64,000 nt of DNA from Sphingomonadales bacterium (GCA_016872215.1 VHAX01000002.1:62001-126000); one strand, 5' to 3'. Positions 1 to 64,000 are shown, counted from the first letter of the stretch. Notes: a model not told the origin generated them from the letters alone. Translations and numbers: made by a program.

Positions 1-13
1 CTAACGCAGCGCA

Positions 14-1396
14 ATGCAAAGTTACGCAGAATTTCTGGACCTGAGCGTGGGATTTCCCCAGGAGGGATGGAAACTCATCGACGATGAGTTGTATTTTCAT
101 GACATCAATCTGATGGAAATGGCCGAGACATTCGGCACCCCGCTGCGGTTCACATACTTGCCACTCATCAGTCAGAAAATAGAGAAGGCCAACCATTTGT
201 TTCGTGCGGCATTCGAAAAGCACAGCTACAAAGGCTCATATACCTATTGCTATTGCACGAAGAGTTCTCATTTCAAACACATACTTGAGGAGGCGCTGGT
301 TGCAGGCGTTCAGCTGGAAACCTCATCAGCCTTTGATATGCCGATAATTGAGGCTTTGGAGCGCAAGGGCATGATTACCAAAGACATTATGGTGGTGTGC
401 AATGGCTTCAAAAAGGACAACTATAAAGAGAACATTGTTGACCTAATCCACGATGGGTTTGGCCACATCATCCCGGTGCTCGACAATAAGGAAGAGTTCA
501 ACTACTACGACAATGAAGTGGAGATACCCTGCTCACTGGGCATGCGCTTATCGGCAGAAGAAAAGCCCGACTATCCCTTTTATACCTCCCGGCTCGGAAT
601 CCGGGCCGACGAAATGGTCGATTTCTACCAAAGCAAAATCCGCAACGATCAACGCTTTCGCCTGGAGTTACTTCATTTTTTTGTAAGCAGCGGGTTCAAC
701 GACACACCCCATTTTTGGAACGAGCTGGAGAAACTCGTGAACACCTTTGTCAAACTCAAAAAGGTTTGTCCCGACTTGCACATGCTCGATATTGGGGGCG
801 GATTACCCTTTAAGAATACGCTAGAATTTGAATACGACTACGAGTATATGATTGGGGAGATTGTGCACCGGATCAAATCGATTTGCAATGACAATGACGT
901 GGAGGAGCCGGATCTGATTACGGAATTCGGTAGTTTTACGGTGGCAGAATCCTCAGGCATTATTTTTAAAGTTTTAGGGCGCAAGCAGCAGAATGACCGC
1001 GAAAAATGGCTGATGGTGGACGGCAGTATGATCACGATGTTGCCCGATGTCTGGGCCATGAACCAAAAATTTATTGTGTTGCCCTTGAATAACTGGGACT
1101 CGGAATATGAGCGGGTGAACATTGGGGGTATCACCTGCGATGGCCTGGATTTTTACAAGACGGAGCAGAACAACGCCTCAACCTGGATGCCGAAAACCCG
1201 CAAAGCCCAGTATGTGGCTTTTTTCCACACCGGGGCCTATCAGGAAACGCTCAGCGGTACAGGGGGAATACACCACTGCCTGATTCCTACGCCGAGGCAT
1301 GTTCTGATTCGGAAGACGAAAGACAACAACCTTGATTATCAGTTGTTTCAGGAGGAGCAAAGCAGCAAACAGGTATTGAAAATTCTAGGTTACTGA
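14..1396 (+). CDS. speA: Arginine decarboxylase, alanine-racemase-fold PLP enzyme
   Basis: This 460-residue protein belongs to the fold-type III (alanine racemase-like) PLP decarboxylases that Bacteroidota use as biosynthetic arginine decarboxylase, the step from arginine to agmatine in polyamine synthesis. The PLP lysine is likely K83 in the strand motif YCTKSSHF. A glycine-rich phosphate-binding loop, DIGGG, lies near residue 260, and the C-terminal barrel carries SGTGGIHHC. The length matches the roughly 460-residue Bacteroidota form and not the long enterobacterial SpeA. Only 13 bases precede the start, so promoter and upstream neighbour are not visible. Substrate choice (arginine versus another basic amino acid or carboxyspermidine) is inferred from family resemblance. 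A small basic gene follows 41 bases downstream. Confidence 0.8.
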   Translation: MQSYAEFLDLSVGFPQEGWKLIDDELYFHDINLMEMAETFGTPLRFTYLPLISQKIEKANHLFRAAFEKHSYKGSYTYCYCTKSSHFKHILEEALVAGVQLETSSAFDMPIIEALERKGMITKDIMVVCNGFKKDNYKENIVDLIHDGFGHIIPVLDNKEEFNYYDNEVEIPCSLGMRLSAEEKPDYPFYTSRLGIRADEMVDFYQSKIRNDQRFRLELLHFFVSSGFNDTPHFWNELEKLVNTFVKLKKVCPDLHMLDIGGGLPFKNTLEFEYDYEYMIGEIVHRIKSICNDNDVEEPDLITEFGSFTVAESSGIIFKVLGRKQQNDREKWLMVDGSMITMLPDVWAMNQKFIVLPLNNWDSEYERVNIGGITCDGLDFYKTEQNNASTWMPKTRKAQYVAFFHTGAYQETLSGTGGIHHCLIPTPRHVLIRKTKDNNLDYQLFQEEQSSKQVLKILGY

Positions 1397-1411
1397 ACTG
1401 CCGATTTTTCG

Positions 1412-1419
1412 TATACTTG
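1412..1419 (+). promoter_or_regulatory. Putative -7 box for the 45-residue basic protein
   Basis: The sequence TATACTTG differs at one base from the Bacteroidota -7 consensus TAnnTTTG. It sits 18 bases before the ATG at 1438 and is not needed by any other gene. Confidence 0.35.
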
Positions 1420-1437
1420 CACCTCAAAATTTTTGTT

Positions 1438-1575
1438 ATGGGGGTTACCAAACTCAAAAGAAAAGCGGCCAAAAACAAAACCGTTTCGCGTCTTCGCAAT
1501 CAGGGTCTCACCAAAACCAGCTTGGGGTCCTACAAAAACCACCGCAAGGAGTCGGAATCGGCTACAGCTGAATAA
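1438..1575 (+). CDS. Small basic conserved hypothetical protein (45 aa)
   Basis: This open reading frame encodes 45 residues starting MGVTKLKRKAAKNKTVSR. The N-terminal half is rich in Lys and Arg, and the C-terminus is short and polar (ESESATAE). I recognise the MGxTKLKRK type of start from small unnamed Bacteroidota proteins, but no function is known to me; nucleic-acid or ribosome association would fit the charge and is inference only. It lies just downstream of the arginine decarboxylase and has its own weak -7 box. Its last 14 bases overlap the 3' end of the convergent DUF2452 gene. It is shorter than most annotation thresholds and could be missed. Confidence 0.6.
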   Translation: MGVTKLKRKAAKNKTVSRLRNQGLTKTSLGSYKNHRKESESATAE

Positions 1576-2035
1576 TTTGTAAGGCGTCTTTCGTCGCGTC
1601 GCCTGATAGACCAACCGCCTCCCAGGTTTTGTCACCCAACAGCCGCACCGATGTGGCGAATGCCTCAAAGGGTAAGCGTCCGCCCCACTCAGTCGGGGCG
1701 ATCATCGAGAGTACCCTCTGACCATTTTTTCTTAGGTATAAATGGTAGGTTTGTCCTACCACCGGATCAAATCCCATATCGGACCCATATACCTCTTCAG
1801 CAAGCTTCAACCTTTCTTCTATTTTTCGGGCCTGTTGCATCAAGACATCTGCCTGCCTTCGCAACATGGCCATTTGCTGTTCGGCCTGCTCCCTTGCCGT
1901 TTCCAAAGAGTGACTTTTCGCCTTTCCTTTGTCGATCGGCCGAATCACGGGACTGCTCACATGTACCGCAATCGGGGCAAAGGATGCCTCACCGGTGTAA
2001 TAAGCATATTCTTCCTTCATATCTATTGTTGCCAT
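1562..2035 (-). CDS. DUF2452 domain protein
   Basis: The protein has about 157 residues and matches the DUF2452 family of Bacteroidota in pattern. It has an early PVIRPIDKGK segment, a central helical stretch (about residues 45-80) predicted to form a coiled coil, and the signature GQTYHLYLRKNG followed by LSMIAPTEWGG. The biochemical role of the family is unknown. The start is placed on the ATG at 2035; a GTG codon immediately upstream would add one residue. It is transcribed towards the small basic gene and overlaps its end by 14 bases, so the two 3' ends are convergent. The divergent neighbour is the primary sigma factor, with roughly 260 bases of AT-rich intergenic sequence between them. 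Confidence 0.75.
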   Translation of the reverse strand: MATIDMKEEYAYYTGEASFAPIAVHVSSPVIRPIDKGKAKSHSLETAREQAEQQMAMLRRQADVLMQQARKIEERLKLAEEVYGSDMGFDPVVGQTYHLYLRKNGQRVLSMIAPTEWGGRLPFEAFATSVRLLGDKTWEAVGLSGDATKDALQIIQL

Positions 2036-2295
2036 CACTTTATTGCCTGACGTTCGGAAAAGCCCGCGTACAACTGCATGCTTGAATGGTTGTGACCGGA
2101 ATTCATATCGTCAATTATTTATTGTTGCTCATTATTAATTTGACAATGCAACAATTCAGGTCAGCGATGGTTCATTTTTCTCCCTAAAGGATTTAATCTC
2201 ACAAACCGGGAACTTTTTAATTTCTTAAGCGTTCAGGGGCATGTAGTATTGATTCACACTTCCTTCGTCCCTGAAATCATCCCTTAAATTCTTCT

Positions 2296-3159
2296 ATGAG
2301 GCAACTGAAAATTACCAAATCCATTACCAACCGGGAAAGTCAATCCCTTGAGAAATACCTGCAGGAAATTGGCAAAGTAGACCTAATAACCCCCGAGGAG
2401 GAGGTGGTCCTGGCGAAAAAAATTAAGGAGGGTGATCAGGCTGCCCTTGAAAAACTCACCAAAGCGAATTTACGATTTGTGGTTTCGGTGGCTAAACAAT
2501 ACCAAAATCAGGGACTAACCCTGAGCGACCTGATCAACGAAGGAAACCTTGGCTTGATTAAAGCGGCCCGTCGATTCGACGAAACCCGTGGATTTAAATT
2601 TATTTCCTATGCCGTTTGGTGGATTCGTCAGTCTATACTTTCAGCCCTCGCTGAACACTCACGCATCGTTCGCCTACCCCTCAACCGTGTCGGCTCACTC
2701 AACAAAATCGGAAAAGCCTTTTCGCAACTCGAGCAACAGCACGAACGTGACCCCTCGGTCTACGAATTGGCTGAAATGCTTCAGATTTCAGCCGATGAAG
2801 TTGAAAACACGATGAGCATCAGCGGAAGGCACATTTCAATGGACGCGCCTTTTGTGCAAGGAGAAGAGAACACCCTTTTGGATGTTTTGGTTAACGACGA
2901 TGCGCCCCGAAGCGACAGCATCCTTATGCAAGAATCGCTGGCAAGCGAAATTGAACGGTCGCTCAACACCCTCACGGAACGCCAGAGGCAGGTCATTCAA
3001 CTGTATTTTGGGATTGGTGCCAGCCACGCCCGCTCATTAGAAGATATTGGCGCACAATTCGAGTTGACTCGTGAGCGGGTTCGTCAGATCAAAGACAAGG
3101 CACTGAAGCGTCTGAGGCACACCTCGCGCAGCAAGTTGCTGAAGAATTATCTCGGTTAA
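2296..3159 (+). CDS. rpoD: Primary RNA polymerase sigma factor RpoD/SigA
   Basis: This is the housekeeping sigma factor of Bacteroidota, 287 residues long and without the long region 1.1 of proteobacterial sigma-70. Region 1.2 (about 16-50) contains [15 protein letters not shown]. Region 2 (about 58-125) contains the core-binding and -10 melting motifs, including [13 protein letters not shown]. Region 3 follows, and region 4 ends with the -35-type helix-turn-helix [18 protein letters not shown]. Bacteroidota sigma-A recognises the TAnnTTTG/TTG promoters seen throughout this window. The 260-base upstream region contains no gene and no perfect -7 box that I could see. ffh follows 61 bases downstream with its own promoter. 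Confidence 0.95.
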
Positions 3160-3207
3160 ATCCTGTTATTGTTAGCTGATCACCCAACGGGTTTACCCGT
3201 CTGGGCT

Positions 3208-3215
3208 TATTTTTG
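3208..3215 (+). promoter_or_regulatory. -7 promoter box of ffh, five bases before the start codon
   Basis: The sequence TATTTTTG is a perfect TAnnTTTG match and is separated from the ffh ATG by only CCGCC. Transcription would begin at or next to the start codon, implying a leaderless mRNA. Confidence 0.55.
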
Positions 3216-3220
3216 CCGCC

Positions 3221-4549
3221 ATGTTTGAACGTCTTACCGATAAAATTGAATCCGCATTTCGCACCTTAAAAGGACAGGGTCGCATATCGGAAAACAATAT
3301 TTCCGAAACCATGAAGGAAATCCGGCGGGCCTTGCTCGATGCCGATGTACATTTCAATATTGCCAAGGAGTTCACCGAGCGGGTGAAACAGGAGGCGTTG
3401 GGACAAAACGTCATCAAAAGTATCTCCCCAGGCCAACTTCTGGTGAAGATTATGAATCAGGAGTTGGCCCAGCTCATGGGCGGCGCGGCTAGTGAGCTGA
3501 AAATAAGCGGGAATCCGGCCGTAATTCTTATCGCCGGACTCCAAGGCTCTGGTAAAACCACATTCAGTGCCAAACTGGCCGATCGGCTCCACAAGCAAAA
3601 TAATAAAGTCATGCTGGTGGCCTGTGATGTCTATCGCCCGGCCGCCATAGATCAGTTAAAGATTCTGGGTGGTGACATAGGCGTTGAGGTCTACAGCGAC
3701 GAACAAGAGAATAATCCGCTAATTATTGCCAGGTCCGCCGTTCGCAAGGCGGGAATGGAAGGTTGTGGGGTGGTGATTGTGGATACAGCAGGTCGACTCG
3801 CCGTGGATGCAGTGATGATGACCGAAATCAAAGGTCTGCACAGCGATCTGCGTCCGTGTGAGACCCTTTTCGTAGTGGATGCCATGACTGGTCAGGATGC
3901 TGTGAACACCGCGCGCGCATTCCACGATGCGCTTAATTACGAGGGGGTTGTGCTCACCAAAATGGATGGGGATGCCCGTGGAGGTGCCGCTCTCAGTATA
4001 AGCTATACGGTGGGCAAACCGATAAAGTTCTTGAGCACGGGTGAGAAGATGCAGGCGTTGGAGGTGTTTCACCCCGATCGTATGGCCAACCGCATTTTGG
4101 GTATGGGTGATGTCGTGAGTCTGGTGGAACGTGCCCAGGCCGAGATTGATGAGCAGGAGGCCGAACGCCTGAGTAAAAAAATGAGTCGGAATCAGTTTGA
4201 TTTATCGGATTTCTTAGGTCAAATTAAGCAGATCAAAAAAATGGGGAACATCAAGGAGATGCTGGGCATGATTCCGGGAATGTCGAAAGCTATGAAGGAT
4301 ATGGACATATCCGACTCTGCTTTTGTTCCGGTAGAAGCCATGATTTTATCGATGACACCCGGCGAACGCGCTAATCCCGACACTATCAATGCCAGTCGCA
4401 AAGAACGAATCGCCCGAGGATCCGGCACCAGTGTACAGCAGGTGAATCAGCTGCTCAAACAGTTTCAGGAAATGAAAGAGATGATCCGCAAGATGAATCA
4501 GGGGCCTATGGGTTTTCCTGGTATGCCAGGCGGGGTCAGGCGCAGATAA
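3221..4549 (+). CDS. ffh: Signal recognition particle GTPase Ffh
   Basis: Ffh binds signal peptides of nascent membrane and secreted proteins together with the 4.5S RNA and docks with FtsY. The 442-residue protein has the N domain (about 1-95), the GTPase domain with P-loop GLQGSGKTT, DTAGRL and TKMDGDARGG motifs, and a methionine-rich M domain (about 300-430) containing clusters such as MLGMIPGMSKAM. It ends in a short Gly/Met/Pro tail, GPMGFPGMPGG. Its partner ftsY is in this window on the other strand at 40.4-41.3 kb. The downstream operon rpsP-rimM-trmD-rplS is a conserved neighbour of ffh in many bacteria. Confidence 0.96.
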   Translation: MFERLTDKIESAFRTLKGQGRISENNISETMKEIRRALLDADVHFNIAKEFTERVKQEALGQNVIKSISPGQLLVKIMNQELAQLMGGAASELKISGNPAVILIAGLQGSGKTTFSAKLADRLHKQNNKVMLVACDVYRPAAIDQLKILGGDIGVEVYSDEQENNPLIIARSAVRKAGMEGCGVVIVDTAGRLAVDAVMMTEIKGLHSDLRPCETLFVVDAMTGQDAVNTARAFHDALNYEGVVLTKMDGDARGGAALSISYTVGKPIKFLSTGEKMQALEVFHPDRMANRILGMGDVVSLVERAQAEIDEQEAERLSKKMSRNQFDLSDFLGQIKQIKKMGNIKEMLGMIPGMSKAMKDMDISDSAFVPVEAMILSMTPGERANPDTINASRKERIARGSGTSVQQVNQLLKQFQEMKEMIRKMNQGPMGFPGMPGGVRRR

Positions 4550-4597
4550 GTCCAAATTCGCTTTCACACACGATTATTGCTTTTGAATTTCTTTCCG

Positions 4598-4605
4598 TAC
4601 CTTTG
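4598..4605 (+). promoter_or_regulatory. Promoter of the rpsP operon
   Basis: The -7 box TACCTTTG matches the consensus exactly. A TTG at 4577-4579 lies 18 bases upstream and can serve as the -33 element. The start codon of rpsP is 33 bases downstream. Confidence 0.6.
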
Positions 4606-4638
4606 CGCCTCTAAAATGTAACACGTTTATCAGTACTT

Positions 4639-5412
4639 ATGTCTGTAAAAATCAGATTGCAGCGTTTCGGAAGGAAAGGTCGCCCCATTTACCACATTGT
4701 GGTGGCCGATGCCCGTGCACCACGTGATGGTCGATATATAGCGCGCCTGGGTTCATACAACCCAAATACCAACCCGGCCACGATCGATTTGTCGGTCGAT
4801 GATACCGTTCAATGGATCCGCAACGGAGTCCAGCCAACGGACACCTGCCGTGCAATCCTCTCCTACAAAGGTGTCATGATGAAAAAACACCTTCAGGACG
4901 GTGTGGTGAAAGGTGCCTTTTCTCAGGAAGAAGCAGAAAATCGATTTGGTGCGTGGCTACAATCGAAAGAAGAACGAATTGAAGCTAAAAAGAGCAGACT
5001 GAAGGCCGCCGGTGATGAACGCAGAAAAGCGCGTATGGCGGCCGAATCCAAAATAAATCAGGAACGCGCTGCAGCACTAATCGCCAAAAAGAGTGCATTG
5101 GCCGCTGAATTGGAAGCGGTAGCACGTGCTGCTGCGTCAGAGGCTGCTGTTGGTGAACACGAGCTGGCAGTCGACGAGACGAGTGTTGACGCCCCTGTGG
5201 ATGAGACCACAGCTGTTGCCGGTCACGCTGCTACTGAAGAGGATTCTGATACTGAGCCTTCTCCGGTAGATTCTGCACCTGAGGTAAATGAAACTACAGC
5301 AGAGGCGCCTTCGGATGACGTTACACATATTGTCTCAGATGAAACACCTTCGGCCGGCGAACCCGCATCTGACGATGCAACGGGCGAGTTAACCACCGAA
5401 GAACAGGCCTGA
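4639..5412 (+). CDS. rpsP: 30S ribosomal protein bS16 with a long acidic Ala/Glu/Thr tail
   Basis: Residues 1 to about 85 are a normal bS16 that binds 16S rRNA during early 30S assembly (start MSVKIRLQRFGRKGRP). The remaining roughly 170 residues are not part of the bacterial S16 core. They begin with a charged helical, coiled-coil-like stretch (about 90-150), followed by an acidic, low-complexity Ala/Glu/Asp/Thr region up to the end. Bacteroidota S16 proteins often carry tails, but 257 residues is long. The reading frame is open throughout with no frameshift, so the tail is part of the gene. It leads the operon rpsP-rimM-trmD, and rplS has its own promoter. Confidence 0.93.
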   Translation: MSVKIRLQRFGRKGRPIYHIVVADARAPRDGRYIARLGSYNPNTNPATIDLSVDDTVQWIRNGVQPTDTCRAILSYKGVMMKKHLQDGVVKGAFSQEEAENRFGAWLQSKEERIEAKKSRLKAAGDERRKARMAAESKINQERAAALIAKKSALAAELEAVARAAASEAAVGEHELAVDETSVDAPVDETTAVAGHAATEEDSDTEPSPVDSAPEVNETTAEAPSDDVTHIVSDETPSAGEPASDDATGELTTEEQA

Positions 5413-5479
5413 TTTCTCTCAGAATTCAACCAAACGGAATACGAATTCTGTTTGGAATCATAAAGGGTATAGTTCCAAA

Positions 5480-6034
5480 ATGTCAACAACGAATTGGTTG
5501 GAGTTTGGGGTCGTTGATCGTGTACACGGTCTACAGGGAGCCGTTGTGATAAGAATCTCTAAGTCCATTTTGCTAAGGAATGTTTTGACCTGTTCGACTT
5601 TTTTCCTTGAATCAACCGATACCAAAGTTCCCTACCCGGTCATCCGCTACTCACCACCCGTACAGAGAGGCATGGTGGTTTGGCTGGAAGATGTGAAGCA
5701 TCGGGATGAGGCCCAAAAGTTGGTGGGTTCCGTGGTTTGGATTCAACACAGAGATGTGAAGACTCCTCAACCTGAATCCCCCTTACAGACTCTGTCAGAT
5801 TACCTGGGATATCGTGTGGTTTTAACCGATGAACCGTGTGGAGAAGAAGCACGACTGATAGATGTTCGGCAGATGCCCGGACAAATCATGATGGAAATCG
5901 AAGAACAATGGGGCACCTGGCTATGTCCGTTTCAGCCTGCGTTCATCGTTTCGGTCGATCAATCTGCCAGAATATTCACTTTGAATCCGCCCGTTGGCTT
6001 ACGCTCACTCTATATATCTGAACATGAGGATTGA
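5480..6034 (+). CDS. rimM: Ribosome maturation factor RimM
   Basis: RimM assists maturation of the 30S head and binds protein S19. The 184-residue protein has the N-terminal RimM barrel (about 5-90), with the FGVVDRVHGLQGAV start typical of the family, and a C-terminal PRC-barrel (about 100-180) with a conserved LGYRV segment. It begins 67 bases after rpsP and its last 11 bases overlap the start of trmD, so translation of the two is probably coupled. The neighbourhood rpsP-rimM-trmD-rplS is the textbook arrangement and supports the call. Confidence 0.92.
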   Translation: MSTTNWLEFGVVDRVHGLQGAVVIRISKSILLRNVLTCSTFFLESTDTKVPYPVIRYSPPVQRGMVVWLEDVKHRDEAQKLVGSVVWIQHRDVKTPQPESPLQTLSDYLGYRVVLTDEPCGEEARLIDVRQMPGQIMMEIEEQWGTWLCPFQPAFIVSVDQSARIFTLNPPVGLRSLYISEHED

Positions 6035-6713
6035 TATCATCAGCGCGGTGCCAGACCTCATAAGCAGCTTTTTAGAGCATAGCATTGTTCAAAGGGCGCG
6101 CTCCAAAGGAATCATGGACATTCAGCTACATGACCTACACGACTACAGTACACGAAAGTTCAGGCAAATCGACGACGCTCCTTATGGGGGCGGTTCTGGA
6201 ATGGTGTTGGGGATAGAACCCATCGACCGTTGCATCACTGCACTCAAATCAGAACGCAGTTATGATGAAGTCATTTTTATGAGTCCCGACGGGCAGCCCC
6301 TCACGCAAAGTGTTTGTCATCGCCTGACCCTCAAACAGAATTTGATCATCCTGTGCGGCCACTACAAAGGGGTGGATGAACGCGTGCGCACCGGCTTGTG
6401 CACAATGGAGATTTCCATTGGCGATTATGTGCTGAGTGGGGGGGAACTTCCTGCGGCTGTTTTGACAGATGCCATAACCCGTCTGCAGCCCGGCGTCCTG
6501 AGTGATGTGCAGTCGGCCTTAAGTGATTCGTTCCAGGATGGGCTCCTGTCGCCACCGGTCTACACCCGCCCGGCGGTCTACCGCGACTGGGCAGTACCGG
6601 AAGTCCTACGGTCGGGACATGAAACCCAAATCGATGCATGGCGTCATGAACAGGCCCTGATGCGAACAAAATTGAGGCGTCCTGATTTACTCGCGGATCA
6701 GGGTGATGTGTAA
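6024..6713 (+). CDS. trmD: tRNA (guanine37-N1)-methyltransferase TrmD
   Basis: TrmD methylates G37 next to the anticodon, preventing +1 frameshifts. The start is placed at the ATG at 6024 (MRIDIISAVPDL), because family members begin exactly here; an upstream in-frame ATG at 5994 would add ten unconserved residues. The 229-residue protein has the SPOUT trefoil-knot motifs CGHYKGVDERV and IGDYVLSGGELPA, which form the S-adenosylmethionine site, and a C-terminal helical domain. It overlaps rimM by 11 bases. Confidence 0.95.
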   Translation: MRIDIISAVPDLISSFLEHSIVQRARSKGIMDIQLHDLHDYSTRKFRQIDDAPYGGGSGMVLGIEPIDRCITALKSERSYDEVIFMSPDGQPLTQSVCHRLTLKQNLIILCGHYKGVDERVRTGLCTMEISIGDYVLSGGELPAAVLTDAITRLQPGVLSDVQSALSDSFQDGLLSPPVYTRPAVYRDWAVPEVLRSGHETQIDAWRHEQALMRTKLRRPDLLADQGDV

Positions 6714-6724
6714 TTCTTTTTTTC

Positions 6725-6732
6725 TATCTTTG
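6725..6732 (+). promoter_or_regulatory. Promoter of rplS
   Basis: TATCTTTG, followed by C, is a perfect -7 box 22 bases upstream of the rplS ATG, just after the trmD stop. It gives rplS a promoter independent of the operon. Confidence 0.55.
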
Positions 6733-6754
6733 CACCCTGTTAAAAAAATCGAAC

Positions 6755-7099
6755 ATGGATCTGTTGACCTTCGTTGAACAAGACAATACACCCGAACGCT
6801 CTTTACCTGCTTTCCGTTCGGGAGACACCATTGCCGTTCACTATAAAATCCGCGAGGGGAATAAGGAGCGTATACAGGTTTTCCAGGGCATCGTGTTGCA
6901 ACGCCGTGGGGCGGCAGCCACCGAAACCTTCACGGTTCGTAAAATGTCTAACGGTATCGGGGTTGAGAGGATCTTCCCGGTAGCCTCCCCTTTTATCGAA
7001 AAGGTAGATTTATTGACCCAAGGGGTAGTTCGCCGCTCCCGGATCTTCTATCTCAGGGAAGCCACAGGCAAATCCGCCCGTATTAAGGCCAAGCGCTGA
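6755..7099 (+). CDS. rplS: 50S ribosomal protein bL19
   Basis: bL19 sits at the subunit interface of the 50S subunit. The 114-residue protein has the family motifs FRSGDTIAVHYKI and EGNKERIQVFQGIVLQRRG, and the C-terminal RSRIFYLRE. It closes the rpsP-rimM-trmD-rplS block and has its own -7 box. Length and sequence are standard; nothing is missing. The 177 bases that follow, up to pyrD, hold a small hairpin but no gene. Confidence 0.96.
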   Translation: MDLLTFVEQDNTPERSLPAFRSGDTIAVHYKIREGNKERIQVFQGIVLQRRGAAATETFTVRKMSNGIGVERIFPVASPFIEKVDLLTQGVVRRSRIFYLREATGKSARIKAKR

Positions 7100-7194
7100 T
7101 CGGCAATACTATCGCGCCACGCATTGGCAATGTTTCCACAGCCCATTGGGGCAAAACTCATTTAGTAGGGCAACACTCAACATGAGGTCGTCAC

Positions 7195-7210
7195 AGGTTT
7201 CTTCAAACCT
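7195..7210 (+). terminator. Hairpin downstream of rplS, possible terminator
   Basis: AGGTTT CTTC AAACCT is a perfect 6-bp hairpin. ATGAGGT at 7182-7188 can pair instead with ACCTCAT at 7207-7213, giving an alternative structure. A short T-rich stretch follows. It lies between the convergent rplS and pyrD genes and could end either transcript. The support is structural only. Confidence 0.3.
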
Positions 7211-7276
7211 CATAGATGTTTTGTCCTATGAATTTGCGCTTCCGTGCTATGGGATTCAGGGACTATTTTCCTGGTA

Positions 7277-8320
7277 TTACAATCCTCCAATTGTTGTTCT
7301 ATCCTTACCCAATCGGGCAATGCGGTAGATCAGTTCTGGTCCGGAATAGACAAATCCTGTATACAATTGTACGATGGGTGATCCCAAATAAAAACGCGAT
7401 GCAGCGTCTTCGGCTTTCATCATTCCGCCAGAGGCCAATACCGGCAATTGTCTGCCCAATGCTTCCACGAGCAATTTGGTGGCCTGATTCGACAATTCGG
7501 CCAGAGGTGCTCCGCTTATACCCCCTTCCCCATATTGGTTGGCTATGCTTCGCTCATCCTGAGTGAGCATGGATCGATTAAGCGTCGTGTTTGTTGCGAT
7601 AATTCCATCAATTCCTGAAGAAATTGCCGTGTCGGCCACTTCTAGGATTTGCCGGTGGTCAAGGTCCGGGGCAATCTTAAGAAAAACCGGACGGTTGGTG
7701 TTTTGTCGGCAGCGGAATTTAATAAGTGGATCCAAAATTCCCTTAAGCCAGGCAGATTCCTGCAATTGTCTCAATTGGGGCGTGTTTGGGGAACTGACGT
7801 TGACCGTAAAATAGTCGACGTAGGGATAAAAACGCTCCATGACCAGCAAATAATCCAGATAGGCTTCCTCGAGGGGGGTATCCTTGTTTTTTCCCAGATT
7901 ACACCCCACAATGAGTCCGTTGGGTTTATTTATAAGTCGCCCCACAATCGACTCCATTCCATCGTTGTTGAAACCCATTCGGTTGATGAGTGCCTGGGAT
8001 TTGGGGAGGCGAAACAAGCGAGGGCGCGGATTACCTGCTTGTCCACGCGGAGTTATCGTACCCACCTCCACATGACCAAAGCCCAATGCATGGACCGCCC
8101 GGAGATAACAAGCATTTTTATCGAAACCTGCAGCCAATCCCACCCGATTCGGAAATTGTAGTCCCGCAACAACCACAGGATCCACAACCCGTGGACGGAA
8201 GCCTCTGAGCAGAAAATGCAGCCAACGGAAGGCAGCCAAGGCTTGCAAGGCGGACATGGCCAGATGATGAGAAACCTCGGGTTCGAACAGGAATAAAATG
8301 CGGCGAAATATATTGAACAT
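7277..8320 (-). CDS. pyrD: Dihydroorotate dehydrogenase, quinone-dependent (class 2)
   Basis: PyrD oxidises dihydroorotate to orotate in pyrimidine synthesis and passes electrons to membrane quinones. The 347-residue protein has the class-2 N-terminal membrane-associating helical part (about 1-45), the FMN-binding barrel, the motif NVSSPNTPQLR with the catalytic Ser, and the phosphate loop ASGGM near the C-terminus. It is followed upstream on the same strand by mnmD, whose stop is only five bases from the pyrD start, so the two are co-transcribed from the promoter at 9030-9037. Confidence 0.95.
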   Translation of the reverse strand: MFNIFRRILFLFEPEVSHHLAMSALQALAAFRWLHFLLRGFRPRVVDPVVVAGLQFPNRVGLAAGFDKNACYLRAVHALGFGHVEVGTITPRGQAGNPRPRLFRLPKSQALINRMGFNNDGMESIVGRLINKPNGLIVGCNLGKNKDTPLEEAYLDYLLVMERFYPYVDYFTVNVSSPNTPQLRQLQESAWLKGILDPLIKFRCRQNTNRPVFLKIAPDLDHRQILEVADTAISSGIDGIIATNTTLNRSMLTQDERSIANQYGEGGISGAPLAELSNQATKLLVEALGRQLPVLASGGMMKAEDAASRFYLGSPIVQLYTGFVYSGPELIYRIARLGKDRTTIGGL

Positions 8321-8325
8321 AGGCT

Positions 8326-9021
8326 CTATTTCGGTTTATGCACTCTGAGCATCTCGCGCTTTCCCGGAGGTCCGGGCAATTTTTCGGCAACACAACCCAA
8401 CGCCTTAAATCGTCGACGCACCTCCCCCTTCACACAATAGGTAACCAAACAACCGCCCGGGCGCATCCATTCAACGACACTACTCAAAAATCGATCCTCC
8501 CAAATTTCGGGCTGGGCTTCTGGGGAAAAAGCATCAAAGAACACCACATCCGCGGGTTGCTCCGGGCCAGTCCACCGATGTACATCAACTAAATGAACCT
8601 GAATCCGCTGGCCGCTTAGAAATTGAGCCTGTCCGTCTGAAAAGCCTGGATACATCTTGATCAATTCCTGCCAGCTCTCAGGACGCATTTCCGGCGGATG
8701 CAGGTCCCAGTATTCCTGCAATATGCGGCTATCGGGTGGTTCCGATTCTACCCCGATATAAGACAATTTTATGGAGTGTATCCTGGCAAAGTCTACCGCT
8801 AAAGCAGCATTCAATAGCGTACCCACACCAATCTCCAGTATATTAAGACGTTCGGTATGCGTGTTCTCTCGTCGATTCTTATCATACTTGAATTGGAGAC
8901 CCGCCTCCAAAAAAACATAACGCGATTCAGTCATTGCCCCATGTGTACTGTGGTAAGATGCATCGAAACGGGATGATTTCAGAGTGTACGAACCGTCGCG
9001 GGTAGGCAGAATTTCCGTCAT
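8326..9021 (-). CDS. mnmD: tRNA mnm5s2U34 methyltransferase MnmD
   Basis: The 231-residue protein is the stand-alone methyltransferase that performs the last step of mnm5(s2)U34 synthesis in tRNA wobble positions, which proteobacteria carry out with the MnmC N-domain. The S-adenosylmethionine-binding loop is LEIGVGTLLNA, and the DUF752-type motif DVVFFDAFSPEAQPEIW is present. No FAD oxidoreductase (MnmC2) domain is attached, as is usual for MnmD. It leads an operon with pyrD. Its ATG lies eight bases after a perfect minus-strand -7 box, giving a very short or absent leader. Confidence 0.9.
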   Translation of the reverse strand: MTEILPTRDGSYTLKSSRFDASYHSTHGAMTESRYVFLEAGLQFKYDKNRRENTHTERLNILEIGVGTLLNAALAVDFARIHSIKLSYIGVESEPPDSRILQEYWDLHPPEMRPESWQELIKMYPGFSDGQAQFLSGQRIQVHLVDVHRWTGPEQPADVVFFDAFSPEAQPEIWEDRFLSSVVEWMRPGGCLVTYCVKGEVRRRFKALGCVAEKLPGPPGKREMLRVHKPK

Positions 9022-9029
9022 GTGCGATG

Positions 9030-9037
9030 CAAAGTTA
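9030..9037 (-). promoter_or_regulatory. -7 box of mnmD-pyrD
   Basis: Read on the minus strand this is TAACTTTG followed by C, a perfect match. Eight bases separate it from the mnmD ATG. It nearly abuts the plus-strand box of rarA. Confidence 0.5.
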
Positions 9038-9038
9038 T

Positions 9039-9046
9039 TATGTTTG
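9039..9046 (+). promoter_or_regulatory. -7 box of rarA
   Basis: TATGTTTG is a perfect TAnnTTTG, four bases before the rarA ATG at 9051. The divergent mnmD box is one base away, so the two promoters share about 30 bp. Confidence 0.45.
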
Positions 9047-9050
9047 TGTC

Positions 9051-10325
9051 ATGAGTTTCACTCCGCTTGCGGATCGGATGCGGCCCCGACACATAAGTCA
9101 GTTTGTGGGCCAGTCCTCCTTATTGGGGGCTAATGGGGTGTTGCGTCGGATGATCGAGCAAAAGTCGATTCATTCCATGATTCTGTGGGGGCCACCCGGC
9201 ACGGGAAAGACCACGCTCGCCAGACTTCTGGCTAAGGCAACCGATCGCCCGCTGGAAATTCTATCGGCCGTAGATGCCGGGGTGCGCGACATCCGTCAAC
9301 TGGTTCAACACGGGCGGGGACTCTTCCCACCGGTACTTTTTGTGGATGAGATTCATCGCTTCAACAAAGCCCAGCAGGACGCATTGCTACCCGCGGTGGA
9401 GAACGGAACCCTCACCCTGATCGGCGCCACAACCGAAAACCCATCCTTCGAGGTGAATCAGGCCTTGTTGAGCCGTTGTCAGGTTTATGTACTGGAATCG
9501 CTCTCGTCGGATGATTTAATTCAGGTGGTTGAACGTGCCCTTGCTGAAGATGCCTGGCTTCGGGAGCACAAGGTCACCTTGGGCGAATCTCTGACCTTGC
9601 TCCGCCTATCCGGTGGCGACGCCCGAAGGTTGCTCAATTTATTGGAGGTGGTGGTACAAGCCAATGGTGGGTCGGAAGCTTCGCTCCGCATTACAGACCA
9701 GATGGTGGAAACATCCGCAAGGCATATGAGCATTCGATATGATCGTGCGGGGGAGCAACACTATGACCTCATTTCTGCCCTGATTAAATCCGTTCGTGGG
9801 GGTGACCCAAATGGGGCGGTTTATTACCTCGCGCGTTTGATCGCAGGCGGTGAAGATCTGATGTTTATTGCCCGGCGCATGATTATCCTCGCATCGGAAG
9901 ACATCGGACATGCCCAACCCATGGCCCTGATAATAGCTGTATCAGCCTCCGAGGCAGTTCACCGAGTCGGCTATCCCGAATCGAGGATTATACTTTCTCA
10001 GTTGGTGACATACCTCGCCTGCTGTCCCAAGAGCAACTCCTCTTATATGGCCATCGAAGAGGCTCTGAGGTGTGTAGGCGAAACGGGAGATGTAGAGATA
10101 CCGCTCGCTCTACGCAACGCCCCTACCCGGTTGATGAAGGAAATGGGGTATGGCGATGATTATGTTTATAGTCACGACGGAGAAGGAAATTTTGCCGCTC
10201 AGGAGTTTTTACCCAAGTCAATTTCGGGCATACGCTTTTTTCAACCGGGCAACAACCCCCGCGAGCGCGAGATGCAGAATCGCCTTAGGTTGTGGTGGGG
10301 TCAGCGGTATGGATATGGGTCTTGA
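9051..10325 (+). CDS. rarA: Replication-associated recombination protein A (MgsA/WRNIP1 family AAA+ ATPase)
   Basis: RarA is a clamp-loader-like AAA+ ATPase acting at stalled replication forks and single-strand gaps. It has Walker [16 protein letters not shown], Walker B with [12 protein letters not shown], sensor GATTENPSF, and the RarA-specific C-terminal tetramerisation domain (about 255-424) with [12 protein letters not shown] and SEDIGHA. The start is placed at ATG 9051 ([12 protein letters not shown]), which fits family N-termini and the promoter; the in-frame ATG at 9027 lies upstream of the -7 box. Final product is 424 residues. Confidence 0.92.
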
Positions 10326-10528
10326 ATTCAACCCTCGCCAAATTTCAAGGCAATATTGTAACGGAATACTGAACTTCCTTGGTGCCCTCGACTTTTACCT
10401 TTGGCCATTTGAAATAGAGAGTCTCATATACCATTGTGCCTAATACTTTCATCGCCTGAATTCTTCCCACCCACTCATTGAATTTCTATGTACGATTGCT
10501 GATATTTACGGCAAATATTTAACTGTTT

Positions 10529-10810
10529 ATGAGCCCTTTATCTGATTTGTTGCGCAAGCCGGGCGCTACACTGCTCGACGTACGAACTTTGAGCGAATTC
10601 CAAGACGGGCACGCCCCGGGTGCCATGCATATTCCTGTAGAAGAGTTATCTTATCGTACGGATGAACTCCGTGGTTGTAGCACTCCCCTGATTGTATACT
10701 GCAAAAGTGGCGGCCGAAGCCGTATGGCTCAGCACATTTTGGAGCAGGATGGTTTTGTTGAGGTGCACAATGGTGGTGGTTTGAGTGACGTTCTGGCTGC
10801 ATTGGGCTGA
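10529..10810 (+). CDS. Single-domain rhodanese-like protein
   Basis: This 93-residue protein is one rhodanese domain. The active-site loop CKSGGRS carries the persulfide-forming Cys58, and LLDVRTLSEFQDGHAPGAMHIP is the conserved first half, typical of PspE/GlpE-like sulfurtransferases. There is no signal peptide, so it is probably cytoplasmic and could carry sulfane sulfur or act as a thiol redox or arsenate-like enzyme; the substrate cannot be told. It stands alone between rarA and the minus-strand dinB. A perfect TAnnTTTG box at 10396-10403 lies about 125 bases upstream and may be its promoter. The 203 bases between rarA and this gene hold nothing else recognisable. Confidence 0.85.
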   Translation: MSPLSDLLRKPGATLLDVRTLSEFQDGHAPGAMHIPVEELSYRTDELRGCSTPLIVYCKSGGRSRMAQHILEQDGFVEVHNGGGLSDVLAALG

Positions 10811-10867
10811 GAAACGGCCTTTTTCCACTGCTTTTGTGGCTCTTTCTGTTTTTGCATTTTTTATTAA

Positions 10868-12133
10868 TCATAGTTTTCGATTGGCCAACAAGGACGGTGG
10901 CTCTCCGTTGAAGAGATTCTCCCGCCCAATGGTTCGTGCCATTAGTCCCGACGCCCGAACCACGGCGCGATCTCCAAACCGCTCCCTCATGCGGTCTATG
11001 GCTTCGTAGAGCTGCTGTGCCTGCGGCACTTGTTCAAACAGCCGAAGCTGCACACCACCCGAAACCAAATCGCTGAAACGTACACCCACCAGGCGAATCA
11101 ACAGTCGGCGGTTATAGAGGCGTTGAAATAGTTCACCGACCAGTGGAGTCAGTATGTGGTCGGCGCTGCTGTAGGCGATTTGCTTTTGAATGGTTACCGT
11201 CTGAAAATCGGAATACCGGATTTTGACCGCCACACAAGCGCACAGGCGTCCGCCCCGGCGGAGCTGAAAGGCCAGATTCTCCGTCATGGCCGTGAGGATG
11301 CCCCTGATTTTTTGCAGATCGGTGGTATCGCGTTCGAAGGTGCGCTCGGTAGAAATCGATTTGCGTTCACTGAACGGCAACACCGGGGCGTTGTCTTCAC
11401 CATTGGCTTTTTTCCATAGCTGTAATCCTGATTGTCCAAACACCCGCTGCAGCAAGTCGGGTGGTATGTGCTGCAGGGTGTGTATGTGTTGTATGCCCAA
11501 TCCACGCAGCGAATGATACATTTTTTCACCCACCATGGGGATTTTTCGGACCGATAAGGGAGCCAAAAATGATTTTTCCGTTCCACGCACCACTGATCGG
11601 GCATTGTTGGGCTTCGCCTCACCTGTTGCAATTTTAGATACGGTTTTGTTGACCGATATGCCACAGGAAATCGGCAATCCTGTTTCGCGGATGATCCTCT
11701 TCCTCAGGTCTTGGGCTATGCGTGTGCAGCCAAAAAATCGATCCATGCCGCTTAAATCGGCATAAAACTCATCAATCGAAGATTTTTCCAGTACGGGCAC
11801 AGCGGCCGACACGATATCCGTTACCGCCTTGCTGTATTCCGTGTATTGCGCTGTATTGCCACGGATGACGATGGCTTCGGGACAAAAATGCCGGGCCATT
11901 TTCATAGGCATTCCGGAATGTATGCCAAAACGACGGGCCTCATAGCTGCACGAGGCTACTACCCCACGGTCGCTCATGCCACCCACCAACACTGGCTTAT
12001 TGTTGAGACGGCTGTCGATCAGGCGCTCCACCGAAACAAAAAATGTATCCAGATCGAGGTGGAGCACCGTTCGTGCACCCCAAACACTGTCAGGGGAGTC
12101 ATGAGATTCTGGTTGGGATTGCATAGAATTCAT
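10868..12133 (-). CDS. dinB: Y-family DNA polymerase IV (DinB type), last gene of mutagenesis cassette
   Basis: This is a translesion DNA polymerase of 421 residues. The catalytic residues are visible: D27 in HLDLDTFF, the D121-E122 pair in SSIDEFYADLSG, and a steric-gate Phe near residue 32. A beta-clamp-binding pentapeptide QLRLF is at about 362-366, in the little-finger domain. Unlike ImuB, which has lost its catalytic acids, this polymerase should be active. It is the third gene of a minus-strand operon with the LexA-like repressor and the DnaE2-type polymerase, ten bases after the dnaE stop. The arrangement suggests damage-induced co-expression; this is inferred from context. The in-frame ATG three codons downstream is an alternative start. 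Confidence 0.92.
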   Translation of the reverse strand: MNSMQSQPESHDSPDSVWGARTVLHLDLDTFFVSVERLIDSRLNNKPVLVGGMSDRGVVASCSYEARRFGIHSGMPMKMARHFCPEAIVIRGNTAQYTEYSKAVTDIVSAAVPVLEKSSIDEFYADLSGMDRFFGCTRIAQDLRKRIIRETGLPISCGISVNKTVSKIATGEAKPNNARSVVRGTEKSFLAPLSVRKIPMVGEKMYHSLRGLGIQHIHTLQHIPPDLLQRVFGQSGLQLWKKANGEDNAPVLPFSERKSISTERTFERDTTDLQKIRGILTAMTENLAFQLRRGGRLCACVAVKIRYSDFQTVTIQKQIAYSSADHILTPLVGELFQRLYNRRLLIRLVGVRFSDLVSGGVQLRLFEQVPQAQQLYEAIDRMRERFGDRAVVRASGLMARTIGRENLFNGEPPSLLANRKL

Positions 12134-12143
12134 CGGTTTGGAA

Positions 12144-15100
12144 TCAGGTGGTTGCTATCGTGGATTGATGGATTTCACCTGCCGCAGCGGCAACAATCCA
12201 TTCCGGCTGCCTGGACTCGGGCGGGGCGGGGTGGTGTGGTTCGCACGAAGCAGGAGCACGGGGCTCGGGCAAGGCAAGAGTATGGGATTCAGGCAATATG
12301 GAGGGATGAGACCTAGGCGGGGTGGTGTGGCGTGGCGAGTCGACAAAACGGGGGTCCGGGATTCTTGGCCACAATTCCATGCGCTGCACCTCTAGGCTGT
12401 AGAAACCCAATTCTTCGGTTACCCGCCCCAATAGATGGTAGACACCGGGACCACGAAAAGGATATCGCGCAACCACCGGGGGAAAGTGAACCGTATCGAT
12501 GTAGTCGCCCCGCTGGTCGACGAACGTACCAAATTGCATCCGATCACCCTTCACTGTCCGAGTGTCTTTGATACTCACCAAATAGGCGTTGACCACAACC
12601 ACCCGTCCGCGGTGCGCCTTCATATCGGCCGAAAAAATCCCAGCCGGCGGGGTGCCCGAAAGGAGACTAAACGGACTACTCAGCGGGAAGCCGAGCAGCT
12701 CATACTCCTCAAAAGCCGATTCATGGTCTGCCTCCTCCAATAGAGGCAAATCGGGCGTGGGCGACACATCCCGAAAAAACAGCATACCAGAAGAAGGTAC
12801 AGACACCTTTTCTAAGGTGTGCAAATGAGCCTCCCACATCAGGGCCTTTTTAGATAGCCCTGTAAACCGAAAAGCCCCTATACGCACCAAAAGAATGAGC
12901 TGCTCACGTAGGGGTGAGAGTCGCCGACAAAAATCAGGAAGGTTTGCAAAAACACCTCCCCGCTTCCGTTCGGCCAACAGCCGTGCTACAAAATCCTCAT
13001 TAATGCCCCTGATCATCAACAAGCCGAGGCGGATTTCACGACCACACAGCCCGACTTCGCCCTCACTATGCTGTACGCAGGGTGCAGAAATCTGCGCGCC
13101 CAGGCGCATCGCTTCGTGCAGGTAATGCTCCGTACTGTAGAACCCGCCCCCATTGCGCAGGGTAGCCACCATATATTCCAGCGGGTAATGTGCCTTAAGA
13201 TAGAGACTCTGGTAGCTCTCCACTACATAAGATGCGGCATGTCCCTTGGCAAAGGCGTACCCTGCAAAACTTTCGATTTGTCGCCACACCTCGCGGCCCA
13301 GATCGGGCGAGTGCCCTCGCGCACGGCACCCTTCAAAAAAGCGTGACCTGACCTGTTCGAGCTCGTCGCGACTCCTGAATTTACCACTCATGCCCCTGCG
13401 AAGCACATCCGCTTCAGCCAGGGTTAGTCCCGCAAAACAATGGGCCACCCGGATCACATCTTCCTGATAGACCATCACACCATGGGTTTCAGGCATGATA
13501 TCGAGCAGAACGGGGGGTGTTTCGCGACGGCGTTCAGGAAAGCGACACCGAAGAATATAGGTCTGCATCATTCCGGAACGGGCTACACCAGGGCGAATCA
13601 CCGAACTGGCAGCCACCAACCCTAAATAATCCTGGACCTGAAGTTTGCACATCAGCATACGCATGGCCGGAGACTCCACATAAAAGCACCCGATGGTGCG
13701 GGCCTCCCGAACGAGGCGCCGGGTGGCCTCGTCGTTTTTGAATACCTCAGTCTGGTAGAGGTCGATGGGGGTTTCATCAGGGCGATTTTGGGCAATCAGG
13801 GCGAGTGCATCGGTGATTTTGGCTAGTCCACGCTGACTCAGTATATCGAATTTATGTAAACCCGCATCTTCTGCAATATTCATATCGAATTGGGTAGTGG
13901 GGAATCCCTTGGGGGGCAGAAAGGTGGCGCTGAAATGCTGGACGGGATCGCGGGTAATCAGAATTCCGCCAGCGTGTATGCCCAAGTAGTTGGGCAGTCC
14001 ATTGAGTCGCGCTGCGTATTGCAATATGAGATGTATTGTACGGTCGTCGCCACCGCCTGTCGACCGTCCACTTGCCAGTGCCTCAGTTTCATGGGGGGGC
14101 AAACCCAGTACCTTGGCCAGTTCCCGAACCAGGGCCCGGTACTGAAACGTAACGTATGTGCCCAAAAGAGCAACATTCGGGAAGCGATCAAAAATATAAG
14201 TAATGATCCGGTCGCGCTCCTTCCAGGAAAAATCAATATCGAAATCGGGCGGATTGCGGCGATATAGGTTGATGAACCGCTCGAAATAAAGGTTCAATTC
14301 GATGGGGTCAACCTGGGTAATTTGAAGCAGATAAGCCACCAGGCTGTTGGCACCACTACCCCGACCCACATAAAAGAAGCTGCAACTGCGGGCATATTTC
14401 AATATTTTCCAACTGATCAAAAAGTAAGATACGTAGCGCTTCTGCCTAATGATTTCCAGCTCCTTTTCCAGCCTGGTGTATACCTGTTCGGATGCTTTGG
14501 GGTAGAACAGAGGTAGGTTGAGGCTGCACAGCCGGCGCAACAGACGAAAGTCGAGTTCTTCCTGAGCCGTGTAGGTCTGCTGATTTTTGTGGGGATATTG
14601 TTGTCCGAATTCAAAATGAATGCGGCAGCGATCGGTCAGGCATCGTGTCTGGTAGATGAGATCGGGAAACGCACGGTAGGCCTCCGTAAACTGGTCCAAT
14701 GGCATCCAGCGATGAGCATCCGGAGCTGGATCCTCCGGGGGCAACTTACTGAGCAGGCAGTTGTGGTCGATCGACCGCAACAGGCGGTGTGCATTCCAGT
14801 CAGCACGATCGCGAAAGGTCATAGGTTGAAGGGCGAGCGCCTTACCTGGCGGCACGCGACGGGAAATCAGACGCCAGCGCGACAATTCCCGGATTTCTAC
14901 ACCCAAAAATTCATGTTCCGCCAGCTGATGTCCACTCCAAACTGGCAGGGAATAGATCGCCACCGCGTGGCGGAATCGGGGTGCACGGTATCCGGGTTGA
15001 ATCTTGCCCTGGAGTATGTCGCTCAGGTGAACACACACCTCAACATATCCGTCGTTGTTGCACGCCAAAATCAGGTAATGTGGCCGATTGCGGACGCGTA

Positions 15101-15290
15101 TGTCGACCCCAGCCAGGGGTCTGACACCGTAGGAAGGTGCCAGACGCACAAAGTCGAGTATGGCCGCCGTACTATTGATATCGGTGATGGCCACACAGTC
15201 GACCCCCGCCTCTCTGGCCTGCTCGAGGATCTGAACGGGCGACAAAACCCCATACCGCAGACTGAATCCGCTGTGGACCTGCACATACAT
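12144..15290 (-). CDS. dnaE2: Error-prone DNA polymerase III alpha subunit, DnaE2 type
   Basis: This 1048-residue C-family polymerase has an N-terminal PHP domain (about 1-90; start MYVQVHSGFSLRYG), in which the second metal motif reads TDINS instead of TDH, suggesting a degenerate nuclease site. The polymerase core has GRGSGANS at 309-316, the catalytic pair D351/D353 in PDFDIDF, IHAGG at 438-442 and the third aspartate D482 in KFDIL. Helix-hairpin-helix and OB regions follow, and then a proline-rich tail of about 70 residues containing DNA repeats. The housekeeping replicative DnaE is not here. The genes on either side (LexA-like repressor 12 bases upstream, dinB 10 bases downstream) make this the polymerase of a lexA-dnaE2-dinB cassette analogous to imuA-imuB-dnaE2. 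The DnaE2 assignment over a second DnaE1 rests on this context and length. Confidence 0.88.
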   Translation of the reverse strand: MYVQVHSGFSLRYGVLSPVQILEQAREAGVDCVAITDINSTAAILDFVRLAPSYGVRPLAGVDIRVRNRPHYLILACNNDGYVEVCVHLSDILQGKIQPGYRAPRFRHAVAIYSLPVWSGHQLAEHEFLGVEIRELSRWRLISRRVPPGKALALQPMTFRDRADWNAHRLLRSIDHNCLLSKLPPEDPAPDAHRWMPLDQFTEAYRAFPDLIYQTRCLTDRCRIHFEFGQQYPHKNQQTYTAQEELDFRLLRRLCSLNLPLFYPKASEQVYTRLEKELEIIRQKRYVSYFLISWKILKYARSCSFFYVGRGSGANSLVAYLLQITQVDPIELNLYFERFINLYRRNPPDFDIDFSWKERDRIITYIFDRFPNVALLGTYVTFQYRALVRELAKVLGLPPHETEALASGRSTGGGDDRTIHLILQYAARLNGLPNYLGIHAGGILITRDPVQHFSATFLPPKGFPTTQFDMNIAEDAGLHKFDILSQRGLAKITDALALIAQNRPDETPIDLYQTEVFKNDEATRRLVREARTIGCFYVESPAMRMLMCKLQVQDYLGLVAASSVIRPGVARSGMMQTYILRCRFPERRRETPPVLLDIMPETHGVMVYQEDVIRVAHCFAGLTLAEADVLRRGMSGKFRSRDELEQVRSRFFEGCRARGHSPDLGREVWRQIESFAGYAFAKGHAASYVVESYQSLYLKAHYPLEYMVATLRNGGGFYSTEHYLHEAMRLGAQISAPCVQHSEGEVGLCGREIRLGLLMIRGINEDFVARLLAERKRGGVFANLPDFCRRLSPLREQLILLVRIGAFRFTGLSKKALMWEAHLHTLEKVSVPSSGMLFFRDVSPTPDLPLLEEADHESAFEEYELLGFPLSSPFSLLSGTPPAGIFSADMKAHRGRVVVVNAYLVSIKDTRTVKGDRMQFGTFVDQRGDYIDTVHFPPVVARYPFRGPGVYHLLGRVTEELGFYSLEVQRMELWPRIPDPRFVDSPRHTTPPRSHPSILPESHTLALPEPRAPASCEPHHPAPPESRQPEWIVAAAAGEIHQSTIATT
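12225..12330. repeat. Pair of 15-bp direct repeats in the dnaE2 3' end
   Basis: GGCGGGGTGGTGTGG occurs at 12225-12239 and again at 12316-12330, 91 bp apart. Both copies lie in the part of dnaE2 that encodes the proline-rich tail, and they are read in two different frames. Confidence 0.75.
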
Positions 15291-15302
15291 TATGAAGAAC
15301 GT

Positions 15303-16112
15303 TTACGCCCGACCCGGATTCTGCTGCGGAACATACTGATCCAGCAACTGACGCAACCGCCCCAGGAGCGCTCCCGCCTCATCGGAAGCACCCCGATGCG
15401 GATCCGGCAAATCGAAACTTAGGTAGGCCTTAACCCGCCATACTTCAAGGAGCTGATCGGCCGTCATCCGATAGGGATGATAAGCTGGATTATCTGAAAT
15501 CAGCTCCAAATAACCTTCACTGAGGTAGTTTTTGATGCGCTTGAATACCACACCTTCACCGGCAGACACCACAACACAGCATTGGTAGTCGCGCAGCTGC
15601 TGCCAATCGCGTACAAATTCCGCGATGAGGTACGCCCCATCGGGAAGCGGGTGCATGCTGTCGCCCTTGATCTGAAACATGCGGTAGGACCGGTTCGGGT
15701 TCAGCTCCGAAACCGGGAGCATAAATTGGGGAAGGCGGGCCACGAAATCGGGATCTCGGTGGCCCTCTAGGTAGCCAGCCGCCGCCTGAACAGGCACCAG
15801 GGTGATCTGTTCGTGTTGATCGGCCCCGTCTACCACCACCGACAACACCCGTAGCCGTTCGCCCGCTGGATCGGAATGACGTACCCCGCCAGGCAAACGA
15901 ACCGCCTCCTCCTTCACCAGCTCATCGACCGAACAGCCGAAGCAATCGGCGAGTTGACCCATCACCTCAAGCGGGGGGGCAGCCCTACCCTGTTCATACG
16001 CGCCCACCGTAGCCCGTGCTATGCCCAGGCGCATAGCGAGCTGCTGCTGCGTGAAACCCAGCTTTCTGCGAAAGCGCCCCATATTACGTCCAAAAATCAG
16101 TTTGATGTCCAT
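15303..16112 (-). CDS. LexA-like self-cleaving repressor (XRE HTH + S24 peptidase)
   Basis: This 269-residue protein joins an XRE-type helix-turn-helix (about 6-62, with FTQQQLAMRLGIARATVGAYEQG) to an S24/LexA serine peptidase. The autocleavage site is the Ala112-Gly113 bond in QAAAGYLEG. The nucleophile Ser152 lies in GDSMHPLPDG, and the general-base Lys191 in VVFKRIKN. All catalytic elements for RecA-stimulated self-cleavage are therefore present. It is the first gene of a minus-strand operon with dnaE2 and dinB, so it most likely represses this operon and is inactivated on DNA damage. The XRE-type DNA-binding domain differs from the winged helix of classical LexA and resembles phage CI repressors, but no phage genes are nearby. 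A 35-residue C-terminal extension after the peptidase is unusual. Confidence 0.88.
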   Translation of the reverse strand: MDIKLIFGRNMGRFRRKLGFTQQQLAMRLGIARATVGAYEQGRAAPPLEVMGQLADCFGCSVDELVKEEAVRLPGGVRHSDPAGERLRVLSVVVDGADQHEQITLVPVQAAAGYLEGHRDPDFVARLPQFMLPVSELNPNRSYRMFQIKGDSMHPLPDGAYLIAEFVRDWQQLRDYQCCVVVSAGEGVVFKRIKNYLSEGYLELISDNPAYHPYRMTADQLLEVWRVKAYLSFDLPDPHRGASDEAGALLGRLRQLLDQYVPQQNPGRA

Positions 16113-16217
16113 CGTGAAGAGCAGTTAGAAGTAAATAAAATTGAATATGCTAATATAGATAGAATGACAATATAAATATCATAAAGAAAAAAATAATCTT
16201 AATACCTATATTTGTAT
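16113..16217. promoter_or_regulatory. AT-rich divergent control region of the mutagenesis cassette
   Basis: This 105-bp gap separates the LexA-like repressor (minus) and an unknown gene (plus). It is very AT-rich, with AATAT at 16144, 16152, 16169 and 16175. On the minus strand TATATTAG (16150-16157), one base off the -7 consensus, is a candidate promoter for the repressor operon. Operators of the repressor should be here; I could not define a clear palindrome. Confidence 0.4.
16207..16214 (+). promoter_or_regulatory. -7 box before the unknown 140-aa gene
   Basis: TATATTTG is a perfect match and ends three bases before the ATG at 16218. If used, the mRNA would be leaderless. Confidence 0.45.
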
Positions 16218-16640
16218 ATGAGTTACAAACGACTGAACAGCGACCTCATCGACCTCATCGACCTGCGTAATGAGCTGTACGAAATGGCCTTCAACGACCC
16301 CAAATACGACGATTTAGAAGACGAACTGCATGACTTCGAGGACACCTTCAACCGACGTTATCAAGAACTGATCGAACCCATACTCATACGCATACACAAA
16401 AAACTAACCCCAGAAATACCCCACCTCATTCCAACGGCCTATGTTGGTAACCACTACGAATACCTGTCCGAAACCGATACCTATGAAACCGACGGCACCT
16501 CAGGTGTAGTTCTCGAAAATGGACAAGGACACAACTTCCGCCTGACATTCATACCCAACCCCACCCGCCTGCTGCTCACCAGCAGTAGAGATATGCAGGT
16601 GGTATGGAACGAAAACCAACCCGATGAAGCAATCAAATAA
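16218..16640 (+). CDS. Acidic conserved-looking hypothetical protein (140 aa)
   Basis: I cannot assign a function. The 140-residue protein is soluble, with no signal peptide or membrane segment. It is strongly acidic in its first half (LEDELHDFEDTFNRRYQEL), which reads as two amphipathic helices, and the second half is beta-rich (SGVVLENGQGHNFRLTF and a final RLLLTSSRDMQVVW). The start is set at ATG 16218; a TTG two codons upstream is less likely. It is transcribed divergently from the LexA-like repressor, from a near-leaderless promoter, and its 3' end overlaps the MbnP-like gene by 17 bases, so it may be co-translated with that cluster. I have a weak impression of similar unannotated Bacteroidota proteins, which a search would settle. 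Confidence 0.75.
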   Translation: MSYKRLNSDLIDLIDLRNELYEMAFNDPKYDDLEDELHDFEDTFNRRYQELIEPILIRIHKKLTPEIPHLIPTAYVGNHYEYLSETDTYETDGTSGVVLENGQGHNFRLTFIPNPTRLLLTSSRDMQVVWNENQPDEAIK

Positions 16641-17385
16641 ATATCTATCGTTACTGATGGCCATTGGGCTATTGTACGGATGTGATCCACGTCCCGTTCC
16701 GGTTCCCCAACCCGACCCTACGTCGATCGACCTAATTCTCGACCACCGATTTGGCCCACAAAGGCTGCAATTGGGCGATGTACAATATAACACACTCAAC
16801 AACCCAGTGGGAATCGACGTGCTCGACTACTACCTCGGGAAGCCATCGTTTCAAAAGCCCGACGGCTCGTGGGTCAACAGCTCATCCTATTTTTTAGTGA
16901 AGGCTCAATCAGACAAACCCGATACGCTCAGAATCACCGACGTGCCCGTGGGCGCATACATACGCCTACGTTTCACACTTGGTGTGGATTCGACCGACAA
17001 CCACGCGGATCCTGCCCACTGGCCCAATGAGCATGGACTCAGCCTGATGAATGGGGGACTAATGCACTGGGGTTGGAATGCCGGATACATCTTCTTTAAG
17101 CTCGAAGGGCGCTACCGCAATATAGTCTCCCAAAACCGTGGCTATAGCTACCACATTGGGCGCGACGATCTGATCAGTCGATTTACCTCTCCGACACTCA
17201 ACATCCAACATCAGGAGGGAAAATCTACCGCCGTCCGCATAAACATGCGGGTCGACCGCTTTTTCAATGAGCCCCACGCACACCTCATATCCGACACCTC
17301 TTTTTTCACCCACAGTACACTGGGCGATACCATAGCCCCCGTTTTGCATGGAAATATGCAGGGATTGTTTGAATTTCCACAATAA
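16624..17385 (+). CDS. MbnP-like lipoprotein
   Basis: This 253-residue protein has a lipoprotein signal peptide (lipobox LYGC, lipidated Cys20) and a proline-rich linker, followed by a domain of the MbnP type. Its landmark is the stretch MHWGWNAGYIFFKLEG at about 147-162, with Trp149 and Trp151; further Trp residues are at 83 and 133. In methanotrophs, MbnP is a periplasmic copper-binding protein in which the di-heme enzyme MbnH converts a Trp to kynurenine. Two MbnH-like di-heme proteins follow directly here, which supports the assignment. The start overlaps the preceding gene by 17 bases. Copper binding and Trp modification in this organism are inference from the family. Confidence 0.8.
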   Translation: MKQSNKYLSLLMAIGLLYGCDPRPVPVPQPDPTSIDLILDHRFGPQRLQLGDVQYNTLNNPVGIDVLDYYLGKPSFQKPDGSWVNSSSYFLVKAQSDKPDTLRITDVPVGAYIRLRFTLGVDSTDNHADPAHWPNEHGLSLMNGGLMHWGWNAGYIFFKLEGRYRNIVSQNRGYSYHIGRDDLISRFTSPTLNIQHQEGKSTAVRINMRVDRFFNEPHAHLISDTSFFTHSTLGDTIAPVLHGNMQGLFEFPQ

Positions 17386-17468
17386 GCGAATCCGTCCACT
17401 GAAACATGAACCTCCACGGCCTCATCCTCAGCCAAGAAAGCAACATCCATCAATCCCAAAGGATATGG

Positions 17469-18557
17469 ATGCGGATTCTCGCTCCTCTATGCTTTACTAT
17501 GTTGACCTGGTCTTGCCAACCCGACAAACCACCCGTTCCCAAAGAATACCCCGAACCCACCCCATACACCTGGACGACGAGACCTTTTTTTCCACCCCCG
17601 ATCCTTCCATCTGACAACCCCCTCACCCTACAAGGGGTTGAGCTGGGTCGACACCTATTCTATGAAAAAAAGATGAGTGGCGACAATAGCCAGTCGTGCG
17701 CCAGCTGTCACCGCCTCAATTATGCATTCAGCGACTCCCTCCAGCGCTACAGCACAGGAATCGATGGAATTGCAGGGACCCGCAACAGCATGGCTCTGTT
17801 CAACCTAACATGGCACACCCGTTTTTTCTGGGACGGACGGGCTCCAGGTCTTCGTCAACAGGTATTGATGCCCATACAAGACCCGATTGAAATGCATCAA
17901 ACACTCCCTGAAACCGTCAGAAAAATATCAGAAACCACCAAGTACAAAGCACTATTTGGTTCGGCTTTCCGCAGCGAAGAGGTTACCCCGGATCGCATTG
18001 CACGTGCCCTGGAACAATTCCTCCTCACCGTAGTATCGGGCGACAGCCGTTTCGATCGATTTAGACAAAATCCGGTAGCCAATCCACTCTCAGCTTCCGA
18101 ACAACGGGGATTTGACCTGTTTATGCGTGAATACAGTGCTCCATCAACTGGTAGACCAAGGGGTGCCGACTGCTTTCATTGCCATGGCGGACACCTATTT
18201 CGTGTAGATGCGTTCTTCGACAATGGACTAGACGAACAACCCGCTACAGGGTATGAGTCTGTGACTGGATCAGCCTCCGATCGGGGAAAGTTTAAAGCCA
18301 GCAGCCTGCGCAACATTACGCTGACCGCGCCATATATGCACGACGGGCGATTTTCAACCTTAGAAGAGGTATTAGAACACTACAGCCATCACCTAAAAAA
18401 CAGCCCAAACCTCGACCCTAACCTTAGAGTGGCAAATCAGTCAGAGGGCGGGCTTAATTTATCCAGTCAGGACAAACAAGACATAATTGCCTTTTTACAC
18501 ACGCTGACCGACTCATCGTTTATAAGCAACCCAGCCTATAAGATGCCGTTAGATTAA
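17469..18557 (+). CDS. Di-heme cytochrome c peroxidase family lipoprotein (MbnH/MauG-like), intact
   Basis: Two c-type heme sites are present, CASCH and CFHCH, in the bacterial cytochrome c peroxidase / MauG / MbnH fold. The family motif FFWDGRAPG supplies the tryptophan expected between the two hemes, and APYMHDGRFSTLEEV is the conserved C-terminal signature. The start is placed at ATG 17469, giving a lipoprotein signal with lipobox LTWSC. An in-frame ATG at 17406 would give a 36-residue pre-Cys segment, longer than usual. The product would be a 362-residue periplasm-facing lipoprotein. Position directly after the MbnP-like gene makes MbnP the likely substrate. The alternative is a hydrogen peroxide detoxifying peroxidase. 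Heme attachment requires the Ccm-type system, part of which is at 53-55 kb. Confidence 0.85.
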   Translation: MRILAPLCFTMLTWSCQPDKPPVPKEYPEPTPYTWTTRPFFPPPILPSDNPLTLQGVELGRHLFYEKKMSGDNSQSCASCHRLNYAFSDSLQRYSTGIDGIAGTRNSMALFNLTWHTRFFWDGRAPGLRQQVLMPIQDPIEMHQTLPETVRKISETTKYKALFGSAFRSEEVTPDRIARALEQFLLTVVSGDSRFDRFRQNPVANPLSASEQRGFDLFMREYSAPSTGRPRGADCFHCHGGHLFRVDAFFDNGLDEQPATGYESVTGSASDRGKFKASSLRNITLTAPYMHDGRFSTLEEVLEHYSHHLKNSPNLDPNLRVANQSEGGLNLSSQDKQDIIAFLHTLTDSSFISNPAYKMPLD

Positions 18558-18613
18558 TGATTTATACTCATTCATGCCAAAATAATTCAGTGCATCATAT
18601 TTAATATAGGATT

Positions 18614-19666
18614 ATGAGGAATTCCTACACCTACCTCAGATTATTTGCCGTAGGCATCCTCTTGTCAATCCTAAACAGCTGCTCCCAGAATCCCGGACAG
18701 CCGCATCCTGCGGATCGCGTTCACTCAATACCAGAAGCCTACCCCCTGCCCGACAGCCTTAGAAATCCCAACGGATTTGAGAGGGACCGAATGACGCTGG
18801 GACAAAAATTATTTTTCGATAAAAGGTTATCAGCAGACGGTAGCATATCCTGCGCCAGTTGTCACAAAGCCCGATATGCCTTCGGAGATTCGTCATCCTT
18901 CAGTCGAGGTATGGCTGGGTACGCCACGCGACGAAATACGCCCCCCTTGTTCAACCTATTTAGACAAATCCGCTTTTTTCGCGACGGAGGTGTGGCCCGC
19001 TTGTCGGAGGTAGCCCTTTCCCCGATGAATGAAGCGCATGAATTGAATCTCCCCATCGACACCCTTGTGAGGCGTCTGCGCACCCTTCCTGAGTATGTTC
19101 GAGAATTCGATAAAATCTACAACCGCTTGCCTGACCCGTTCACCATTACACAGGCCCTGATGGGATATCAGTTGTCGCTTCTCTCCGCATCCAGTCGATA
19201 CGACCAATACCGCTATCAGAGTGATTCGACAGCCCTTTCCCCTGCCGCCTTGCGGGGTATGCGTTTGTTTTTTTCGGACGCAACCCACTGCCGGTCCTGT
19301 CACACTGGCCCCGATTTTACCGATGGTTTATTTCACAGAAATGGACTTACGGATGCAGGGCGACCCGACACCGGACGAGCACGGATCAGTATGAGTTGGG
19401 GTGACTATGCGAGATTCCGCACCCCATCCCTCAGAAACCTGTCATTTTCAGCACCCTATATGCATGATGGTCGTTTCAATACGATTCCAGAGGTATTGGA
19501 ACATTACAACCGAATGTATCAAAAAATGGAACCCATCACCCTACAATCCGACCTTCCACAAATAGGCCGAGAGCTGTCTGTTGAAGAATTGCGCGATTTA
19601 TCTGCCTTTCTGGAACATCTCAATGACAGTATTTTTGTAAATACACCTGCGGATCCCACTCAATAA
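18614..19666 (+). CDS. Second di-heme cytochrome c peroxidase-like lipoprotein, inter-heme Trp replaced
   Basis: This 350-residue paralogue of the preceding gene also has a lipoprotein signal (lipobox LNSC, Cys23) and two heme motifs, CASCH at 80-84 and CRSCH at 226-230. It keeps the C-terminal APYMHDGRFNTIPEVLEHY signature. However, the motif FFWDGR of its neighbour reads FFRDGG here (Arg123 in place of Trp), and the following Gln/Glu region is also divergent. It is 56 bases after the first peroxidase gene, probably in the same transcript. It may be an electron-transfer partner or a specialised enzyme and not a conventional peroxidase; that is inference. The stop is immediately followed by the RNase P RNA promoter. 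Confidence 0.85.
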   Translation: MRNSYTYLRLFAVGILLSILNSCSQNPGQPHPADRVHSIPEAYPLPDSLRNPNGFERDRMTLGQKLFFDKRLSADGSISCASCHKARYAFGDSSSFSRGMAGYATRRNTPPLFNLFRQIRFFRDGGVARLSEVALSPMNEAHELNLPIDTLVRRLRTLPEYVREFDKIYNRLPDPFTITQALMGYQLSLLSASSRYDQYRYQSDSTALSPAALRGMRLFFSDATHCRSCHTGPDFTDGLFHRNGLTDAGRPDTGRARISMSWGDYARFRTPSLRNLSFSAPYMHDGRFNTIPEVLEHYNRMYQKMEPITLQSDLPQIGRELSVEELRDLSAFLEHLNDSIFVNTPADPTQ

Positions 19667-19668
19667 AC

Positions 19669-19676
19669 TATATTTG
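19669..19676 (+). promoter_or_regulatory. Promoter of rnpB
   Basis: TATATTTG followed by C is a perfect -7 box, four bases before the predicted 5' end of RNase P RNA. It lies right after the stop codon of the second peroxidase gene. Confidence 0.65.
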
Positions 19677-19680
19677 CCCT

Positions 19681-19999
19681 GCAGTCGGCTCTGTCGCTCT
19701 GCCCCTCAGGCAGAGAGGAAAGTCCGGACAACACAGAGCACCAGGCACCGGAAATCGGTGGTCGGGGTAACCCGGCAGATCGTGCCACAGAAAATTACCG
19801 CCCCTTGGGGTAAGGGTGAAAATGTGGGGTAAAAGCCCACAGTTCGTGTAAGCGATTGCTCGAACGGGTAAACCTCCTGGGTTGCAAGGCCATGTAAACC
19901 GACAGTGATGTTGCTCGCTTCGGTCGGAGGGTAGGCCGCTCAGATAAATGACAGGGGTCCCACGAAAATGGGCACACAGAATCCGGCTTACAAGACTGC
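19681..19999 (+). ncRNA. rnpB: RNase P RNA (class A)
   Basis: This is the catalytic RNA of RNase P, which trims the 5' leaders of tRNAs. The universally conserved CR I segment GAGGAAAGTCCGGAC is at about 19719-19733, and the matching 3' conserved segment ACAGAATCCGGCTTAC is near 19976-19991. The terminal P1 helix can be seen: GCAGTC at the 5' end pairs with GACTGC at 19994-19999, which fixes both boundaries to within a few bases. The RNA is about 319 nt, normal for type A. It has its own -7 box and a strong terminator. Confidence 0.95.
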
Positions 20000-20025
20000 C
20001 CGGGCCCGTAGGGGCCCGGATTTTA
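20000..20025 (+). terminator. Rho-independent terminator of rnpB
   Basis: CCGGGCCC, a GTAG loop, and GGGCCCGG make a perfect 8-bp G/C stem. It is followed by ATTTTATT and begins right at the end of RNase P RNA. Confidence 0.85.
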
Positions 20026-20114
20026 TTGATCGGTGCACCACATTTAGAATGAAATACCGTTCCATCAATATTTGCTGAAGAGGATTAATTTCACCTATTT
20101 TAGCACGTTCTCTT

Positions 20115-21521
20115 ATGCCTTCCATTTTAATTATCGACGACGAGCGCAGTGTGCGATCGAGTTTGGCCGAAACCCTGGGCCTTGAGGGCTACGAAGTGGA
20201 ACAAGCCGCCGACGGAATAGTCGGATGGGATATGATTAGCCAGGGACAATTCGACCTGATTTTCAGCGACATCAAAATGCCACGGATGGACGGCATGGAG
20301 CTACTGGCACGAGTGCAGGAAGCCCGGCCTGAACTACCCATCATTATGATCTCGGGGCATGGAACTGAGGAACTAGCCATTGAGGCGACCCGATTAGGCG
20401 CGTTCGACTTTGTGCATAAACCACCCGACCTCAATCGCTTGTTGATTACGGTTCGAAATGCTTTGGAACGCAAACAACTTGTAGTTGAAACCCGCAATTT
20501 GAAAGAAAAAATTGCCCGTAACCAGGAGATTATTGGGGATAGTGAGTCGATTCGCCGGATCAAAAGCACCATCGAGCGGGTGGCACCAACAGATGCCCGA
20601 ATTCTCATTACCGGAGAAAACGGAACCGGAAAGGAACTCGTGGCTCGCTGGATTCATGAAAAAAGTGCCCGTCGCAAAGGACCAATGGTGGAGGTCAACT
20701 GCGCAGCAATACCCTCCGAGTTGATCGAAAGCGAATTGTTTGGGCACGAAAAAGGTGCTTTCACCTCGGCCATCAAGCAAAGAATCGGCAAGTTTGAACA
20801 AGCCCATGGGGGCACGCTGTTTCTGGATGAAATTGGCGATATGCCGCTCGAGGCACAGGCAAAAATGCTCCGTACCCTGCAAGAAAACCGCATCACCCGC
20901 GTGGGAGGAGAAAGGGATATATCGATTGATGTGCGTGTTGTGGCGGCCACCAACAAAGATCTATTGGCCGAAATCGAGACCAGAAAGTTCAGGCTCGATC
21001 TCTATCACCGGATCAGCGTGATTCTTATACATGTGCCAAATTTGGCTGATCGTCGCGAAGACATTCCCAACCTTACCATACGTTTTGCAGAGGAAATATG
21101 TGCCTCCTACGGAATGGCGCCTAAAAAATTCACACCAGATGCCCTGCAAACCCTATGCTCACTGCGGTGGACAGGCAATATTCGTGAATTGCATAATGTA
21201 GTAGAGCGATTGGTGATTTTGTGTGGTAACAGCATTCGTAGAGAAGACATCCTAATGCATGCGCACCCGATTCAACTCGAACAATCCATTGATTCAACAC
21301 AATCGCCCGAAGCGCACCCCCTGAATCCCGCTCGATTCGACGATTTCCATGCCTTCAAAGAGGAGGCCGAAAAAATATTTATAATCCACAAACTTCATCA
21401 ATTTGATTGGAATATGAGCCGAACAGCAGAACACATCGGTATTCAGCGTGGGCATCTCTACAACAAGCTGGAGAAGTACGGATTGCATCGGGGTCAGGAC
21501 GGCGAGGAATCGGACGCCTAA
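20115..21521 (+). CDS. Sigma-54-dependent response regulator (NtrC family)
   Basis: This 468-residue activator has a receiver domain (1-120) with phospho-acceptor Asp52 in FSDIKMPRMDG, a central AAA+ domain (about 140-380) with Walker A GENGTGKE, Walker B GGTLFLDEIGD, and an intact GAFTSA loop (in GHEKGAFTSA) that contacts sigma-54. A Fis-type C-terminal helix-turn-helix contains MSRTAEHIGIQRGHLYNKLEK. It should therefore activate RNA polymerase carrying RpoN. No histidine kinase or target genes lie beside it, so the signal is unknown. TATTTTAG, one mismatch from the -7 consensus, lies about 15 bases before the ATG. recG faces it on the opposite strand. Confidence 0.9.
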   Translation: MPSILIIDDERSVRSSLAETLGLEGYEVEQAADGIVGWDMISQGQFDLIFSDIKMPRMDGMELLARVQEARPELPIIMISGHGTEELAIEATRLGAFDFVHKPPDLNRLLITVRNALERKQLVVETRNLKEKIARNQEIIGDSESIRRIKSTIERVAPTDARILITGENGTGKELVARWIHEKSARRKGPMVEVNCAAIPSELIESELFGHEKGAFTSAIKQRIGKFEQAHGGTLFLDEIGDMPLEAQAKMLRTLQENRITRVGGERDISIDVRVVAATNKDLLAEIETRKFRLDLYHRISVILIHVPNLADRREDIPNLTIRFAEEICASYGMAPKKFTPDALQTLCSLRWTGNIRELHNVVERLVILCGNSIRREDILMHAHPIQLEQSIDSTQSPEAHPLNPARFDDFHAFKEEAEKIFIIHKLHQFDWNMSRTAEHIGIQRGHLYNKLEKYGLHRGQDGEESDA

Positions 21522-21557
21522 TGTATGGCAGAGAATCTTAATCTCTGATGGCTCTTA

Positions 21558-23672
21558 TCAACTTATTTCCCCCCAATTCTTATGGCGACTTTTTTGCGCC
21601 TGATAACCCATAAGAAGTCCACGTAATGGGGGTTGGGAATAGTCGGTATACCGGGCGAGCAAATGCTCTACCGCTTGTCGCGTCTCAGCTATCAGAGTTT
21701 CATCCGTTCGCAGGTCGGCTAGTAACAGATCTAACATGCCGCTCTGTTGGGTGCCCGACAAATCTCCCGGCCCCCGCAATTGAAGATCAATTTCTGCTAT
21801 TTTAAATCCATCCGTAGTAGAGCACAGGGCTTCAATTCTTCGGATCGACTCGCCCCTGGGCTCGTTGGCAGTCATGAGCAAGCAATAGGATTGATCCGCA
21901 CCCCGTCCCACCCGGCCGCGCAATTGATGCAATTGCGACAGACCAAAGCGCTCAGCATTTTCTATCAGCATGACACTAGCATTTGGCACGTTCACCCCCA
22001 CTTCAATCACGGTTGTGGCCACCATAATGTGTGTTTGACCAGACACGAAGCGCTGCATCTCCATCTGTTTATCGTCGGGGCGCATTCGCCCATGCAAGAT
22101 ACTCACCTGGTAGTCAGGAATCGGGAATGCTCGGCTCACAGACTCATAGCCATCCATCAGATATTTCATCTGCTCATCATCACCCTCTTCGATCATGGGA
22201 TACACTATATAAATTTGCCGGCCCATGGCAATTTGCTTGCGCAAGAAGTTAAACACCGACAACCGTTGCCGATCAGTTACATGTCGGGTCATGATGGGTC
22301 GACGACCCGCAGGCAGTTCATCGATCACCGAAAGGTCGAGATCACCATATTGGGTCATGGCCAATGTTCGCGGAATGGGGGTAGCGGTCATCACCAATAT
22401 ATGGGGTGGCGGAACATTTTTGGCCCATAAAGCGGCTCTTTGGGCCACACCAAAACGATGTTGCTCATCGATAATGGCCAAACCCAATTGGCAAAACACA
22501 ACCGGAGGTTCAATGAGCGCGTGGGTGCCCACCAATATGTGAATTTTACCTATCTGCAAGTCGTTTAAGAGTACTTTACGTTCCTTGGTACGGACATTTC
22601 CGGTCAGCAACGCAAGCCTGACAGGCATATTATGCAAAAGTTCACACAGCGATTGAAAATGCTGTACCGCCAGTACCTCAGTAGGGGCCATCAGACAGCT
22701 CTGAAACCCGTTGTCGAGGGCTAGCAACATAGCCATCAGAGCAACAATCGTCTTTCCGCTGCCGACGTCGCCCTGCAGCAATCGGTTCATCTGCCTGCCG
22801 CCGGTCCCCATATCGGCTCTGATTTCCCTGATGACCCGCTTTTGAGCGTCAGTCAGTTTGAATGGGAGCTGCTCTGAATAAAAGCGGTTGACCATTTCGC
22901 CGACATGAACAAAACGATGTCCGCGGCTACCCGATTGCCGTTTGATTTTGTTGTGCAACAAGCCGAACTGCAGGTAGAAGAGCTCGTCAAATTTGAGACG
23001 ATGCCGAGCCACCTGAGCCTCCCGCTCCGATTGGGGGTGATGGATGCCCCACAAGGCGGCCTGCCGATCGACAAGCTGGTGGTGCTTTCGGATGTCTGAG
23101 GGCAGGTAATCCAGAACTTCCCCGTGTGTCTTGTCGAGGATAAACCGAGTTATTTGTGAGAAAAACCGTGATTCTAATCGGTTTTTTCTGAGTTTTTCAG
23201 TTCCCGGATACACCGGATATAGGGTTTGTCCGGCACCCTGCTCCACAAATCGATCGCGCGTGGTGATCTCGGGATGTGGGAGTGAAAGCTCGTTTCTGAA
23301 TGCGACCGGTCGTCCAAAAACCACATATTCCTGCCCCAATTTAAGGAGACCAAACAACCTATCAATCCCCTGAAACCAAACGAGGGCCACCTCACCCGTT
23401 CCATCAGTAAGCCAGGCAGTCAAGCGCTGCCCTCGCCCGGTTCCGCTGTGCACCACATCCCGCAGCCAGCCACACAACTGAACCATACCCAGTTGCTCAT
23501 GAATCTCGGAAATGTTTTGGAATTTACGGCGATCGATGTATCGAAAAGGAAAATGATGGAGCACATCCTCCCAGGTGTGCAGATTCAATTCTCGGGCAAG
23601 CAGTGTGGCGCGTGCCGTTCCCACCCCTTTAATATATTCGGGCGATTGTTGCAGGAGACGATGTGCATCCAT
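21558..23672 (-). CDS. recG: ATP-dependent DNA helicase RecG
   Basis: RecG remodels stalled replication forks and Holliday junctions. The protein has the N-terminal wedge/OB domain (about 50-200) and the superfamily 2 helicase core, with Walker A GDVGSGKTIVAL, the DEQHRFG box, ATPIPRTLAM and QLRGRVGRG. The start is placed at ATG 23672 (MDAHRLLQQSPEY, 704 residues). An upstream in-frame start at 23708 would overlap gldD by 25 bases and adds residues without family support. It is the last gene of the mutY-ssb-gldE-gldD-recG run. Confidence 0.93.
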   Translation of the reverse strand: MDAHRLLQQSPEYIKGVGTARATLLARELNLHTWEDVLHHFPFRYIDRRKFQNISEIHEQLGMVQLCGWLRDVVHSGTGRGQRLTAWLTDGTGEVALVWFQGIDRLFGLLKLGQEYVVFGRPVAFRNELSLPHPEITTRDRFVEQGAGQTLYPVYPGTEKLRKNRLESRFFSQITRFILDKTHGEVLDYLPSDIRKHHQLVDRQAALWGIHHPQSEREAQVARHRLKFDELFYLQFGLLHNKIKRQSGSRGHRFVHVGEMVNRFYSEQLPFKLTDAQKRVIREIRADMGTGGRQMNRLLQGDVGSGKTIVALMAMLLALDNGFQSCLMAPTEVLAVQHFQSLCELLHNMPVRLALLTGNVRTKERKVLLNDLQIGKIHILVGTHALIEPPVVFCQLGLAIIDEQHRFGVAQRAALWAKNVPPPHILVMTATPIPRTLAMTQYGDLDLSVIDELPAGRRPIMTRHVTDRQRLSVFNFLRKQIAMGRQIYIVYPMIEEGDDEQMKYLMDGYESVSRAFPIPDYQVSILHGRMRPDDKQMEMQRFVSGQTHIMVATTVIEVGVNVPNASVMLIENAERFGLSQLHQLRGRVGRGADQSYCLLMTANEPRGESIRRIEALCSTTDGFKIAEIDLQLRGPGDLSGTQQSGMLDLLLADLRTDETLIAETRQAVEHLLARYTDYSQPPLRGLLMGYQAQKSRHKNWGEIS

Positions 23673-23683
23673 GCCCGGAAGTT

Positions 23684-24301
23684 TTATTGTTTCCCTGATT
23701 CCGACCACCGCAAGCCAGACGCGAGTCGCTCCATCTCTCCCAGCATATAATCCACAACAGGTGCCATGCTGTCGGGATGAGGCGTGGCGTCGAAATAGAG
23801 TGCGGCCCGCAGGAAGTGGCGTGTGCTGTCGGTAACATAAAATTGTGAATTGCTGGCGGCATGTCCCGAAAGCCGATAAAACAGTCCATATACCCCTCGA
23901 TCTGAATGAGCCAATGGATCCTCCAATATTTCATTGGCCCTAATTGTATGCTTAAAAACCAACTCCTGGGATCCTCTGATGCATTCCCCCAATTTTCCCT
24001 TTTCACTCAGGGGTACATAAGTGAAGTGTATACTGGCGCGAATGTCCGGATAGTGAATATCGACCCAACAGGCGGTTCCGCTCCTCCCTTTGGGGTAACT
24101 GACTTTTGCTGATTGGTTTATTCTGAGTTCGAAGGGACAGTCAAGCCGGATATAGACCGCCGAGGTATCCGGTAAATGAATGCGGTGATAGGCATAGGGT
24201 CGCGGCATGGGCACATCGTGTTCGCATCCTAACCAAATTGTTGGCAGCAGGCAGAAGAAAAAGGGCCATAATCCAATGGGAATTACCCTAATTCTATTCA
24301 T
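23684..24301 (-). CDS. gldD: Gliding motility lipoprotein GldD
   Basis: GldD is a lipoprotein needed for gliding and for type IX secretion in Flavobacterium, where it is encoded just after gldE. The 205-residue protein starts with a signal ending in the lipobox IWLGC (Cys26), followed by PMPRPYAYHRI, the proline-rich start typical of GldD. Further similarity includes WVDIHYPDIRASIHFTY and a C-terminal helix. It overlaps the end of gldE by eight bases, and the gene order mutY-ssb-gldE-gldD strongly supports the identification. The biochemical role in secretin or motor assembly is unresolved. Confidence 0.9.
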   Translation of the reverse strand: MNRIRVIPIGLWPFFFCLLPTIWLGCEHDVPMPRPYAYHRIHLPDTSAVYIRLDCPFELRINQSAKVSYPKGRSGTACWVDIHYPDIRASIHFTYVPLSEKGKLGECIRGSQELVFKHTIRANEILEDPLAHSDRGVYGLFYRLSGHAASNSQFYVTDSTRHFLRAALYFDATPHPDSMAPVVDYMLGEMERLASGLRWSESGKQ

Positions 24302-25664
24302 TTTTTAAGGGGTTGGTCCCACCATCAGAATGCCTTGTGCTGCGAACCTCCACCTTGCTAATACGACGATCATCCGATTCCAACACATGAAGGATCAGGT
24401 TACCGCATTTAACCTCTTCACTGGCAGCTGGTATTTTTCCGGCCAGTTCCAAAATTAGTCCAGCCACCGAATCGGCCTGCTCCTGGAATTCTCTCAACTC
24501 ATCGAATATGCCGTCGCCTACCCGAATCAAATCCTGTAGCAGCGTTTGGCCGTCGCAGTGAATGGTTGATTCATCAATTTTGTTGATTCTACTGCTTTCC
24601 GCCTCGTCAAATTCATCGTGAATTTCACCCACGATCTGTTCGAGAACGTCCTCTAATGTTATGAGTCCGGAGCAACCCCCGAACTCATCGACTACCAGGG
24701 CCAAATGGGTGTGCCTGTCCTGAAAATCACGGAAAAGATCGTCTATTCGTTTTTTTTCCGGAACAAAATACGGCGCCCGGAGGAGGTTTGTCCACTGCGA
24801 TACTTCTTTCCGGTCGTAGTAGGGCAACAGATCCTTCAGATACAGTATGCCCACTACCTCATCGAGAGAATCGCGGTAAACGGGAACCCGTGAATATCCC
24901 CAATCACGTACCTGCTCACGCACCTTGTCAAATGGCTGGCGGATATCAACCGCCTTGATGTCGCTGCGTGGAACCATGATTTGTCGCGCACTTAGCGTGC
25001 CGAATTCAACAATGCCTTTTAACATATCCTTTTCCCGCGGATCATCTTTTCGCTGTTCATATGTTAAATCGATAGCCTCTCCCAGTTCTTCCAATGAGAG
25101 AGCCGTTACCGACTTCTTCATCCAACGGTCCAAAAAGCGCGAGCCGAGAACCAAAAGTGACGAAATCGGACGTAATGCTGTATCCAACACGACAATCGGA
25201 ATCACCGCAAACTTGACAACCGCTGATTTATTCGAATTAGCAAATACTTTTGGAAGCGACTCCCCAAAAATGACAATCAGAAAGGTTACTACAACTGAAT
25301 TTAACAGGAAAGCAACCCAACCCTCTCTGTCGCCCGGCACCAGACGTTCAAACAGTTGGTAAGAAACAATAACAATGCTGATATTGAATAGATTGTTGGC
25401 TATCAGCAGGGTAGCCAACAGATGCTTCGGGCGTGCCAGTAATTTTTGGATTCGACCTGTGGAAGCATTTCCCTTGGGCAACCCCTCAATTTCTGCTGAT
25501 TTCATCGAAAAAAAAGCCACTTCACTGGCCGAAATGAGAGCAGAGCCCAGTAGCAAAAACAGAATTCCAAAGAGCGGAAACAACCAATCGGATAGGCCAA
25601 AGCCGGCGGTTGGGGTGACAAGCGCCGGCAATGGGTCGGCCGGATCAGCGGAAGGCAGGTCCAA
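24294..25664 (-). CDS. gldE: Gliding motility-associated protein GldE (CNNM/CBS/CorC family)
   Basis: The 456-residue membrane protein has an N-terminal DUF21/CNNM domain with several membrane segments (about 28-190), a CBS pair (about 210-340; MVPRSDIKAVD and VVDEFGGCSGLITLEDVLEQIVGEI) and a C-terminal CorC_HlyC transporter-associated domain. GldE partially substitutes for GldD in Flavobacterium; the family also includes metal-ion transport regulators. The reading frame opens with a TTG codon (LPSADPADPLP follows the initiator and Asp), as no ATG or GTG precedes the first membrane segment. It starts 18 bases after the ssb stop. Confidence 0.9.
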   Translation of the reverse strand: MDLPSADPADPLPALVTPTAGFGLSDWLFPLFGILFLLLGSALISASEVAFFSMKSAEIEGLPKGNASTGRIQKLLARPKHLLATLLIANNLFNISIVIVSYQLFERLVPGDREGWVAFLLNSVVVTFLIVIFGESLPKVFANSNKSAVVKFAVIPIVVLDTALRPISSLLVLGSRFLDRWMKKSVTALSLEELGEAIDLTYEQRKDDPREKDMLKGIVEFGTLSARQIMVPRSDIKAVDIRQPFDKVREQVRDWGYSRVPVYRDSLDEVVGILYLKDLLPYYDRKEVSQWTNLLRAPYFVPEKKRIDDLFRDFQDRHTHLALVVDEFGGCSGLITLEDVLEQIVGEIHDEFDEAESSRINKIDESTIHCDGQTLLQDLIRVGDGIFDELREFQEQADSVAGLILELAGKIPAASEEVKCGNLILHVLESDDRRISKVEVRSTRHSDGGTNPLKNE

Positions 25665-25682
25665 TGTACTATGTTTTGTTTA

Positions 25683-26099
25683 CTAAAATGGCAAGTCGTT
25701 CTTGCCCTCCGATTCTGGCGATTCAAAACGTTCACCCGATGCGACAGCGGGGTTTTCAGGCCTGTCGGAGGTCCTTCCCAGCAGAATCAGGTTGTCGCCC
25801 ACCACCTCGGTGTTGAATCTTTGATGTCCGTCCTTGTCCTCCCATTTCCGGGTAGTCAAATGGCCTTCGATATATACCTGAGCGCCCTTGGTCAACAGCC
25901 GCTCGGCCAAATCTGCCAATCCCCTCCACATCACAACATTATGCCATTCTGTTTTGGATTGGCGGACACCCTCACGATCTTTATAGGTCTCCGTGGTGGC
26001 CAACGGAAACGTAGCCACCCGGCTGCCGTTATCCAAAACTCTTATTTCCGGTGTCTTGCCCAAATTGCCAATTAACATTACTTTATTCAAACCTCCCAT
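25683..26099 (-). CDS. ssb: Single-stranded DNA-binding protein SSB (main, with C-terminal tip)
   Basis: SSB coats single-stranded DNA in replication and repair. The 138-residue protein has the OB fold (about 1-108) with start GGLNKVMLIGNLGKTPEIR and ends with the acidic tip KNDLPF, the docking sequence for partner proteins such as RecG, which is encoded downstream. Its start overlaps the mutY stop by 13 bases. A shorter paralogue without the tip is at 62.5-62.9 kb. Confidence 0.94.
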   Translation of the reverse strand: MGGLNKVMLIGNLGKTPEIRVLDNGSRVATFPLATTETYKDREGVRQSKTEWHNVVMWRGLADLAERLLTKGAQVYIEGHLTTRKWEDKDGHQRFNTEVVGDNLILLGRTSDRPENPAVASGERFESPESEGKNDLPF

Positions 26100-27184
26100 A
26101 ATTCAGTTTCTTTAAGATATTTGGAGAAAACCACTGGTAAAGGGTAGTCTTTTATGTCTTTCCAAGTGACAAAAGTAAGAAACTTGTCCGTAAATCCAAC
26201 ACCACAATCCATAGGCAACAAAGAAATGCGCAGCAATCGGTGAGTTAATCGGTGCTCCAATATCCGCTCCAGTGCCGGAACGGGTCTACCGCGAACCGCT
26301 ACCGTCATAATTTCACTTGACGGCTGTTTCGCGCCATTTCTGGACTGCTGAAGGAACCGATATTCGTGTTCACCTATGGCCTGAAACTCCCACATTTGTC
26401 GCCAAATCGACCGGTTTCCCCGTTGACGCAGGAAAACACCATTTCTGTTGAACCATACGAGATACCACAGGGAAAGCTCCGTGGGCGCTTTCTTCGGGGA
26501 TAAGACCGGATAAAAATGCGTTTGATTGATCCTGTAAGCGTGACAGTGTGGGGCAACCGGGCAATCGCCACATTTTGGCCTCTTGGGAACACAAACTAAG
26601 GCTCCCAGTTCCATCATAGCCTGATTGAAATCACCAGGTCTTTCCCTGGAGAGAATAGATTCTGCCCCTGAGGAGAGTCTTTTTCGCGCCGACGATTCCG
26701 AAACAGGCTCCGGTTCACAGGTCAGACGCGACAAAACCCTAAGTACATTCCCGTCGACTGCGGCTACCGGATAGCCGAATGCAATTGAGCTCACAGCCGC
26801 TGCCGTGTATGCGCCCACTCCAGGTATTTTCTGCCAATCGTTGGCCGCCTCTGGAAAGTGTCCCCTAAATTCCCCCGCAATCATCCGGGCAGCACGGTGC
26901 AAATTAAAAGCTCGTGAATAGTAACCCAGGCCTTGCCAGATCGATAAAACCTCCTGTTCGCTTGCTTCTGCCAGACTCTTAACATTGGGAAATCGCGAGA
27001 GAAATCGAATGTAATAGCCAATGCCCTGACCTACTCTTGTTTGCTGAAGTATGATTTCCGATACCCAAATCGCATAGGGGTCTCGGGATGCGCGCCACGG
27101 CAAATCCCGCTTCGCTTCATCGTACCAGTACAACAACTCCCTGGCCAACTCCTCATTCAATTCTTCGCCACTCCTTTTATTCAC
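26087..27184 (-). CDS. mutY: Adenine DNA glycosylase MutY
   Basis: MutY removes adenine mispaired with 8-oxoguanine. Seen in the sequence are the catalytic Glu in SEIILQQTRV, the helix-hairpin-helix IPGVGAYTAAAV, AVDGNVLRVLSR, and an iron-sulfur loop with Cys spacing C-X6-C-X2-C-X5-C, followed by a NUDIX-like C-terminal domain. The open frame extends to 27268, but this would overlap the hup promoter and lacks family support. The GTG at 27184 (followed by NKRSGEELNEELAR) is the preferred start, giving 365 residues; this choice is moderately certain. It leads mutY-ssb-gldE-gldD-recG. Confidence 0.9.
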   Translation of the reverse strand: MNKRSGEELNEELARELLYWYDEAKRDLPWRASRDPYAIWVSEIILQQTRVGQGIGYYIRFLSRFPNVKSLAEASEQEVLSIWQGLGYYSRAFNLHRAARMIAGEFRGHFPEAANDWQKIPGVGAYTAAAVSSIAFGYPVAAVDGNVLRVLSRLTCEPEPVSESSARKRLSSGAESILSRERPGDFNQAMMELGALVCVPKRPKCGDCPVAPHCHAYRINQTHFYPVLSPKKAPTELSLWYLVWFNRNGVFLRQRGNRSIWRQMWEFQAIGEHEYRFLQQSRNGAKQPSSEIMTVAVRGRPVPALERILEHRLTHRLLRISLLPMDCGVGFTDKFLTFVTWKDIKDYPLPVVFSKYLKETELWEV

Positions 27185-27216
27185 TATTAAAACTTGCGTT
27201 TTGTCTACTTTTCTCT

Positions 27217-27224
27217 TACCTTTG
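27217..27224 (+). promoter_or_regulatory. Promoter of the HU gene
   Basis: TACCTTTG followed by C is a perfect -7 box. TTG at 27194-27196 lies 20 bases upstream as -33. The HU start codon is 58 bases downstream. Confidence 0.6.
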
Positions 27225-27282
27225 CAATCCAAGAGCAATATTAAGGGTTTTTTATGGCCCATACGCAAAGGAAATTTTCACT

Positions 27283-27582
27283 ATGACCAAAGCCGAACTG
27301 ATACAAAAAGTAGCGCACGAAACGGGAATTGAACGGGTCGACGTTCATCAGGTTTTTGAAGCGTGCCTTGCCGGCATCAAGCAGGCTTTAGGCGAGGGTG
27401 AAACTTTATACATCCGGGGGTTTGGTTCTTTCCAGGCCCGAAAGCGTTCTGCCAAGGTGGGTTATAATTTCAAGCACAAAAGCCCAATCAACCTGGAAGA
27501 GCGCATCATTCCGCACTTCAAACCCTCCAAGATTTTTCAGGCTGAACTCAATGGCCAGCCCATTTCAGGTGATGACTATTGA
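27283..27582 (+). CDS. HU/IHF-family DNA-bending protein
   Basis: The 99-residue protein starts MTKAELIQKVAHETG and has the HU fold with the conserved RGFGSFQARKRSAK arm, which inserts into the DNA minor groove. It is a nucleoid-associated DNA-bending protein. The upstream open frame (27088 on) is not used because the promoter lies inside it. The order HU, TPR protein, small basic protein, RNase G next to divergent mutY is the same as in other Bacteroidota genomes, which supports the call. Whether it is best named HU or IHF-like cannot be decided. Confidence 0.92.
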   Translation: MTKAELIQKVAHETGIERVDVHQVFEACLAGIKQALGEGETLYIRGFGSFQARKRSAKVGYNFKHKSPINLEERIIPHFKPSKIFQAELNGQPISGDDY

Positions 27583-27585
27583 TTT

Positions 27586-28416
27586 ATGAGCCGAATGCAA
27601 ATCATTTGGGTGGTCGTGCTGCTCACTGCAGCCATTGGATTATATTTTTATGGAAATCGAACCCCTTCAATAAAGCCGGACACAGCCGGATATGAAGAGA
27701 AATCAGTTCTTCCTGAGACCCAAATCTGGGAAGAAGCCAGCCAGTCGCTAACTGAAGAGGAAAGTAAGAAAGTAGCCGGCATGGAAAAGGCGATTGATAC
27801 CCTCACCAGCCCCGAGCAGCGTGCCATGATTTATGAGGGATTGAGCGCGTTTTGGAATAAAAAAGGATTTCCGGCTGCATCGGCCCTCTCAAGGCTATAT
27901 GGTGCCCGCCAAACCGGAAACAGTGCCGCCCTGCATGCCGCGGGCTCCATGCTGATGCACGCAGCGGAGTTGTCGACCGACAGCAATACACAGAAGTTTT
28001 TATTCACAGAATCTCTGGATGTCCTGCAAAAAGCCTCCACTCTCGATTCCACAAATCTCGATATTCAGGCTGATTGGGCACGGGTGGTAGTGCTCACATC
28101 GTCCAAACCCATGGAAGGGATCAAGCTCTTGCTCAACATCACCCGGCAGGAACCGCGTCACCTCCGTGCAAATTATCATTTGGCCCGAATGGCGATAACA
28201 AGCGGTCAACTGTCAAAAGCTGTTACCCGATTTCGTCAAATCATAGAATGGTACCCCTCCTACCCTGATGCGTATCTGGGATTGGGCGAAGCTTATCATG
28301 AAATGGGCAATTCTGACAGTGCCCTATACTTCCTAAAACAATATAAAGGACTTGTACCTGATCCAAAACTGCAACAGCAGATGGATGAGTACATCCGTCA
28401 ATTCCAAAAACCTTAA
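27586..28416 (+). CDS. Membrane-anchored tetratricopeptide repeat protein
   Basis: The 276-residue protein has one N-terminal membrane segment (about 5-23, IIWVVVLLTAAIGLYFYG) and a periplasmic part with TPR-like helical repeats from about 85 to 270. The clearest repeats are RANYHLARMAITSGQLSKAV and the one ending AYHEMGNSDSALYF. TPRs bind partner proteins; the partner is unknown. It starts three bases after the HU stop and is followed after 10 bases by the 29-residue basic gene, so the four genes through RNase G are likely one transcript. Confidence 0.85.
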   Translation: MSRMQIIWVVVLLTAAIGLYFYGNRTPSIKPDTAGYEEKSVLPETQIWEEASQSLTEEESKKVAGMEKAIDTLTSPEQRAMIYEGLSAFWNKKGFPAASALSRLYGARQTGNSAALHAAGSMLMHAAELSTDSNTQKFLFTESLDVLQKASTLDSTNLDIQADWARVVVLTSSKPMEGIKLLLNITRQEPRHLRANYHLARMAITSGQLSKAVTRFRQIIEWYPSYPDAYLGLGEAYHEMGNSDSALYFLKQYKGLVPDPKLQQQMDEYIRQFQKP

Positions 28417-28426
28417 ATAACCCACT

Positions 28427-28516
28427 ATGCCCTGCGGTAAAAAAAGAAAGCGCCACAAAATTGCGACTCACAAAAGGAAAAAGCGTCTGAGGAAGAATCG
28501 CCACAAGAAGAAATAA
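28427..28516 (+). CDS. 29-residue, highly basic ribosome-associated-type protein
   Basis: The frame encodes 29 residues, beginning MPCGKKRKRHKIATHKRK and ending RHKKK; about two thirds of the residues are Lys, Arg or His. The pattern resembles the very small basic ribosomal proteins (mS38/AURKAIP1-like, bS22-like), and I recall near-identical proteins between HU and RNase G genes across Bacteroidota, where a small extra ribosomal protein has been reported structurally. Its ATG follows the TPR gene by 10 bases and RNase G begins 83 bases later. It is easy to miss because of its length. Ribosomal identity is inference; existence as a gene is well supported by composition and synteny. Confidence 0.75.
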   Translation: MPCGKKRKRHKIATHKRKKRLRKNRHKKK

Positions 28517-28599
28517 GTGAAGCTGCCAGTTACTCTGGCTTACTATTTCTCAATATTAATCGGAGATATGCGAATGCCCTCCGTAAATTCCATCATACC

Positions 28600-30150
28600 G
28601 TGGCAAAATCCATGTATATCAGGACCTCGGGCAATGGCTTTGAAATTGCCACAACCGAAGACCGACGCCTTATCGAATTGACCAGCCAGCAAAATGATCA
28701 ACATTTTCAGGTGGGTGATATTTATTTGGGTAAAGTCAACAAAATCGCTCCGGCGCTGAATGCCTGCTTCGTTGATATTGGTTCCGAAAAAGACGCATTT
28801 CTTCATTTTCAAGATTTGGGTCTCGTTTTTAAAGAGTTTAACCAATATGTGCAGGAGTTCATTACAGGAAAAAGGAAATATGCTTCGCTCGAAAATCTCA
28901 GTCTGAATCCGACGTTCGACAAAAAAGGAAAAATAGATGCGATTCTACAACGGAGTCAGATCATTCTGGTTCAGGTAACCAAAGAGCCCATAGGCACCAA
29001 GGGCCCGAGAATTTCCACGGATATCAGTCTGGCCGGTCGCTATTGTGTGTTGCTGCCCTTCTCTGAGTCGATCAACATTTCCCGGAAAGTGACCCAGCAG
29101 GCGGAACGTAAGCGGCTGAAGGGTATAGCTTCCGTGGCGCTTAAAAAAAACTACGGTGTAATTGTTCGAACTGCTGCGCAGCAGTGCAGCACGGAGGAAC
29201 TCTCGGCCGATATCAGGGAACTGATAGAAAAGTGGCAAAAAACCATGCTCCGACTCAATGGCATGGAACCAAAAACCCGTGTTATTCAGGAAATGGCTCG
29301 CACCACCGGTGTTTTACGCGATGTGTTTAATGATTCCTTCCAGCATATCTATGTTGATGACCCGCGAAACTGGGATGATATCCGAGAGTATATCAGCAGT
29401 ATTGCGCCTGAGAAGACAGATATTGTTAAATTACATAAGAGGAAAGTTGGCCTGTTTGAGCACCACGGGATCGACAAGCAAATTATGGCGGCGTTTGGCA
29501 AGCACGTAAACCTGAGCAGCAGTGCATATCTGGTCATCGAACACACGGAGGCCCTCCATGTAATCGATGTGAACAGCGGGGCAAGGGGTAAACAATCGAC
29601 TGAGCGCGATGAACACATACTCAAGATCAATATGGAGGCTGCTGAAGAAGTGGCGCGTCAACTCCGATTGAGAGATATGGGCGGAATAATTGTGATCGAT
29701 TTCATCGACATGAACCCACCGGAGCACAGGAAACAAGTATTTGATCGACTGACCGAGTGCATGAAATCGGACCGTGCTCGTCACACCCTTCTCCCCATCA
29801 CCAAATTTGGCTTACTTCAAATTACCAGACAGCGTGTACGACAGGAGGTGAGCATGACCGCACAAGAGGTTTGCAATGCTTGTATGGGTACTGGAACCGT
29901 GCAACCCAGCATCCTCGCTGCCGATCAGTTGGAGAGCAGGCTCGATTTCCTGTTGACAGAAGAAAAATTAATGGTGAAATCGATTCACCTCAATCCTTAT
30001 TTAAAAGCCTATCTCACACTCGGTCTACTCAACCACCCGCTCAAGTGGTGGTGGAAATATAAAAAATGGATTCAGCTAAAAGAAGTAGTGGACTTTGGTC
30101 TCAATCAATTTGAATTCCGGGATTCAAAGGGCGAACTTCTGGGTAATTAG
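28600..30150 (+). CDS. rng: Ribonuclease G (Rne/Rng family)
   Basis: RNase G processes 16S rRNA 5' ends and degrades mRNA. The 516-residue protein has the S1 RNA-binding domain (about 35-125, VGDIYLGKVNKI, FVDIG), an RNase H-like domain and the metal-binding catalytic aspartates in HVIDVNSGARG and IVIDFIDM, and a Zn-link-like CNAC near the C-terminal end of the catalytic part. There is no long E. coli RNase E-type scaffold tail. The frame starts with GTG at 28600 (MAKSMYIRTSG); ATG at 28612 is a possible alternative. It ends the HU-TPR-basic protein-rng transcript. Confidence 0.93.
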   Translation: MAKSMYIRTSGNGFEIATTEDRRLIELTSQQNDQHFQVGDIYLGKVNKIAPALNACFVDIGSEKDAFLHFQDLGLVFKEFNQYVQEFITGKRKYASLENLSLNPTFDKKGKIDAILQRSQIILVQVTKEPIGTKGPRISTDISLAGRYCVLLPFSESINISRKVTQQAERKRLKGIASVALKKNYGVIVRTAAQQCSTEELSADIRELIEKWQKTMLRLNGMEPKTRVIQEMARTTGVLRDVFNDSFQHIYVDDPRNWDDIREYISSIAPEKTDIVKLHKRKVGLFEHHGIDKQIMAAFGKHVNLSSSAYLVIEHTEALHVIDVNSGARGKQSTERDEHILKINMEAAEEVARQLRLRDMGGIIVIDFIDMNPPEHRKQVFDRLTECMKSDRARHTLLPITKFGLLQITRQRVRQEVSMTAQEVCNACMGTGTVQPSILAADQLESRLDFLLTEEKLMVKSIHLNPYLKAYLTLGLLNHPLKWWWKYKKWIQLKEVVDFGLNQFEFRDSKGELLGN

Positions 30151-30196
30151 TCGACCCACCCGTTTTTTGAAACACAAAATAAAATTTGCTGGCCTG

Positions 30197-31915
30197 TCAA
30201 TAGGGTGCCTTCCCTACTAGTGGCATAACCCGCCCGCGTCCAAAGGCCTTTTCCGTTACCCGAAGAATAGGTGGACTTTGAAATCGTTTGAATTCGCAGG
30301 AGTCGACCATTCTTATAATTTTATGGACCAAGTGATCGTCGAATCCAAGACCTATAATTCGATCAGGCGCATACTTTTTCTCCACATATAGCTCCAAAAT
30401 AGCATCGAGCAGAAGATATGGTGGCAGGTCGTCGCTGTCGGCCTGTCCCGGCTTCAGTTCTGCACTGGGCGCCTTCTCAATAATCTGCTCCGGAATAATG
30501 GGACCACTGCGATTGATGTGCCGGGCCAAACGGTAAACCCGAGTTTTGAACAAATCGCCCAGCACAGAGAGCGCCCCGGATGTATCGCCATATAGGGTGC
30601 TATAACCCACCGACATTTCACTCTTGTTCGATGTGTTCAGGAGTACCGCCCCCAATTCACTGGCGGCTGCCATGAGTAGGGCACAACGAATACGGGACTG
30701 CAAATTCTGCTCCGTGAGATCACCCAAATTCCGACCAAATACTTCCTGAAGTGATTTCTTTTGGGCGAAAAAAGCCGAATGTATGGGCAAATTAAGGCAA
30801 CAAACACCCAAACGTCTGGCAAATTCCACACTGTCACCGACCGAATGCGCTGAAGAATATGGTGATGGCAAAAGAATTGCAGTTACCTGATCGCTGCCGA
30901 TGGCTTCAGCAGCGAGAACCGAAACCAACGCAGAGTCGATTCCACCCGACAATCCCACCACCGCCTTTTCCAACTTCTGCTTGTAGAAAAAATCTCGGAT
31001 TCCCAAAACAAGTGCCCTACGAAGCAGTTCGAGTTCCAGTTCCGAATCGCCTGAGTCGCCCGACTGAAAACGGGTAACACCTAGCTTTGATTTAACTGCG
31101 GTCACCACATCCTCCCCAATAAGCCACCCCTCCCCCAGAATCCACGTTCCGTTGGCCCATTGAAGGTGGGTGATCCCGGATTCGAACGATGGAAGGAAGC
31201 CCATACGATTCCCGTTCGCATCAAAACATGCGCAGGCGCCGTCAAAAACCAATTCCGCCTGAGCACCGCAGGAATTAACATAGAGCAGAGGTTTATGGAG
31301 TCGCCTGCTCATTTCAGAAAGCACCGATTTGCGCAAGGCTTCCTTTCCCATATGATAGGGGGAAGCGGCCAGATTGAGTACCCAATCGGCTTTCTGAAAG
31401 ATCTCATCTTCTAAAGGGTCATGGCCGTAGAGATTGTCCAGGGAATGGTTCCACAAATCCTCACAAATGGTGACCGCAATGCGCGCTTCTCCCTGCAACC
31501 AGAGTTGATTGAAATTGGGTGGAGCCGGTGCAAAATACCGACCCTCATCGAACACATCATAATCCGGTAAAAGAGACTTGGCCCAAAATTGCTGAATCGT
31601 CCCATCTGCGGTGCGGCACGCACCATTCAGCATTGATTTTCCAAAAGGCTGTGGATTTCTGAGGGGAAGTCCAAAAATTATCTGAACGCCGGGGGTTTCC
31701 CGAGCGATGGTTTTAGCCCATTGAACACAAAGATCAACAAAGCCCTCCAGTTCCAACAAATCGAGTGGGGGGTAACCGCAGAGAGCCAGTTCGGGGAACA
31801 CCACCAAATCCGCTCCACGGGCGCGGCAGAAAACAGAAGTAGCAATAATCTGCTCCGCATTGGCCTGCAAATGACCGATGTGAGGGTTATATTGAACGAC
31901 CGCTACCTGCATCAA
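30197..31915 (-). CDS. nadE: Glutamine-dependent NAD+ synthetase
   Basis: This 572-residue enzyme converts nicotinate adenine dinucleotide to NAD+ using ammonia from glutamine. The N-terminal nitrilase/glutaminase domain (about 1-255) shows its Glu-Lys-Cys triad in FPELALCG, FWAKSLLPDYD and TICEDLW. The C-terminal synthetase domain has the ATP pyrophosphatase loop GLSGGIDSALVSVLAAE and the later NKSEMSVGYSTLYGD motif. Its start overlaps the stop of the upstream beta-barrel gene by four bases. nadE close to gldB is a known Bacteroidota association. Confidence 0.95.
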   Translation of the reverse strand: MMQVAVVQYNPHIGHLQANAEQIIATSVFCRARGADLVVFPELALCGYPPLDLLELEGFVDLCVQWAKTIARETPGVQIIFGLPLRNPQPFGKSMLNGACRTADGTIQQFWAKSLLPDYDVFDEGRYFAPAPPNFNQLWLQGEARIAVTICEDLWNHSLDNLYGHDPLEDEIFQKADWVLNLAASPYHMGKEALRKSVLSEMSRRLHKPLLYVNSCGAQAELVFDGACACFDANGNRMGFLPSFESGITHLQWANGTWILGEGWLIGEDVVTAVKSKLGVTRFQSGDSGDSELELELLRRALVLGIRDFFYKQKLEKAVVGLSGGIDSALVSVLAAEAIGSDQVTAILLPSPYSSAHSVGDSVEFARRLGVCCLNLPIHSAFFAQKKSLQEVFGRNLGDLTEQNLQSRIRCALLMAAASELGAVLLNTSNKSEMSVGYSTLYGDTSGALSVLGDLFKTRVYRLARHINRSGPIIPEQIIEKAPSAELKPGQADSDDLPPYLLLDAILELYVEKKYAPDRIIGLGFDDHLVHKIIRMVDSCEFKRFQSPPILRVTEKAFGRGRVMPLVGKAPY

Positions 31916-32658
31916 CGACCCAAAGTATACGCCGCAGAGACGTAAAATGCACTTTGTCGGGCAGAAACCGAATTGCCTCGGATCACATCACTCAATCCGG
32001 TATCGAGATTCGTAGCCAGGCGTATTTTATTACCCGTTCCCAGCTCCAAATCAGTGCCCACCATCATATGGAGTCCGGCCCTGAACCGGCTCAGGCGGTC
32101 TTCCTGTGTGCCATCGGTTACGTAGTCGCGCACCTTCATGATATCGAAATACTCATCGGGATCAAAAACCGCAGGCAAATTACCCACCCGGGCCCGGCGA
32201 CTCATTAGAACGTCTAAATGAACCCCAACGCCCGCCACAATGACCGGCAGCTCGGGGTCCTGACTCACAAGTAGAAGTCCGACAGGTACCCTGAAGGCAG
32301 TGGTCTGATAAAGGTATTCCACATTCTCAGCCATAACCTGATCCCCGTCGCGTTTCAGAAAATTGCCTGAATCGATAGAAGCGCCGAAACCGGAACGAAC
32401 CACAGACAAACCTGAATAGGCCGTCAAATTTCCCTGTAGTGGCATTTGAGCACCCAAACCGAAACCCCAGCCCATTCCCAAGCCTTCACGATTGATGTTG
32501 CGTGTTTGAGGGGCTATCCGGGTGATATTTCCTTCCACCTGAAACTGCCATTGCACATCCGATAGATTGCCCTGAGCTTGTACACTAGGAACATTCATAA
32601 ACCCACAAAACATCGCTATAATGATCAGCCCAAATCGATTCAAATGTATTTGCATCAT
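31912..32658 (-). CDS. Outer-membrane beta-barrel protein (PorT-like fold), function unknown
   Basis: The protein has a Sec signal peptide (IIIAMFCGFMNVPSVQA, followed by Q) and then a chain of alternating amphipathic strands ending in an aromatic residue-rich strand (SAFYVSAAYTLGR), as in small Bacteroidota outer-membrane beta-barrels. The start is set at ATG 32658 (248 residues), since the extra eight residues from GTG 32682 add nothing to the signal peptide. It lies between nadE (co-transcribed, 4-base overlap) and divergent gldB. A specific function cannot be given; a T9SS link because of gldB is only suggestive. Confidence 0.75.
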   Translation of the reverse strand: MMQIHLNRFGLIIIAMFCGFMNVPSVQAQGNLSDVQWQFQVEGNITRIAPQTRNINREGLGMGWGFGLGAQMPLQGNLTAYSGLSVVRSGFGASIDSGNFLKRDGDQVMAENVEYLYQTTAFRVPVGLLLVSQDPELPVIVAGVGVHLDVLMSRRARVGNLPAVFDPDEYFDIMKVRDYVTDGTQEDRLSRFRAGLHMMVGTDLELGTGNKIRLATNLDTGLSDVIRGNSVSARQSAFYVSAAYTLGR

Positions 32659-32711
32659 ATTTGATAAATTCTTGTAAAACACCCTACAAATATCGTGATT
32701 TGCAACGCTTC

Positions 32712-33770
32712 ATGATGACTTGTAGTACACCCCCCCAACCCTTTGCCCGATTTTTCCTTTCGGCAATTCTATCCTTTCCCCTATGCTTTACCTTGAGCTG
32801 CTCATCAGACAGCGATCAGGGGACAGATCCACGCCTGACGCCCTCAGTTTTTCGATTCGAACAAGAACTGGATCAAGCAGCCCGTAAAGGCCCGGATAGT
32901 GTAGCCCGACTGCGAAAATCGCATCCACTTTTTTACAAACTTCTGGTGGAAGAGATGATGGGAATGGGCCCAGCCGACAGTAACACTACCGCCTACTTGC
33001 TGTGTCAGTTTCAGCGTGATCTCTACACCGATAGCCTTGTGCGCGATATTTACGAAGCCTTTCCAGCCGATCGTGATCCCCTGCTATACCGCGCGCTGCC
33101 CAATGCCATTGCCCGTTTCAGAAAGGAATTTCATACCCCCACCCCCACTCGGATCACAACATTTTTAAGTGGCTTCAGGTACCAGGCAGCATTGGACGAT
33201 AGTGGTGAACTCCTCATCGGTCTCGATACGTACCTTGGCCGTAACTACCGTTACTATGCCACAGCGCATTACATATATGAATACCAGACCCGTCGGATGT
33301 CGCGCGATTATCTCCTGCCAGATGCCCTTCGTCTGCTGCTTCAGGACCAGCTCTCGCCTCCACCGTCAACAGCTTCCCTTTTGGAAGAAATGATTGCTGC
33401 GGGGAAAGTACATTACGCCATACAAAAATTGCAACCCGGAATACCCGACTCCTCTCTGTTTCGCTACACCTCAACCCAGGCGGCATGGGCGGCCCGGCAT
33501 GAAAAGGATGTTTGGAAATATCTAATGGGTCAGAATCTGGTGTATGCGAGCGAGCTCCGCCTCAAAAGTCGATTTCTGGACGATGGGCCCGCGACCCTCG
33601 AACTGGACCCGGAAGCACCACCCCGTCTCGGTGAGTGGATTGGTGCAAGTATGGTTGGACGGTATATGAAAAAGCACCCCGAAGTCACCCTTCCGGATTT
33701 GTTTCAAAAAAAGGAGATAGATATTTTCAAGGCTTCCGGTTACCGCGGAGAACGGCAATCGAAGCTTTAA
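32712..33770 (+). CDS. gldB: Gliding motility lipoprotein GldB
   Basis: GldB is a lipoprotein essential for gliding and type IX secretion in Flavobacterium. The protein (about 352 residues) has a lipoprotein signal ending TLSC, then a largely helical domain. It shows GLDTYLGRNYRYY, which resembles the metalloprotease-like DUF2268 segment of GldB, and the C-terminal signature PRLGEWIGASMVGRYMKKHPEVTLPDLF. Two ATG codons (32712, 32715) are possible starts; the frame opens earlier at 32661, but upstream residues would be placed before the signal peptide. gldC, which usually follows, is not found here. Confidence 0.9.
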   Translation: MMTCSTPPQPFARFFLSAILSFPLCFTLSCSSDSDQGTDPRLTPSVFRFEQELDQAARKGPDSVARLRKSHPLFYKLLVEEMMGMGPADSNTTAYLLCQFQRDLYTDSLVRDIYEAFPADRDPLLYRALPNAIARFRKEFHTPTPTRITTFLSGFRYQAALDDSGELLIGLDTYLGRNYRYYATAHYIYEYQTRRMSRDYLLPDALRLLLQDQLSPPPSTASLLEEMIAAGKVHYAIQKLQPGIPDSSLFRYTSTQAAWAARHEKDVWKYLMGQNLVYASELRLKSRFLDDGPATLELDPEAPPRLGEWIGASMVGRYMKKHPEVTLPDLFQKKEIDIFKASGYRGERQSKL

Positions 33771-33775
33771 GGAAT

Positions 33776-34471
33776 TTAGCGATTCACCTCCTGAAAGCGC
33801 TCCACATCGATGTTTTTGCCAAGCAACAGCAAATAATCGCCCTCATACAGCATGGTGTCCGACTTAGGAACACCCAATATGTGGTATTCCAGCTTCATTT
33901 GACCATCTGAACCCTTCACCTCAAACGGCCTTCTTAAAGTGATGAGATTAAGGTGATAGGTGTTGCGCAAATCAATATCCGAAACCGTTTTATTGGCGAC
34001 CTGAAGTGGAACCTTCAATTCCACAATCTGGTAGTCATCGGGAAGCTGAAAATAACTCACCAAATCCGGATTGATCAAACGTCCCGCCACAGAGATACCC
34101 ACTTCGTCTTCGGGCGATAAGATTTCCTTGACCCCGATTTTTTCCAATACCATTTTTTGCTGAGGGGTGGAGGCCCTTGCAATCACGCGCTTCACACCCA
34201 GCTCCAGCAAGTTCACAGTAGTGAGCAACAAAGCCTCGAAATTCTCGCCTATGGCCACCACCACCGCATCCAAATCGGTAATGTTTTGCTCCTTAAGCGC
34301 CTGGATGTTAGTAGAGTCGAGTTGTGCCGTATAGGCCACCTGATCGCGCAAGAGATTAATGTTCTCTGGCCGGTTGTCGAACACCATAACCTCCGCCCCC
34401 CTCTCCGACAACTTACGGGCTATGGTGCTACCAAAGCGCCCCAATCCAATTATACCGAAACGGTTTTCCAT
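33776..34471 (-). CDS. ktrA: Potassium uptake regulatory protein, KtrA/TrkA RCK family
   Basis: The 231-residue protein has an N-terminal RCK/Rossmann domain (about 3-130; GIIGLGRFGSTIA with the NAD/ATP-binding GxGxxG) and a C-terminal RCK_C subdomain (about 140-225) ending YEGDYLLLLGK. Such proteins gate the membrane K+ transporter KtrB/TrkH. No transporter gene adjoins, so the partner must be encoded elsewhere. Its start overlaps the 3' end of udk by 22 bases, which suggests coupled expression with uridine kinase. Confidence 0.87.
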   Translation of the reverse strand: MENRFGIIGLGRFGSTIARKLSERGAEVMVFDNRPENINLLRDQVAYTAQLDSTNIQALKEQNITDLDAVVVAIGENFEALLLTTVNLLELGVKRVIARASTPQQKMVLEKIGVKEILSPEDEVGISVAGRLINPDLVSYFQLPDDYQIVELKVPLQVANKTVSDIDLRNTYHLNLITLRRPFEVKGSDGQMKLEYHILGVPKSDTMLYEGDYLLLLGKNIDVERFQEVNR

Positions 34472-35094
34472 TCAATTTTCTGGTTTATGTAGGTAGAAAT
34501 CACATCAACCGCTACATAATTATCGCGGCTATGTGGAATTATTAAATCACATTCTGGTAGATGGGGATAAATAAAGGAATCAAAGGCGGGTCGGACGTGA
34601 TATTCCCATTGATAGCGCACCACATTCTCGGGGTATCCTCGTTCGATCCCGTCGCGGGCAATTCGCCTAATCAGGCGCAGTTCGTCGGGCGCCTCTAAAA
34701 ACACCTTCAACTGTAGTAAATCCATGATTTCTCGGAAATGGAACAGAAAAAGTCCCTCCACCAGCAATACGGGCTTTGGAAGCAACCGGATATTTTCGGG
34801 TTTTTTATCTGCCTGATTGAACGTATATTCCTTTTTAAAAACCTCGTTTCCATTACACAATTGACGAAAATCGGTCAGAAACGCCTCATGGTCGATGCAC
34901 TCCGGCAGGTCAAAATTAACCTCCCCCTGTGCATCCCTCGGTTGTTCGGCCAATGTGCGGTAATAATGGTCCAAATTGATGCATGTGCAATTATTCGGGC
35001 CCAATTGACGAGTCAGCAGAGCCAGGAAGGTTGTTTTTCCGGATCCGCTTCCTCCCCCAACCCCAACCACAAAGGGTTTTTCGCGGTAGCTCAT
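34450..35094 (-). CDS. udk: Uridine kinase
   Basis: The enzyme phosphorylates uridine and cytidine in pyrimidine salvage. The start is set at ATG 35094 (MSYREKPFVVGVGGGSG), giving 214 residues. The extended frame up to 35196 is rejected since a perfect -7 box lies within it. Walker A GGGSGSGKTTFLALL, the NLDHYY motif, and the lid RRIARDGIERG are present. It is co-transcribed with the KtrA-like gene. The divergent gene is xseB, with 88 bases between start codons. Confidence 0.9.
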   Translation of the reverse strand: MSYREKPFVVGVGGGSGSGKTTFLALLTRQLGPNNCTCINLDHYYRTLAEQPRDAQGEVNFDLPECIDHEAFLTDFRQLCNGNEVFKKEYTFNQADKKPENIRLLPKPVLLVEGLFLFHFREIMDLLQLKVFLEAPDELRLIRRIARDGIERGYPENVVRYQWEYHVRPAFDSFIYPHLPECDLIIPHSRDNYVAVDVISTYINQKIEWKTVSV

Positions 35095-35108
35095 AGAATT
35101 TTCAGCAC

Positions 35109-35116
35109 CAAATATA
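35109..35116 (-). promoter_or_regulatory. Promoter of udk
   Basis: On the minus strand TATATTTG is a perfect -7 box, 14 bases before the udk ATG. Confidence 0.5.
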
Positions 35117-35182
35117 CCAATGTGATCCCAAACAAAAGTGAATGCAAATAAATTCATCCAGGTTCTTGCTATCTTCGTGTTT

Positions 35183-35404
35183 ATGTCTACCCACAAGCAG
35201 CCTACCCCCTCATCAATCGAATCCAGGATGAACCAGATCCGTGCCTTGATGGCTCGTATGCAAAAGGACGAAGGCTCCCTCGATGAAAGCCTGATGTTGT
35301 ATCGAGAGGCGACGGCCCTTATTGCCGACTGTCAGAATATGTTAGAAGATGCCGCCAAAAGTCTATTGGATGACGGTGTCCGACCGGATCAGGGCACGGA
35401 ATAA
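35183..35404 (+). CDS. xseB: Exodeoxyribonuclease VII small subunit
   Basis: XseB forms a helical-hairpin coat around the large subunit XseA in ExoVII, which degrades single-stranded DNA. The start is set at ATG 35183 (MSTHKQPTPSS), giving 73 residues. The family signature IRALMARMQKDEGSLDESLMLYREATALI is spread over about residues 18-46. TATCTTCG at 35170-35177, one base off the -7 consensus, ends five bases before the ATG. xseA, its obligatory partner and frequent neighbour, is not in this window. Confidence 0.85.
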   Translation: MSTHKQPTPSSIESRMNQIRALMARMQKDEGSLDESLMLYREATALIADCQNMLEDAAKSLLDDGVRPDQGTE

Positions 35405-35501
35405 CCTGTAAAAAACCCGAAATTCCATCTATTTTCAGGGTTATCCCACAACGGCAACCTTAAATCAACTGGACAACATCTCTATTGTTTGTTGCAATCC
35501 G

Positions 35502-35963
35502 CTAATAATTACCCCGTAGGCGTACAAGCAGACTGTTGAGCAGCTCCCTCTCTTCCGCCGCGATGCCCTCCCACAATTTGCGCATGACTTCATCGGCAAC
35601 AGGTCGCGCCTGCCGCACCCAATCTGCCCCGATCTCGGTTGGCTCCACGTGCAGACTCCTGCGATCATTTTCGGACTGCACCCTCCTTAACAGGCCTGAC
35701 CTTTCCAGAGGCTGTAGCATTCGTGTAAGTGAAGAACGGTCGCGGCCCAACTTTCTGGCATAAAATTCCTGGTGCGCGCCTGGTTGTCCACAAAGTATAT
35801 ACATCAACCGATACTGCTCGGCGGTGAATGGGATGCCATTTTCCCGAAACGCAGCATCCAGGATTACGGCTTGTCGACTCACAACATGCGACAACAACAA
35901 ACTCAGTTGCAAACGCTCAGACATGTTCGAAATATGCGGTTTTTCTTCTTGGCACGCATGCAT
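35502..35963 (-). CDS. MarR-family transcriptional regulator
   Basis: The 153-residue protein has a winged helix-turn-helix (about 50-120) with the MarR pattern: AEQYRLMYILCGQPG, then RDRSSLTRMLQPLERSGLLRR and the wing SENDRRSLHVEPTEIG. The terminal helices form the dimer interface. The regulator acts as a dimeric repressor sensitive to small ligands or oxidation (a Cys lies at about residue 58). The neighbouring genes rseP and xseB give no clue to the regulon. It is transcribed divergently from rseP with 73 bases between start codons. Confidence 0.88.
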   Translation of the reverse strand: MHACQEEKPHISNMSERLQLSLLLSHVVSRQAVILDAAFRENGIPFTAEQYRLMYILCGQPGAHQEFYARKLGRDRSSLTRMLQPLERSGLLRRVQSENDRRSLHVEPTEIGADWVRQARPVADEVMRKLWEGIAAEERELLNSLLVRLRGNY

Positions 35964-36005
35964 TATCTTGAAATAAGTTTTGATAAAAAAAGTGGGTGAA
36001 CCTTA

Positions 36006-36013
36006 TATTTTTG
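36006..36013 (+). promoter_or_regulatory. Promoter of rseP
   Basis: TATTTTTG followed by C is a perfect -7 box 23 bases upstream of the rseP ATG. It lies in the short gap after the divergent MarR gene. Confidence 0.5.
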
Positions 36014-36036
36014 CGTTTTCATTTGGTTCTCCCCGC

Positions 36037-37368
36037 ATGGACGTACTCATTATGATTGCCCAAATGCTTCTTGGGCTTACCCTTTTGATCTTGTTGCACG
36101 AATGGGGGCATTTTGGCGCCGCACGTATGTTTGGAATTCGGGTCGAGAAATTCTATGTATTCTTCGACGCCTGGGGAAAAAAGTTTTTTTCCGTACAAAA
36201 AGGTGACACAGAATACGGATTGGGTTGGCTCCCGCTCGGGGGCTATGTCAAAATCAGTGGCATGATCGATGAGTCGCTCGATACCGCCGCCATGAAATCG
36301 GAGCCCCAATCCTGGGAGTTTCGTTCCAAGCCCGCCTGGCAACGATTGATCGTTATGATCGGTGGGGTCACCGTGAATGCCATTTTGGGGATTCTTATTT
36401 TTTCCGGGATTTTTTGGTACTACGGACAAGAATACCTGCCGAACAGCGCCCTAACCAATGGCGTTGCAGCTGGTCCGTTAGCCCGTGAAATAGGCTTTCA
36501 ATCGGGTGACCAGATTGTTTCCCTGAATGGAATTGGAGTAGAGCGATTCGGGGAGGTTATGGATCTGGATGTGTTTTTTGGGGAGAACAACCAGATTCAG
36601 GTGATGCGCAATAGCAGCCTCGTCACAGTAGATCTGCCCTCCAATATGGTTGGTAGATTGTTGGATGCGGATAATGGTTCGTCGTTTCTCGCCCCACGTT
36701 ATCGTTTTCGCTTGGGTGAAATCGTTGTGGGCATGCCGGCTAATGCGGCGGGTCTCAAATCGGGAGATAGCATCCTCAGTATTGACGGTGAACCCATTCT
36801 GTTTTTCGACCAACTGCAGGAGTCGCTTAAAGCGCGTGCCTCCAAAATGGTGCCGATTCGATGGATGCGCGAAGGACGTCCCATGGAATCGAATTTGAAG
36901 GTGAGTGAACAGGGTACCATCGGCATTTATCCAGAATTGGAGAAACTCCAAACCGCCCGTCAGGAATTCAGCCTGACTCAAAGCATACCCGCTGGTGCCT
37001 GGCTCGCATGGTCGAGCATTACCGACAATTTACGGGGCTTCGGCAAGGTATTCAGCGGCGAGATCCCGGTGGAGAAGTCCCTCGGCGGCCCCATCGCCAT
37101 CGCCAAAAAGATGTACGGAGGGGAATGGATCTGGTATCGTTTCTGGATGACCACCGCACTTCTCTCCATAATATTGGCCTTTATGAATCTATTGCCCATA
37201 CCTGCATTGGATGGAGGGCACGTTTTGTTTCTGCTGATCGAAATGGTCATTCGCCGGCCCGTCCCGGAAAAAGTACTGATCGGAGCCCAATACGTGGGTA
37301 TGGCAATCGTGTTGTTGCTGATGATGTTTGCCTTCGGCAACGACATTTGGCAACATGTTTTGAACTGA
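36037..37368 (+). CDS. rseP: Site-2 intramembrane metalloprotease RseP
   Basis: RseP cleaves membrane-spanning segments, for example of anti-sigma factors and remnant signal peptides. The 443-residue protein has the zinc motif HEWGH (residues 21-25) in the first membrane helix, one or two PDZ domains in the central periplasmic part (about 130-300), and the third zinc-binding region NLLPIPALDGGH before the last helices. The start is placed at ATG 36037, just before the first membrane segment and after the promoter; the longer frame from 35980 is rejected. It converges on bshC. Confidence 0.94.
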   Translation: MDVLIMIAQMLLGLTLLILLHEWGHFGAARMFGIRVEKFYVFFDAWGKKFFSVQKGDTEYGLGWLPLGGYVKISGMIDESLDTAAMKSEPQSWEFRSKPAWQRLIVMIGGVTVNAILGILIFSGIFWYYGQEYLPNSALTNGVAAGPLAREIGFQSGDQIVSLNGIGVERFGEVMDLDVFFGENNQIQVMRNSSLVTVDLPSNMVGRLLDADNGSSFLAPRYRFRLGEIVVGMPANAAGLKSGDSILSIDGEPILFFDQLQESLKARASKMVPIRWMREGRPMESNLKVSEQGTIGIYPELEKLQTARQEFSLTQSIPAGAWLAWSSITDNLRGFGKVFSGEIPVEKSLGGPIAIAKKMYGGEWIWYRFWMTTALLSIILAFMNLLPIPALDGGHVLFLLIEMVIRRPVPEKVLIGAQYVGMAIVLLLMMFAFGNDIWQHVLN

Positions 37369-37385
37369 GACCCGTAATATTCGGG

Positions 37386-39014
37386 CTATGAGTCGTTCAG
37401 GCTCGCTGAAAATCGGAACAGCGACAAATCATGGGTTGGGAAATCCATAAAGTTGCGACAAAAATCCAGTAGTTCTTCTTTTGGATCCGATGCCACCCAT
37501 CCTAGAAAATTATCGTGGCGCTCTTGTAGTTGTCCACATGGAAACAAACGTTCATGCAATTGTTGTAATCGTCTGATGCTCACTTCATTTTTCTGTTTTC
37601 GTGCTTTGAGTACCCGCAGAGCAATGACCTCGATGGACTTCTCCAGCTTGTTCAACTCGGCCAAAACGAAAGACTTTAGACTTGGATCTACAGACGCCGC
37701 CTCCTGCGACAAACGAGAATAACCTTTACGAATCGATTCCAGCACCTCTTGTCCAGAGAGACCGACTTCTGATTGCTGGTCGAGGTAAATCCGAACCCAA
37801 TCTTCCTTACTCCTAAAAAGATTCACTTCCTTCATCGCCAACTGTTTCAAGCGGTTCTGCATAGAGGCATCCATCAGCATCAGAGAAGCACGAAGCAAGA
37901 CCGGGGGAAATTCTACGCCCGCCTGTTGAAAAACGGGGTAGAGCTGCAGCCAATAGGCCACCTCTGCAGGACCACCCACAAAGGCAGATGACCGAAGAAG
38001 AAATTCCTGATAAACCGAACGAAGTACCACGTTTGGACTCAACTTTTCTGGCTCTGTCTGCACCTGCTGCCATAGGGAGCGATCATCAGGCCAGGTTTTT
38101 TCGCCAGCCTGCCATTTGCCTTGTGGGGTGCGGACCAATCGCTGGCGACTACCCTCTTCTATCCAGAAAAGGTTGATTTCTCTGGGAGATATCTGTGCAT
38201 GATAGCCCATTTCCACTAATTTCTCCCCCCCCCGTAGAGCGGCCTTCTCTGAAAAACGTCCGTGAATTTCCTGTTCCCACAGGCGTATGGCTGCACGTTT
38301 CAATTGAGGATCGTCGCCCGAAAAAACAACTAATCCCACAGATCCAAACAAGGTATCGGTCCACCGCAGTGTGGCCTCCAAAAGCGTTATACCCTTTCGG
38401 TAGCAGTCACGCGCGAGAGCCATCCACCGAACTGCCTCAGATCTATTTCCAAGGATCTCTTGTAGGGGCGACAAAAATTCCTCTGGCTCCTCGATTACCA
38501 ATCGGCCGGTCGCCCCGCTCTTCCCCGGAGTCCAAACGATTTTTTTTCCCAGCACATGGCAGTGTCCAATCTCTTCAAGGTCGTGGTCTTCATCACCTAC
38601 CCAGTAGAGGGGTACGAAATGCAGGTCGCGCGCGTCAGGATGTTTATTCAGGCGCTTGGCTAGCGCCACAACACTGCTCAGTTTATAAAGCACATATAAT
38701 GGCCCACCTAAAAGAATGGGCTGGTGGGCCGTTACCACAAATCGTGTGCTTGCTTGTCCGATTCGCTCCAATTGAATGGGGTCGATCTGCGGATGCTCTA
38801 ATACCGAATAGAGTTGCATTACCCGATCATAGACCTTCCTGCGAATTACCTCATCCCACTCTGTTTGCAGACGGGCAACCCGCAAAATAGATTCTACATC
38901 AGGGGTGTTGGGAAATATATCAAACCCCGCTTTGCCCTCCAGATAATCGAGCACAAGAGGCGAGAATGCGCCAGTTTGCCGTAGCGGATGCTGAGAAATG
39001 GAATAGCTATGCAT
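37386..39014 (-). CDS. bshC: Putative cysteine ligase BshC (bacillithiol synthesis)
   Basis: BshC is thought to add cysteine to GlcN-malate in the last step of bacillithiol synthesis. The 542-residue protein has the family landmarks TAHQPILLGGPLYVLYKL near 93-110, VPLYWVGDEDHDLEEI and a long C-terminal coiled-coil region (about 425-500). It therefore suggests bacillithiol as low-molecular-weight thiol; bshA and bshB are not in this window. It lies 23 bases after rimO at the end of the rpmB-rpmG-DUF4295-ftsY-rimO run and may be co-transcribed. Confidence 0.92.
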   Translation of the reverse strand: MHSYSISQHPLRQTGAFSPLVLDYLEGKAGFDIFPNTPDVESILRVARLQTEWDEVIRRKVYDRVMQLYSVLEHPQIDPIQLERIGQASTRFVVTAHQPILLGGPLYVLYKLSSVVALAKRLNKHPDARDLHFVPLYWVGDEDHDLEEIGHCHVLGKKIVWTPGKSGATGRLVIEEPEEFLSPLQEILGNRSEAVRWMALARDCYRKGITLLEATLRWTDTLFGSVGLVVFSGDDPQLKRAAIRLWEQEIHGRFSEKAALRGGEKLVEMGYHAQISPREINLFWIEEGSRQRLVRTPQGKWQAGEKTWPDDRSLWQQVQTEPEKLSPNVVLRSVYQEFLLRSSAFVGGPAEVAYWLQLYPVFQQAGVEFPPVLLRASLMLMDASMQNRLKQLAMKEVNLFRSKEDWVRIYLDQQSEVGLSGQEVLESIRKGYSRLSQEAASVDPSLKSFVLAELNKLEKSIEVIALRVLKARKQKNEVSIRRLQQLHERLFPCGQLQERHDNFLGWVASDPKEELLDFCRNFMDFPTHDLSLFRFSASLNDS

Positions 39015-39037
39015 GGTGGTTCATCGTACTGAATTCC

Positions 39038-40366
39038 TTATAATCCCGGACTGTCTGCCGGGACTCCATACAAATCGAACGCCTCGGCCCCGGTTATGCG
39101 CACCTGCAGGAACGTACCGGCTTGAAGGTCGCCACATGCGTCTGCATCCACCAATACTTCGTTATCGACTTCCGGAGAATCAAACTCGGTTCTCCCTACC
39201 CAGAAACCCGATTCGCACCGTTCCATTAGCACGGGCAGAACCTGTTCGATTTTTTGCTGATTCAACTCCTGGGAAATCTCCTGCTGCTGCGCCATAATTT
39301 CTTCCATACGCTCCTCTTTTAGCTCAGCGGGCACATCGTCGGTTAGATTATAGGCCGCAGTATTTTCTTCGTGTGAGTACGTGAATACCCCCAATCGATC
39401 GAATCTCTGCTGGGCTACGAATTTCATGAGGGTGGTGTGATCGATATCGGATTCACCTGGGAATCCACTGATGAGTGTGGTTCGCAGGTGTATGCCTGGT
39501 ACTTGTCGGCGAATTTCATCGAGGAGGCTTTCCGTACGCGCTGCTGTAATGCCTCGACGCATTTGTCGGAGTACATGATCAGATGCATGCTGCAGGGGCA
39601 TATCCAGGTAGCGACAAATAGTCGGCAAATCGCGCATCAGCGGCAGAATATTGGTGGGAAACTGCGACGGGTATGCATATTGAAGACGAATCCACTGTAT
39701 TCCGGTGATTTGGGACAATGCCACAAGGAGGTCACTGAGCCTGCGGCTTCCGTACAAGTCCAGTCCGTAATAGGTCAGGTCCTGGGCGATGAGTACCAGT
39801 TCCTTTACACCCTTCTGCGATAAATTGCGAGCCTCGTGCACCAGATCCTCTATGGGGCGCGACACATGTCGGCCGCGCATAAGCGGTATGGCACAAAAGG
39901 CACAGGGACGGTTACAGCCCTCTGCAATCTTCATGAATGCGGTGTGCCGGGGTGTGGAAATCAGCCGCTCCCCCAACAGCTCATGCCGGTAATCGGCGCC
40001 CAGCGTTTTGAGCAGACGGGGCAGTTCCATGGTCCCAAAGAACGCGTCGACCTGAGGCATTTCCACCTCGAGTTGATCGCGGTAGCGGTGACTCAAACAA
40101 CCGGTCACATACAACTTGTCGATATGTCCCGATTCTTTTGCATCGATGCAACTCAATATGGTGTCGATAGACTCCTGTTTGGCCTGTTCCACAAATCCGC
40201 AGGTATTGACAACCCAGATGCGTGCCCCCTTACCGGCGGTCCCGTGCGTTACTGGTATGTTTCCTGCCTTTAGCTGGGTCACCAGGTTCTCGGAGTCGAC
40301 CGTGTTCTTGGAGCACCCAAGGGTCACCACATGAACACGGGCAGGTGCTGTTCCGCGCGCCCTCAT
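39038..40366 (-). CDS. rimO: Ribosomal protein uS12 methylthiotransferase RimO
   Basis: RimO adds a methylthio group to the conserved Asp of ribosomal protein S12. The 442-residue radical-SAM enzyme has the N-terminal UPF0004 domain (about 10-130, with three Cys for the second iron-sulfur cluster), the radical SAM motif CNRPCAFC (C-x3-C-x2-C), and a C-terminal TRAM domain (about 370-440). It overlaps the end of ftsY by four bases (ATGA), and the genes are translationally coupled. Confidence 0.95.
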   Translation of the reverse strand: MRARGTAPARVHVVTLGCSKNTVDSENLVTQLKAGNIPVTHGTAGKGARIWVVNTCGFVEQAKQESIDTILSCIDAKESGHIDKLYVTGCLSHRYRDQLEVEMPQVDAFFGTMELPRLLKTLGADYRHELLGERLISTPRHTAFMKIAEGCNRPCAFCAIPLMRGRHVSRPIEDLVHEARNLSQKGVKELVLIAQDLTYYGLDLYGSRRLSDLLVALSQITGIQWIRLQYAYPSQFPTNILPLMRDLPTICRYLDMPLQHASDHVLRQMRRGITAARTESLLDEIRRQVPGIHLRTTLISGFPGESDIDHTTLMKFVAQQRFDRLGVFTYSHEENTAAYNLTDDVPAELKEERMEEIMAQQQEISQELNQQKIEQVLPVLMERCESGFWVGRTEFDSPEVDNEVLVDADACGDLQAGTFLQVRITGAEAFDLYGVPADSPGL

Positions 40367-41325
40367 GCTGTTGCGTCGCTGAATAAGGCATCTACAAACA
40401 CCTGACAGTCAAAGGGTTGAAGGTGTTCGACCTTCTCTCCCACCCCAATGTAGCGGACCGGTATTCCCAACTGATCACTCACCGCAACGACAATTCCTCC
40501 GCGTGCTGTTCCGTCGAGTTTGGTGAGAATCAGTCCGGTTACCTGGGTGACCTCCCCAAAAATCCGGGCCTGCTCGAGGGCATTTTGCCCGGTCGACGCA
40601 TCCAATACCAACAATACTTCGTGGGGTGCATCGGGGATGACTTTCGAAATAACCGACCGCACCTTACCCAATTCTTGCATAAGTCCCGATTTATTGTGGA
40701 GTCGTCCGGCTGTATCAATCAACACCACCTCCTCGCCGTGCTTTTGGGCTGAACTGAGGGTATCAAAAGCCACAGAGGCTGGATCGGCACCCATTTTCTG
40801 GATTACAATTCGGCAGCCAGCACGGCGTGACCATTCCTGAAGCTGTTCAATGGCAGCAGCACGGAATGTATCAGCTGCACCCATGACCACGCTTTTGCCT
40901 GCCTGCCTGTAGTGCCACGCCAATTTTCCAATGCTTGTGGTTTTACCGACCCCATTCACGCCAACCACCAAAATAACATGTGGGTGGCTTGTAAACTTGC
41001 GTGAAAAATCTAAATCAGATTCCGGTGTCTGCTTCAGCAACGACATGACTTCTTCGCGGAACACTTCCTGAAGGCGCTCGCCTTTCAGTCCGTTTTCTGA
41101 TTTTGACCGCCCCTGTAGATTTCGGATGATTTTGGCGGTCGTATCGACACCCGTATCAGCCTCGATGAGTAGGGTCTCCAGACGGTCGAGCATATCATCA
41201 TCAAGAACCTGACCGCCGGTAAACAACCGCCATATTTTGGAGAAGAAACCCTCACGGGTTCGCTCCATCCCTTGCACAAGAGCCTCACGATTGGGCTTTT
41301 TCAGGAAAAAGTTAAATATTCCCAT
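40363..41325 (-). CDS. ftsY: Signal recognition particle receptor FtsY
   Basis: FtsY docks the ribosome-SRP complex at the membrane. The 320-residue protein has the N domain and the SRP-type GTPase: P-loop GVNGVGKTTSIGKLA, DTAGRLHNKSGLM, and TKLDGTARGG. The acidic A domain of E. coli FtsY is absent, as in many Bacteroidota. The gene follows rpmB-rpmG-DUF4295, and the partner ffh is at 3.2-4.5 kb. Confidence 0.96.
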   Translation of the reverse strand: MGIFNFFLKKPNREALVQGMERTREGFFSKIWRLFTGGQVLDDDMLDRLETLLIEADTGVDTTAKIIRNLQGRSKSENGLKGERLQEVFREEVMSLLKQTPESDLDFSRKFTSHPHVILVVGVNGVGKTTSIGKLAWHYRQAGKSVVMGAADTFRAAAIEQLQEWSRRAGCRIVIQKMGADPASVAFDTLSSAQKHGEEVVLIDTAGRLHNKSGLMQELGKVRSVISKVIPDAPHEVLLVLDASTGQNALEQARIFGEVTQVTGLILTKLDGTARGGIVVAVSDQLGIPVRYIGVGEKVEHLQPFDCQVFVDALFSDATA

Positions 41326-41428
41326 ATTGCTGAATTGCCGGCTTTATGAACACAACGCCCGGAACCAGCGATGGCTGTCCGGGCGCGAAAAATTATACCT
41401 GCCGCAGAAATGGGCAAGCATACAAATT

Positions 41429-41587
41429 TTACTTTGAAAAATAATCTTTCACCTTTTCGACCATTACAAACTCCTCTTTAAAGGTGTAGGCGCCTGTTTT
41501 GGGTGAACGCATTGTGCGGATGACCTTCACAATTTTCTCTGCTTCAGATGCCCCCTTCTTCAAGGTTGCCACAACTTTCTTTGCCAT
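41429..41587 (-). CDS. DUF4295 small basic protein
   Basis: The 52-residue protein (start [19 protein letters not shown]-terminus FVMVEKVKDYFSK) belongs to DUF4295, which in Bacteroidota always sits between rpmG and ftsY. Its ATG shares one base with the rpmG stop (TAATG). The basic charge and the neighbourhood of L28 and L33 suggest a ribosome-associated role, which is inferred. The frame is too short for many gene finders but is clearly real by context. Confidence 0.88.
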   Translation of the reverse strand: MAKKVVATLKKGASEAEKIVKVIRTMRSPKTGAYTFKEEFVMVEKVKDYFSK

Positions 41588-41775
41588 TACTTGATTTCTT
41601 TATGTACCGTTACTTTCTTCAATAAGGGGTTGTATTTGCGCAATTCCATACGCTCTGTCGTATTCTTCTTATTCTTAACAGTGATGTAGCGCGACATGCC
41701 CGGCATTCCGCTGGTTTTGTGCTCCGTGCATTCCAGAATCACCTGGATGCGATTGCCTTTACTTTTCTTTGCCAT
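41587..41775 (-). CDS. rpmG: 50S ribosomal protein bL33
   Basis: The 62-residue bL33 starts [19 protein letters not shown] and has the family motif [22 protein letters not shown]. Only one Cys (Cys16) is left, so it is the zinc-free (C-) version. It lies eight bases after rpmB and overlaps the next gene by one base. Confidence 0.95.
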
Positions 41776-41783
41776 GGTTGGAT

Positions 41784-42017
41784 TCAGATTTTACCGTTGC
41801 GCAAAAATTTGGCGATACTCGCCGAAATACCATTCCGATTGATAGTACGGATTGCACTTGTAGAAACTTTTAAGGTAATCCATTCACCAGTATCGGGAAT
41901 GAAAAACTTCTTGGTTTGAAGGTTGGGAGAGAACCGCCTCTTGCTCTTGATATTGGAGTGAGACACCCGGTTGCCTACGATGACCTTCTTACCGGTCAGA
42001 TCACATATTCTCGACAT
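41784..42017 (-). CDS. rpmB: 50S ribosomal protein bL28
   Basis: The 77-residue bL28 starts at ATG 42017 ([21 protein letters not shown]). The longer frame reaching 42224 is not used because the promoter is inside it. The family motifs [18 protein letters not shown] and a C-terminal basic segment are present. It leads the operon rpmB-rpmG-DUF4295-ftsY-rimO-(bshC). Confidence 0.95.
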
Positions 42018-42034
42018 TACGTTCGTTTTTTGAC

Positions 42035-42042
42035 TATCTTTG
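42035..42042 (+). promoter_or_regulatory. Putative promoter of rocD
   Basis: TATCTTTG is a perfect -7 box on the plus strand, about 90 bases before the rocD ATG. It lies inside the leader of the divergent rpmB transcript. Confidence 0.45.
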
Positions 42043-42083
42043 TTATTTTCCAAATGATCCAGGAGGAATCCAAATACAGGGCG

Positions 42084-42091
42084 CAAAGATA
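42084..42091 (-). promoter_or_regulatory. Promoter of the rpmB-rpmG-DUF4295-ftsY operon
   Basis: On the minus strand TATCTTTG followed by C is a perfect -7 box, about 66 bases before the rpmB ATG. Its transcript start lies downstream of the rocD box, so the two divergent leaders overlap. Confidence 0.55.
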
Positions 42092-42132
42092 AGAAAAAAG
42101 GGAAACAAATCAACCCAAGCCAGTAAATAAAT

Positions 42133-43434
42133 ATGTCGGCATTACATATAGCAACCGAAGAATTAACGACTGCTTCTGCTATGGCGAAACCCTTGAATCG
42201 TATGATCAGCAGTAGGGATGTCATAGCCCTCGAGGATCGTTATGGCACCCACAATTACCACCCATTGCCCGTGGTGCTGAAGAGAGGACAAGGAAGCCGG
42301 GTATGGGACGTAGAAGGCAAAGAATATCTGGATTTTTTATCGGCCTACTCGGCGGTCAACCAAGGACATTCGCACCCTAAGATTGTTGGGGCGCTCACCG
42401 AACAAGCTTCATCGCTTAGTCTGTGCAGCCGGGCGTTTCACCACGATCTTCTTGGGCAATATGCCCGTCACATGACCCAATTGATGGGCTACGACCGGCT
42501 CCTTCCGATGAATACAGGTGTTGAAGCGGCCGAAAGCGCGGTTAAATTGGCACGCAGGTGGGCTTATGATGTAAAAGGGGTTGCCGAAAACCAGGCGGTC
42601 ATGGTCTTTGCAGAAGGAAATTTCTGGGGGCGTTCTATTGGGGCCATATCGTCATCCACTGATCCCACCGCGCGGCGTGGTTTTGGTCCGTTTGTTCCCG
42701 GCTATGAAGTTATTCCATATAACAACCTTCAGGCTCTGGATATTTCACTCTCACAACCCAATGTGGCTGGTTTTATGCTGGAGCCGATACAGGGCGAGGC
42801 CGGTGTGGTGATGCCTGATCCCGGTTATCTGACCAGAGTACGCGCCCTATGTACACGCCATGGTGTGCTGATGATCGCCGATGAAATTCAAACCGGTATG
42901 GGTCGCACGGGCCGCATGCTGGCCTGCGATCATGAAAACGTACGCCCCGACCTGATCGTTTTGGGCAAGGCCTTGGGTGGTGGCGTATATCCTGTTAGTG
43001 CCGTTTTGGGTGACGATGAAGTGATGCTAACGCTTAAGCCCGGTGAGCATGGCTCCACATTCGGCGGAAACCCTGTTGCTTGTCGCGTCGCTCTGGAAGC
43101 GGTAGCTGTGTTGCAGGATGAAGGCTTGATTGAGAATGCCGCGCTTCGGGGCGAACAATTGCGATCGGGACTGCATGAGCTCAAAAGTGAATTCCCTATT
43201 CTGATGAACGTGCGGGGCAAGGGACTGCTCAATGCCATCGTGGTGGGTAGCGAGCAGGGGGGTAAGACTCAAAATTTGGCCTGGAACCTATGCATCCGAA
43301 TGATGAAGCAAGGAGTTTTGGCCAAACCCACCCAAGGTCACATAATTCGCCTTGCTCCCCCGTTGTGCATCACCTCAGCGGAGGTGGACAAGGCTTTGAC
43401 ATGCATGCGCAAGGCTTTGGTCGCGTTGCATTAA
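42133..43434 (+). CDS. rocD: Ornithine aminotransferase
   Basis: The enzyme converts ornithine and 2-oxoglutarate to glutamate semialdehyde and glutamate, linking arginine and proline metabolism. The 433-residue class III aminotransferase starts at ATG 42133. The conserved region beginning LEDRYGTHNYHPLPVVL is characteristic of RocD. The PLP lysine lies in VLGKALGGGVYPVSAVLG, and IADEIQTGMGRTG carries the PLP-binding Asp. A methionine at 42184 is a possible alternative start. The following 200 bases before rplT contain only hairpins. Confidence 0.93.
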   Translation: MSALHIATEELTTASAMAKPLNRMISSRDVIALEDRYGTHNYHPLPVVLKRGQGSRVWDVEGKEYLDFLSAYSAVNQGHSHPKIVGALTEQASSLSLCSRAFHHDLLGQYARHMTQLMGYDRLLPMNTGVEAAESAVKLARRWAYDVKGVAENQAVMVFAEGNFWGRSIGAISSSTDPTARRGFGPFVPGYEVIPYNNLQALDISLSQPNVAGFMLEPIQGEAGVVMPDPGYLTRVRALCTRHGVLMIADEIQTGMGRTGRMLACDHENVRPDLIVLGKALGGGVYPVSAVLGDDEVMLTLKPGEHGSTFGGNPVACRVALEAVAVLQDEGLIENAALRGEQLRSGLHELKSEFPILMNVRGKGLLNAIVVGSEQGGKTQNLAWNLCIRMMKQGVLAKPTQGHIIRLAPPLCITSAEVDKALTCMRKALVALH

Positions 43435-43545
43435 ATTTTTTCAAACCGTTTTTTCCTTTTTCTGATTCCCGTTTTTTTTTCCTTACAGGCTGTGAACAAA
43501 AGCGATTATCTCCTAATTTCAAGGAATCGTACCACGTTAATCAGA

Positions 43546-43563
43546 AATCTCTTTATAGAGATT
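43546..43563. terminator. Hairpin between convergent rocD and rplT
   Basis: AATCTCT TTAT AGAGATT is a perfect 7-bp hairpin located between the two convergent genes. T-rich runs lie nearby (43434-43485), but none follows immediately, so terminator function is tentative. Confidence 0.3.
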
Positions 43564-43637
43564 ACTGCGTTTTAGTGAGTTGAAGGGCTCTACGGTGATT
43601 CAAACCACCTCAAAATAGTGGAATGAAGAGAAATTCC

Positions 43638-43982
43638 TTAATTGAGGGACCGGAGAACCGCCTTGAATGTATCGGGGTGATTCATGGCCAGGTCAGCCAG
43701 GACCTTACGGTTCAACCCCATTCCGGAACTATTGTATTTGCCCATAAACTGGGAGTAACTCATGCCTTCCTGACGGGTAGCGGCATTGAGACGAGCAATC
43801 CAAAGCTGGCGAAAATACCGACGGCGGGTCTTACGATCGCGGTATGAATAACCAAGAGCCTTTTCAACGGCGTTTTTGGCAACGGTGTAAACGGTGGAGC
43901 GGGTCGTGAAGTACCCTTTGGCCATCGCCATAATTTTTTTGCGGCGGGCACGGGAAGCGACATGATTGACGGATCTAGGCAT
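43638..43982 (-). CDS. rplT: 50S ribosomal protein bL20
   Basis: bL20 nucleates 50S assembly. The 114-residue protein starts [17 protein letters not shown] and has the conserved [22 protein letters not shown] segment. It closes the thrS-infC-rpmI-rplT operon, 57 bases after rpmI. Confidence 0.97.
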
Positions 43983-44039
43983 GGGGCTTTGTTTGCGTCA
44001 GTGGCACAAAGGCGCTTGTAAACTGACAAGGTTAATGGT

Positions 44040-44240
44040 TTATTTTCCTATGGTGAGCAATCGACGAATCAGCGACTCATTGGTGGTATCGACCAAGGCT
44101 GAGGCCGTCAGGTGACGCTTACGAACTTTCGACATCTTGGTGAGGATGTGCCGTTTGTAGGCATGCTTTCTCTTGATTTTTCCGGTTCCTGTGAGGGCAA
44201 AACGCTTTTTCGCACCAGAGTTTGTCTTCATTTTAGGCAT
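44040..44240 (-). CDS. rpmI: 50S ribosomal protein bL35
   Basis: The 66-residue bL35 starts at ATG 44240 ([20 protein letters not shown]), which matches family N-termini; a TTG three codons upstream is not needed. The [22 protein letters not shown] region is typical. It follows infC by 17 bases. Confidence 0.96.
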
Positions 44241-44257
44241 AACAGGCAATTTTACAA

Positions 44258-44815
44258 TTACTTCGACTTAGAGGATTTCGGGGCCAGATGTAGAAACATA
44301 CGCTTGCCTTCTAATTTGGGCAAACTCTCCACCTTGCTAAGGTCCTCGAGACGGGACGCAAAGGTAAGCAAAAGAAGTTCACCCCGCTCCTTAAAAACAA
44401 TAGCTCTTCCTCGAAATTGAACATAGGCCTTGACCTTGGCTCCCTCCTCAAGAAATTTCTGGGCATGCTTCAGTTTAAATTCAAAATCATGCTCGTCCGT
44501 GTTCGGACCGAATCGAATCTCCTTAACCACTGTTTTTTGCGCATTCGCCTTGATTTCCTTCTCCCTTTTCTTCTTTTCGTAGAGGAACTTGCTGTAGTCG
44601 GTGACCCTGCACACCGGTGGCGTGGCATTTTCGGAAATGATCACCAGATCCAATCCAATATCCTGTGCGATTTTCCAGGCTTCAGCGATGCTGTAGATTC
44701 CGGGTTCCAGATTATCACCCACCAGGCGAACCTCCGGAAATCGGATGTTCTCGTTGATTGGCTCAATGGGTTTTTCCTTACTGAGACGATTGGGTTGACG
44801 TAGGGGTAGTGCTAT
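44258..44815 (-). CDS. infC: Translation initiation factor IF-3, with predicted AUA start
   Basis: IF-3 prevents premature subunit joining and checks start codons. The conserved N-terminal motif [14 protein letters not shown] lies upstream of the first ATG/GTG/TTG codon in frame (GTG at 44722), so a start there would truncate the N-domain. Between the upstream in-frame stop and the motif the only plausible start is ATA at 44815 (followed by ALPLRQPN); ATT further in is a poorer choice. This gives 185 residues. Non-canonical starts (AUU, AUC, AUA) are known for infC and underlie its autoregulation. The C-terminal domain with [22 protein letters not shown] is intact. It is 30 bases after thrS. 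Confidence 0.9.
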
Positions 44816-44845
44816 GGTGAAAAAATTTAAGGATTATGCAATACA

Positions 44846-46786
44846 CTAAGAATAGGAAACGGCATCGATTTCGGTACGAATGCGTAACAAAAACGACTCG
44901 GGCGACTCCGCGCCCTGATCACCCGACCCATGCCTGCGTACTGAAACCAGCTGTTGCTGCACCTCCTTTTCACCTATGACCAGCATATACGGCGTTTTCT
45001 GCAGTTCAGCATCTCGGATTTTGCGACCAATTTTTTCATCCCTAAGGTCAATGACGGGGCGAATATCGTGTTTTCTCAGCATTTCAACAACGCTTTGGGC
45101 GTATTCCTCGAACTTTTCACTGATAGGCAAGACCGCGACCTGTTCCGGAGCCAGCCAGAGCGGCAGGTTACCTCCACAATGTTCGATCAATACCGCCACA
45201 AAACGCTCCATTGAACCAAAAGGAGCCCGGTGAATCATAACCGGCCGGTATTTCAGATTGTCGGAGCCCGTATATTCCAGCCCGAAGCGCTCTGGAAGGT
45301 TATAATCGACCTGAATCGTGCCCAACTGCCATTTGCGACCCAAGGCATCGCGCACCATAAAATCAAGTTTAGGACCATAGAATGCGGCCTCGCCTGGAAC
45401 CTGTTCGGCTACCATTCCCTTCTCAGCCGTTGCCTCAATTATGGCCTGCTCCGAACGTTCCCAACTTTCGTCGCTGCCGATATATTTTTGACGATTATCT
45501 GAATCACGAATCGAAATCTGCGCATGATACTCTGTAAATCCGAGGGCTTTAAACATATGTAATACCAAGTCGATGACCTTCTTGAACTCCTCCTTTACTT
45601 GATCCTCCCGACAAAAAAGATGCGCATCGTCTTGCGTGAACCCGCGTACCCGGGTGAGGCCGTGTAGTTCACCATGCTGCTCATATCGATAGACCGTGCC
45701 GAATTCGGCCAGGCGCAGTGGCAGATCACGGTATGATCGGGGCTTACTCTTATAGATCTCGCAGTGGTGCGGACAATTCATAGGCTTTAATAGATATTCC
45801 TCCCCTTCGTGGGGTGTGTAAATAGGCCGAAATGAATCCTGACCATATTTTTCCCAATGACCCGACGTTTCATAAAGCGATTTCGAACCGATGTGGGGGG
45901 TAATGACCTGTAGATAACCCGCAGCCACCTGTGCTTTACGCATGAACTGCTCCAGTTGCTCACGTAGAAGGGCCCCCCGGGGCAACCAGAGCGGGAGACC
46001 CATACCCACTTTTTCACTGAATGTAAAAAGTTCCAATTCCCGGCCCAATTTGCGGTGGTCGCGCTTCTTTGCCTCCTCTAATAATTCCAAATGCTGCGAT
46101 AGCTCCCTGGTGGTGGGAAAAGTAATTCCATACACCCGGGTTAGTTGTGCGTTATTCTCGTTTCCACGCCAATATGCACCCGCCACAGAGGTAATTTTAA
46201 CGGCTTTGATCTTGCCGGTGTGGGGGATGTGCGGACCGCGACAAAGGTCAGTGAAGTTACCCTGCCTGTAGAATGTGATCTCCCCATCGTTTAGACCCTC
46301 AATCAACTCCAGCTTATAGGGGTCGCCCTTAGACTGAAAGTAGGCGAGGGCTTCGGCCTTGCTGACCTCCTGTCGTTCGAACCGGCTTTCGCGCACCGCC
46401 AATTCCGACATTTTCTGCTCTACCCTTTCGAAATCATCTTGCCCGAATGTGTGTCCATTGAAATCGATGTCGTAGTAGAAGCCCTGTTCAACGGGTGGAC
46501 CTATGCCCAGTCTGATACCAGGGTATAAGTCTTCGAGGGCTTCTGCCAGCAGGTGGGCTGATGAGTGCCAGAAAGCATATTTTCCGCCAGCGTCCTCCCA
46601 TTTAAGCAGTTTAAGTCGACAATCGCCCACAAATGGCCGGTGCAAATCCCATAGTTGCCCGTCAATCTCCGCCAACAGCACCGTTCTGGCAAGCCCTTCA
46701 CTGATCGACAAGGCCAAATCATAGGGTGAACTTCCTTCCGCAACCTGACGTAAGGAACCATCTGGAAGGGTAACTCGTAGATTCAT
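44846..46786 (-). CDS. thrS: Threonyl-tRNA synthetase
   Basis: The 646-residue enzyme has the N-terminal TGS domain (about 1-62), the editing domain (about 65-225), the class II core with the zinc-binding [10 protein letters not shown] region, motif 2 [16 protein letters not shown], and motif 3 [11 protein letters not shown]. The C-terminal anticodon-binding domain (about 540-646) has [15 protein letters not shown]. It leads the classical thrS-infC-rpmI-rplT operon but is preceded by a TPR lipoprotein gene only 18 bases away. Confidence 0.96.
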
Positions 46787-46804
46787 TTTAACTTTTATTG
46801 TTTG

Positions 46805-47869
46805 TTATTTTATTCTATTAATTGCCTCCAAAGCCTTGTCGTAGCCGGGTTCAATTTTCAACACCTGCCTGAAGTCGGCCAACGCCCTGTCTTTTTGTCC
46901 GCTCTGCTCATAGGCCAATCCCCTATTCTGCAGCGCCCGGTAGTGCGCTGGGTCGGCGGCGATGAGGCGGTCGAACCACCGGATCGACTCCGGGTAATTG
47001 CCTTCCAGCAGAAAGGTGTAACCCATATTAAACAAGGCATCGGGATGTGAAGGATTTCGCGAAAGCATCTGCTTGTAGTCGTGCCGTGCACTATCGGGGT
47101 AGCCCTGTTCCTGAAGGAGGGAGCCCCGGGCATAGAATGCCTCCAAATAATTGGAGTCGACCCGCATTACGTTGCTGAAGTAGCGATACGCCAGAGCGGT
47201 GTTGTCGTACTGGTGCATCAATCCGAGTTGCATCATGGCCTCGGTGTGTTCGGGTTGTTGTTCGATACAGGTCAGAAATGCGGATTTGGCTTGTTCGCGC
47301 TTGCCTTGTTCGAGGTGTACCATACCCTTCCAAAAATAACCATCGGCGTGGTGAATATCGGCCTTCAATCCTTCATTCAAATAGAACATGGCCGAATTGT
47401 ATTTTTTGTTCATAAATGCTAATTCTCCCCTCTTTATATGGGCGTTGGCAAGTTTGGGGTCTTTAAGGGTGGCCACGGCCAATGCTTCATCAGCTTGTGA
47501 AAAAGCGCCCAACTTGATATAGACCTCCGCTGCTGTGAGGAAATAGTCGGCCCGCCCCGTGTCGAGCGAAAACAGGGAGCGGAGGTCGACCATAGCGGGT
47601 TCATACTGACCTGTTCGCAGGTAATAGCGGGCGCGTAAATGGTAATGTTCTGGGTTACGAGGCTCAGAACGTACACGTCGGTTAAGTTCCGATAACTCGG
47701 GATCTAAGGCGGGAGCTTCGGTCACCACCTCCGTTTCGATCGAAGGCTCACCGCTGCCGCAGGATGAAACGAGCAGGCCCGCAAGCGAAAATACCAGAAT
47801 GCAAACTGTCCGGGTTAGTCCCAGACTGATCAGGCAATTGAGCTTATCAGTTTTTACTTTTTGAGACAC
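46805..47869 (-). CDS. TPR-repeat lipoprotein upstream of thrS
   Basis: The protein has a lipoprotein signal with lipobox LVSSC and then about eight tandem TPR units to the end, for example GRADYFLTAAEVYIKLGAFS and YRALQNRGLAYEQSGQKDRA. TPRs mediate protein contacts; the partner is unknown. No ATG exists in the 5' part: GTG at 47869, TTG at 47878 or TTG at 47908 are the candidates. The last is inside the -7 box and can be excluded if this is the promoter. GTG 47869 is used here (about 354 residues). It probably shares a transcript with thrS, infC, rpmI and rplT. Confidence 0.78.
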   Translation of the reverse strand: MSQKVKTDKLNCLISLGLTRTVCILVFSLAGLLVSSCGSGEPSIETEVVTEAPALDPELSELNRRVRSEPRNPEHYHLRARYYLRTGQYEPAMVDLRSLFSLDTGRADYFLTAAEVYIKLGAFSQADEALAVATLKDPKLANAHIKRGELAFMNKKYNSAMFYLNEGLKADIHHADGYFWKGMVHLEQGKREQAKSAFLTCIEQQPEHTEAMMQLGLMHQYDNTALAYRYFSNVMRVDSNYLEAFYARGSLLQEQGYPDSARHDYKQMLSRNPSHPDALFNMGYTFLLEGNYPESIRWFDRLIAADPAHYRALQNRGLAYEQSGQKDRALADFRQVLKIEPGYDKALEAINRIK

Positions 47870-47889
47870 TTTTTCCAATGGAGATGCGG

Positions 47890-47897
47890 TATTTTTG
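47890..47897 (+). promoter_or_regulatory. Promoter of the TolB-like gene
   Basis: TATTTTTG followed by C is a perfect -7 box 24 bases before the ATG at 47922. Confidence 0.5.
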
Positions 47898-47905
47898 CAG
47901 GCCGA

Positions 47906-47913
47906 CAAAAATA
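47906..47913 (-). promoter_or_regulatory. Promoter of the TPR lipoprotein-thrS block
   Basis: On the minus strand TATTTTTG is a perfect -7 box. The divergent box for the TolB-like gene lies eight bases away, so the two start sites are almost back to back. Confidence 0.45.
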
Positions 47914-47921
47914 GGTCAATT

Positions 47922-49064
47922 ATGCAAAAAATCGATCTCTTTTATATTCTGAAATCCGCTCTTATTCCGTCAATCCGACTCGTTCTTGCGACAGCCTGGA
48001 TCTTTGGGGGAGCATCCCTGTCTAGTGCTCAGAAGCCCTTGCTGCAGCCAATTGATGTGTCGAGGGAGGGACGAGACCCGCTGCTGGAAGGGGAAAAACA
48101 TTTCCGCAATTTAATACAGCTCACCTTTGGGGGTGACAACGCCGAGGCCTACTGGAGTTTCGACAGCAAGCGCCTTGTCTTTCAATCCAATTACCGTGAC
48201 TGGAAGGTGGCGTGCGACCAGATTTTTATGTTTGATGTATTGCGGCAGGGGGTGCGCCCCCGGATGGTAAGTACCGGTTTGGGTCGAACCACGTGCTCTT
48301 ATTTTTTACCGGGCGACTCAACCTTTCTTTATGCGTCGACCCATTTGGCAGATGACAAATGTCCACCGCCTCCCAAACCACGGGAGGACGGTAAGTACCT
48401 TTGGCCCATCGACACAGGCTACGATATCTTTGTAGCCAGTGATCAGGGAAAAATACTGCGCAGGCTTACCCATACACCAGGATACGATGCGGAGGGCACC
48501 ATTTCACCCGACGGCAAGAAAATGGTGTTCACGAGCATCCGAAATGGGGACCTCGACCTTTATGTAATGAAATTGAAAAGTGGAAGGACCCGACAGGTTA
48601 CCCGCCTGCCTGGCTACGATGGGGGCGCATTTTTTTCACCAGACAGCAAATGGCTGGTGTTTCGGGCTTCAAGGCCAAAAACAGAAGAAGAACTGAAGGA
48701 GTACAGGGATTTACTGGCACAAGGCCTCGTGGCCCCCACCCAAATGGAGATTTTTGTGTGCCGCACCAATGGACGTAAGCTGCGTCAGGTGACTCGTCTT
48801 AGCAAGGCCAATTGGGCCCCGTTTTTTCATCCTTCCGGGCAAAAAATCATCTTTTCTTCGAACCACCATAGCAAGCGCGGCTATCAGTTTAACTTGTTTA
48901 TGGTGGATTTAAATGGCGAAAATCTGGAACAAATCTCATTTGATCCAACCTTCGATGCCTTCCCTATGTTTTCCCCAGACGGGAAAAAAATGGTGTTTTC
49001 GTCGAATCGCTTCAACGACGGAACCCGTGCTACCAATGTGTTTATCGCCGATTGGGTTGATTAG
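47922..49064 (+). CDS. Exported TolB-like beta-propeller (PD40 repeats) protein
   Basis: The 380-residue protein has a Sec signal peptide (ending ASLSSAQ) and a six-bladed TolB-type beta-propeller built from PD40 repeats. The clearest ones are ISPDGKKMVFTS, FSPDSKWLVFRAS, FHPSGQKIIFSSN and FSPDGKKMVFSSN. Such propellers sit in the periplasm and bind proteins or ligands. A Cys/Pro-rich loop DDKCPPPPKP lies between early blades. Start at ATG 47922; the open frame from TTG 47895 is less likely. It is not beside tolA, tolQ or pal, so a Tol-system role is not supported. Confidence 0.85.
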   Translation: MQKIDLFYILKSALIPSIRLVLATAWIFGGASLSSAQKPLLQPIDVSREGRDPLLEGEKHFRNLIQLTFGGDNAEAYWSFDSKRLVFQSNYRDWKVACDQIFMFDVLRQGVRPRMVSTGLGRTTCSYFLPGDSTFLYASTHLADDKCPPPPKPREDGKYLWPIDTGYDIFVASDQGKILRRLTHTPGYDAEGTISPDGKKMVFTSIRNGDLDLYVMKLKSGRTRQVTRLPGYDGGAFFSPDSKWLVFRASRPKTEEELKEYRDLLAQGLVAPTQMEIFVCRTNGRKLRQVTRLSKANWAPFFHPSGQKIIFSSNHHSKRGYQFNLFMVDLNGENLEQISFDPTFDAFPMFSPDGKKMVFSSNRFNDGTRATNVFIADWVD

Positions 49065-49132
49065 TTCCACATTAATGAAGCAGCCAGCGCGAATTTCGAC
49101 CGCGGATCTGCTGACGCTGTTTTAATTTCGGA

Positions 49133-49140
49133 TATATTTG
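49133..49140 (+). promoter_or_regulatory. Promoter of hmgA-hpd
   Basis: TATATTTG is a perfect -7 box ending 14 bases before the hmgA ATG, implying a leader of only about eight bases. Confidence 0.5.
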
Positions 49141-49154
49141 TACGAATATTTTTT

Positions 49155-50324
49155 ATGCCCATATACCACAAACTGGGACAAATACCTCCCAAACGCCATA
49201 CGCAGTTTCGGAAGTCCGATGGGGGCCTCTACTACGAACAATTATACGGAACCATCGGCTTCGATGGCATGTCGAGCCTACTCTACCACATCCACCGGCC
49301 TACCATCATCCGTTCGGTAGGTCAACCCACTAAAGTGCGACCCGATCTTGCCTGTTCACACAACATAACGCCACGGCGATTGATTGGCTTCAACATCCCG
49401 GCCAACAACGATTACATCGAGGCACGCACACCCCTCATGGCCAACAACGATTTGGTTCTTGGGCTTGCGGCTCCGCGCCAATCGATGTCGGACTACTTCT
49501 ACAAAAATGCAGATGCCGACGAACTGGTGTTTGTGCACCGGGGATCTGGTACCCTGCACACACAACTGGGCAATATACCTTTTGTGGCAGGCGATTATCT
49601 GCTGATTCCCCGTGGAATGATTCACCAATTCGAATTCAAGAAAGGTGAAACCCGTCTTTTATATCTTGAGGCGTCCTCCCCTCTCTACACGCCAAAAAAA
49701 TACCGAAATCACTTCGGGCAGTTACTGGAACACTCACCCTATTGCGAGCGCGACTACAAACTCCCGACCGAATTGGAGACACACGATGAAATAGGTGATT
49801 TTCGAATCAAAATCCGCAAACAGGGCATGATGCATGAGGTGGTTTATGCCGCACACCCATTCGACGTGGTGGGCTGGGATGGCTACAACTTCCCCTTTGG
49901 TATCGCTATTTACGACTTTGAACCCATAACCGGACGCATTCATCAACCACCGCCCGTTCATCAAATGTTCGAGAATCAGGCGTTCGTGGTCTGCAGTTTT
50001 GTGCCCCGCCTCTACGACTACCACCCATTGTCGATTCCGGCCCCCTACAACCACAGCAACATCGACAGCGACGAGGTTATTTACTATGTGGATGGCGATT
50101 TTATGAGTCGCAACGACGTGGCTCCGGGACAGATCACCCTACACCCTGGGGGTATACCCCACGGACCACACCCTGGCGCTTACGAGCGAAGCATTGGCAA
50201 AAAGGATACCGCAGAATTCGCGGTGATGGTAGACACCTTCCGTCCACTCGGTCTTACCGAAGCTGCCCTGTCGATCGATGATGGGCACTATTTCCGCTCC
50301 TGGATGGAAAATCAGTATGAATAA
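49155..50324 (+). CDS. hmgA: Homogentisate 1,2-dioxygenase
   Basis: The iron-dependent enzyme opens the homogentisate ring in tyrosine and phenylalanine breakdown. The 389-residue protein starts MPIYHKLGQIPPKRHTQF and is a double cupin; VAGDYLLIPRGMIHQFEF is the first cupin and YNHSNIDSDEVIYYVDGDF with LHPGGIPHGPHPG carries the likely Fe ligands (His and Glu) of the second. The substrate is produced by Hpd, encoded 28 bases downstream, so the two form a tyrosine-catabolic operon. Fumarylacetoacetase and maleylacetoacetate isomerase are not in the window. Confidence 0.93.
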   Translation: MPIYHKLGQIPPKRHTQFRKSDGGLYYEQLYGTIGFDGMSSLLYHIHRPTIIRSVGQPTKVRPDLACSHNITPRRLIGFNIPANNDYIEARTPLMANNDLVLGLAAPRQSMSDYFYKNADADELVFVHRGSGTLHTQLGNIPFVAGDYLLIPRGMIHQFEFKKGETRLLYLEASSPLYTPKKYRNHFGQLLEHSPYCERDYKLPTELETHDEIGDFRIKIRKQGMMHEVVYAAHPFDVVGWDGYNFPFGIAIYDFEPITGRIHQPPPVHQMFENQAFVVCSFVPRLYDYHPLSIPAPYNHSNIDSDEVIYYVDGDFMSRNDVAPGQITLHPGGIPHGPHPGAYERSIGKKDTAEFAVMVDTFRPLGLTEAALSIDDGHYFRSWMENQYE

Positions 50325-50352
50325 ATAATCATCACCCAAACATTAAAAGACA

Positions 50353-51477
50353 ATGCATACGGATGCCCTTGCACAAACCGATGTCCAAACCGATTTTTTA
50401 CCGTTACTGGGCACAGACCATATTGAATTTTATGTGGGCAATGCAAAGCAGTCGGCCTACTACTATCAGGCGGCATTTGGATTCGAGTTGATCGCCTACG
50501 CCGGTCCCGAGACTGGTTGCAGAGACCGGGCCTCCTATGTGCTTCAGCAAGACAAGATACGCCTTGTATTGACCACCTCGCTCGTGCCCGATTCACATAT
50601 AAGCGAGCACGTACGCGTACATGGGGATGGAGTTAAGGTTCTTGCGTTATGGGTAGATGATGCACGCTCGGCCTTCGAAGCCACTGTTTCCAGGGGTGCG
50701 AAACCGCATACACCGCCGCAGGTGCACCGCGATGAATATGGAGAGGTGGTGACTGCCAGCATCCACACCTACGGCGACACCCTGCACACTTTTGTTGAAC
50801 GTAAAAATTACTCGGGATTGTTTATGCCGGGCTTTTCCACACCTTTCTGGCGCATTCCGAATGGTTCGGTGGGTCTGCGCTATGTGGATCATTGTGTGGG
50901 GAACGTCGGTTGGGGGGAGATGAACCAATGGGTTCAGTTTTATGAGGAAGCGATGGGCTTTAAGCTGCTGATCACCTTTGATGACCAGGATATTTCCACG
51001 GATTACACTGCCCTGATGTCGAAGGTGGTGTCGAATGGGAACGGTTTTGTGAAATTCCCCATCAATGAGCCTGCCCTGGGGAAAAAGAAGTCACAGATTG
51101 AAGAATATGTGGAGTACTACCAGGGAGCGGGCGTGCAACACATTGCAGTGGCCACCGACAACATCCTACATACCGTAGCGGAATTATACCGCCGGGGGGT
51201 TGAATTCCTGAAGGTACCCGACACCTACTACGAAGATTTGCTGGAGCGCGTTGGGCAAATCGACGAAGATCTGCCGGACCTACGCAAACTCAACATTCTG
51301 GTGGATCGTGACGAGGAAGGCTACCTGCTCCAAATATTCACCAAACCTGTAGAAGATAGGCCGACCCTTTTTTTCGAAATTATTCAACGTAAGGGTGCTC
51401 GCTCGTTTGGCAAGGGCAACTTCAAGGCCTTGTTTGAAGCCATTGAGCGTGAGCAGGCTCGTCGGGGCAATTTGTAA
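50353..51477 (+). CDS. hpd: 4-hydroxyphenylpyruvate dioxygenase
   Basis: Hpd converts 4-hydroxyphenylpyruvate to homogentisate. The 374-residue protein has two vicinal-oxygen-chelate domains. The iron ligands are the His in YVDHCVGNV, the His in GVQHIAVAT and the Glu in FFEIIQRKG, preceded by the typical LLQIFTKP strand. The C-terminal helix RSFGKGNFKALFEAIEREQ is also characteristic. It forms an operon with hmgA. Confidence 0.95.
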   Translation: MHTDALAQTDVQTDFLPLLGTDHIEFYVGNAKQSAYYYQAAFGFELIAYAGPETGCRDRASYVLQQDKIRLVLTTSLVPDSHISEHVRVHGDGVKVLALWVDDARSAFEATVSRGAKPHTPPQVHRDEYGEVVTASIHTYGDTLHTFVERKNYSGLFMPGFSTPFWRIPNGSVGLRYVDHCVGNVGWGEMNQWVQFYEEAMGFKLLITFDDQDISTDYTALMSKVVSNGNGFVKFPINEPALGKKKSQIEEYVEYYQGAGVQHIAVATDNILHTVAELYRRGVEFLKVPDTYYEDLLERVGQIDEDLPDLRKLNILVDRDEEGYLLQIFTKPVEDRPTLFFEIIQRKGARSFGKGNFKALFEAIEREQARRGNL

Positions 51478-51492
51478 AATTTATAATTTATA

Positions 51493-51514
51493 ATTCACCC
51501 AAAAGGGGGTGAAT
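51493..51514. terminator. Hairpin between convergent hpd and gdhA
   Basis: ATTCACCC and GGGTGAAT form an 8-bp stem around a short purine loop, flanked on the left by AT-rich sequence. It lies 16 bases after the hpd stop. It may terminate the hpd transcript or, in the opposite direction, the gdhA transcript. The rest of the 231-base gap to gdhA contains no convincing gene. Confidence 0.45.
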
Positions 51515-51708
51515 CGAATCCGTGGCCAAACCTGAGGCAATCCTCCACTACCCCCATGGATTGATTGACCGCATCTTCATCGTTTCCATTTCCATACTTC
51601 AGAAGTGGTTTCATTTGTATAGATGCCTTTGTTCCGGACTCTAAAGCTAATTCCTTACACTCCGGAATGGATCGAGGAACAAGTATCCTGGTAATCAAAC
51701 TTAGTAGT

Positions 51709-53136
51709 TTATGGGAATACCCCCAGCGACTCGTAGGAGCGGGCTATTTTTCGAATGGCCACAACGAAGGCGGCTGTGCGGTAGTCGGGAATCTTCGGGT
51801 TTTCTTTGCGCGCATCCCTCAACTGCCGGTAGGCTTCAATCATGGTCTCCTCCAATCCGGAGTAGACAAAATCGAGCTCATCTGCCCCACGACCAATCAA
51901 TCTCTTTTGGGTGTCGTCAAGGGTTCGACCGGTAAGGTCCTCCACCGCTGCGATAATTTGCTTGTTCAGATTTTCATCGAATCGTTTGCCGAGGCGGCCA
52001 AAGCGGACACGTGACAGGTTTTTCAGCCACTCAAAATAAGATACGGTGACCCCGCCCGCGTTGAGATAAATGTCTGGCAAAACCATAATGCCCTTTGCGT
52101 TAAGGATCGCTTCGGCTTCGGCTGTGACCGGGCCATTGGCGGCCTCACCGATGATTTTAGCATTAATTCGGGCTGCATTGCCTTGATGGATTTGATTTTC
52201 CAATGCAGCAGGAATTAAAATATCGCACTCCAGTTCGAGTGCGTCGGTGTTTCGCGCCATGTTGGTGGCTCCTGGAAAATTGAGTATGCTGCCAGTGGCC
52301 TTCCTGTGTTCTACGACAGCCAGGTAGTCCAGCCCCTTTACGTTGTGAATCGCCCCTTCGTATTCAGCCAGGGCAATAATCTTGCATCCCCCTTCATGAA
52401 AATATTTGGCCGCGTGGAAGCCCACATTACCCAGTCCCTGTATGACCACCGTTTTGCCCACCAGTCCCGTTGTGAGCCCCAGTGACTGCATATCATCGGC
52501 AAAACTGCAGGCCTCACGCACCCCGAAGTACACACCCAGACCGGTGGCTTCTCGGCGACCGGAAATTCCACCCTGGGTGATGGGTTTACCCGTTACGCAG
52601 GCGATTCCGTCGGTTTGGTTTGGAAAAAAAGTCGTGTAGGTGTCCATAATCCAACTCATTTCCCGTTCGCCCGTGCCGTAATCAGGCGCAGGAACATCCG
52701 TACCCGGACCGATGAAGTTCTTTTTAATCAGTTCGGCCGTGTATCGGCGGGTGATTCGTTCCAACTGCTCCACAGTGTATTTGCGGGGATCAATTTTGAT
52801 TCCACCCTTGGCACCACCGAAGGGCACGTCCACTATGGCACATTTATAGGTCATGAGTGCTGCCAAGGCCATCACTTCGTCCTGATTGACCGACATCGCA
52901 TACCGAATGCCGCCCTTGGTAGGCAATCGATGGTGTGAATGTTCAACCCGGTAGGCTTCGACCACCTCCAACGATTCGCCCACCCGAACAGGAAAACGCA
53001 TGCTGTAGATGCTGTTGCAATACTTTACCTGATCCAGCACACCTGGAGGGGCTTGCACAAATGCAGAGGCTTTATCGAAATAGGCCATAACATCGGTAAA
53101 AAAACTGTGTGGTTGAGCGGCGTTTGTACTTGACAT
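51709..53136 (-). CDS. gdhA: Glutamate dehydrogenase (Glu/Leu/Phe/Val dehydrogenase family)
   Basis: The enzyme interconverts glutamate with 2-oxoglutarate and ammonia. Start at ATG 53136 ([17 protein letters not shown]), giving 475 residues; the longer frame to 53211 adds an unlikely segment. The substrate-binding Lys is in TKGGIRYA, the catalytic Lys in [22 protein letters not shown] is the active-site loop, and the NAD(P) fold has [13 protein letters not shown]. The position after the tyrosine catabolic genes on the facing strand has no obvious meaning. Cofactor preference (NAD or NADP) cannot be told reliably. Confidence 0.93.
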
Positions 53137-53173
53137 CTTTAGTTGTAATATTAATTTATAAAAATTATCTGAA

Positions 53174-53368
53174 CTAATTCTTTGCTGTATGATCCTCCAC
53201 TTCCTTTTCAAGTTTCGATAGCCTGTACTCCATGAACATCAAAAAGAAAACGATACCTGCGAATATGAGGAGTACTACAGCGAGGAGTACGTAGATTTTT
53301 CCATTACTACGCATCAGATCAGCCATCTCGACAATGGCCGTGGTGTTTTTAAGATAAAGAATTGACAT
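53174..53368 (-). CDS. ccmD: CcmD-like small membrane protein
   Basis: The 64-residue protein has one membrane segment ([21 protein letters not shown]) followed by a charged C-terminal helix, [14 protein letters not shown], as in Bacteroidota CcmD-family proteins, which carry [13 protein letters not shown] before the helix. CcmD helps hold the heme-handling CcmABC-E complex together. It begins two bases after the ccmC stop. A shorter start at ATG 53326 ([10 protein letters not shown]) is possible. Assignment rests on this motif and on neighbours ccmC and ccmB. Confidence 0.8.
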
Positions 53369-53369
53369 A

Positions 53370-54044
53370 TTAACGTGTGTAATGTTCTTGAAGAATTTGG
53401 TTTACCCGCCGCAAGCGCGCGTATAAATCGGCCAACCAGAACCCCAGTAGGGTGAAGGCAAGTACTGCTGGATAAAAGATCAGCCGCATCCGCCCGTCGA
53501 GGTCGTAGCTGTTGAATCCTGGATTTCCCCCATTACCCGGATGCAGCGAATCGGTCAACCGGGGTAATATAAACAAAAGAGGTATGAGGCTAGCAAAGGC
53601 GAATAAGTTGTAGACCGCGGAAACACGTGCACGGGTGTCGGGTTGGGGGAAGGAACTTCGAAGTACCCGGTAGGCAAGGTACATCAATAGTGCAATTGCG
53701 GATGCATTTTGTTTGGGGTCACCACTCCACCATGCGCCCCAGGTAAATTGCGCCCAAATCATTCCGGTGGTGAGTCCCAGCAAACCGAACAACAATCCCA
53801 CTATCGAATAGCTGTCGGCCAATCGGTCGTGGTGCATTTGCCGGTCCCTCAAATAACACAGGCTATGCCACGCGGAGGCGGCGAGCAGGAAAATCATGCC
53901 AAACCACATCGGGACGTGAAAATATAGATTCCGAATGCTTTCGTTGAGAATAATTTTGCGTGGCACGTCACCCATCCATCCCATCGGTATCACCAGAGAA
54001 AGCAACAAAATGGCCAGCCATTTATAGGGGTTGAGTCGGGGCAT
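53370..54044 (-). CDS. ccmC: Heme exporter protein CcmC
   Basis: CcmC presents heme at the periplasmic side for cytochrome c maturation. Start at ATG 54044 (MPRLNPYKWLAILLL), 224 residues; the open frame upstream to 54371 lies inside ccmB and is spurious. Six membrane segments and the tryptophan-rich heme-binding motif FTWGAWWSGDPKQNASAIALL are visible. The flanking conserved His residues are in FHVPMW and in the later loops. It starts two bases after the ccmB stop. The di-heme proteins at 17-19 kb will need this pathway. Confidence 0.92.
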   Translation of the reverse strand: MPRLNPYKWLAILLLSLVIPMGWMGDVPRKIILNESIRNLYFHVPMWFGMIFLLAASAWHSLCYLRDRQMHHDRLADSYSIVGLLFGLLGLTTGMIWAQFTWGAWWSGDPKQNASAIALLMYLAYRVLRSSFPQPDTRARVSAVYNLFAFASLIPLLFILPRLTDSLHPGNGGNPGFNSYDLDGRMRLIFYPAVLAFTLLGFWLADLYARLRRVNQILQEHYTR

Positions 54045-54046
54045 AA

Positions 54047-54718
54047 TTAATCGCGCCAAATGTACGGAAACAACAGAAATGCTGTCGACAGTATCAGCGT
54101 GTCTAGGGCTATGAGCTGAGCCAAATAGGTTTGTCCAGCCACTGGATTTAGTCCGTCGAGCGCATGCATGCTCAATCTGATCAGCAGCAACATAAGGGGC
54201 AGCACTACAGGAAAAGACAGCACCACCATCAGTGTGGTTTGTCCACTCGCCTTGCGGCTGATCGCAGCAATCAAGGTGAGCGCCCCGGATAACCCGATGT
54301 GCCCCACAACAGCTACCCAACTGAAACGCAGCAGATCCTGAAAAGGATTCCCGCCCCAAACTAACATGCAAAGAGTGGTGAGCAGATGGATGAGCCCCAA
54401 TAAAAAAATATTATAGATGACTTTGGACGCCAAATAGAGTCCGGGGGAGGCGAGTGATTGCTCAAACAATAAGCGCGCGCCATTGGATGGTCCGAAACTA
54501 CGGCCCAAAGCATGTGTGGAGGAGAACAGCATAATCAGCCAGTAGACTGCCACCCACGATGGGCCGGGAAATATACGGAAGGTCATATAGGCCACAAAAA
54601 CTGCTGTTGCCGCATACAAAAGAATCCCTCCCAATACATTTTGCTGCCTCCATTCCGAACGCAACTCGAGCCGGATGAGGGTGAACAGCGTGTGAAGTGA
54701 CCCTGGAATGGAGTTCAT
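54047..54718 (-). CDS. ccmB: Heme exporter membrane protein CcmB
   Basis: The 223-residue protein has six membrane segments and the CcmB-type start LHTLFTLIRLELRSEWRQQNVLGG, and FGPSNGARLLFEQSLASPG in its first half. It is the permease partner of the ATPase CcmA. Start at ATG 54718; the earlier frame start at 54805 would overlap xerD. ccmA is not adjacent, so the transporter is completed from elsewhere in the genome. Confidence 0.9.
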   Translation of the reverse strand: MNSIPGSLHTLFTLIRLELRSEWRQQNVLGGILLYAATAVFVAYMTFRIFPGPSWVAVYWLIMLFSSTHALGRSFGPSNGARLLFEQSLASPGLYLASKVIYNIFLLGLIHLLTTLCMLVWGGNPFQDLLRFSWVAVVGHIGLSGALTLIAAISRKASGQTTLMVVLSFPVVLPLMLLLIRLSMHALDGLNPVAGQTYLAQLIALDTLILSTAFLLFPYIWRD

Positions 54719-54776
54719 GATTGGTATTGTAAATATCGCTATTTTCTTGCTTGGGCGGGAGGATTGCTCGATTTGA

Positions 54777-55850
54777 TCATGACCTGGGGTGGTACTTTCG
54801 CACAACTTCGCTTAAATATTCACGGCTCAGGTGGGTATAAATTTCGGTGGTGGTGATGCTCTCATGGCCGAGCATTTCTTGTACGGCGCGCAAATCGGCT
54901 CCAGCTTCCACCAAATGGGTAGCGAAGGCGTGCCGCAAGCTGTGGGGTGATATATCCTTGCGCACACTCGCAGCCTGAGCCAATTCTCGAATCAATAAGT
55001 ATATTTTCATTCGGGTGAGGGGCCTTGCGTTTTTGCTCAAGAAAAGTACTTCTGCAGCGCCACTTTTGGGGGTTTGTTGACGCCTACGGGTATTGAGGTA
55101 TAGGTTTACGGCGTGTGCTGCTGGCTGTCCGACAGGCACTAGACGTTCCTTGTTTCCCTTTCCGGTAACCCGTATAAAGCCGAGTTCGAAGTGGAGAGCG
55201 CCTAATGTGAGTGCTGTGAGTTCGCTCACCCGTAACCCACAGCTGTACATCAACTCCACGATGGCCTGATCGCGATGCCCCTCTGGCTTGCTGAGGTCGA
55301 CAGCGGCAATCATGGCGTTGATATCGGCCGTGCTCAACACCACCGGCAATTTCCGTCCGAATCGGGGGGTTTCGAGCAATTCAGCGGGATTATCGTGGCG
55401 GATGCCTTCTTCGTTCATGTATCGAAAAAGCATCCGCACCGAGGAAATGAGACGGGCCTGGCTGCTTCTTTCTAGTCGACCGATCGATCGATATTCGATA
55501 AATCTCCGTATGTCGTCGAGCTGAAGGGTAAGGGGATGAACCGGCGCAGATGGCGTTAGCGGAGCTAGCGGGTTTGATCGGTTTGATGCAGCTGATAAGG
55601 TTGTTGTGGTTGGCGAGTTTGATGGGGTTGAAGGACTTAATGGAGCCAGTGATTCTGTAAGGGCAAATGGCTCTGTTAGATACTGAGCCAGTTGCTGAAG
55701 ATCAGATTGGTAAGCGCTGCAAGTGGCTGGCGAAAGTCCACGCTCCAGACGTAAGTAGCCCTGAAACTGTTTCAGAATATTTGCCCAGGCAGATTTCGGT
55801 TCAGTCCCATTCATATCGGATCTCTGTATTTTTGCATGATTCTTCGACAT
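54777..55850 (-). CDS. xerD: Tyrosine recombinase XerD with a low-complexity insertion
   Basis: XerD with XerC resolves chromosome dimers at dif. The catalytic set is intact: Arg207 (CGLRVSELTAL), Lys231 (TGKGNKERLVP), His303 and Arg306 (HSLRHAFATHLV), His329 (LGHESITTT) and Tyr338. The 357 residues exceed the usual 295-310. The surplus is a Pro/Ser/Thr-rich insertion at about 66-107 inside the N-terminal core-binding domain, made of two imperfect copies that begin LAPLSPSTP and LAPLTPSAP. Start ATG 55850; ATG 55814 is an alternative. It is not associated with an integrative element here. Confidence 0.88.
   Translation of the reverse strand: MSKNHAKIQRSDMNGTEPKSAWANILKQFQGYLRLERGLSPATCSAYQSDLQQLAQYLTEPFALTESLAPLSPSTPSNSPTTTTLSAASNRSNPLAPLTPSAPVHPLTLQLDDIRRFIEYRSIGRLERSSQARLISSVRMLFRYMNEEGIRHDNPAELLETPRFGRKLPVVLSTADINAMIAAVDLSKPEGHRDQAIVELMYSCGLRVSELTALTLGALHFELGFIRVTGKGNKERLVPVGQPAAHAVNLYLNTRRRQQTPKSGAAEVLFLSKNARPLTRMKIYLLIRELAQAASVRKDISPHSLRHAFATHLVEAGADLRAVQEMLGHESITTTEIYTHLSREYLSEVVRKYHPRS
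55827..55834 (+). promoter_or_regulatory. Candidate -7 box for aroQ
   Basis: TATTTTTG followed by C is a perfect match on the plus strand, about 115 bases before the aroQ ATG. It lies in the N-terminal coding part of the opposite xerD gene. Confidence 0.4.
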
Positions 55851-55949
55851 TGTTTTTGTTGGAAAAGTGCATCAACCATAAGTATGGGGGCCTAATCCCA
55901 CAGCACAACGATGAGGTGTCTCGAGATTATTTTTTCTTGTTCATTAAGC

Positions 55950-56399
55950 ATGCATATTTCTATTGTAAATGGCCCCAATTTGAACCTTCTCGGCAAAAGG
56001 GAGCCTGAGTGGTATGGAACTCGGTCATTTGAGGAGTTTCTTTCCGAATTGAAAGCCGATTTTGCGGATCATCGGATCGACTATTTTCAAAGCAACGACG
56101 AGGGCAAGATTATCGATCGTTTGCAGGCAGATGGTTTTGTTTGCGATGGAATTTTGATCAACGCTGGTGGCTACACCCACACCTCTGTTGCTTTGGGCGA
56201 CACCCTCGCGGCACTTCCCTGCACTGTGGTTGAAGTTCATGTCTCCCATCCGCACCGTAGAGAAACCTTTCGTCATGTGTCGTATTTGTCGCCTCATTGC
56301 GTGGGCTTGGTTACCGGGTTTGGTTTGGAGTCATATCGACTGGCACTACAAGGCCTTTTGTCACATCTTTCAGCAATTGGCGGTAAAAAAAAGCGTTGA
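55950..56399 (+). CDS. aroQ: 3-dehydroquinate dehydratase, type II
   Basis: AroQ removes water from 3-dehydroquinate in the shikimate pathway. Start at ATG 55950 (MHISIVNGPNLNLLGKREP), 149 residues. The type II landmarks are NGPNLNLLGKREPEWYG (with the active-site Tyr on the flexible lid), INAGGYTHTSVAL and EVHVSHPHRRETFRHVSYLS (catalytic His in EVH). Residues before 55950 in the open frame are not part of the protein. Its last 89 bases overlap the convergent glycosyltransferase gene. Confidence 0.93.
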   Translation: MHISIVNGPNLNLLGKREPEWYGTRSFEEFLSELKADFADHRIDYFQSNDEGKIIDRLQADGFVCDGILINAGGYTHTSVALGDTLAALPCTVVEVHVSHPHRRETFRHVSYLSPHCVGLVTGFGLESYRLALQGLLSHLSAIGGKKKR

Positions 56400-57402
56400 G
56401 GCCATCCTTACGGCCGCTAACGTGCACCCACAAAATACTTCCGCGGAACATCCCGGTTAGGGCTGCAGAGGGTAGTGGTCGATTGATGATTGCTTTTCGG
56501 GTTCTACGGATCGTGGGCTGCAGTCGGTAGAACGACATATGTGCCCTGAATACGGCCCATGCGTCTGCCCAACTTCCGTGGAACAGAAATTTCAAGGCGG
56601 CCGGTAAATCCAGCAACATACGAAGGGTCACTTTCCAATACCGCTCATTTGCGGGCAGGTTTTTTTGCAGATTGATCAGGCTGTTTCGGAAATTCAGGAA
56701 GGTTTTCATAGAATTTCCATAGGATAGAGTTCCGCCACCTATGTGGTAAACCACCGATTCGGGCATTTGCCACAATTGGTAACCTGCGTTTTGCAGCCGC
56801 CAGCACAGATCTATCTCCTCCATGTGCGCAAAAAAAGTGGGATCGAGCCCACCCACCTGATGGTATGCCCCGGCACGCACAAACAAACAGGCACCTGAGA
56901 CCCAAAAGACCGACTTTGGGGAATTGTACTGCCCATGGTCGTCCTCTATTTGCTCGAAAATTCGACCAGCACAGAAGGGATATCCCAAAAAGTCGATATA
57001 GCCTCCAGCGGCGCCGGCATATTCGAACATATTTCGGTTTCGGTAATCAAGAATATGGGGCTGAACGGCGGCTAGTTTTTGGTGCGTTGCGAAGGCAGAC
57101 ATAACGGGACGAAGCCAGCTGGGGGTCACCTCCACATCTGAATTCAGCAAAACGTACACATCCGCCTTGATTTGCTGCAAGGCCTTGGCATACCCCCCGG
57201 CATAACCTGTATTATCCTTGAGCTCCAGGATCTGTACGCAATCCGACATTTGTTCCCTGAGCCATGCCACCGAGTCGTCGGTTGAACCATTGTCGGCCAC
57301 CCATATACTATAATCTTCGTAATCCGTTGCACATACGGAGGGCAGACAGGTTTGCAGATGTTTCCTGCCATTCCAGTTGAGTATTACAATGCTGCAGTGC
57401 AT
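56311..57402 (-). CDS. Family 2 glycosyltransferase
   Basis: The 363-residue enzyme is of the GT-A type, with MHCSIVILNWNGRKHL at the start, DNGSTDDS, and the nucleotide-sugar/metal motif LNSDVEV. The segment VSGACLFVRAGAYHQVGGLDPTFFAHMEEIDLCWR is typical of rhamnosyltransferase-like GT2 proteins, and a C-terminal hydrophobic part follows. The start is set at ATG 57402; TTG 57408 is an alternative. It is downstream of an LpxL-like acyltransferase (18 bases), suggesting a cell-envelope glycoconjugate role. The acceptor is unknown. The 3' end overlaps aroQ by 89 bases on the opposite strand. Confidence 0.88.
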   Translation of the reverse strand: MHCSIVILNWNGRKHLQTCLPSVCATDYEDYSIWVADNGSTDDSVAWLREQMSDCVQILELKDNTGYAGGYAKALQQIKADVYVLLNSDVEVTPSWLRPVMSAFATHQKLAAVQPHILDYRNRNMFEYAGAAGGYIDFLGYPFCAGRIFEQIEDDHGQYNSPKSVFWVSGACLFVRAGAYHQVGGLDPTFFAHMEEIDLCWRLQNAGYQLWQMPESVVYHIGGGTLSYGNSMKTFLNFRNSLINLQKNLPANERYWKVTLRMLLDLPAALKFLFHGSWADAWAVFRAHMSFYRLQPTIRRTRKAIINRPLPSAALTGMFRGSILWVHVSGRKDGLNAFFYRQLLKDVTKGLVVPVDMTPNQTR

Positions 57403-57420
57403 GGTCAAAGTGGTCTATGC

Positions 57421-58329
57421 TCAGTTTGAATAAATTCCTGATGAAACCCCAGGGTGTTGATTGGGGTTTAATTTCCAGCGATTGTGTGACCATAGCCAAT
57501 ATTGGGGTTGATCCTGTAGAAGGCGCTCCAACGCAGCGGTATGCCAGCGGGTGATTTCTCCGGGCTCTAAATCTGCAGGATGATCCGTCAACAATTCCAT
57601 CGAAATCGAGTAGTGGCCACGTTTCATACGGCGCATGCTTCCATAAACCACAGCCATGTTGTGGCGCTTGGCCAGTTCTTCGGCGCCCAAAAAAACGGCT
57701 GTAGGCTGATGGAGAAACGGAATCCACATAAAACGATTGTATGCGGTGGGTGACTGATCGGCACCAAAATAACAACAAACTGGTCTCTCCGGACCGGCCG
57801 TTAATCTACGCGACACCTCCTTCATCGGTATCACCTCTATGCCGTTGGTCTGTCTCATACCGGCCAACAAATGTTCAAATCCGTCCTGATTCAGAGGTTT
57901 ATACACAAACCAAAGGGTGTGCTTCATATTCATAGCCAGAATTTTTGCATACCACTCCCAGTTGGCATGGTGACCAAGCAGATGCATTACCGACTGCCCC
58001 CTTTCAAAAATACCTGAAAGAATCTCCGGGTTCTCCAGGGTTACGCGTTGCCTCAATTCCTTATCATCCATTCTGAAAGCCTTGAGGGTTTCCACAAACT
58101 GATCACCCAGATATTGGTAATAGCCTTTCTCGATGGCTCTGATTTGATGAAGATTTTTTTCAGGAAACGAGCGAACCAGATTTTGCCAAACCAAGCCCCT
58201 ACGGTATCTCATGATGTAGTATATGAGCGGAAACAACAAATCCGATAAGCGGTACAGCCGTTTGAGAGGCCACCCAGCCAACCATTGAACCCCGTTTTTC
58301 TGCACTGTATAGATGAGTCCGCTCGGCAT
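57421..58329 (-). CDS. LpxL/HtrB-family lysophospholipid acyltransferase
   Basis: The 302-residue protein has an N-terminal membrane anchor (about 25-45) and the acyltransferase active-site motif H-x4-E in LGHHANWEWYA, with a second conserved region CCYFGADQSPTAYN. Members of the family add secondary acyl chains to lipid A. A paralogue acting on other lipids (ornithine lipids, flexirubin-type products) is possible. It shares one base with the upstream GWxTD gene stop and precedes the glycosyltransferase by 18 bases. Confidence 0.87.
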   Translation of the reverse strand: MPSGLIYTVQKNGVQWLAGWPLKRLYRLSDLLFPLIYYIMRYRRGLVWQNLVRSFPEKNLHQIRAIEKGYYQYLGDQFVETLKAFRMDDKELRQRVTLENPEILSGIFERGQSVMHLLGHHANWEWYAKILAMNMKHTLWFVYKPLNQDGFEHLLAGMRQTNGIEVIPMKEVSRRLTAGPERPVCCYFGADQSPTAYNRFMWIPFLHQPTAVFLGAEELAKRHNMAVVYGSMRRMKRGHYSISMELLTDHPADLEPGEITRWHTAALERLLQDQPQYWLWSHNRWKLNPNQHPGVSSGIYSN

Positions 58330-59807
58330 TATTGATTCCTGAAATTTTGCTCCAGAAAACTACCATAGTGCCCACGGTTCATCTGCTCATCCAAATCCCT
58401 GAAAGCGGTCGTGCGGCTGAATAACATCAGTCGCCACTGGGGATTGCTGGGCTCGCCCAATGCCTCAGAATGGAGCAACTCATAGTCGTTGGTGATCATA
58501 TCCGGGTTGTAAAACACAAAACGAATGTTTCTTTGACCCTTGTACCGATAATACCACCAGATCTCATACGGATACGCACTGGGCTCATTGGGCACTTGTG
58601 TCCGACTGTCGGGTTTTCCGTATTGCAGATAAACCCTCCCCCGCTCCGTTTCAAATCCCCGCATTATTTTGGTAGAGAACATTTGATTCACCTCTTCCAC
58701 CCTTATGGCATAACGGGCCCAAGCACCTGCGGGGTCGCCGGGATCTCGTTGAAGCCAAAAGTGGTGAAGGAATGTCCGCATGGGCCGGGTTTGCTCAGTA
58801 GGCGATGCTGCAAGCAATTGATCCACGTAGGCCTGCTCGGTGTGTAAACATATGGGTCGTACGCTGCCCACATGCATCGGCAACTCCTCTGAGCGAATTG
58901 AGTGCACGAAACTGAGTGCGGTCTGGGGTTCTTCTAATTTGGAGAAATCGGGTGCAATACGTGAGTTTAGTCGCTGTATTCCGACAATTTTTTCGGCAAT
59001 TAACCGATTTTCGCTATCCCTAAGCTCTAGTCGCAGGCGATAGTTGCCCGAAGGCACCTCACGCAGCGGAAAAACGTCGGTCAATACATGTATTCCCCTG
59101 GGAGAGATTCGGGCAAATCGGCTGCAACAGGGTGTGGGTTGGCCTTGAGCCCCCTCAAGTGTGGCTTTCATCAGCAATACGCTGTCTTTGGCATTGTCGG
59201 ATGTATACAACTCCACATAAAAATATAGGGTATCATTCGGCAACCCAAAATAATCGGTCAAACGCGGTACAACCTCTAACCCGCTCCGCACCAGCAATCC
59301 CGTTTGAGTGGATTTACTGATTCGCTCTGCCATTATGACATCCGAGAAAAGCGGCCTATCGGGCCAGGGCATCAAATCTATATTCATTTCAGTAGCCGCG
59401 TGGTTTGAGGTGTCGTTCCAGTCCACAACATTCAACAGAATGCGGTAGCTTCCCAATGGAAGGGTATATCGCTGCAGATCGAGAAAGGAAAAGTCTCGAA
59501 ATTGACCAGAGTCGACGGGTTGACTACTCAGCCGATAGCGATCAGCTTTAATCAAGCTGTCGCCCCGATAAAACAACCACTCTACCCGTACAGACGCTTG
59601 CAGTTTGCCGGTGGCCTGCTTTTGAAAATGCACGGATCTGCTGTTTACCGACAGGATCAGTTCCACATAGGTATCACCACCGGGCCTACAAAATATCATG
59701 GATCTGGCCTGCAGATCCACCGCCTGGGTAGCAGCAGTCTGAAGTAAAACCGCGAACAAAAACGTGATCAAAAAGAGAGCAGGACTCCTTACTATTGTGT
59801 CACACAT
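58329..59807 (-). CDS. GWxTD domain-containing exported protein
   Basis: The 492-residue protein has a Sec signal peptide (about 1-29) and, in its C-terminal third, the GWxTD-type domain of Bacteroidota: FLHHFWLQRDPGDPAGAWARYAIRVEEVNQMFS, then RGRVYLQYGKPDSRTQVPN and PYEIWWYYRYKG. The function of this domain is unknown. Beta-rich segments precede it. The gene overlaps the start of the acyltransferase gene by one base, and its ATG lies five bases from the ATG of the divergent WbqC-like gene, so its promoter must be inside that gene; a perfect box is found at 59898-59905. Confidence 0.85.
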   Translation of the reverse strand: MCDTIVRSPALFLITFLFAVLLQTAATQAVDLQARSMIFCRPGGDTYVELILSVNSRSVHFQKQATGKLQASVRVEWLFYRGDSLIKADRYRLSSQPVDSGQFRDFSFLDLQRYTLPLGSYRILLNVVDWNDTSNHAATEMNIDLMPWPDRPLFSDVIMAERISKSTQTGLLVRSGLEVVPRLTDYFGLPNDTLYFYVELYTSDNAKDSVLLMKATLEGAQGQPTPCCSRFARISPRGIHVLTDVFPLREVPSGNYRLRLELRDSENRLIAEKIVGIQRLNSRIAPDFSKLEEPQTALSFVHSIRSEELPMHVGSVRPICLHTEQAYVDQLLAASPTEQTRPMRTFLHHFWLQRDPGDPAGAWARYAIRVEEVNQMFSTKIMRGFETERGRVYLQYGKPDSRTQVPNEPSAYPYEIWWYYRYKGQRNIRFVFYNPDMITNDYELLHSEALGEPSNPQWRLMLFSRTTAFRDLDEQMNRGHYGSFLEQNFRNQ

Positions 59808-59812
59808 AGCGA

Positions 59813-60457
59813 ATGTTTATGGAGGTCGGCGCAAATGTTGAGAAAACGAGTCCTGAAAACCTGATTTTGGAATATGGCCCTAATATTCTCAATATGGCAA
59901 AGATACAGCGGATGCCGATAGTTCGGTTCAAACGGCTGGAGTCCTTTCAGAAAGCCACAGGGAGAAACCGGATGTTAATCGGCAGCAGTCAGGGTCCCGC
60001 ACTGTTGAGCATACCTATACTAGGCGGAAGATCCCATCATCAACGGTATGGCGAAACGCGGGTCGACCACCGTCTTCCATGGAAACGACAGCACTTGGGC
60101 GCCTTCAAATCGAACTATGGCAAATCTCCTTATTGGGGGCATTACAGCGACAGATTGTATGCATTGTATGAACCGGATTTCAGCTTGCTGTTTGACTGGA
60201 ATCTCCATGTATTGGCGTTTTTTGTTCGACTTCTCTGTCCTGAAACGACAATTTCCGACGACCTGGAATTTCCTCAGAGTCCAATCAACCCTCTTCAAAA
60301 CAGTCAACCCGATTCAGGTATCGTGCTTCCCCGGTATTATCAGGTGTTTGAACAGAAAACCGGATTTCTGAGCAATCTGTCTGTGATAGACCTATTGTTG
60401 AATGTTGGCCACCCTTGCGCACGCTTGTATTTGGAAAATTTGACCCAACCCAACTGA
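59813..60457 (+). CDS. WbqC-like family protein
   Basis: The 214-residue protein resembles the WbqC-like family (DUF related to O-antigen locus WbqC). Landmarks are ESFQKATGRNRMLIG and ALLSIPILGG, then WKRQHLGAFKSNYGKSPYWGHYSDRLYALYE and FLLDWN-like text LLFDWNLHVL. Such proteins are found in polysaccharide loci and near signal peptidase genes; their role is not established, and amide-forming or glycan modification has been proposed. ATG 59819 is an alternative start. TACTATTG (59790-59797), one base off the -7 consensus, is a candidate promoter inside the opposite gene. Confidence 0.8.
   Translation: MFMEVGANVEKTSPENLILEYGPNILNMAKIQRMPIVRFKRLESFQKATGRNRMLIGSSQGPALLSIPILGGRSHHQRYGETRVDHRLPWKRQHLGAFKSNYGKSPYWGHYSDRLYALYEPDFSLLFDWNLHVLAFFVRLLCPETTISDDLEFPQSPINPLQNSQPDSGIVLPRYYQVFEQKTGFLSNLSVIDLLLNVGHPCARLYLENLTQPN
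59898..59905 (-). promoter_or_regulatory. Candidate promoter of the GWxTD gene, inside wbqC-like coding DNA
   Basis: On the minus strand TATCTTTG followed by C is a perfect -7 box, 90 bases before the GWxTD ATG, within the opposite gene. Confidence 0.45.
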
Positions 60458-60486
60458 GCATTTACCTCTCCGGCACCTCGTTTATA

Positions 60487-60494
60487 TATTTTTG
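60487..60494 (+). promoter_or_regulatory. -7 box of the T9SS cargo gene, four bases before its ATG
   Basis: TATTTTTG followed by C is a perfect match and leaves only CGCT before the ATG at 60499. The mRNA would have essentially no leader. Confidence 0.55.
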
Positions 60495-60498
60495 CGCT

Positions 60499-62529
60499 AT
60501 GATACACCGCATCAGTTTCCTGATCCTGTTCTTGATGTTGAGCTTTAGCGCACTGCACGCTCAATTTCAGGAAAGAACCATCAATATTGGAAACATTGGC
60601 GTTCATGTGACCAATGCTGGTACCATTGGCCGACCCAATGTTCGTAACGACCCACAAGGTCCCCCGTCGATGGAATACCCCTTAAATTCAGGCGTGGAAC
60701 ATCTGTTTGAGGCTGGCCTTTGGATTGGCTGCATCAGTAATGGCCAGGTAACGGTTTCGACCGCTGCTGTTGACGATGCTTCGGGATACGCGGTGGGTAA
60801 ATCAGGCTTCGAGTTTTCACCATCGCCCGGTGCAACAATACTGACCCGCTCCAGTTTACAGGGGAGTGAGTTTTTTAGTACATCCGCCATTTCACATCAA
60901 GACTATATTGTGACCTTCACAGACGAGTTCACGGTTGTTCCGGGATCAAATCAACCCATTAGCAATCATTTAACTCCCTTGAACGCACGCGTACGTCTGG
61001 AAACCTATTCATGGAATTTTCCTTTCGCCGATTACTTCACCATTTTCCACTACCGGATCACCAACAACAGTACTCAGCCGTGGGACTCCGTGTATATGGG
61101 GCTATGGAGCGATTTGGTTGTCAGAAATGTGAACGTGACCAACGACCGGGGTAGTGCATTTTTCAACAAAGGCAGCCTTGGCTTCGACGATACGCTCTCT
61201 GCCCTCTATGCCTACGATGTGGCCGGTGATCGGCCATTTACCAATTCCTATGGTGCTTTGCAATTCCTGGGCGTCATGCAGGGGAATCAGTTTTTCCATC
61301 CAGCCAACTCACTTACGCCTGGTTTTAGATTGAACCCCAACTATTGGGTTTACAATGTTGCCGCACCTGCCAATGATCTGCAGCGCTACGATCGCATGAA
61401 GAACCGCGGAGATTTTAGTCAGGCCGCCAACCTAAACACCCCCGGCAATCGGGTTCAGTTGATCTCAGCGGGTCCAGTAAGTCGGATCGGTCCAGGAGAA
61501 ACCATAGAATTGGTTTTCGCTGCGGTTTGTGCACCCCAAAGAGACGACCAACCTCTCGACTCCTGGTTTGCCCGAACCGATCTCAGGAAGCACCTCGATT
61601 GGGGCCGGCGTACATTCAACGGTGAAGACCAAAATATGAACGGATTGCTCGATCCGGGTGAAGATGCCAACGGGAATGGGCTGCTGGATCGATATACCCT
61701 ACCAGAGCCCCCTCCACCCCCAAAGGTTCGTATTGAAAGCGGCAGCAATGAGGTAACCCTATTCTGGAACAGAAGTAGTGAAAATACAACGGATCCCATC
61801 ACCCAGGAACAGGATTTTGAAGGCTACAGGCTCTACCGAACTGCACCAGGTGATGACAAGCTCAGTAATGTTTCCTCCCGCGCTGCATTGTTGTCGCAGT
61901 GGGACAAACCGGCCAACAACGTTGGATACAATAATGGCTTTAATGCTATTCGTTTGGCCAATCCGGTCTACTTTCCAGGCGACACCACCGAATATCACTA
62001 TTCCTACAAACTTAATGACGTGCTAAACGGATGGCAGTATGTGTATATTTTGACAGCCTTCGACAGGGGTAACACCAGCATTGGCCTGGAGCCTTTGGAA
62101 TCGTCCCGCACAGCGAATGCATTCAGGGTTTTCTCGGGCACCCCTGCAACGCATGACGGCTCAAAAACGGTTGGGGTTTATCCCAATCCCTATCGTGCAT
62201 CGGCTGCTTGGGACGGAAGCACCTCCCGTTCCAGAAAAATCTACTTCTACAACCTCCCTGAGGAAGCCGAAATTACCGTGTATACCGTGGGCGGAGATGT
62301 GGTAGCGCACCTGTTCCATCGTTCCCAGTCCGGGTTTAATGGAAGCACAGCCGGTTGGTATTCCGTTTTCGGGTTGAATCCTGATCAAACCATCCTACCC
62401 GGTGGGGAGCACGCCTGGGATGTTCTGTCGGACAGCAAACAAACCCTGAGTAGCGGACTATACCTATACTCGGTGATGGATGTTAAGTCGAGAGACGTGC
62501 AGACCGGGAAACTGGTGATCATCCGATGA
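60499..62529 (+). CDS. Large exported protein with C-terminal T9SS sorting domain
   Basis: This 676-residue protein begins with a Sec signal peptide (MIHRISFLILFLMLSFSALHA, then Q). It continues with a long beta-rich region and two tandem calcium-loop motifs, DQNMNGLLDPGED and DANGNGLLD (about 399-420). A fibronectin III-like segment (about 425-480; KVRIESGSNEVTLFWNRSS) follows. It ends with a probable type A T9SS sorting domain (about 590-676), which has VYPNPYRAS and finishes SGLYLYSVMDVKSRDVQ and GKLVIIR. It is thus predicted cargo of the type IX system, whose genes gldB, gldD and gldE occur in the window. The open frame from 60415 is rejected because of promoter and signal peptide position. 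Confidence 0.85.
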   Translation: MIHRISFLILFLMLSFSALHAQFQERTINIGNIGVHVTNAGTIGRPNVRNDPQGPPSMEYPLNSGVEHLFEAGLWIGCISNGQVTVSTAAVDDASGYAVGKSGFEFSPSPGATILTRSSLQGSEFFSTSAISHQDYIVTFTDEFTVVPGSNQPISNHLTPLNARVRLETYSWNFPFADYFTIFHYRITNNSTQPWDSVYMGLWSDLVVRNVNVTNDRGSAFFNKGSLGFDDTLSALYAYDVAGDRPFTNSYGALQFLGVMQGNQFFHPANSLTPGFRLNPNYWVYNVAAPANDLQRYDRMKNRGDFSQAANLNTPGNRVQLISAGPVSRIGPGETIELVFAAVCAPQRDDQPLDSWFARTDLRKHLDWGRRTFNGEDQNMNGLLDPGEDANGNGLLDRYTLPEPPPPPKVRIESGSNEVTLFWNRSSENTTDPITQEQDFEGYRLYRTAPGDDKLSNVSSRAALLSQWDKPANNVGYNNGFNAIRLANPVYFPGDTTEYHYSYKLNDVLNGWQYVYILTAFDRGNTSIGLEPLESSRTANAFRVFSGTPATHDGSKTVGVYPNPYRASAAWDGSTSRSRKIYFYNLPEEAEITVYTVGGDVVAHLFHRSQSGFNGSTAGWYSVFGLNPDQTILPGGEHAWDVLSDSKQTLSSGLYLYSVMDVKSRDVQTGKLVIIR

Positions 62530-62535
62530 TCGGCA

Positions 62536-62886
62536 TCATGCTGCTTCAGCCTGCTTGCGTCCGACCAGCAGAAAGTCAAAGGCGATCACTTCGCTCACAT
62601 TTCGTTTGACACCTTCTTTGTCGACATAGCTGCGGTTGCTGATCTTTCCTTCCACGACCACCTCCATGCCCTTTTTGAGGAGTTCCATGCTTAAGGTCGC
62701 CAATTTACCCCAGCAAACCACCTGGTGCCATTGGGTTTCGCTGACCTTTTCCCCTGCCTCATTGACATAGGTTTCATTGGTGGCCACCGGGAAGTTGGTA
62801 ACCGATTTTCCGTTGTTGGTTTGGCGCTCCAGCGGATCTGCGCCCAGATTGCCAATGATGCGCACCTGATTTCTGATGTGTGACAT
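62536..62886 (-). CDS. ssb2: Second SSB-family protein lacking the C-terminal tip
   Basis: The 116-residue OB-fold protein starts MSHIRNQVRIIGNLGADP and shows GKLATLSMELLKKGMEVVVEGKISNRSY. It ends shortly after the OB fold, FDFLLVGRKQAEAA, without an acidic linker or DLPF-like tip, unlike the main ssb at 25.7 kb. It should bind single-stranded DNA but cannot dock the usual SSB partners. Short SSB paralogues occur in Bacteroidota and other bacteria in competence or damage contexts. No such genes lie beside it here. It converges with the T9SS cargo gene, with six bases between stops. Confidence 0.88.
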   Translation of the reverse strand: MSHIRNQVRIIGNLGADPLERQTNNGKSVTNFPVATNETYVNEAGEKVSETQWHQVVCWGKLATLSMELLKKGMEVVVEGKISNRSYVDKEGVKRNVSEVIAFDFLLVGRKQAEAA

Positions 62887-63094
62887 AAAATAGAATTTAG
62901 TTTAGGAAAGCAAAATTGAAGGATCGGAGAACCAATAACCGTAATGCAGACGTATGCTTCCGAAAGTAAACGTAAGCCACTGAAAACAAGAGAAACGGAC
63001 CCGTTTTTCAGCCAAACCCGTTCGTCTGACGTTTGTTGATGATTGCTTACGTAAGCCCACAATTATAATGATGCTCTTGGCGTTCATCTCGTCT

Positions 63095-63102
63095 TATTTT
63101 TG
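63095..63102 (+). promoter_or_regulatory. Promoter of the GH25 lysozyme gene
   Basis: TATTTTTG followed by C is a perfect -7 box 45 bases before the ATG at 63148. Confidence 0.5.
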
Positions 63103-63147
63103 CCCCTTTCATTTTTACCCCTTTCATTCAGATACCTCCTACTTGTC

Positions 63148-63924
63148 ATGAAAAAAACCTGCCTGCTGCTCTGCTCCCTGCTCTTTGCTGCCCTGCTGTC
63201 GTTGGCCATGGTTTCGCCCGAAGTTCATGGATTTTTAGGGGGATTATCACCATCCAACTCACCCACCCGTTCGGCCGTCACCCGAGTCAATGCACAGTTA
63301 AGAGGCATAGACGTGTCACACCACCAGGGCGCAATCAATTGGAAAAAGGTAAGCGACCACAAAATTGGCTTTTGTTTCATCAAAGCCACCGAGGGCAGAA
63401 CCTTAGTTGACAAACGACTCGTGCAGAATCTGGAAGGATGCAGGAAGAACGATCTGCCCCGTGGTGCGTATCACTACTATATTTTTGGGGCAGATCCGGG
63501 ACTGCAAGGCAGAAACTTCATAGCGAGAGTCCCAAAGAAAGCTGTGAACCTGCCGCCTGTGATTGACCTTGAATATGATCGGCGTTACAACCGGGCTTTG
63601 CTACATAGCCACAACAAAAAAAGGTTCATCAGGGAAGTCAGGGAATTGGAGCGGATTCTCAGAAATCACTACGGCAAAGAACCCATTTTCTATACCAACG
63701 CCCGCTTCTATCATTCCTTGATTAAAGGGAATTTCAATAACCCCATCTGGATGTGTGATCTGAAGAGCGATGAACTTCATTACCTGGACTCATCGAAATG
63801 GCACTTTTGGCAGTACAGCCACACTTCACGCATCCCAGGAATCTCAATAGAGGTAGATATGAACCTCTACAACGGGACCAGGGCGGATTTTGAGCGCAAA
63901 TTACTCAGCCAGAAAACCGATTAA
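63148..63924 (+). CDS. Exported glycoside hydrolase family 25 lysozyme
   Basis: The start is set at ATG 63148 (MKKTCLLLCSLLFAALLSLAM), giving a 258-residue protein with a Sec signal peptide. The GH25 barrel (about 50-245) contains GIDVSHHQGAINW with the first catalytic Asp, FIKATEG, the DxE pair in PPVIDLEYD, and the WHFWQYSHTSRIPGI strand. Family members cut the N-acetylmuramyl-N-acetylglucosamine bond of peptidoglycan. It is a single gene with its own promoter. The last 76 bases of the window carry no further gene. Confidence 0.92.
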   Translation: MKKTCLLLCSLLFAALLSLAMVSPEVHGFLGGLSPSNSPTRSAVTRVNAQLRGIDVSHHQGAINWKKVSDHKIGFCFIKATEGRTLVDKRLVQNLEGCRKNDLPRGAYHYYIFGADPGLQGRNFIARVPKKAVNLPPVIDLEYDRRYNRALLHSHNKKRFIREVRELERILRNHYGKEPIFYTNARFYHSLIKGNFNNPIWMCDLKSDELHYLDSSKWHFWQYSHTSRIPGISIEVDMNLYNGTRADFERKLLSQKTD

Positions 63925-64000
63925 TGGGGATTTCAGAGAAAGAAATCAACACATTTTGCTGAATTCCTAATAATTACAATTCCGAAATTTGTGGGGTACA

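Follow-up and report, generated by a model that had tools for sequence, protein, structure and literature searches.

We asked what an MbnP-like lipoprotein does beside two MbnH/MauG-type di-haem proteins, named here DH-A and DH-B, and what the second of these contributes. The window, the whole stretch of DNA analysed, is 64,000 nucleotides long. Pairs of MbnP and MbnH remote from methanobactin clusters were described as widespread in 2013 (PMC3621798), and MbnP was present in 45 of 60 related genomes. The pair outside methanobactin, which a sequence-only reading had presented as novel, was therefore already on record. The less ordinary part of the locus is the second di-haem gene, DH-B, beside MbnP and DH-A. 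In the literature searched we found no description of a conserved trio whose second enzyme is Trp-less; the 2019 and 2021 MbnH/MbnP papers lay outside that search.

The operon and its genome

The features of the locus are listed in Table 1. On re-check, the trio occupied 16624-19666 as the sequence-only reading had placed it, and W149 and W151 of MbnP were at the positions it had given. DH-A probably starts at ATG 17469 rather than at 17406; it is at 17469 that its lipoprotein-like signal begins and that the alignment with relatives sets in.

Table 1. Features of the operon and its surroundings, numbered from the first letter of the window.
Feature	Coordinates	Strand	Remarks
SOS-mutagenesis-like cassette	10868..16112	-	HTH + peptidase S24 regulator, DNA polymerase III alpha-like protein, Y-family polymerase
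Gene U	16218..16640	+	~140 aa
MbnP lipoprotein	16624..17385	+	253 aa; PF20243; WxW = W149, W151
DH-A, MbnH/MauG-type di-haem lipoprotein with inter-haem Trp	17469..18557	+	CCP_MauG
DH-B, second di-haem lipoprotein, Trp-less paralogue	18614..19666	+	CCP_MauG
RNase P class A RNA	19678..20006	+	Rfam, 208 bits
Gliding-motility lipoprotein GldD	23684..24301	-	TIGR03512

All three proteins were lipoprotein-like, as had been proposed. Each has an N-terminal hydrophobic stretch that ends in a Cys (C20 of MbnP, C16 of DH-A counted from 17469, C23 of DH-B), and the lipobox Cys of the di-haem proteins was near-invariant in the alignment. In the MbnPs of loci L066-L070 the lipobox Cys is missing and the C-termini are extended. 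The alignment that includes these MbnPs matched T9SS sorting domains of known structure (8GLK, E 1.9e-06), which suggests that they may take another route to the surface.

Gene U, whose 3′ end overlaps the MbnP start by 17 bases, is probably the first gene of the operon. It had no family match in Pfam or NCBIfam. In all genera of the window's family and in L092, homologues of U precede the MbnP operon, either immediately or with a single aldehyde dehydrogenase gene in between. We rejected U as an exclusive partner of MbnP because it occurs without MbnP in genomes G018 and G034. The aldehyde dehydrogenase was also rejected as an operon member; some relatives and L092 have its gene between those for U and MbnP, but the window is without it. 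The divergent cassette upstream and the operon have their intergenic region in common. The RNase P RNA begins 11 bases downstream of the DH-B stop codon; unless the two are co-transcribed, the promoter of this RNA must be inside DH-B. A gene for GldD lies further downstream.

The genome of the window is 2.09 Mb in 53 contigs and 99% complete, and its nearest named records are freshwater Bacteroidota MAGs. It holds one MbnP gene and two CCP_MauG genes in total, all within the operon. The methanobactin biosynthesis family MbnB (PF05114) was absent from the whole genome, which bears out the earlier statement that no methanobactin gene is present, and no copper gene adjoins the operon. Cytochrome c assembly proteins are encoded in the genome, as are a single COX1 and a single SCO1, which makes both the attachment of c-type haem and a client for copper plausible.

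MbnP and its predicted copper site

The MbnP ORF matched PF20243 with an E-value of 2e-33 and 116 bits against a cut-off of 27. An AlphaFold2 model built from nine relatives was of medium confidence (mean pLDDT 65.9). When this model was compared with the PDB, the only matches below E 0.001 were the six chains of 7L6G, the MbnP of M. trichosporium (E 2.7e-07 to 3e-06, TM 0.4-0.5). Identity to MtMbnP in the structural match was only ~13%. The proposed identity as MbnP was thus confirmed, fold included. A phmmer search of the PDB with the single MbnP sequence gave no match. A profile of 31 relatives reached 7L6G at E 0.0097, with the Met, the WxW and the His lined up. The score against the MbnP_like_WxW equivalog TIGR04052 was 32 bits, below the cut-off of 140.

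M147, W149, W151 and H177 of the window MbnP align with 7L6G. Among 70 MbnPs, conservation was 89% for M147, 97% for W149, 87% for W151, 90% for H177 and 100% for G120. The Met and His fall on the copper-ligand positions of 7L6G. MbnH is reported by Manesis et al. 2021 to turn the first Trp of the MtMbnP WxW into kynurenine, and the site is reported to use a His and a Met. From these alignments M147, H177 and W149 are predicted to form a Cu(I) site, with W149 as the candidate for kynurenine.

The locus resembles the M. trichosporium MbnP/MbnH system (7L6G, 6E1C) in the MbnP fold, in the WxW with a Met before and a His after it, in the adjacency of the genes, and in an enzyme with two CxxCH motifs, an inter-haem Trp and a Tyr ligand. 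It differs in having no methanobactin genes, in its extra Trp-less di-haem gene and in falling below the equivalog cut-offs. Also, the lipobox Cys is the only Cys of the window MbnP, while the name in the 7L6G record is "four-Cys motif protein". In CorA/CorB and MopE/SACCP of methanotrophs, Cu(I) is bound near a Trp-derived kynurenine and the gene is paired with a di-haem peroxidase-like partner (PMC3912023). There the copper is held by two His, in contrast to the predicted Met/His of the window MbnP, and no second di-haem gene such as DH-B is described.

Two relatives carry MbnP paralogues without W149, W151 or H177 (L080, 4230-4985; L084, 4409-5164). Neither of the W149-less MbnPs, the one in L080 and the first of the two in L084, is accompanied by a di-haem gene of its own. 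This is expected if the enzyme serves to modify W149, and it concerns two cases only. In an MbnP subgroup (L114, L106, L118, L078 and L128) the first Trp of the WxW is kept and the second is not; the di-haem partners of these MbnPs have unusual distal residues. We also considered whether H148, an additional His that precedes W149, marks partnership with DH-B. The raw association was 23/7 versus 9/27. This candidate was rejected, since there were only 4 well-supported independent pairs and the pattern was indistinguishable from shared ancestry.

Residues of DH-A and DH-B

Both di-haem proteins matched the CCP_MauG profile (E 1.9e-51 for DH-A, 4.2e-43 for DH-B). The best solved structure for both was MbnH, 6E1C (E 3.5e-51 and 1.6e-34, respectively). 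Both have Tyr as the haem ligand, as in MauG, and the description of the two as MbnH/MauG-type proteins therefore stands. Scores against the MbnH family TIGR04039 were 247 bits for DH-A and 198 bits for DH-B, below the cut-off of 363. Against the MauG family TIGR03791 they were 169 and 162 bits, far below the cut-off of 444. The latter sets both proteins apart from MauG of methylamine utilisation, which is in the same superfamily and is a precedent for Trp modification.

DH-A keeps every catalytic position of MauG/MbnH. In the numbering of the 383-aa ORF, W142, Q152, P156 and E162 have exactly the +10/+14/+20 spacing of W93, Q103, P107 and E113 in MauG, and Tyr326 is at the axial-ligand position of MauG. 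The alignment columns were checked by adding Methylobacterium MauG, whose W, Q, P and E fell in the same columns, so the column identity is sound. The features of MbnH (two CxxCH motifs, the Tyr position and the inter-haem Trp) are all present in DH-A. On this residue evidence DH-A is likely to be the kynurenine-forming enzyme.

DH-B has the haems and the Tyr, with Arg in place of Trp. R123 is at the inter-haem Trp position and V133 at the distal Gln position, while E143, two CxxCH motifs, H284, Y298 and the calcium-site residues are retained. A structure model of DH-B was too weak for use (mean pLDDT 59).

We compared these residues across sixty neighbourhoods and eight further loci, in which iterated profiles served to find the genes for MbnP and the di-haem proteins. 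The inter-haem Trp was present in 47 of 48 DH-A and in 4 of 29 DH-B, and the distal Gln in 39 of 48 and 13 of 29. The 25 Trp-less DH-B have Arg (11), Lys (4), Ala (4), Phe (3), Met (2) or Leu (1) at the Trp position. DH-B as a strictly Trp-less family was rejected: four members from genus g2 carry the Trp but are without the distal Gln, Pro and Glu. The sequence-only reading had called the third protein a second, divergent di-heme protein. What it missed is a conserved paralogous family, retained next to MbnP in many genomes, most of whose members are without the inter-haem Trp. For this reason, the same chemistry as in DH-A is not to be assumed for DH-B.

These residues also bear on whether both di-haem proteins are ordinary H2O2-reducing cytochrome c peroxidases, with MbnP a mere neighbour. 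They do belong to the same superfamily, and the genome has no other CCP_MauG gene. But the Met that serves as sixth ligand of the electron-transfer haem in classical peroxidases is absent, and Tyr takes its place in both proteins. Among solved structures no peroxidase ranked as high as MbnH. Genes for MbnP and di-haem proteins are neighbours in dozens of genomes, and DH-B is without the Trp through which electrons are said to pass from haem to haem in peroxidases (PMC10094543). We regard this explanation as improbable.

DH-A and DH-B separated in a tree from which the Trp column was left out. In an unconstrained tree the DH-B group, with 5 W rows included, had 95 SH-aLRT. Forcing all 29 DH-B rows into one clade was not rejected (p-AU 0.55), which is no proof of a clade, and long branches (L127 and the g2 DH-B) make the edges of the group unsure. 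Within the window's genus, dN/dS was ~0.04-0.10 for MbnP, 0.07-0.09 for DH-A and, one noisy pair aside, 0.09-0.15 for DH-B; these ratios are approximate, since synonymous sites approach saturation in comparisons with the window copy.

One might read DH-B as a decaying duplicate with no present function. Its branches are longer than those of DH-A, catalytic residues have been lost in the window's family, and its dN/dS is slightly above that of DH-A and MbnP, with one value of 0.59 in the closest pair that is noisy (dS only 0.12). Against the relatives in the window's genus, however, dN/dS was ~0.09. All or nearly all of the 29 DH-B keep both CxxCH motifs, all have Tyr or Phe at the Tyr position, and all have the calcium-site Asn and Pro. 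The group is also retained across several families and in Ignavibacteria. Decay is thus very improbable, and the ratios indicate that the window DH-B is under purifying selection despite its lost distal Gln.

Conserved linkage and the possible role of DH-B

Besides the window, 21 loci combine genes for MbnP, DH-A and DH-B; they come from Bacteroidota and Ignavibacteria. Twelve are in the window's family (L071, L072, L075, L077, L079, L081, L082, L083, L085, L086, L088 and L090) and nine outside it (L092, L101, L108, L109, L110, L113, L129, L066 from Saprospiraceae and L067 from Ignavibacteria). The order is MbnP-A-B in the window's family, L092 and L129, MbnP-B-A in L066, L067, L101, L108 and L113, and A-MbnP-B in L109 and L110. 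Three gene orders for one trio argue for linked function rather than inherited order.

DH-B may be a second modifying enzyme. It and DH-A would then carry out successive oxidations of one MbnP (e.g. Trp to N-formylkynurenine and on), or the two enzymes would act on W149 and W151 respectively. As a matter of general chemical knowledge, kynurenine formation takes more than one oxidising equivalent. The 87% conservation of W151 would agree with a second target, but W151 is equally conserved where only DH-A is present. DH-B stands alone beside MbnP in L099, L107, L119 and L125, and most DH-B outside the window's family retain a distal pocket with Gln, Pro and Glu. In the window's family, by contrast, the distal Gln of DH-B is gone, and in sister species so is the Pro. 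Both residues are reported to be conserved and to matter for the activation of peroxide (PMC6405878, PMC10094543). We consider a second modifying enzyme unlikely.

BthA from Burkholderia (6NX0, 6V59) resembles DH-B: it belongs to the MauG superfamily and has a Tyr ligand and no inter-haem Trp (Ser257 instead), and it still forms bis-Fe(IV) (PMC6405878). The loss of the Trp alone is therefore no proof that DH-B is inactive. BthA keeps the distal Gln and Pro (PMC6405878), whereas the window DH-B, beside MbnP, has Val at the Gln position. This difference favours a specialised partner, and DH-B is most likely a catalytically altered accessory rather than a second general peroxidase.

Our best explanation is that the operon probably encodes a kynurenine-dependent Cu(I) lipoprotein with two dedicated di-haem partners. 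The Trp-modification or copper-site role suggested earlier for the trio remains the best reading, as a candidate. MbnP would be lipid-anchored on the cell envelope. DH-A, the counterpart of MbnH, would be brought by peroxide into a high-valent di-haem state and oxidise W149, the first Trp of the WxW, to kynurenine, which in turn would let M147 and H177 hold Cu(I). DH-B would be an accessory for the same MbnP, e.g. an electron-transfer or docking partner of DH-A.

More tentatively, it is possible that MbnP maturation in Bacteroidota and Ignavibacteria is a two-enzyme process. Trp-less and Trp-containing MbnH-type proteins might work as a heterodimer or as a sequential pair, with an electron routing unseen in MauG/MbnH. 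If the preferred explanation is true, protein-derived kynurenine copper sites would be part of routine envelope copper handling in a large phylum without methanotrophy. The DH-A/DH-B pairs, two enzymes for one presumed substrate, would then be a natural comparison for the role of the inter-haem Trp. Whether protein-Trp oxidation needs this residue, a question left open by BthA, can be tested with DH-A/DH-B gene sets.

Among 65 genes adjoining MbnP loci there was no dominant copper family. The commonest family was YHYH (6/65), and others, e.g. CusB/HlyD and COX1, were single cases. On a Deinococcus radiodurans plasmid (L133, 3055-6568), genes for MbnP, a di-haem protein, a hypothetical protein, CopC and CopD are consecutive. 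This row is direct neighbourhood evidence for copper, but it is from another phylum and has a Trp-containing enzyme. The gene right after MbnP and a di-haem gene in L104 (4344-5723) and in L112 (5575-6945) encodes a YHYH-domain protein that carries a T9SS sorting domain.
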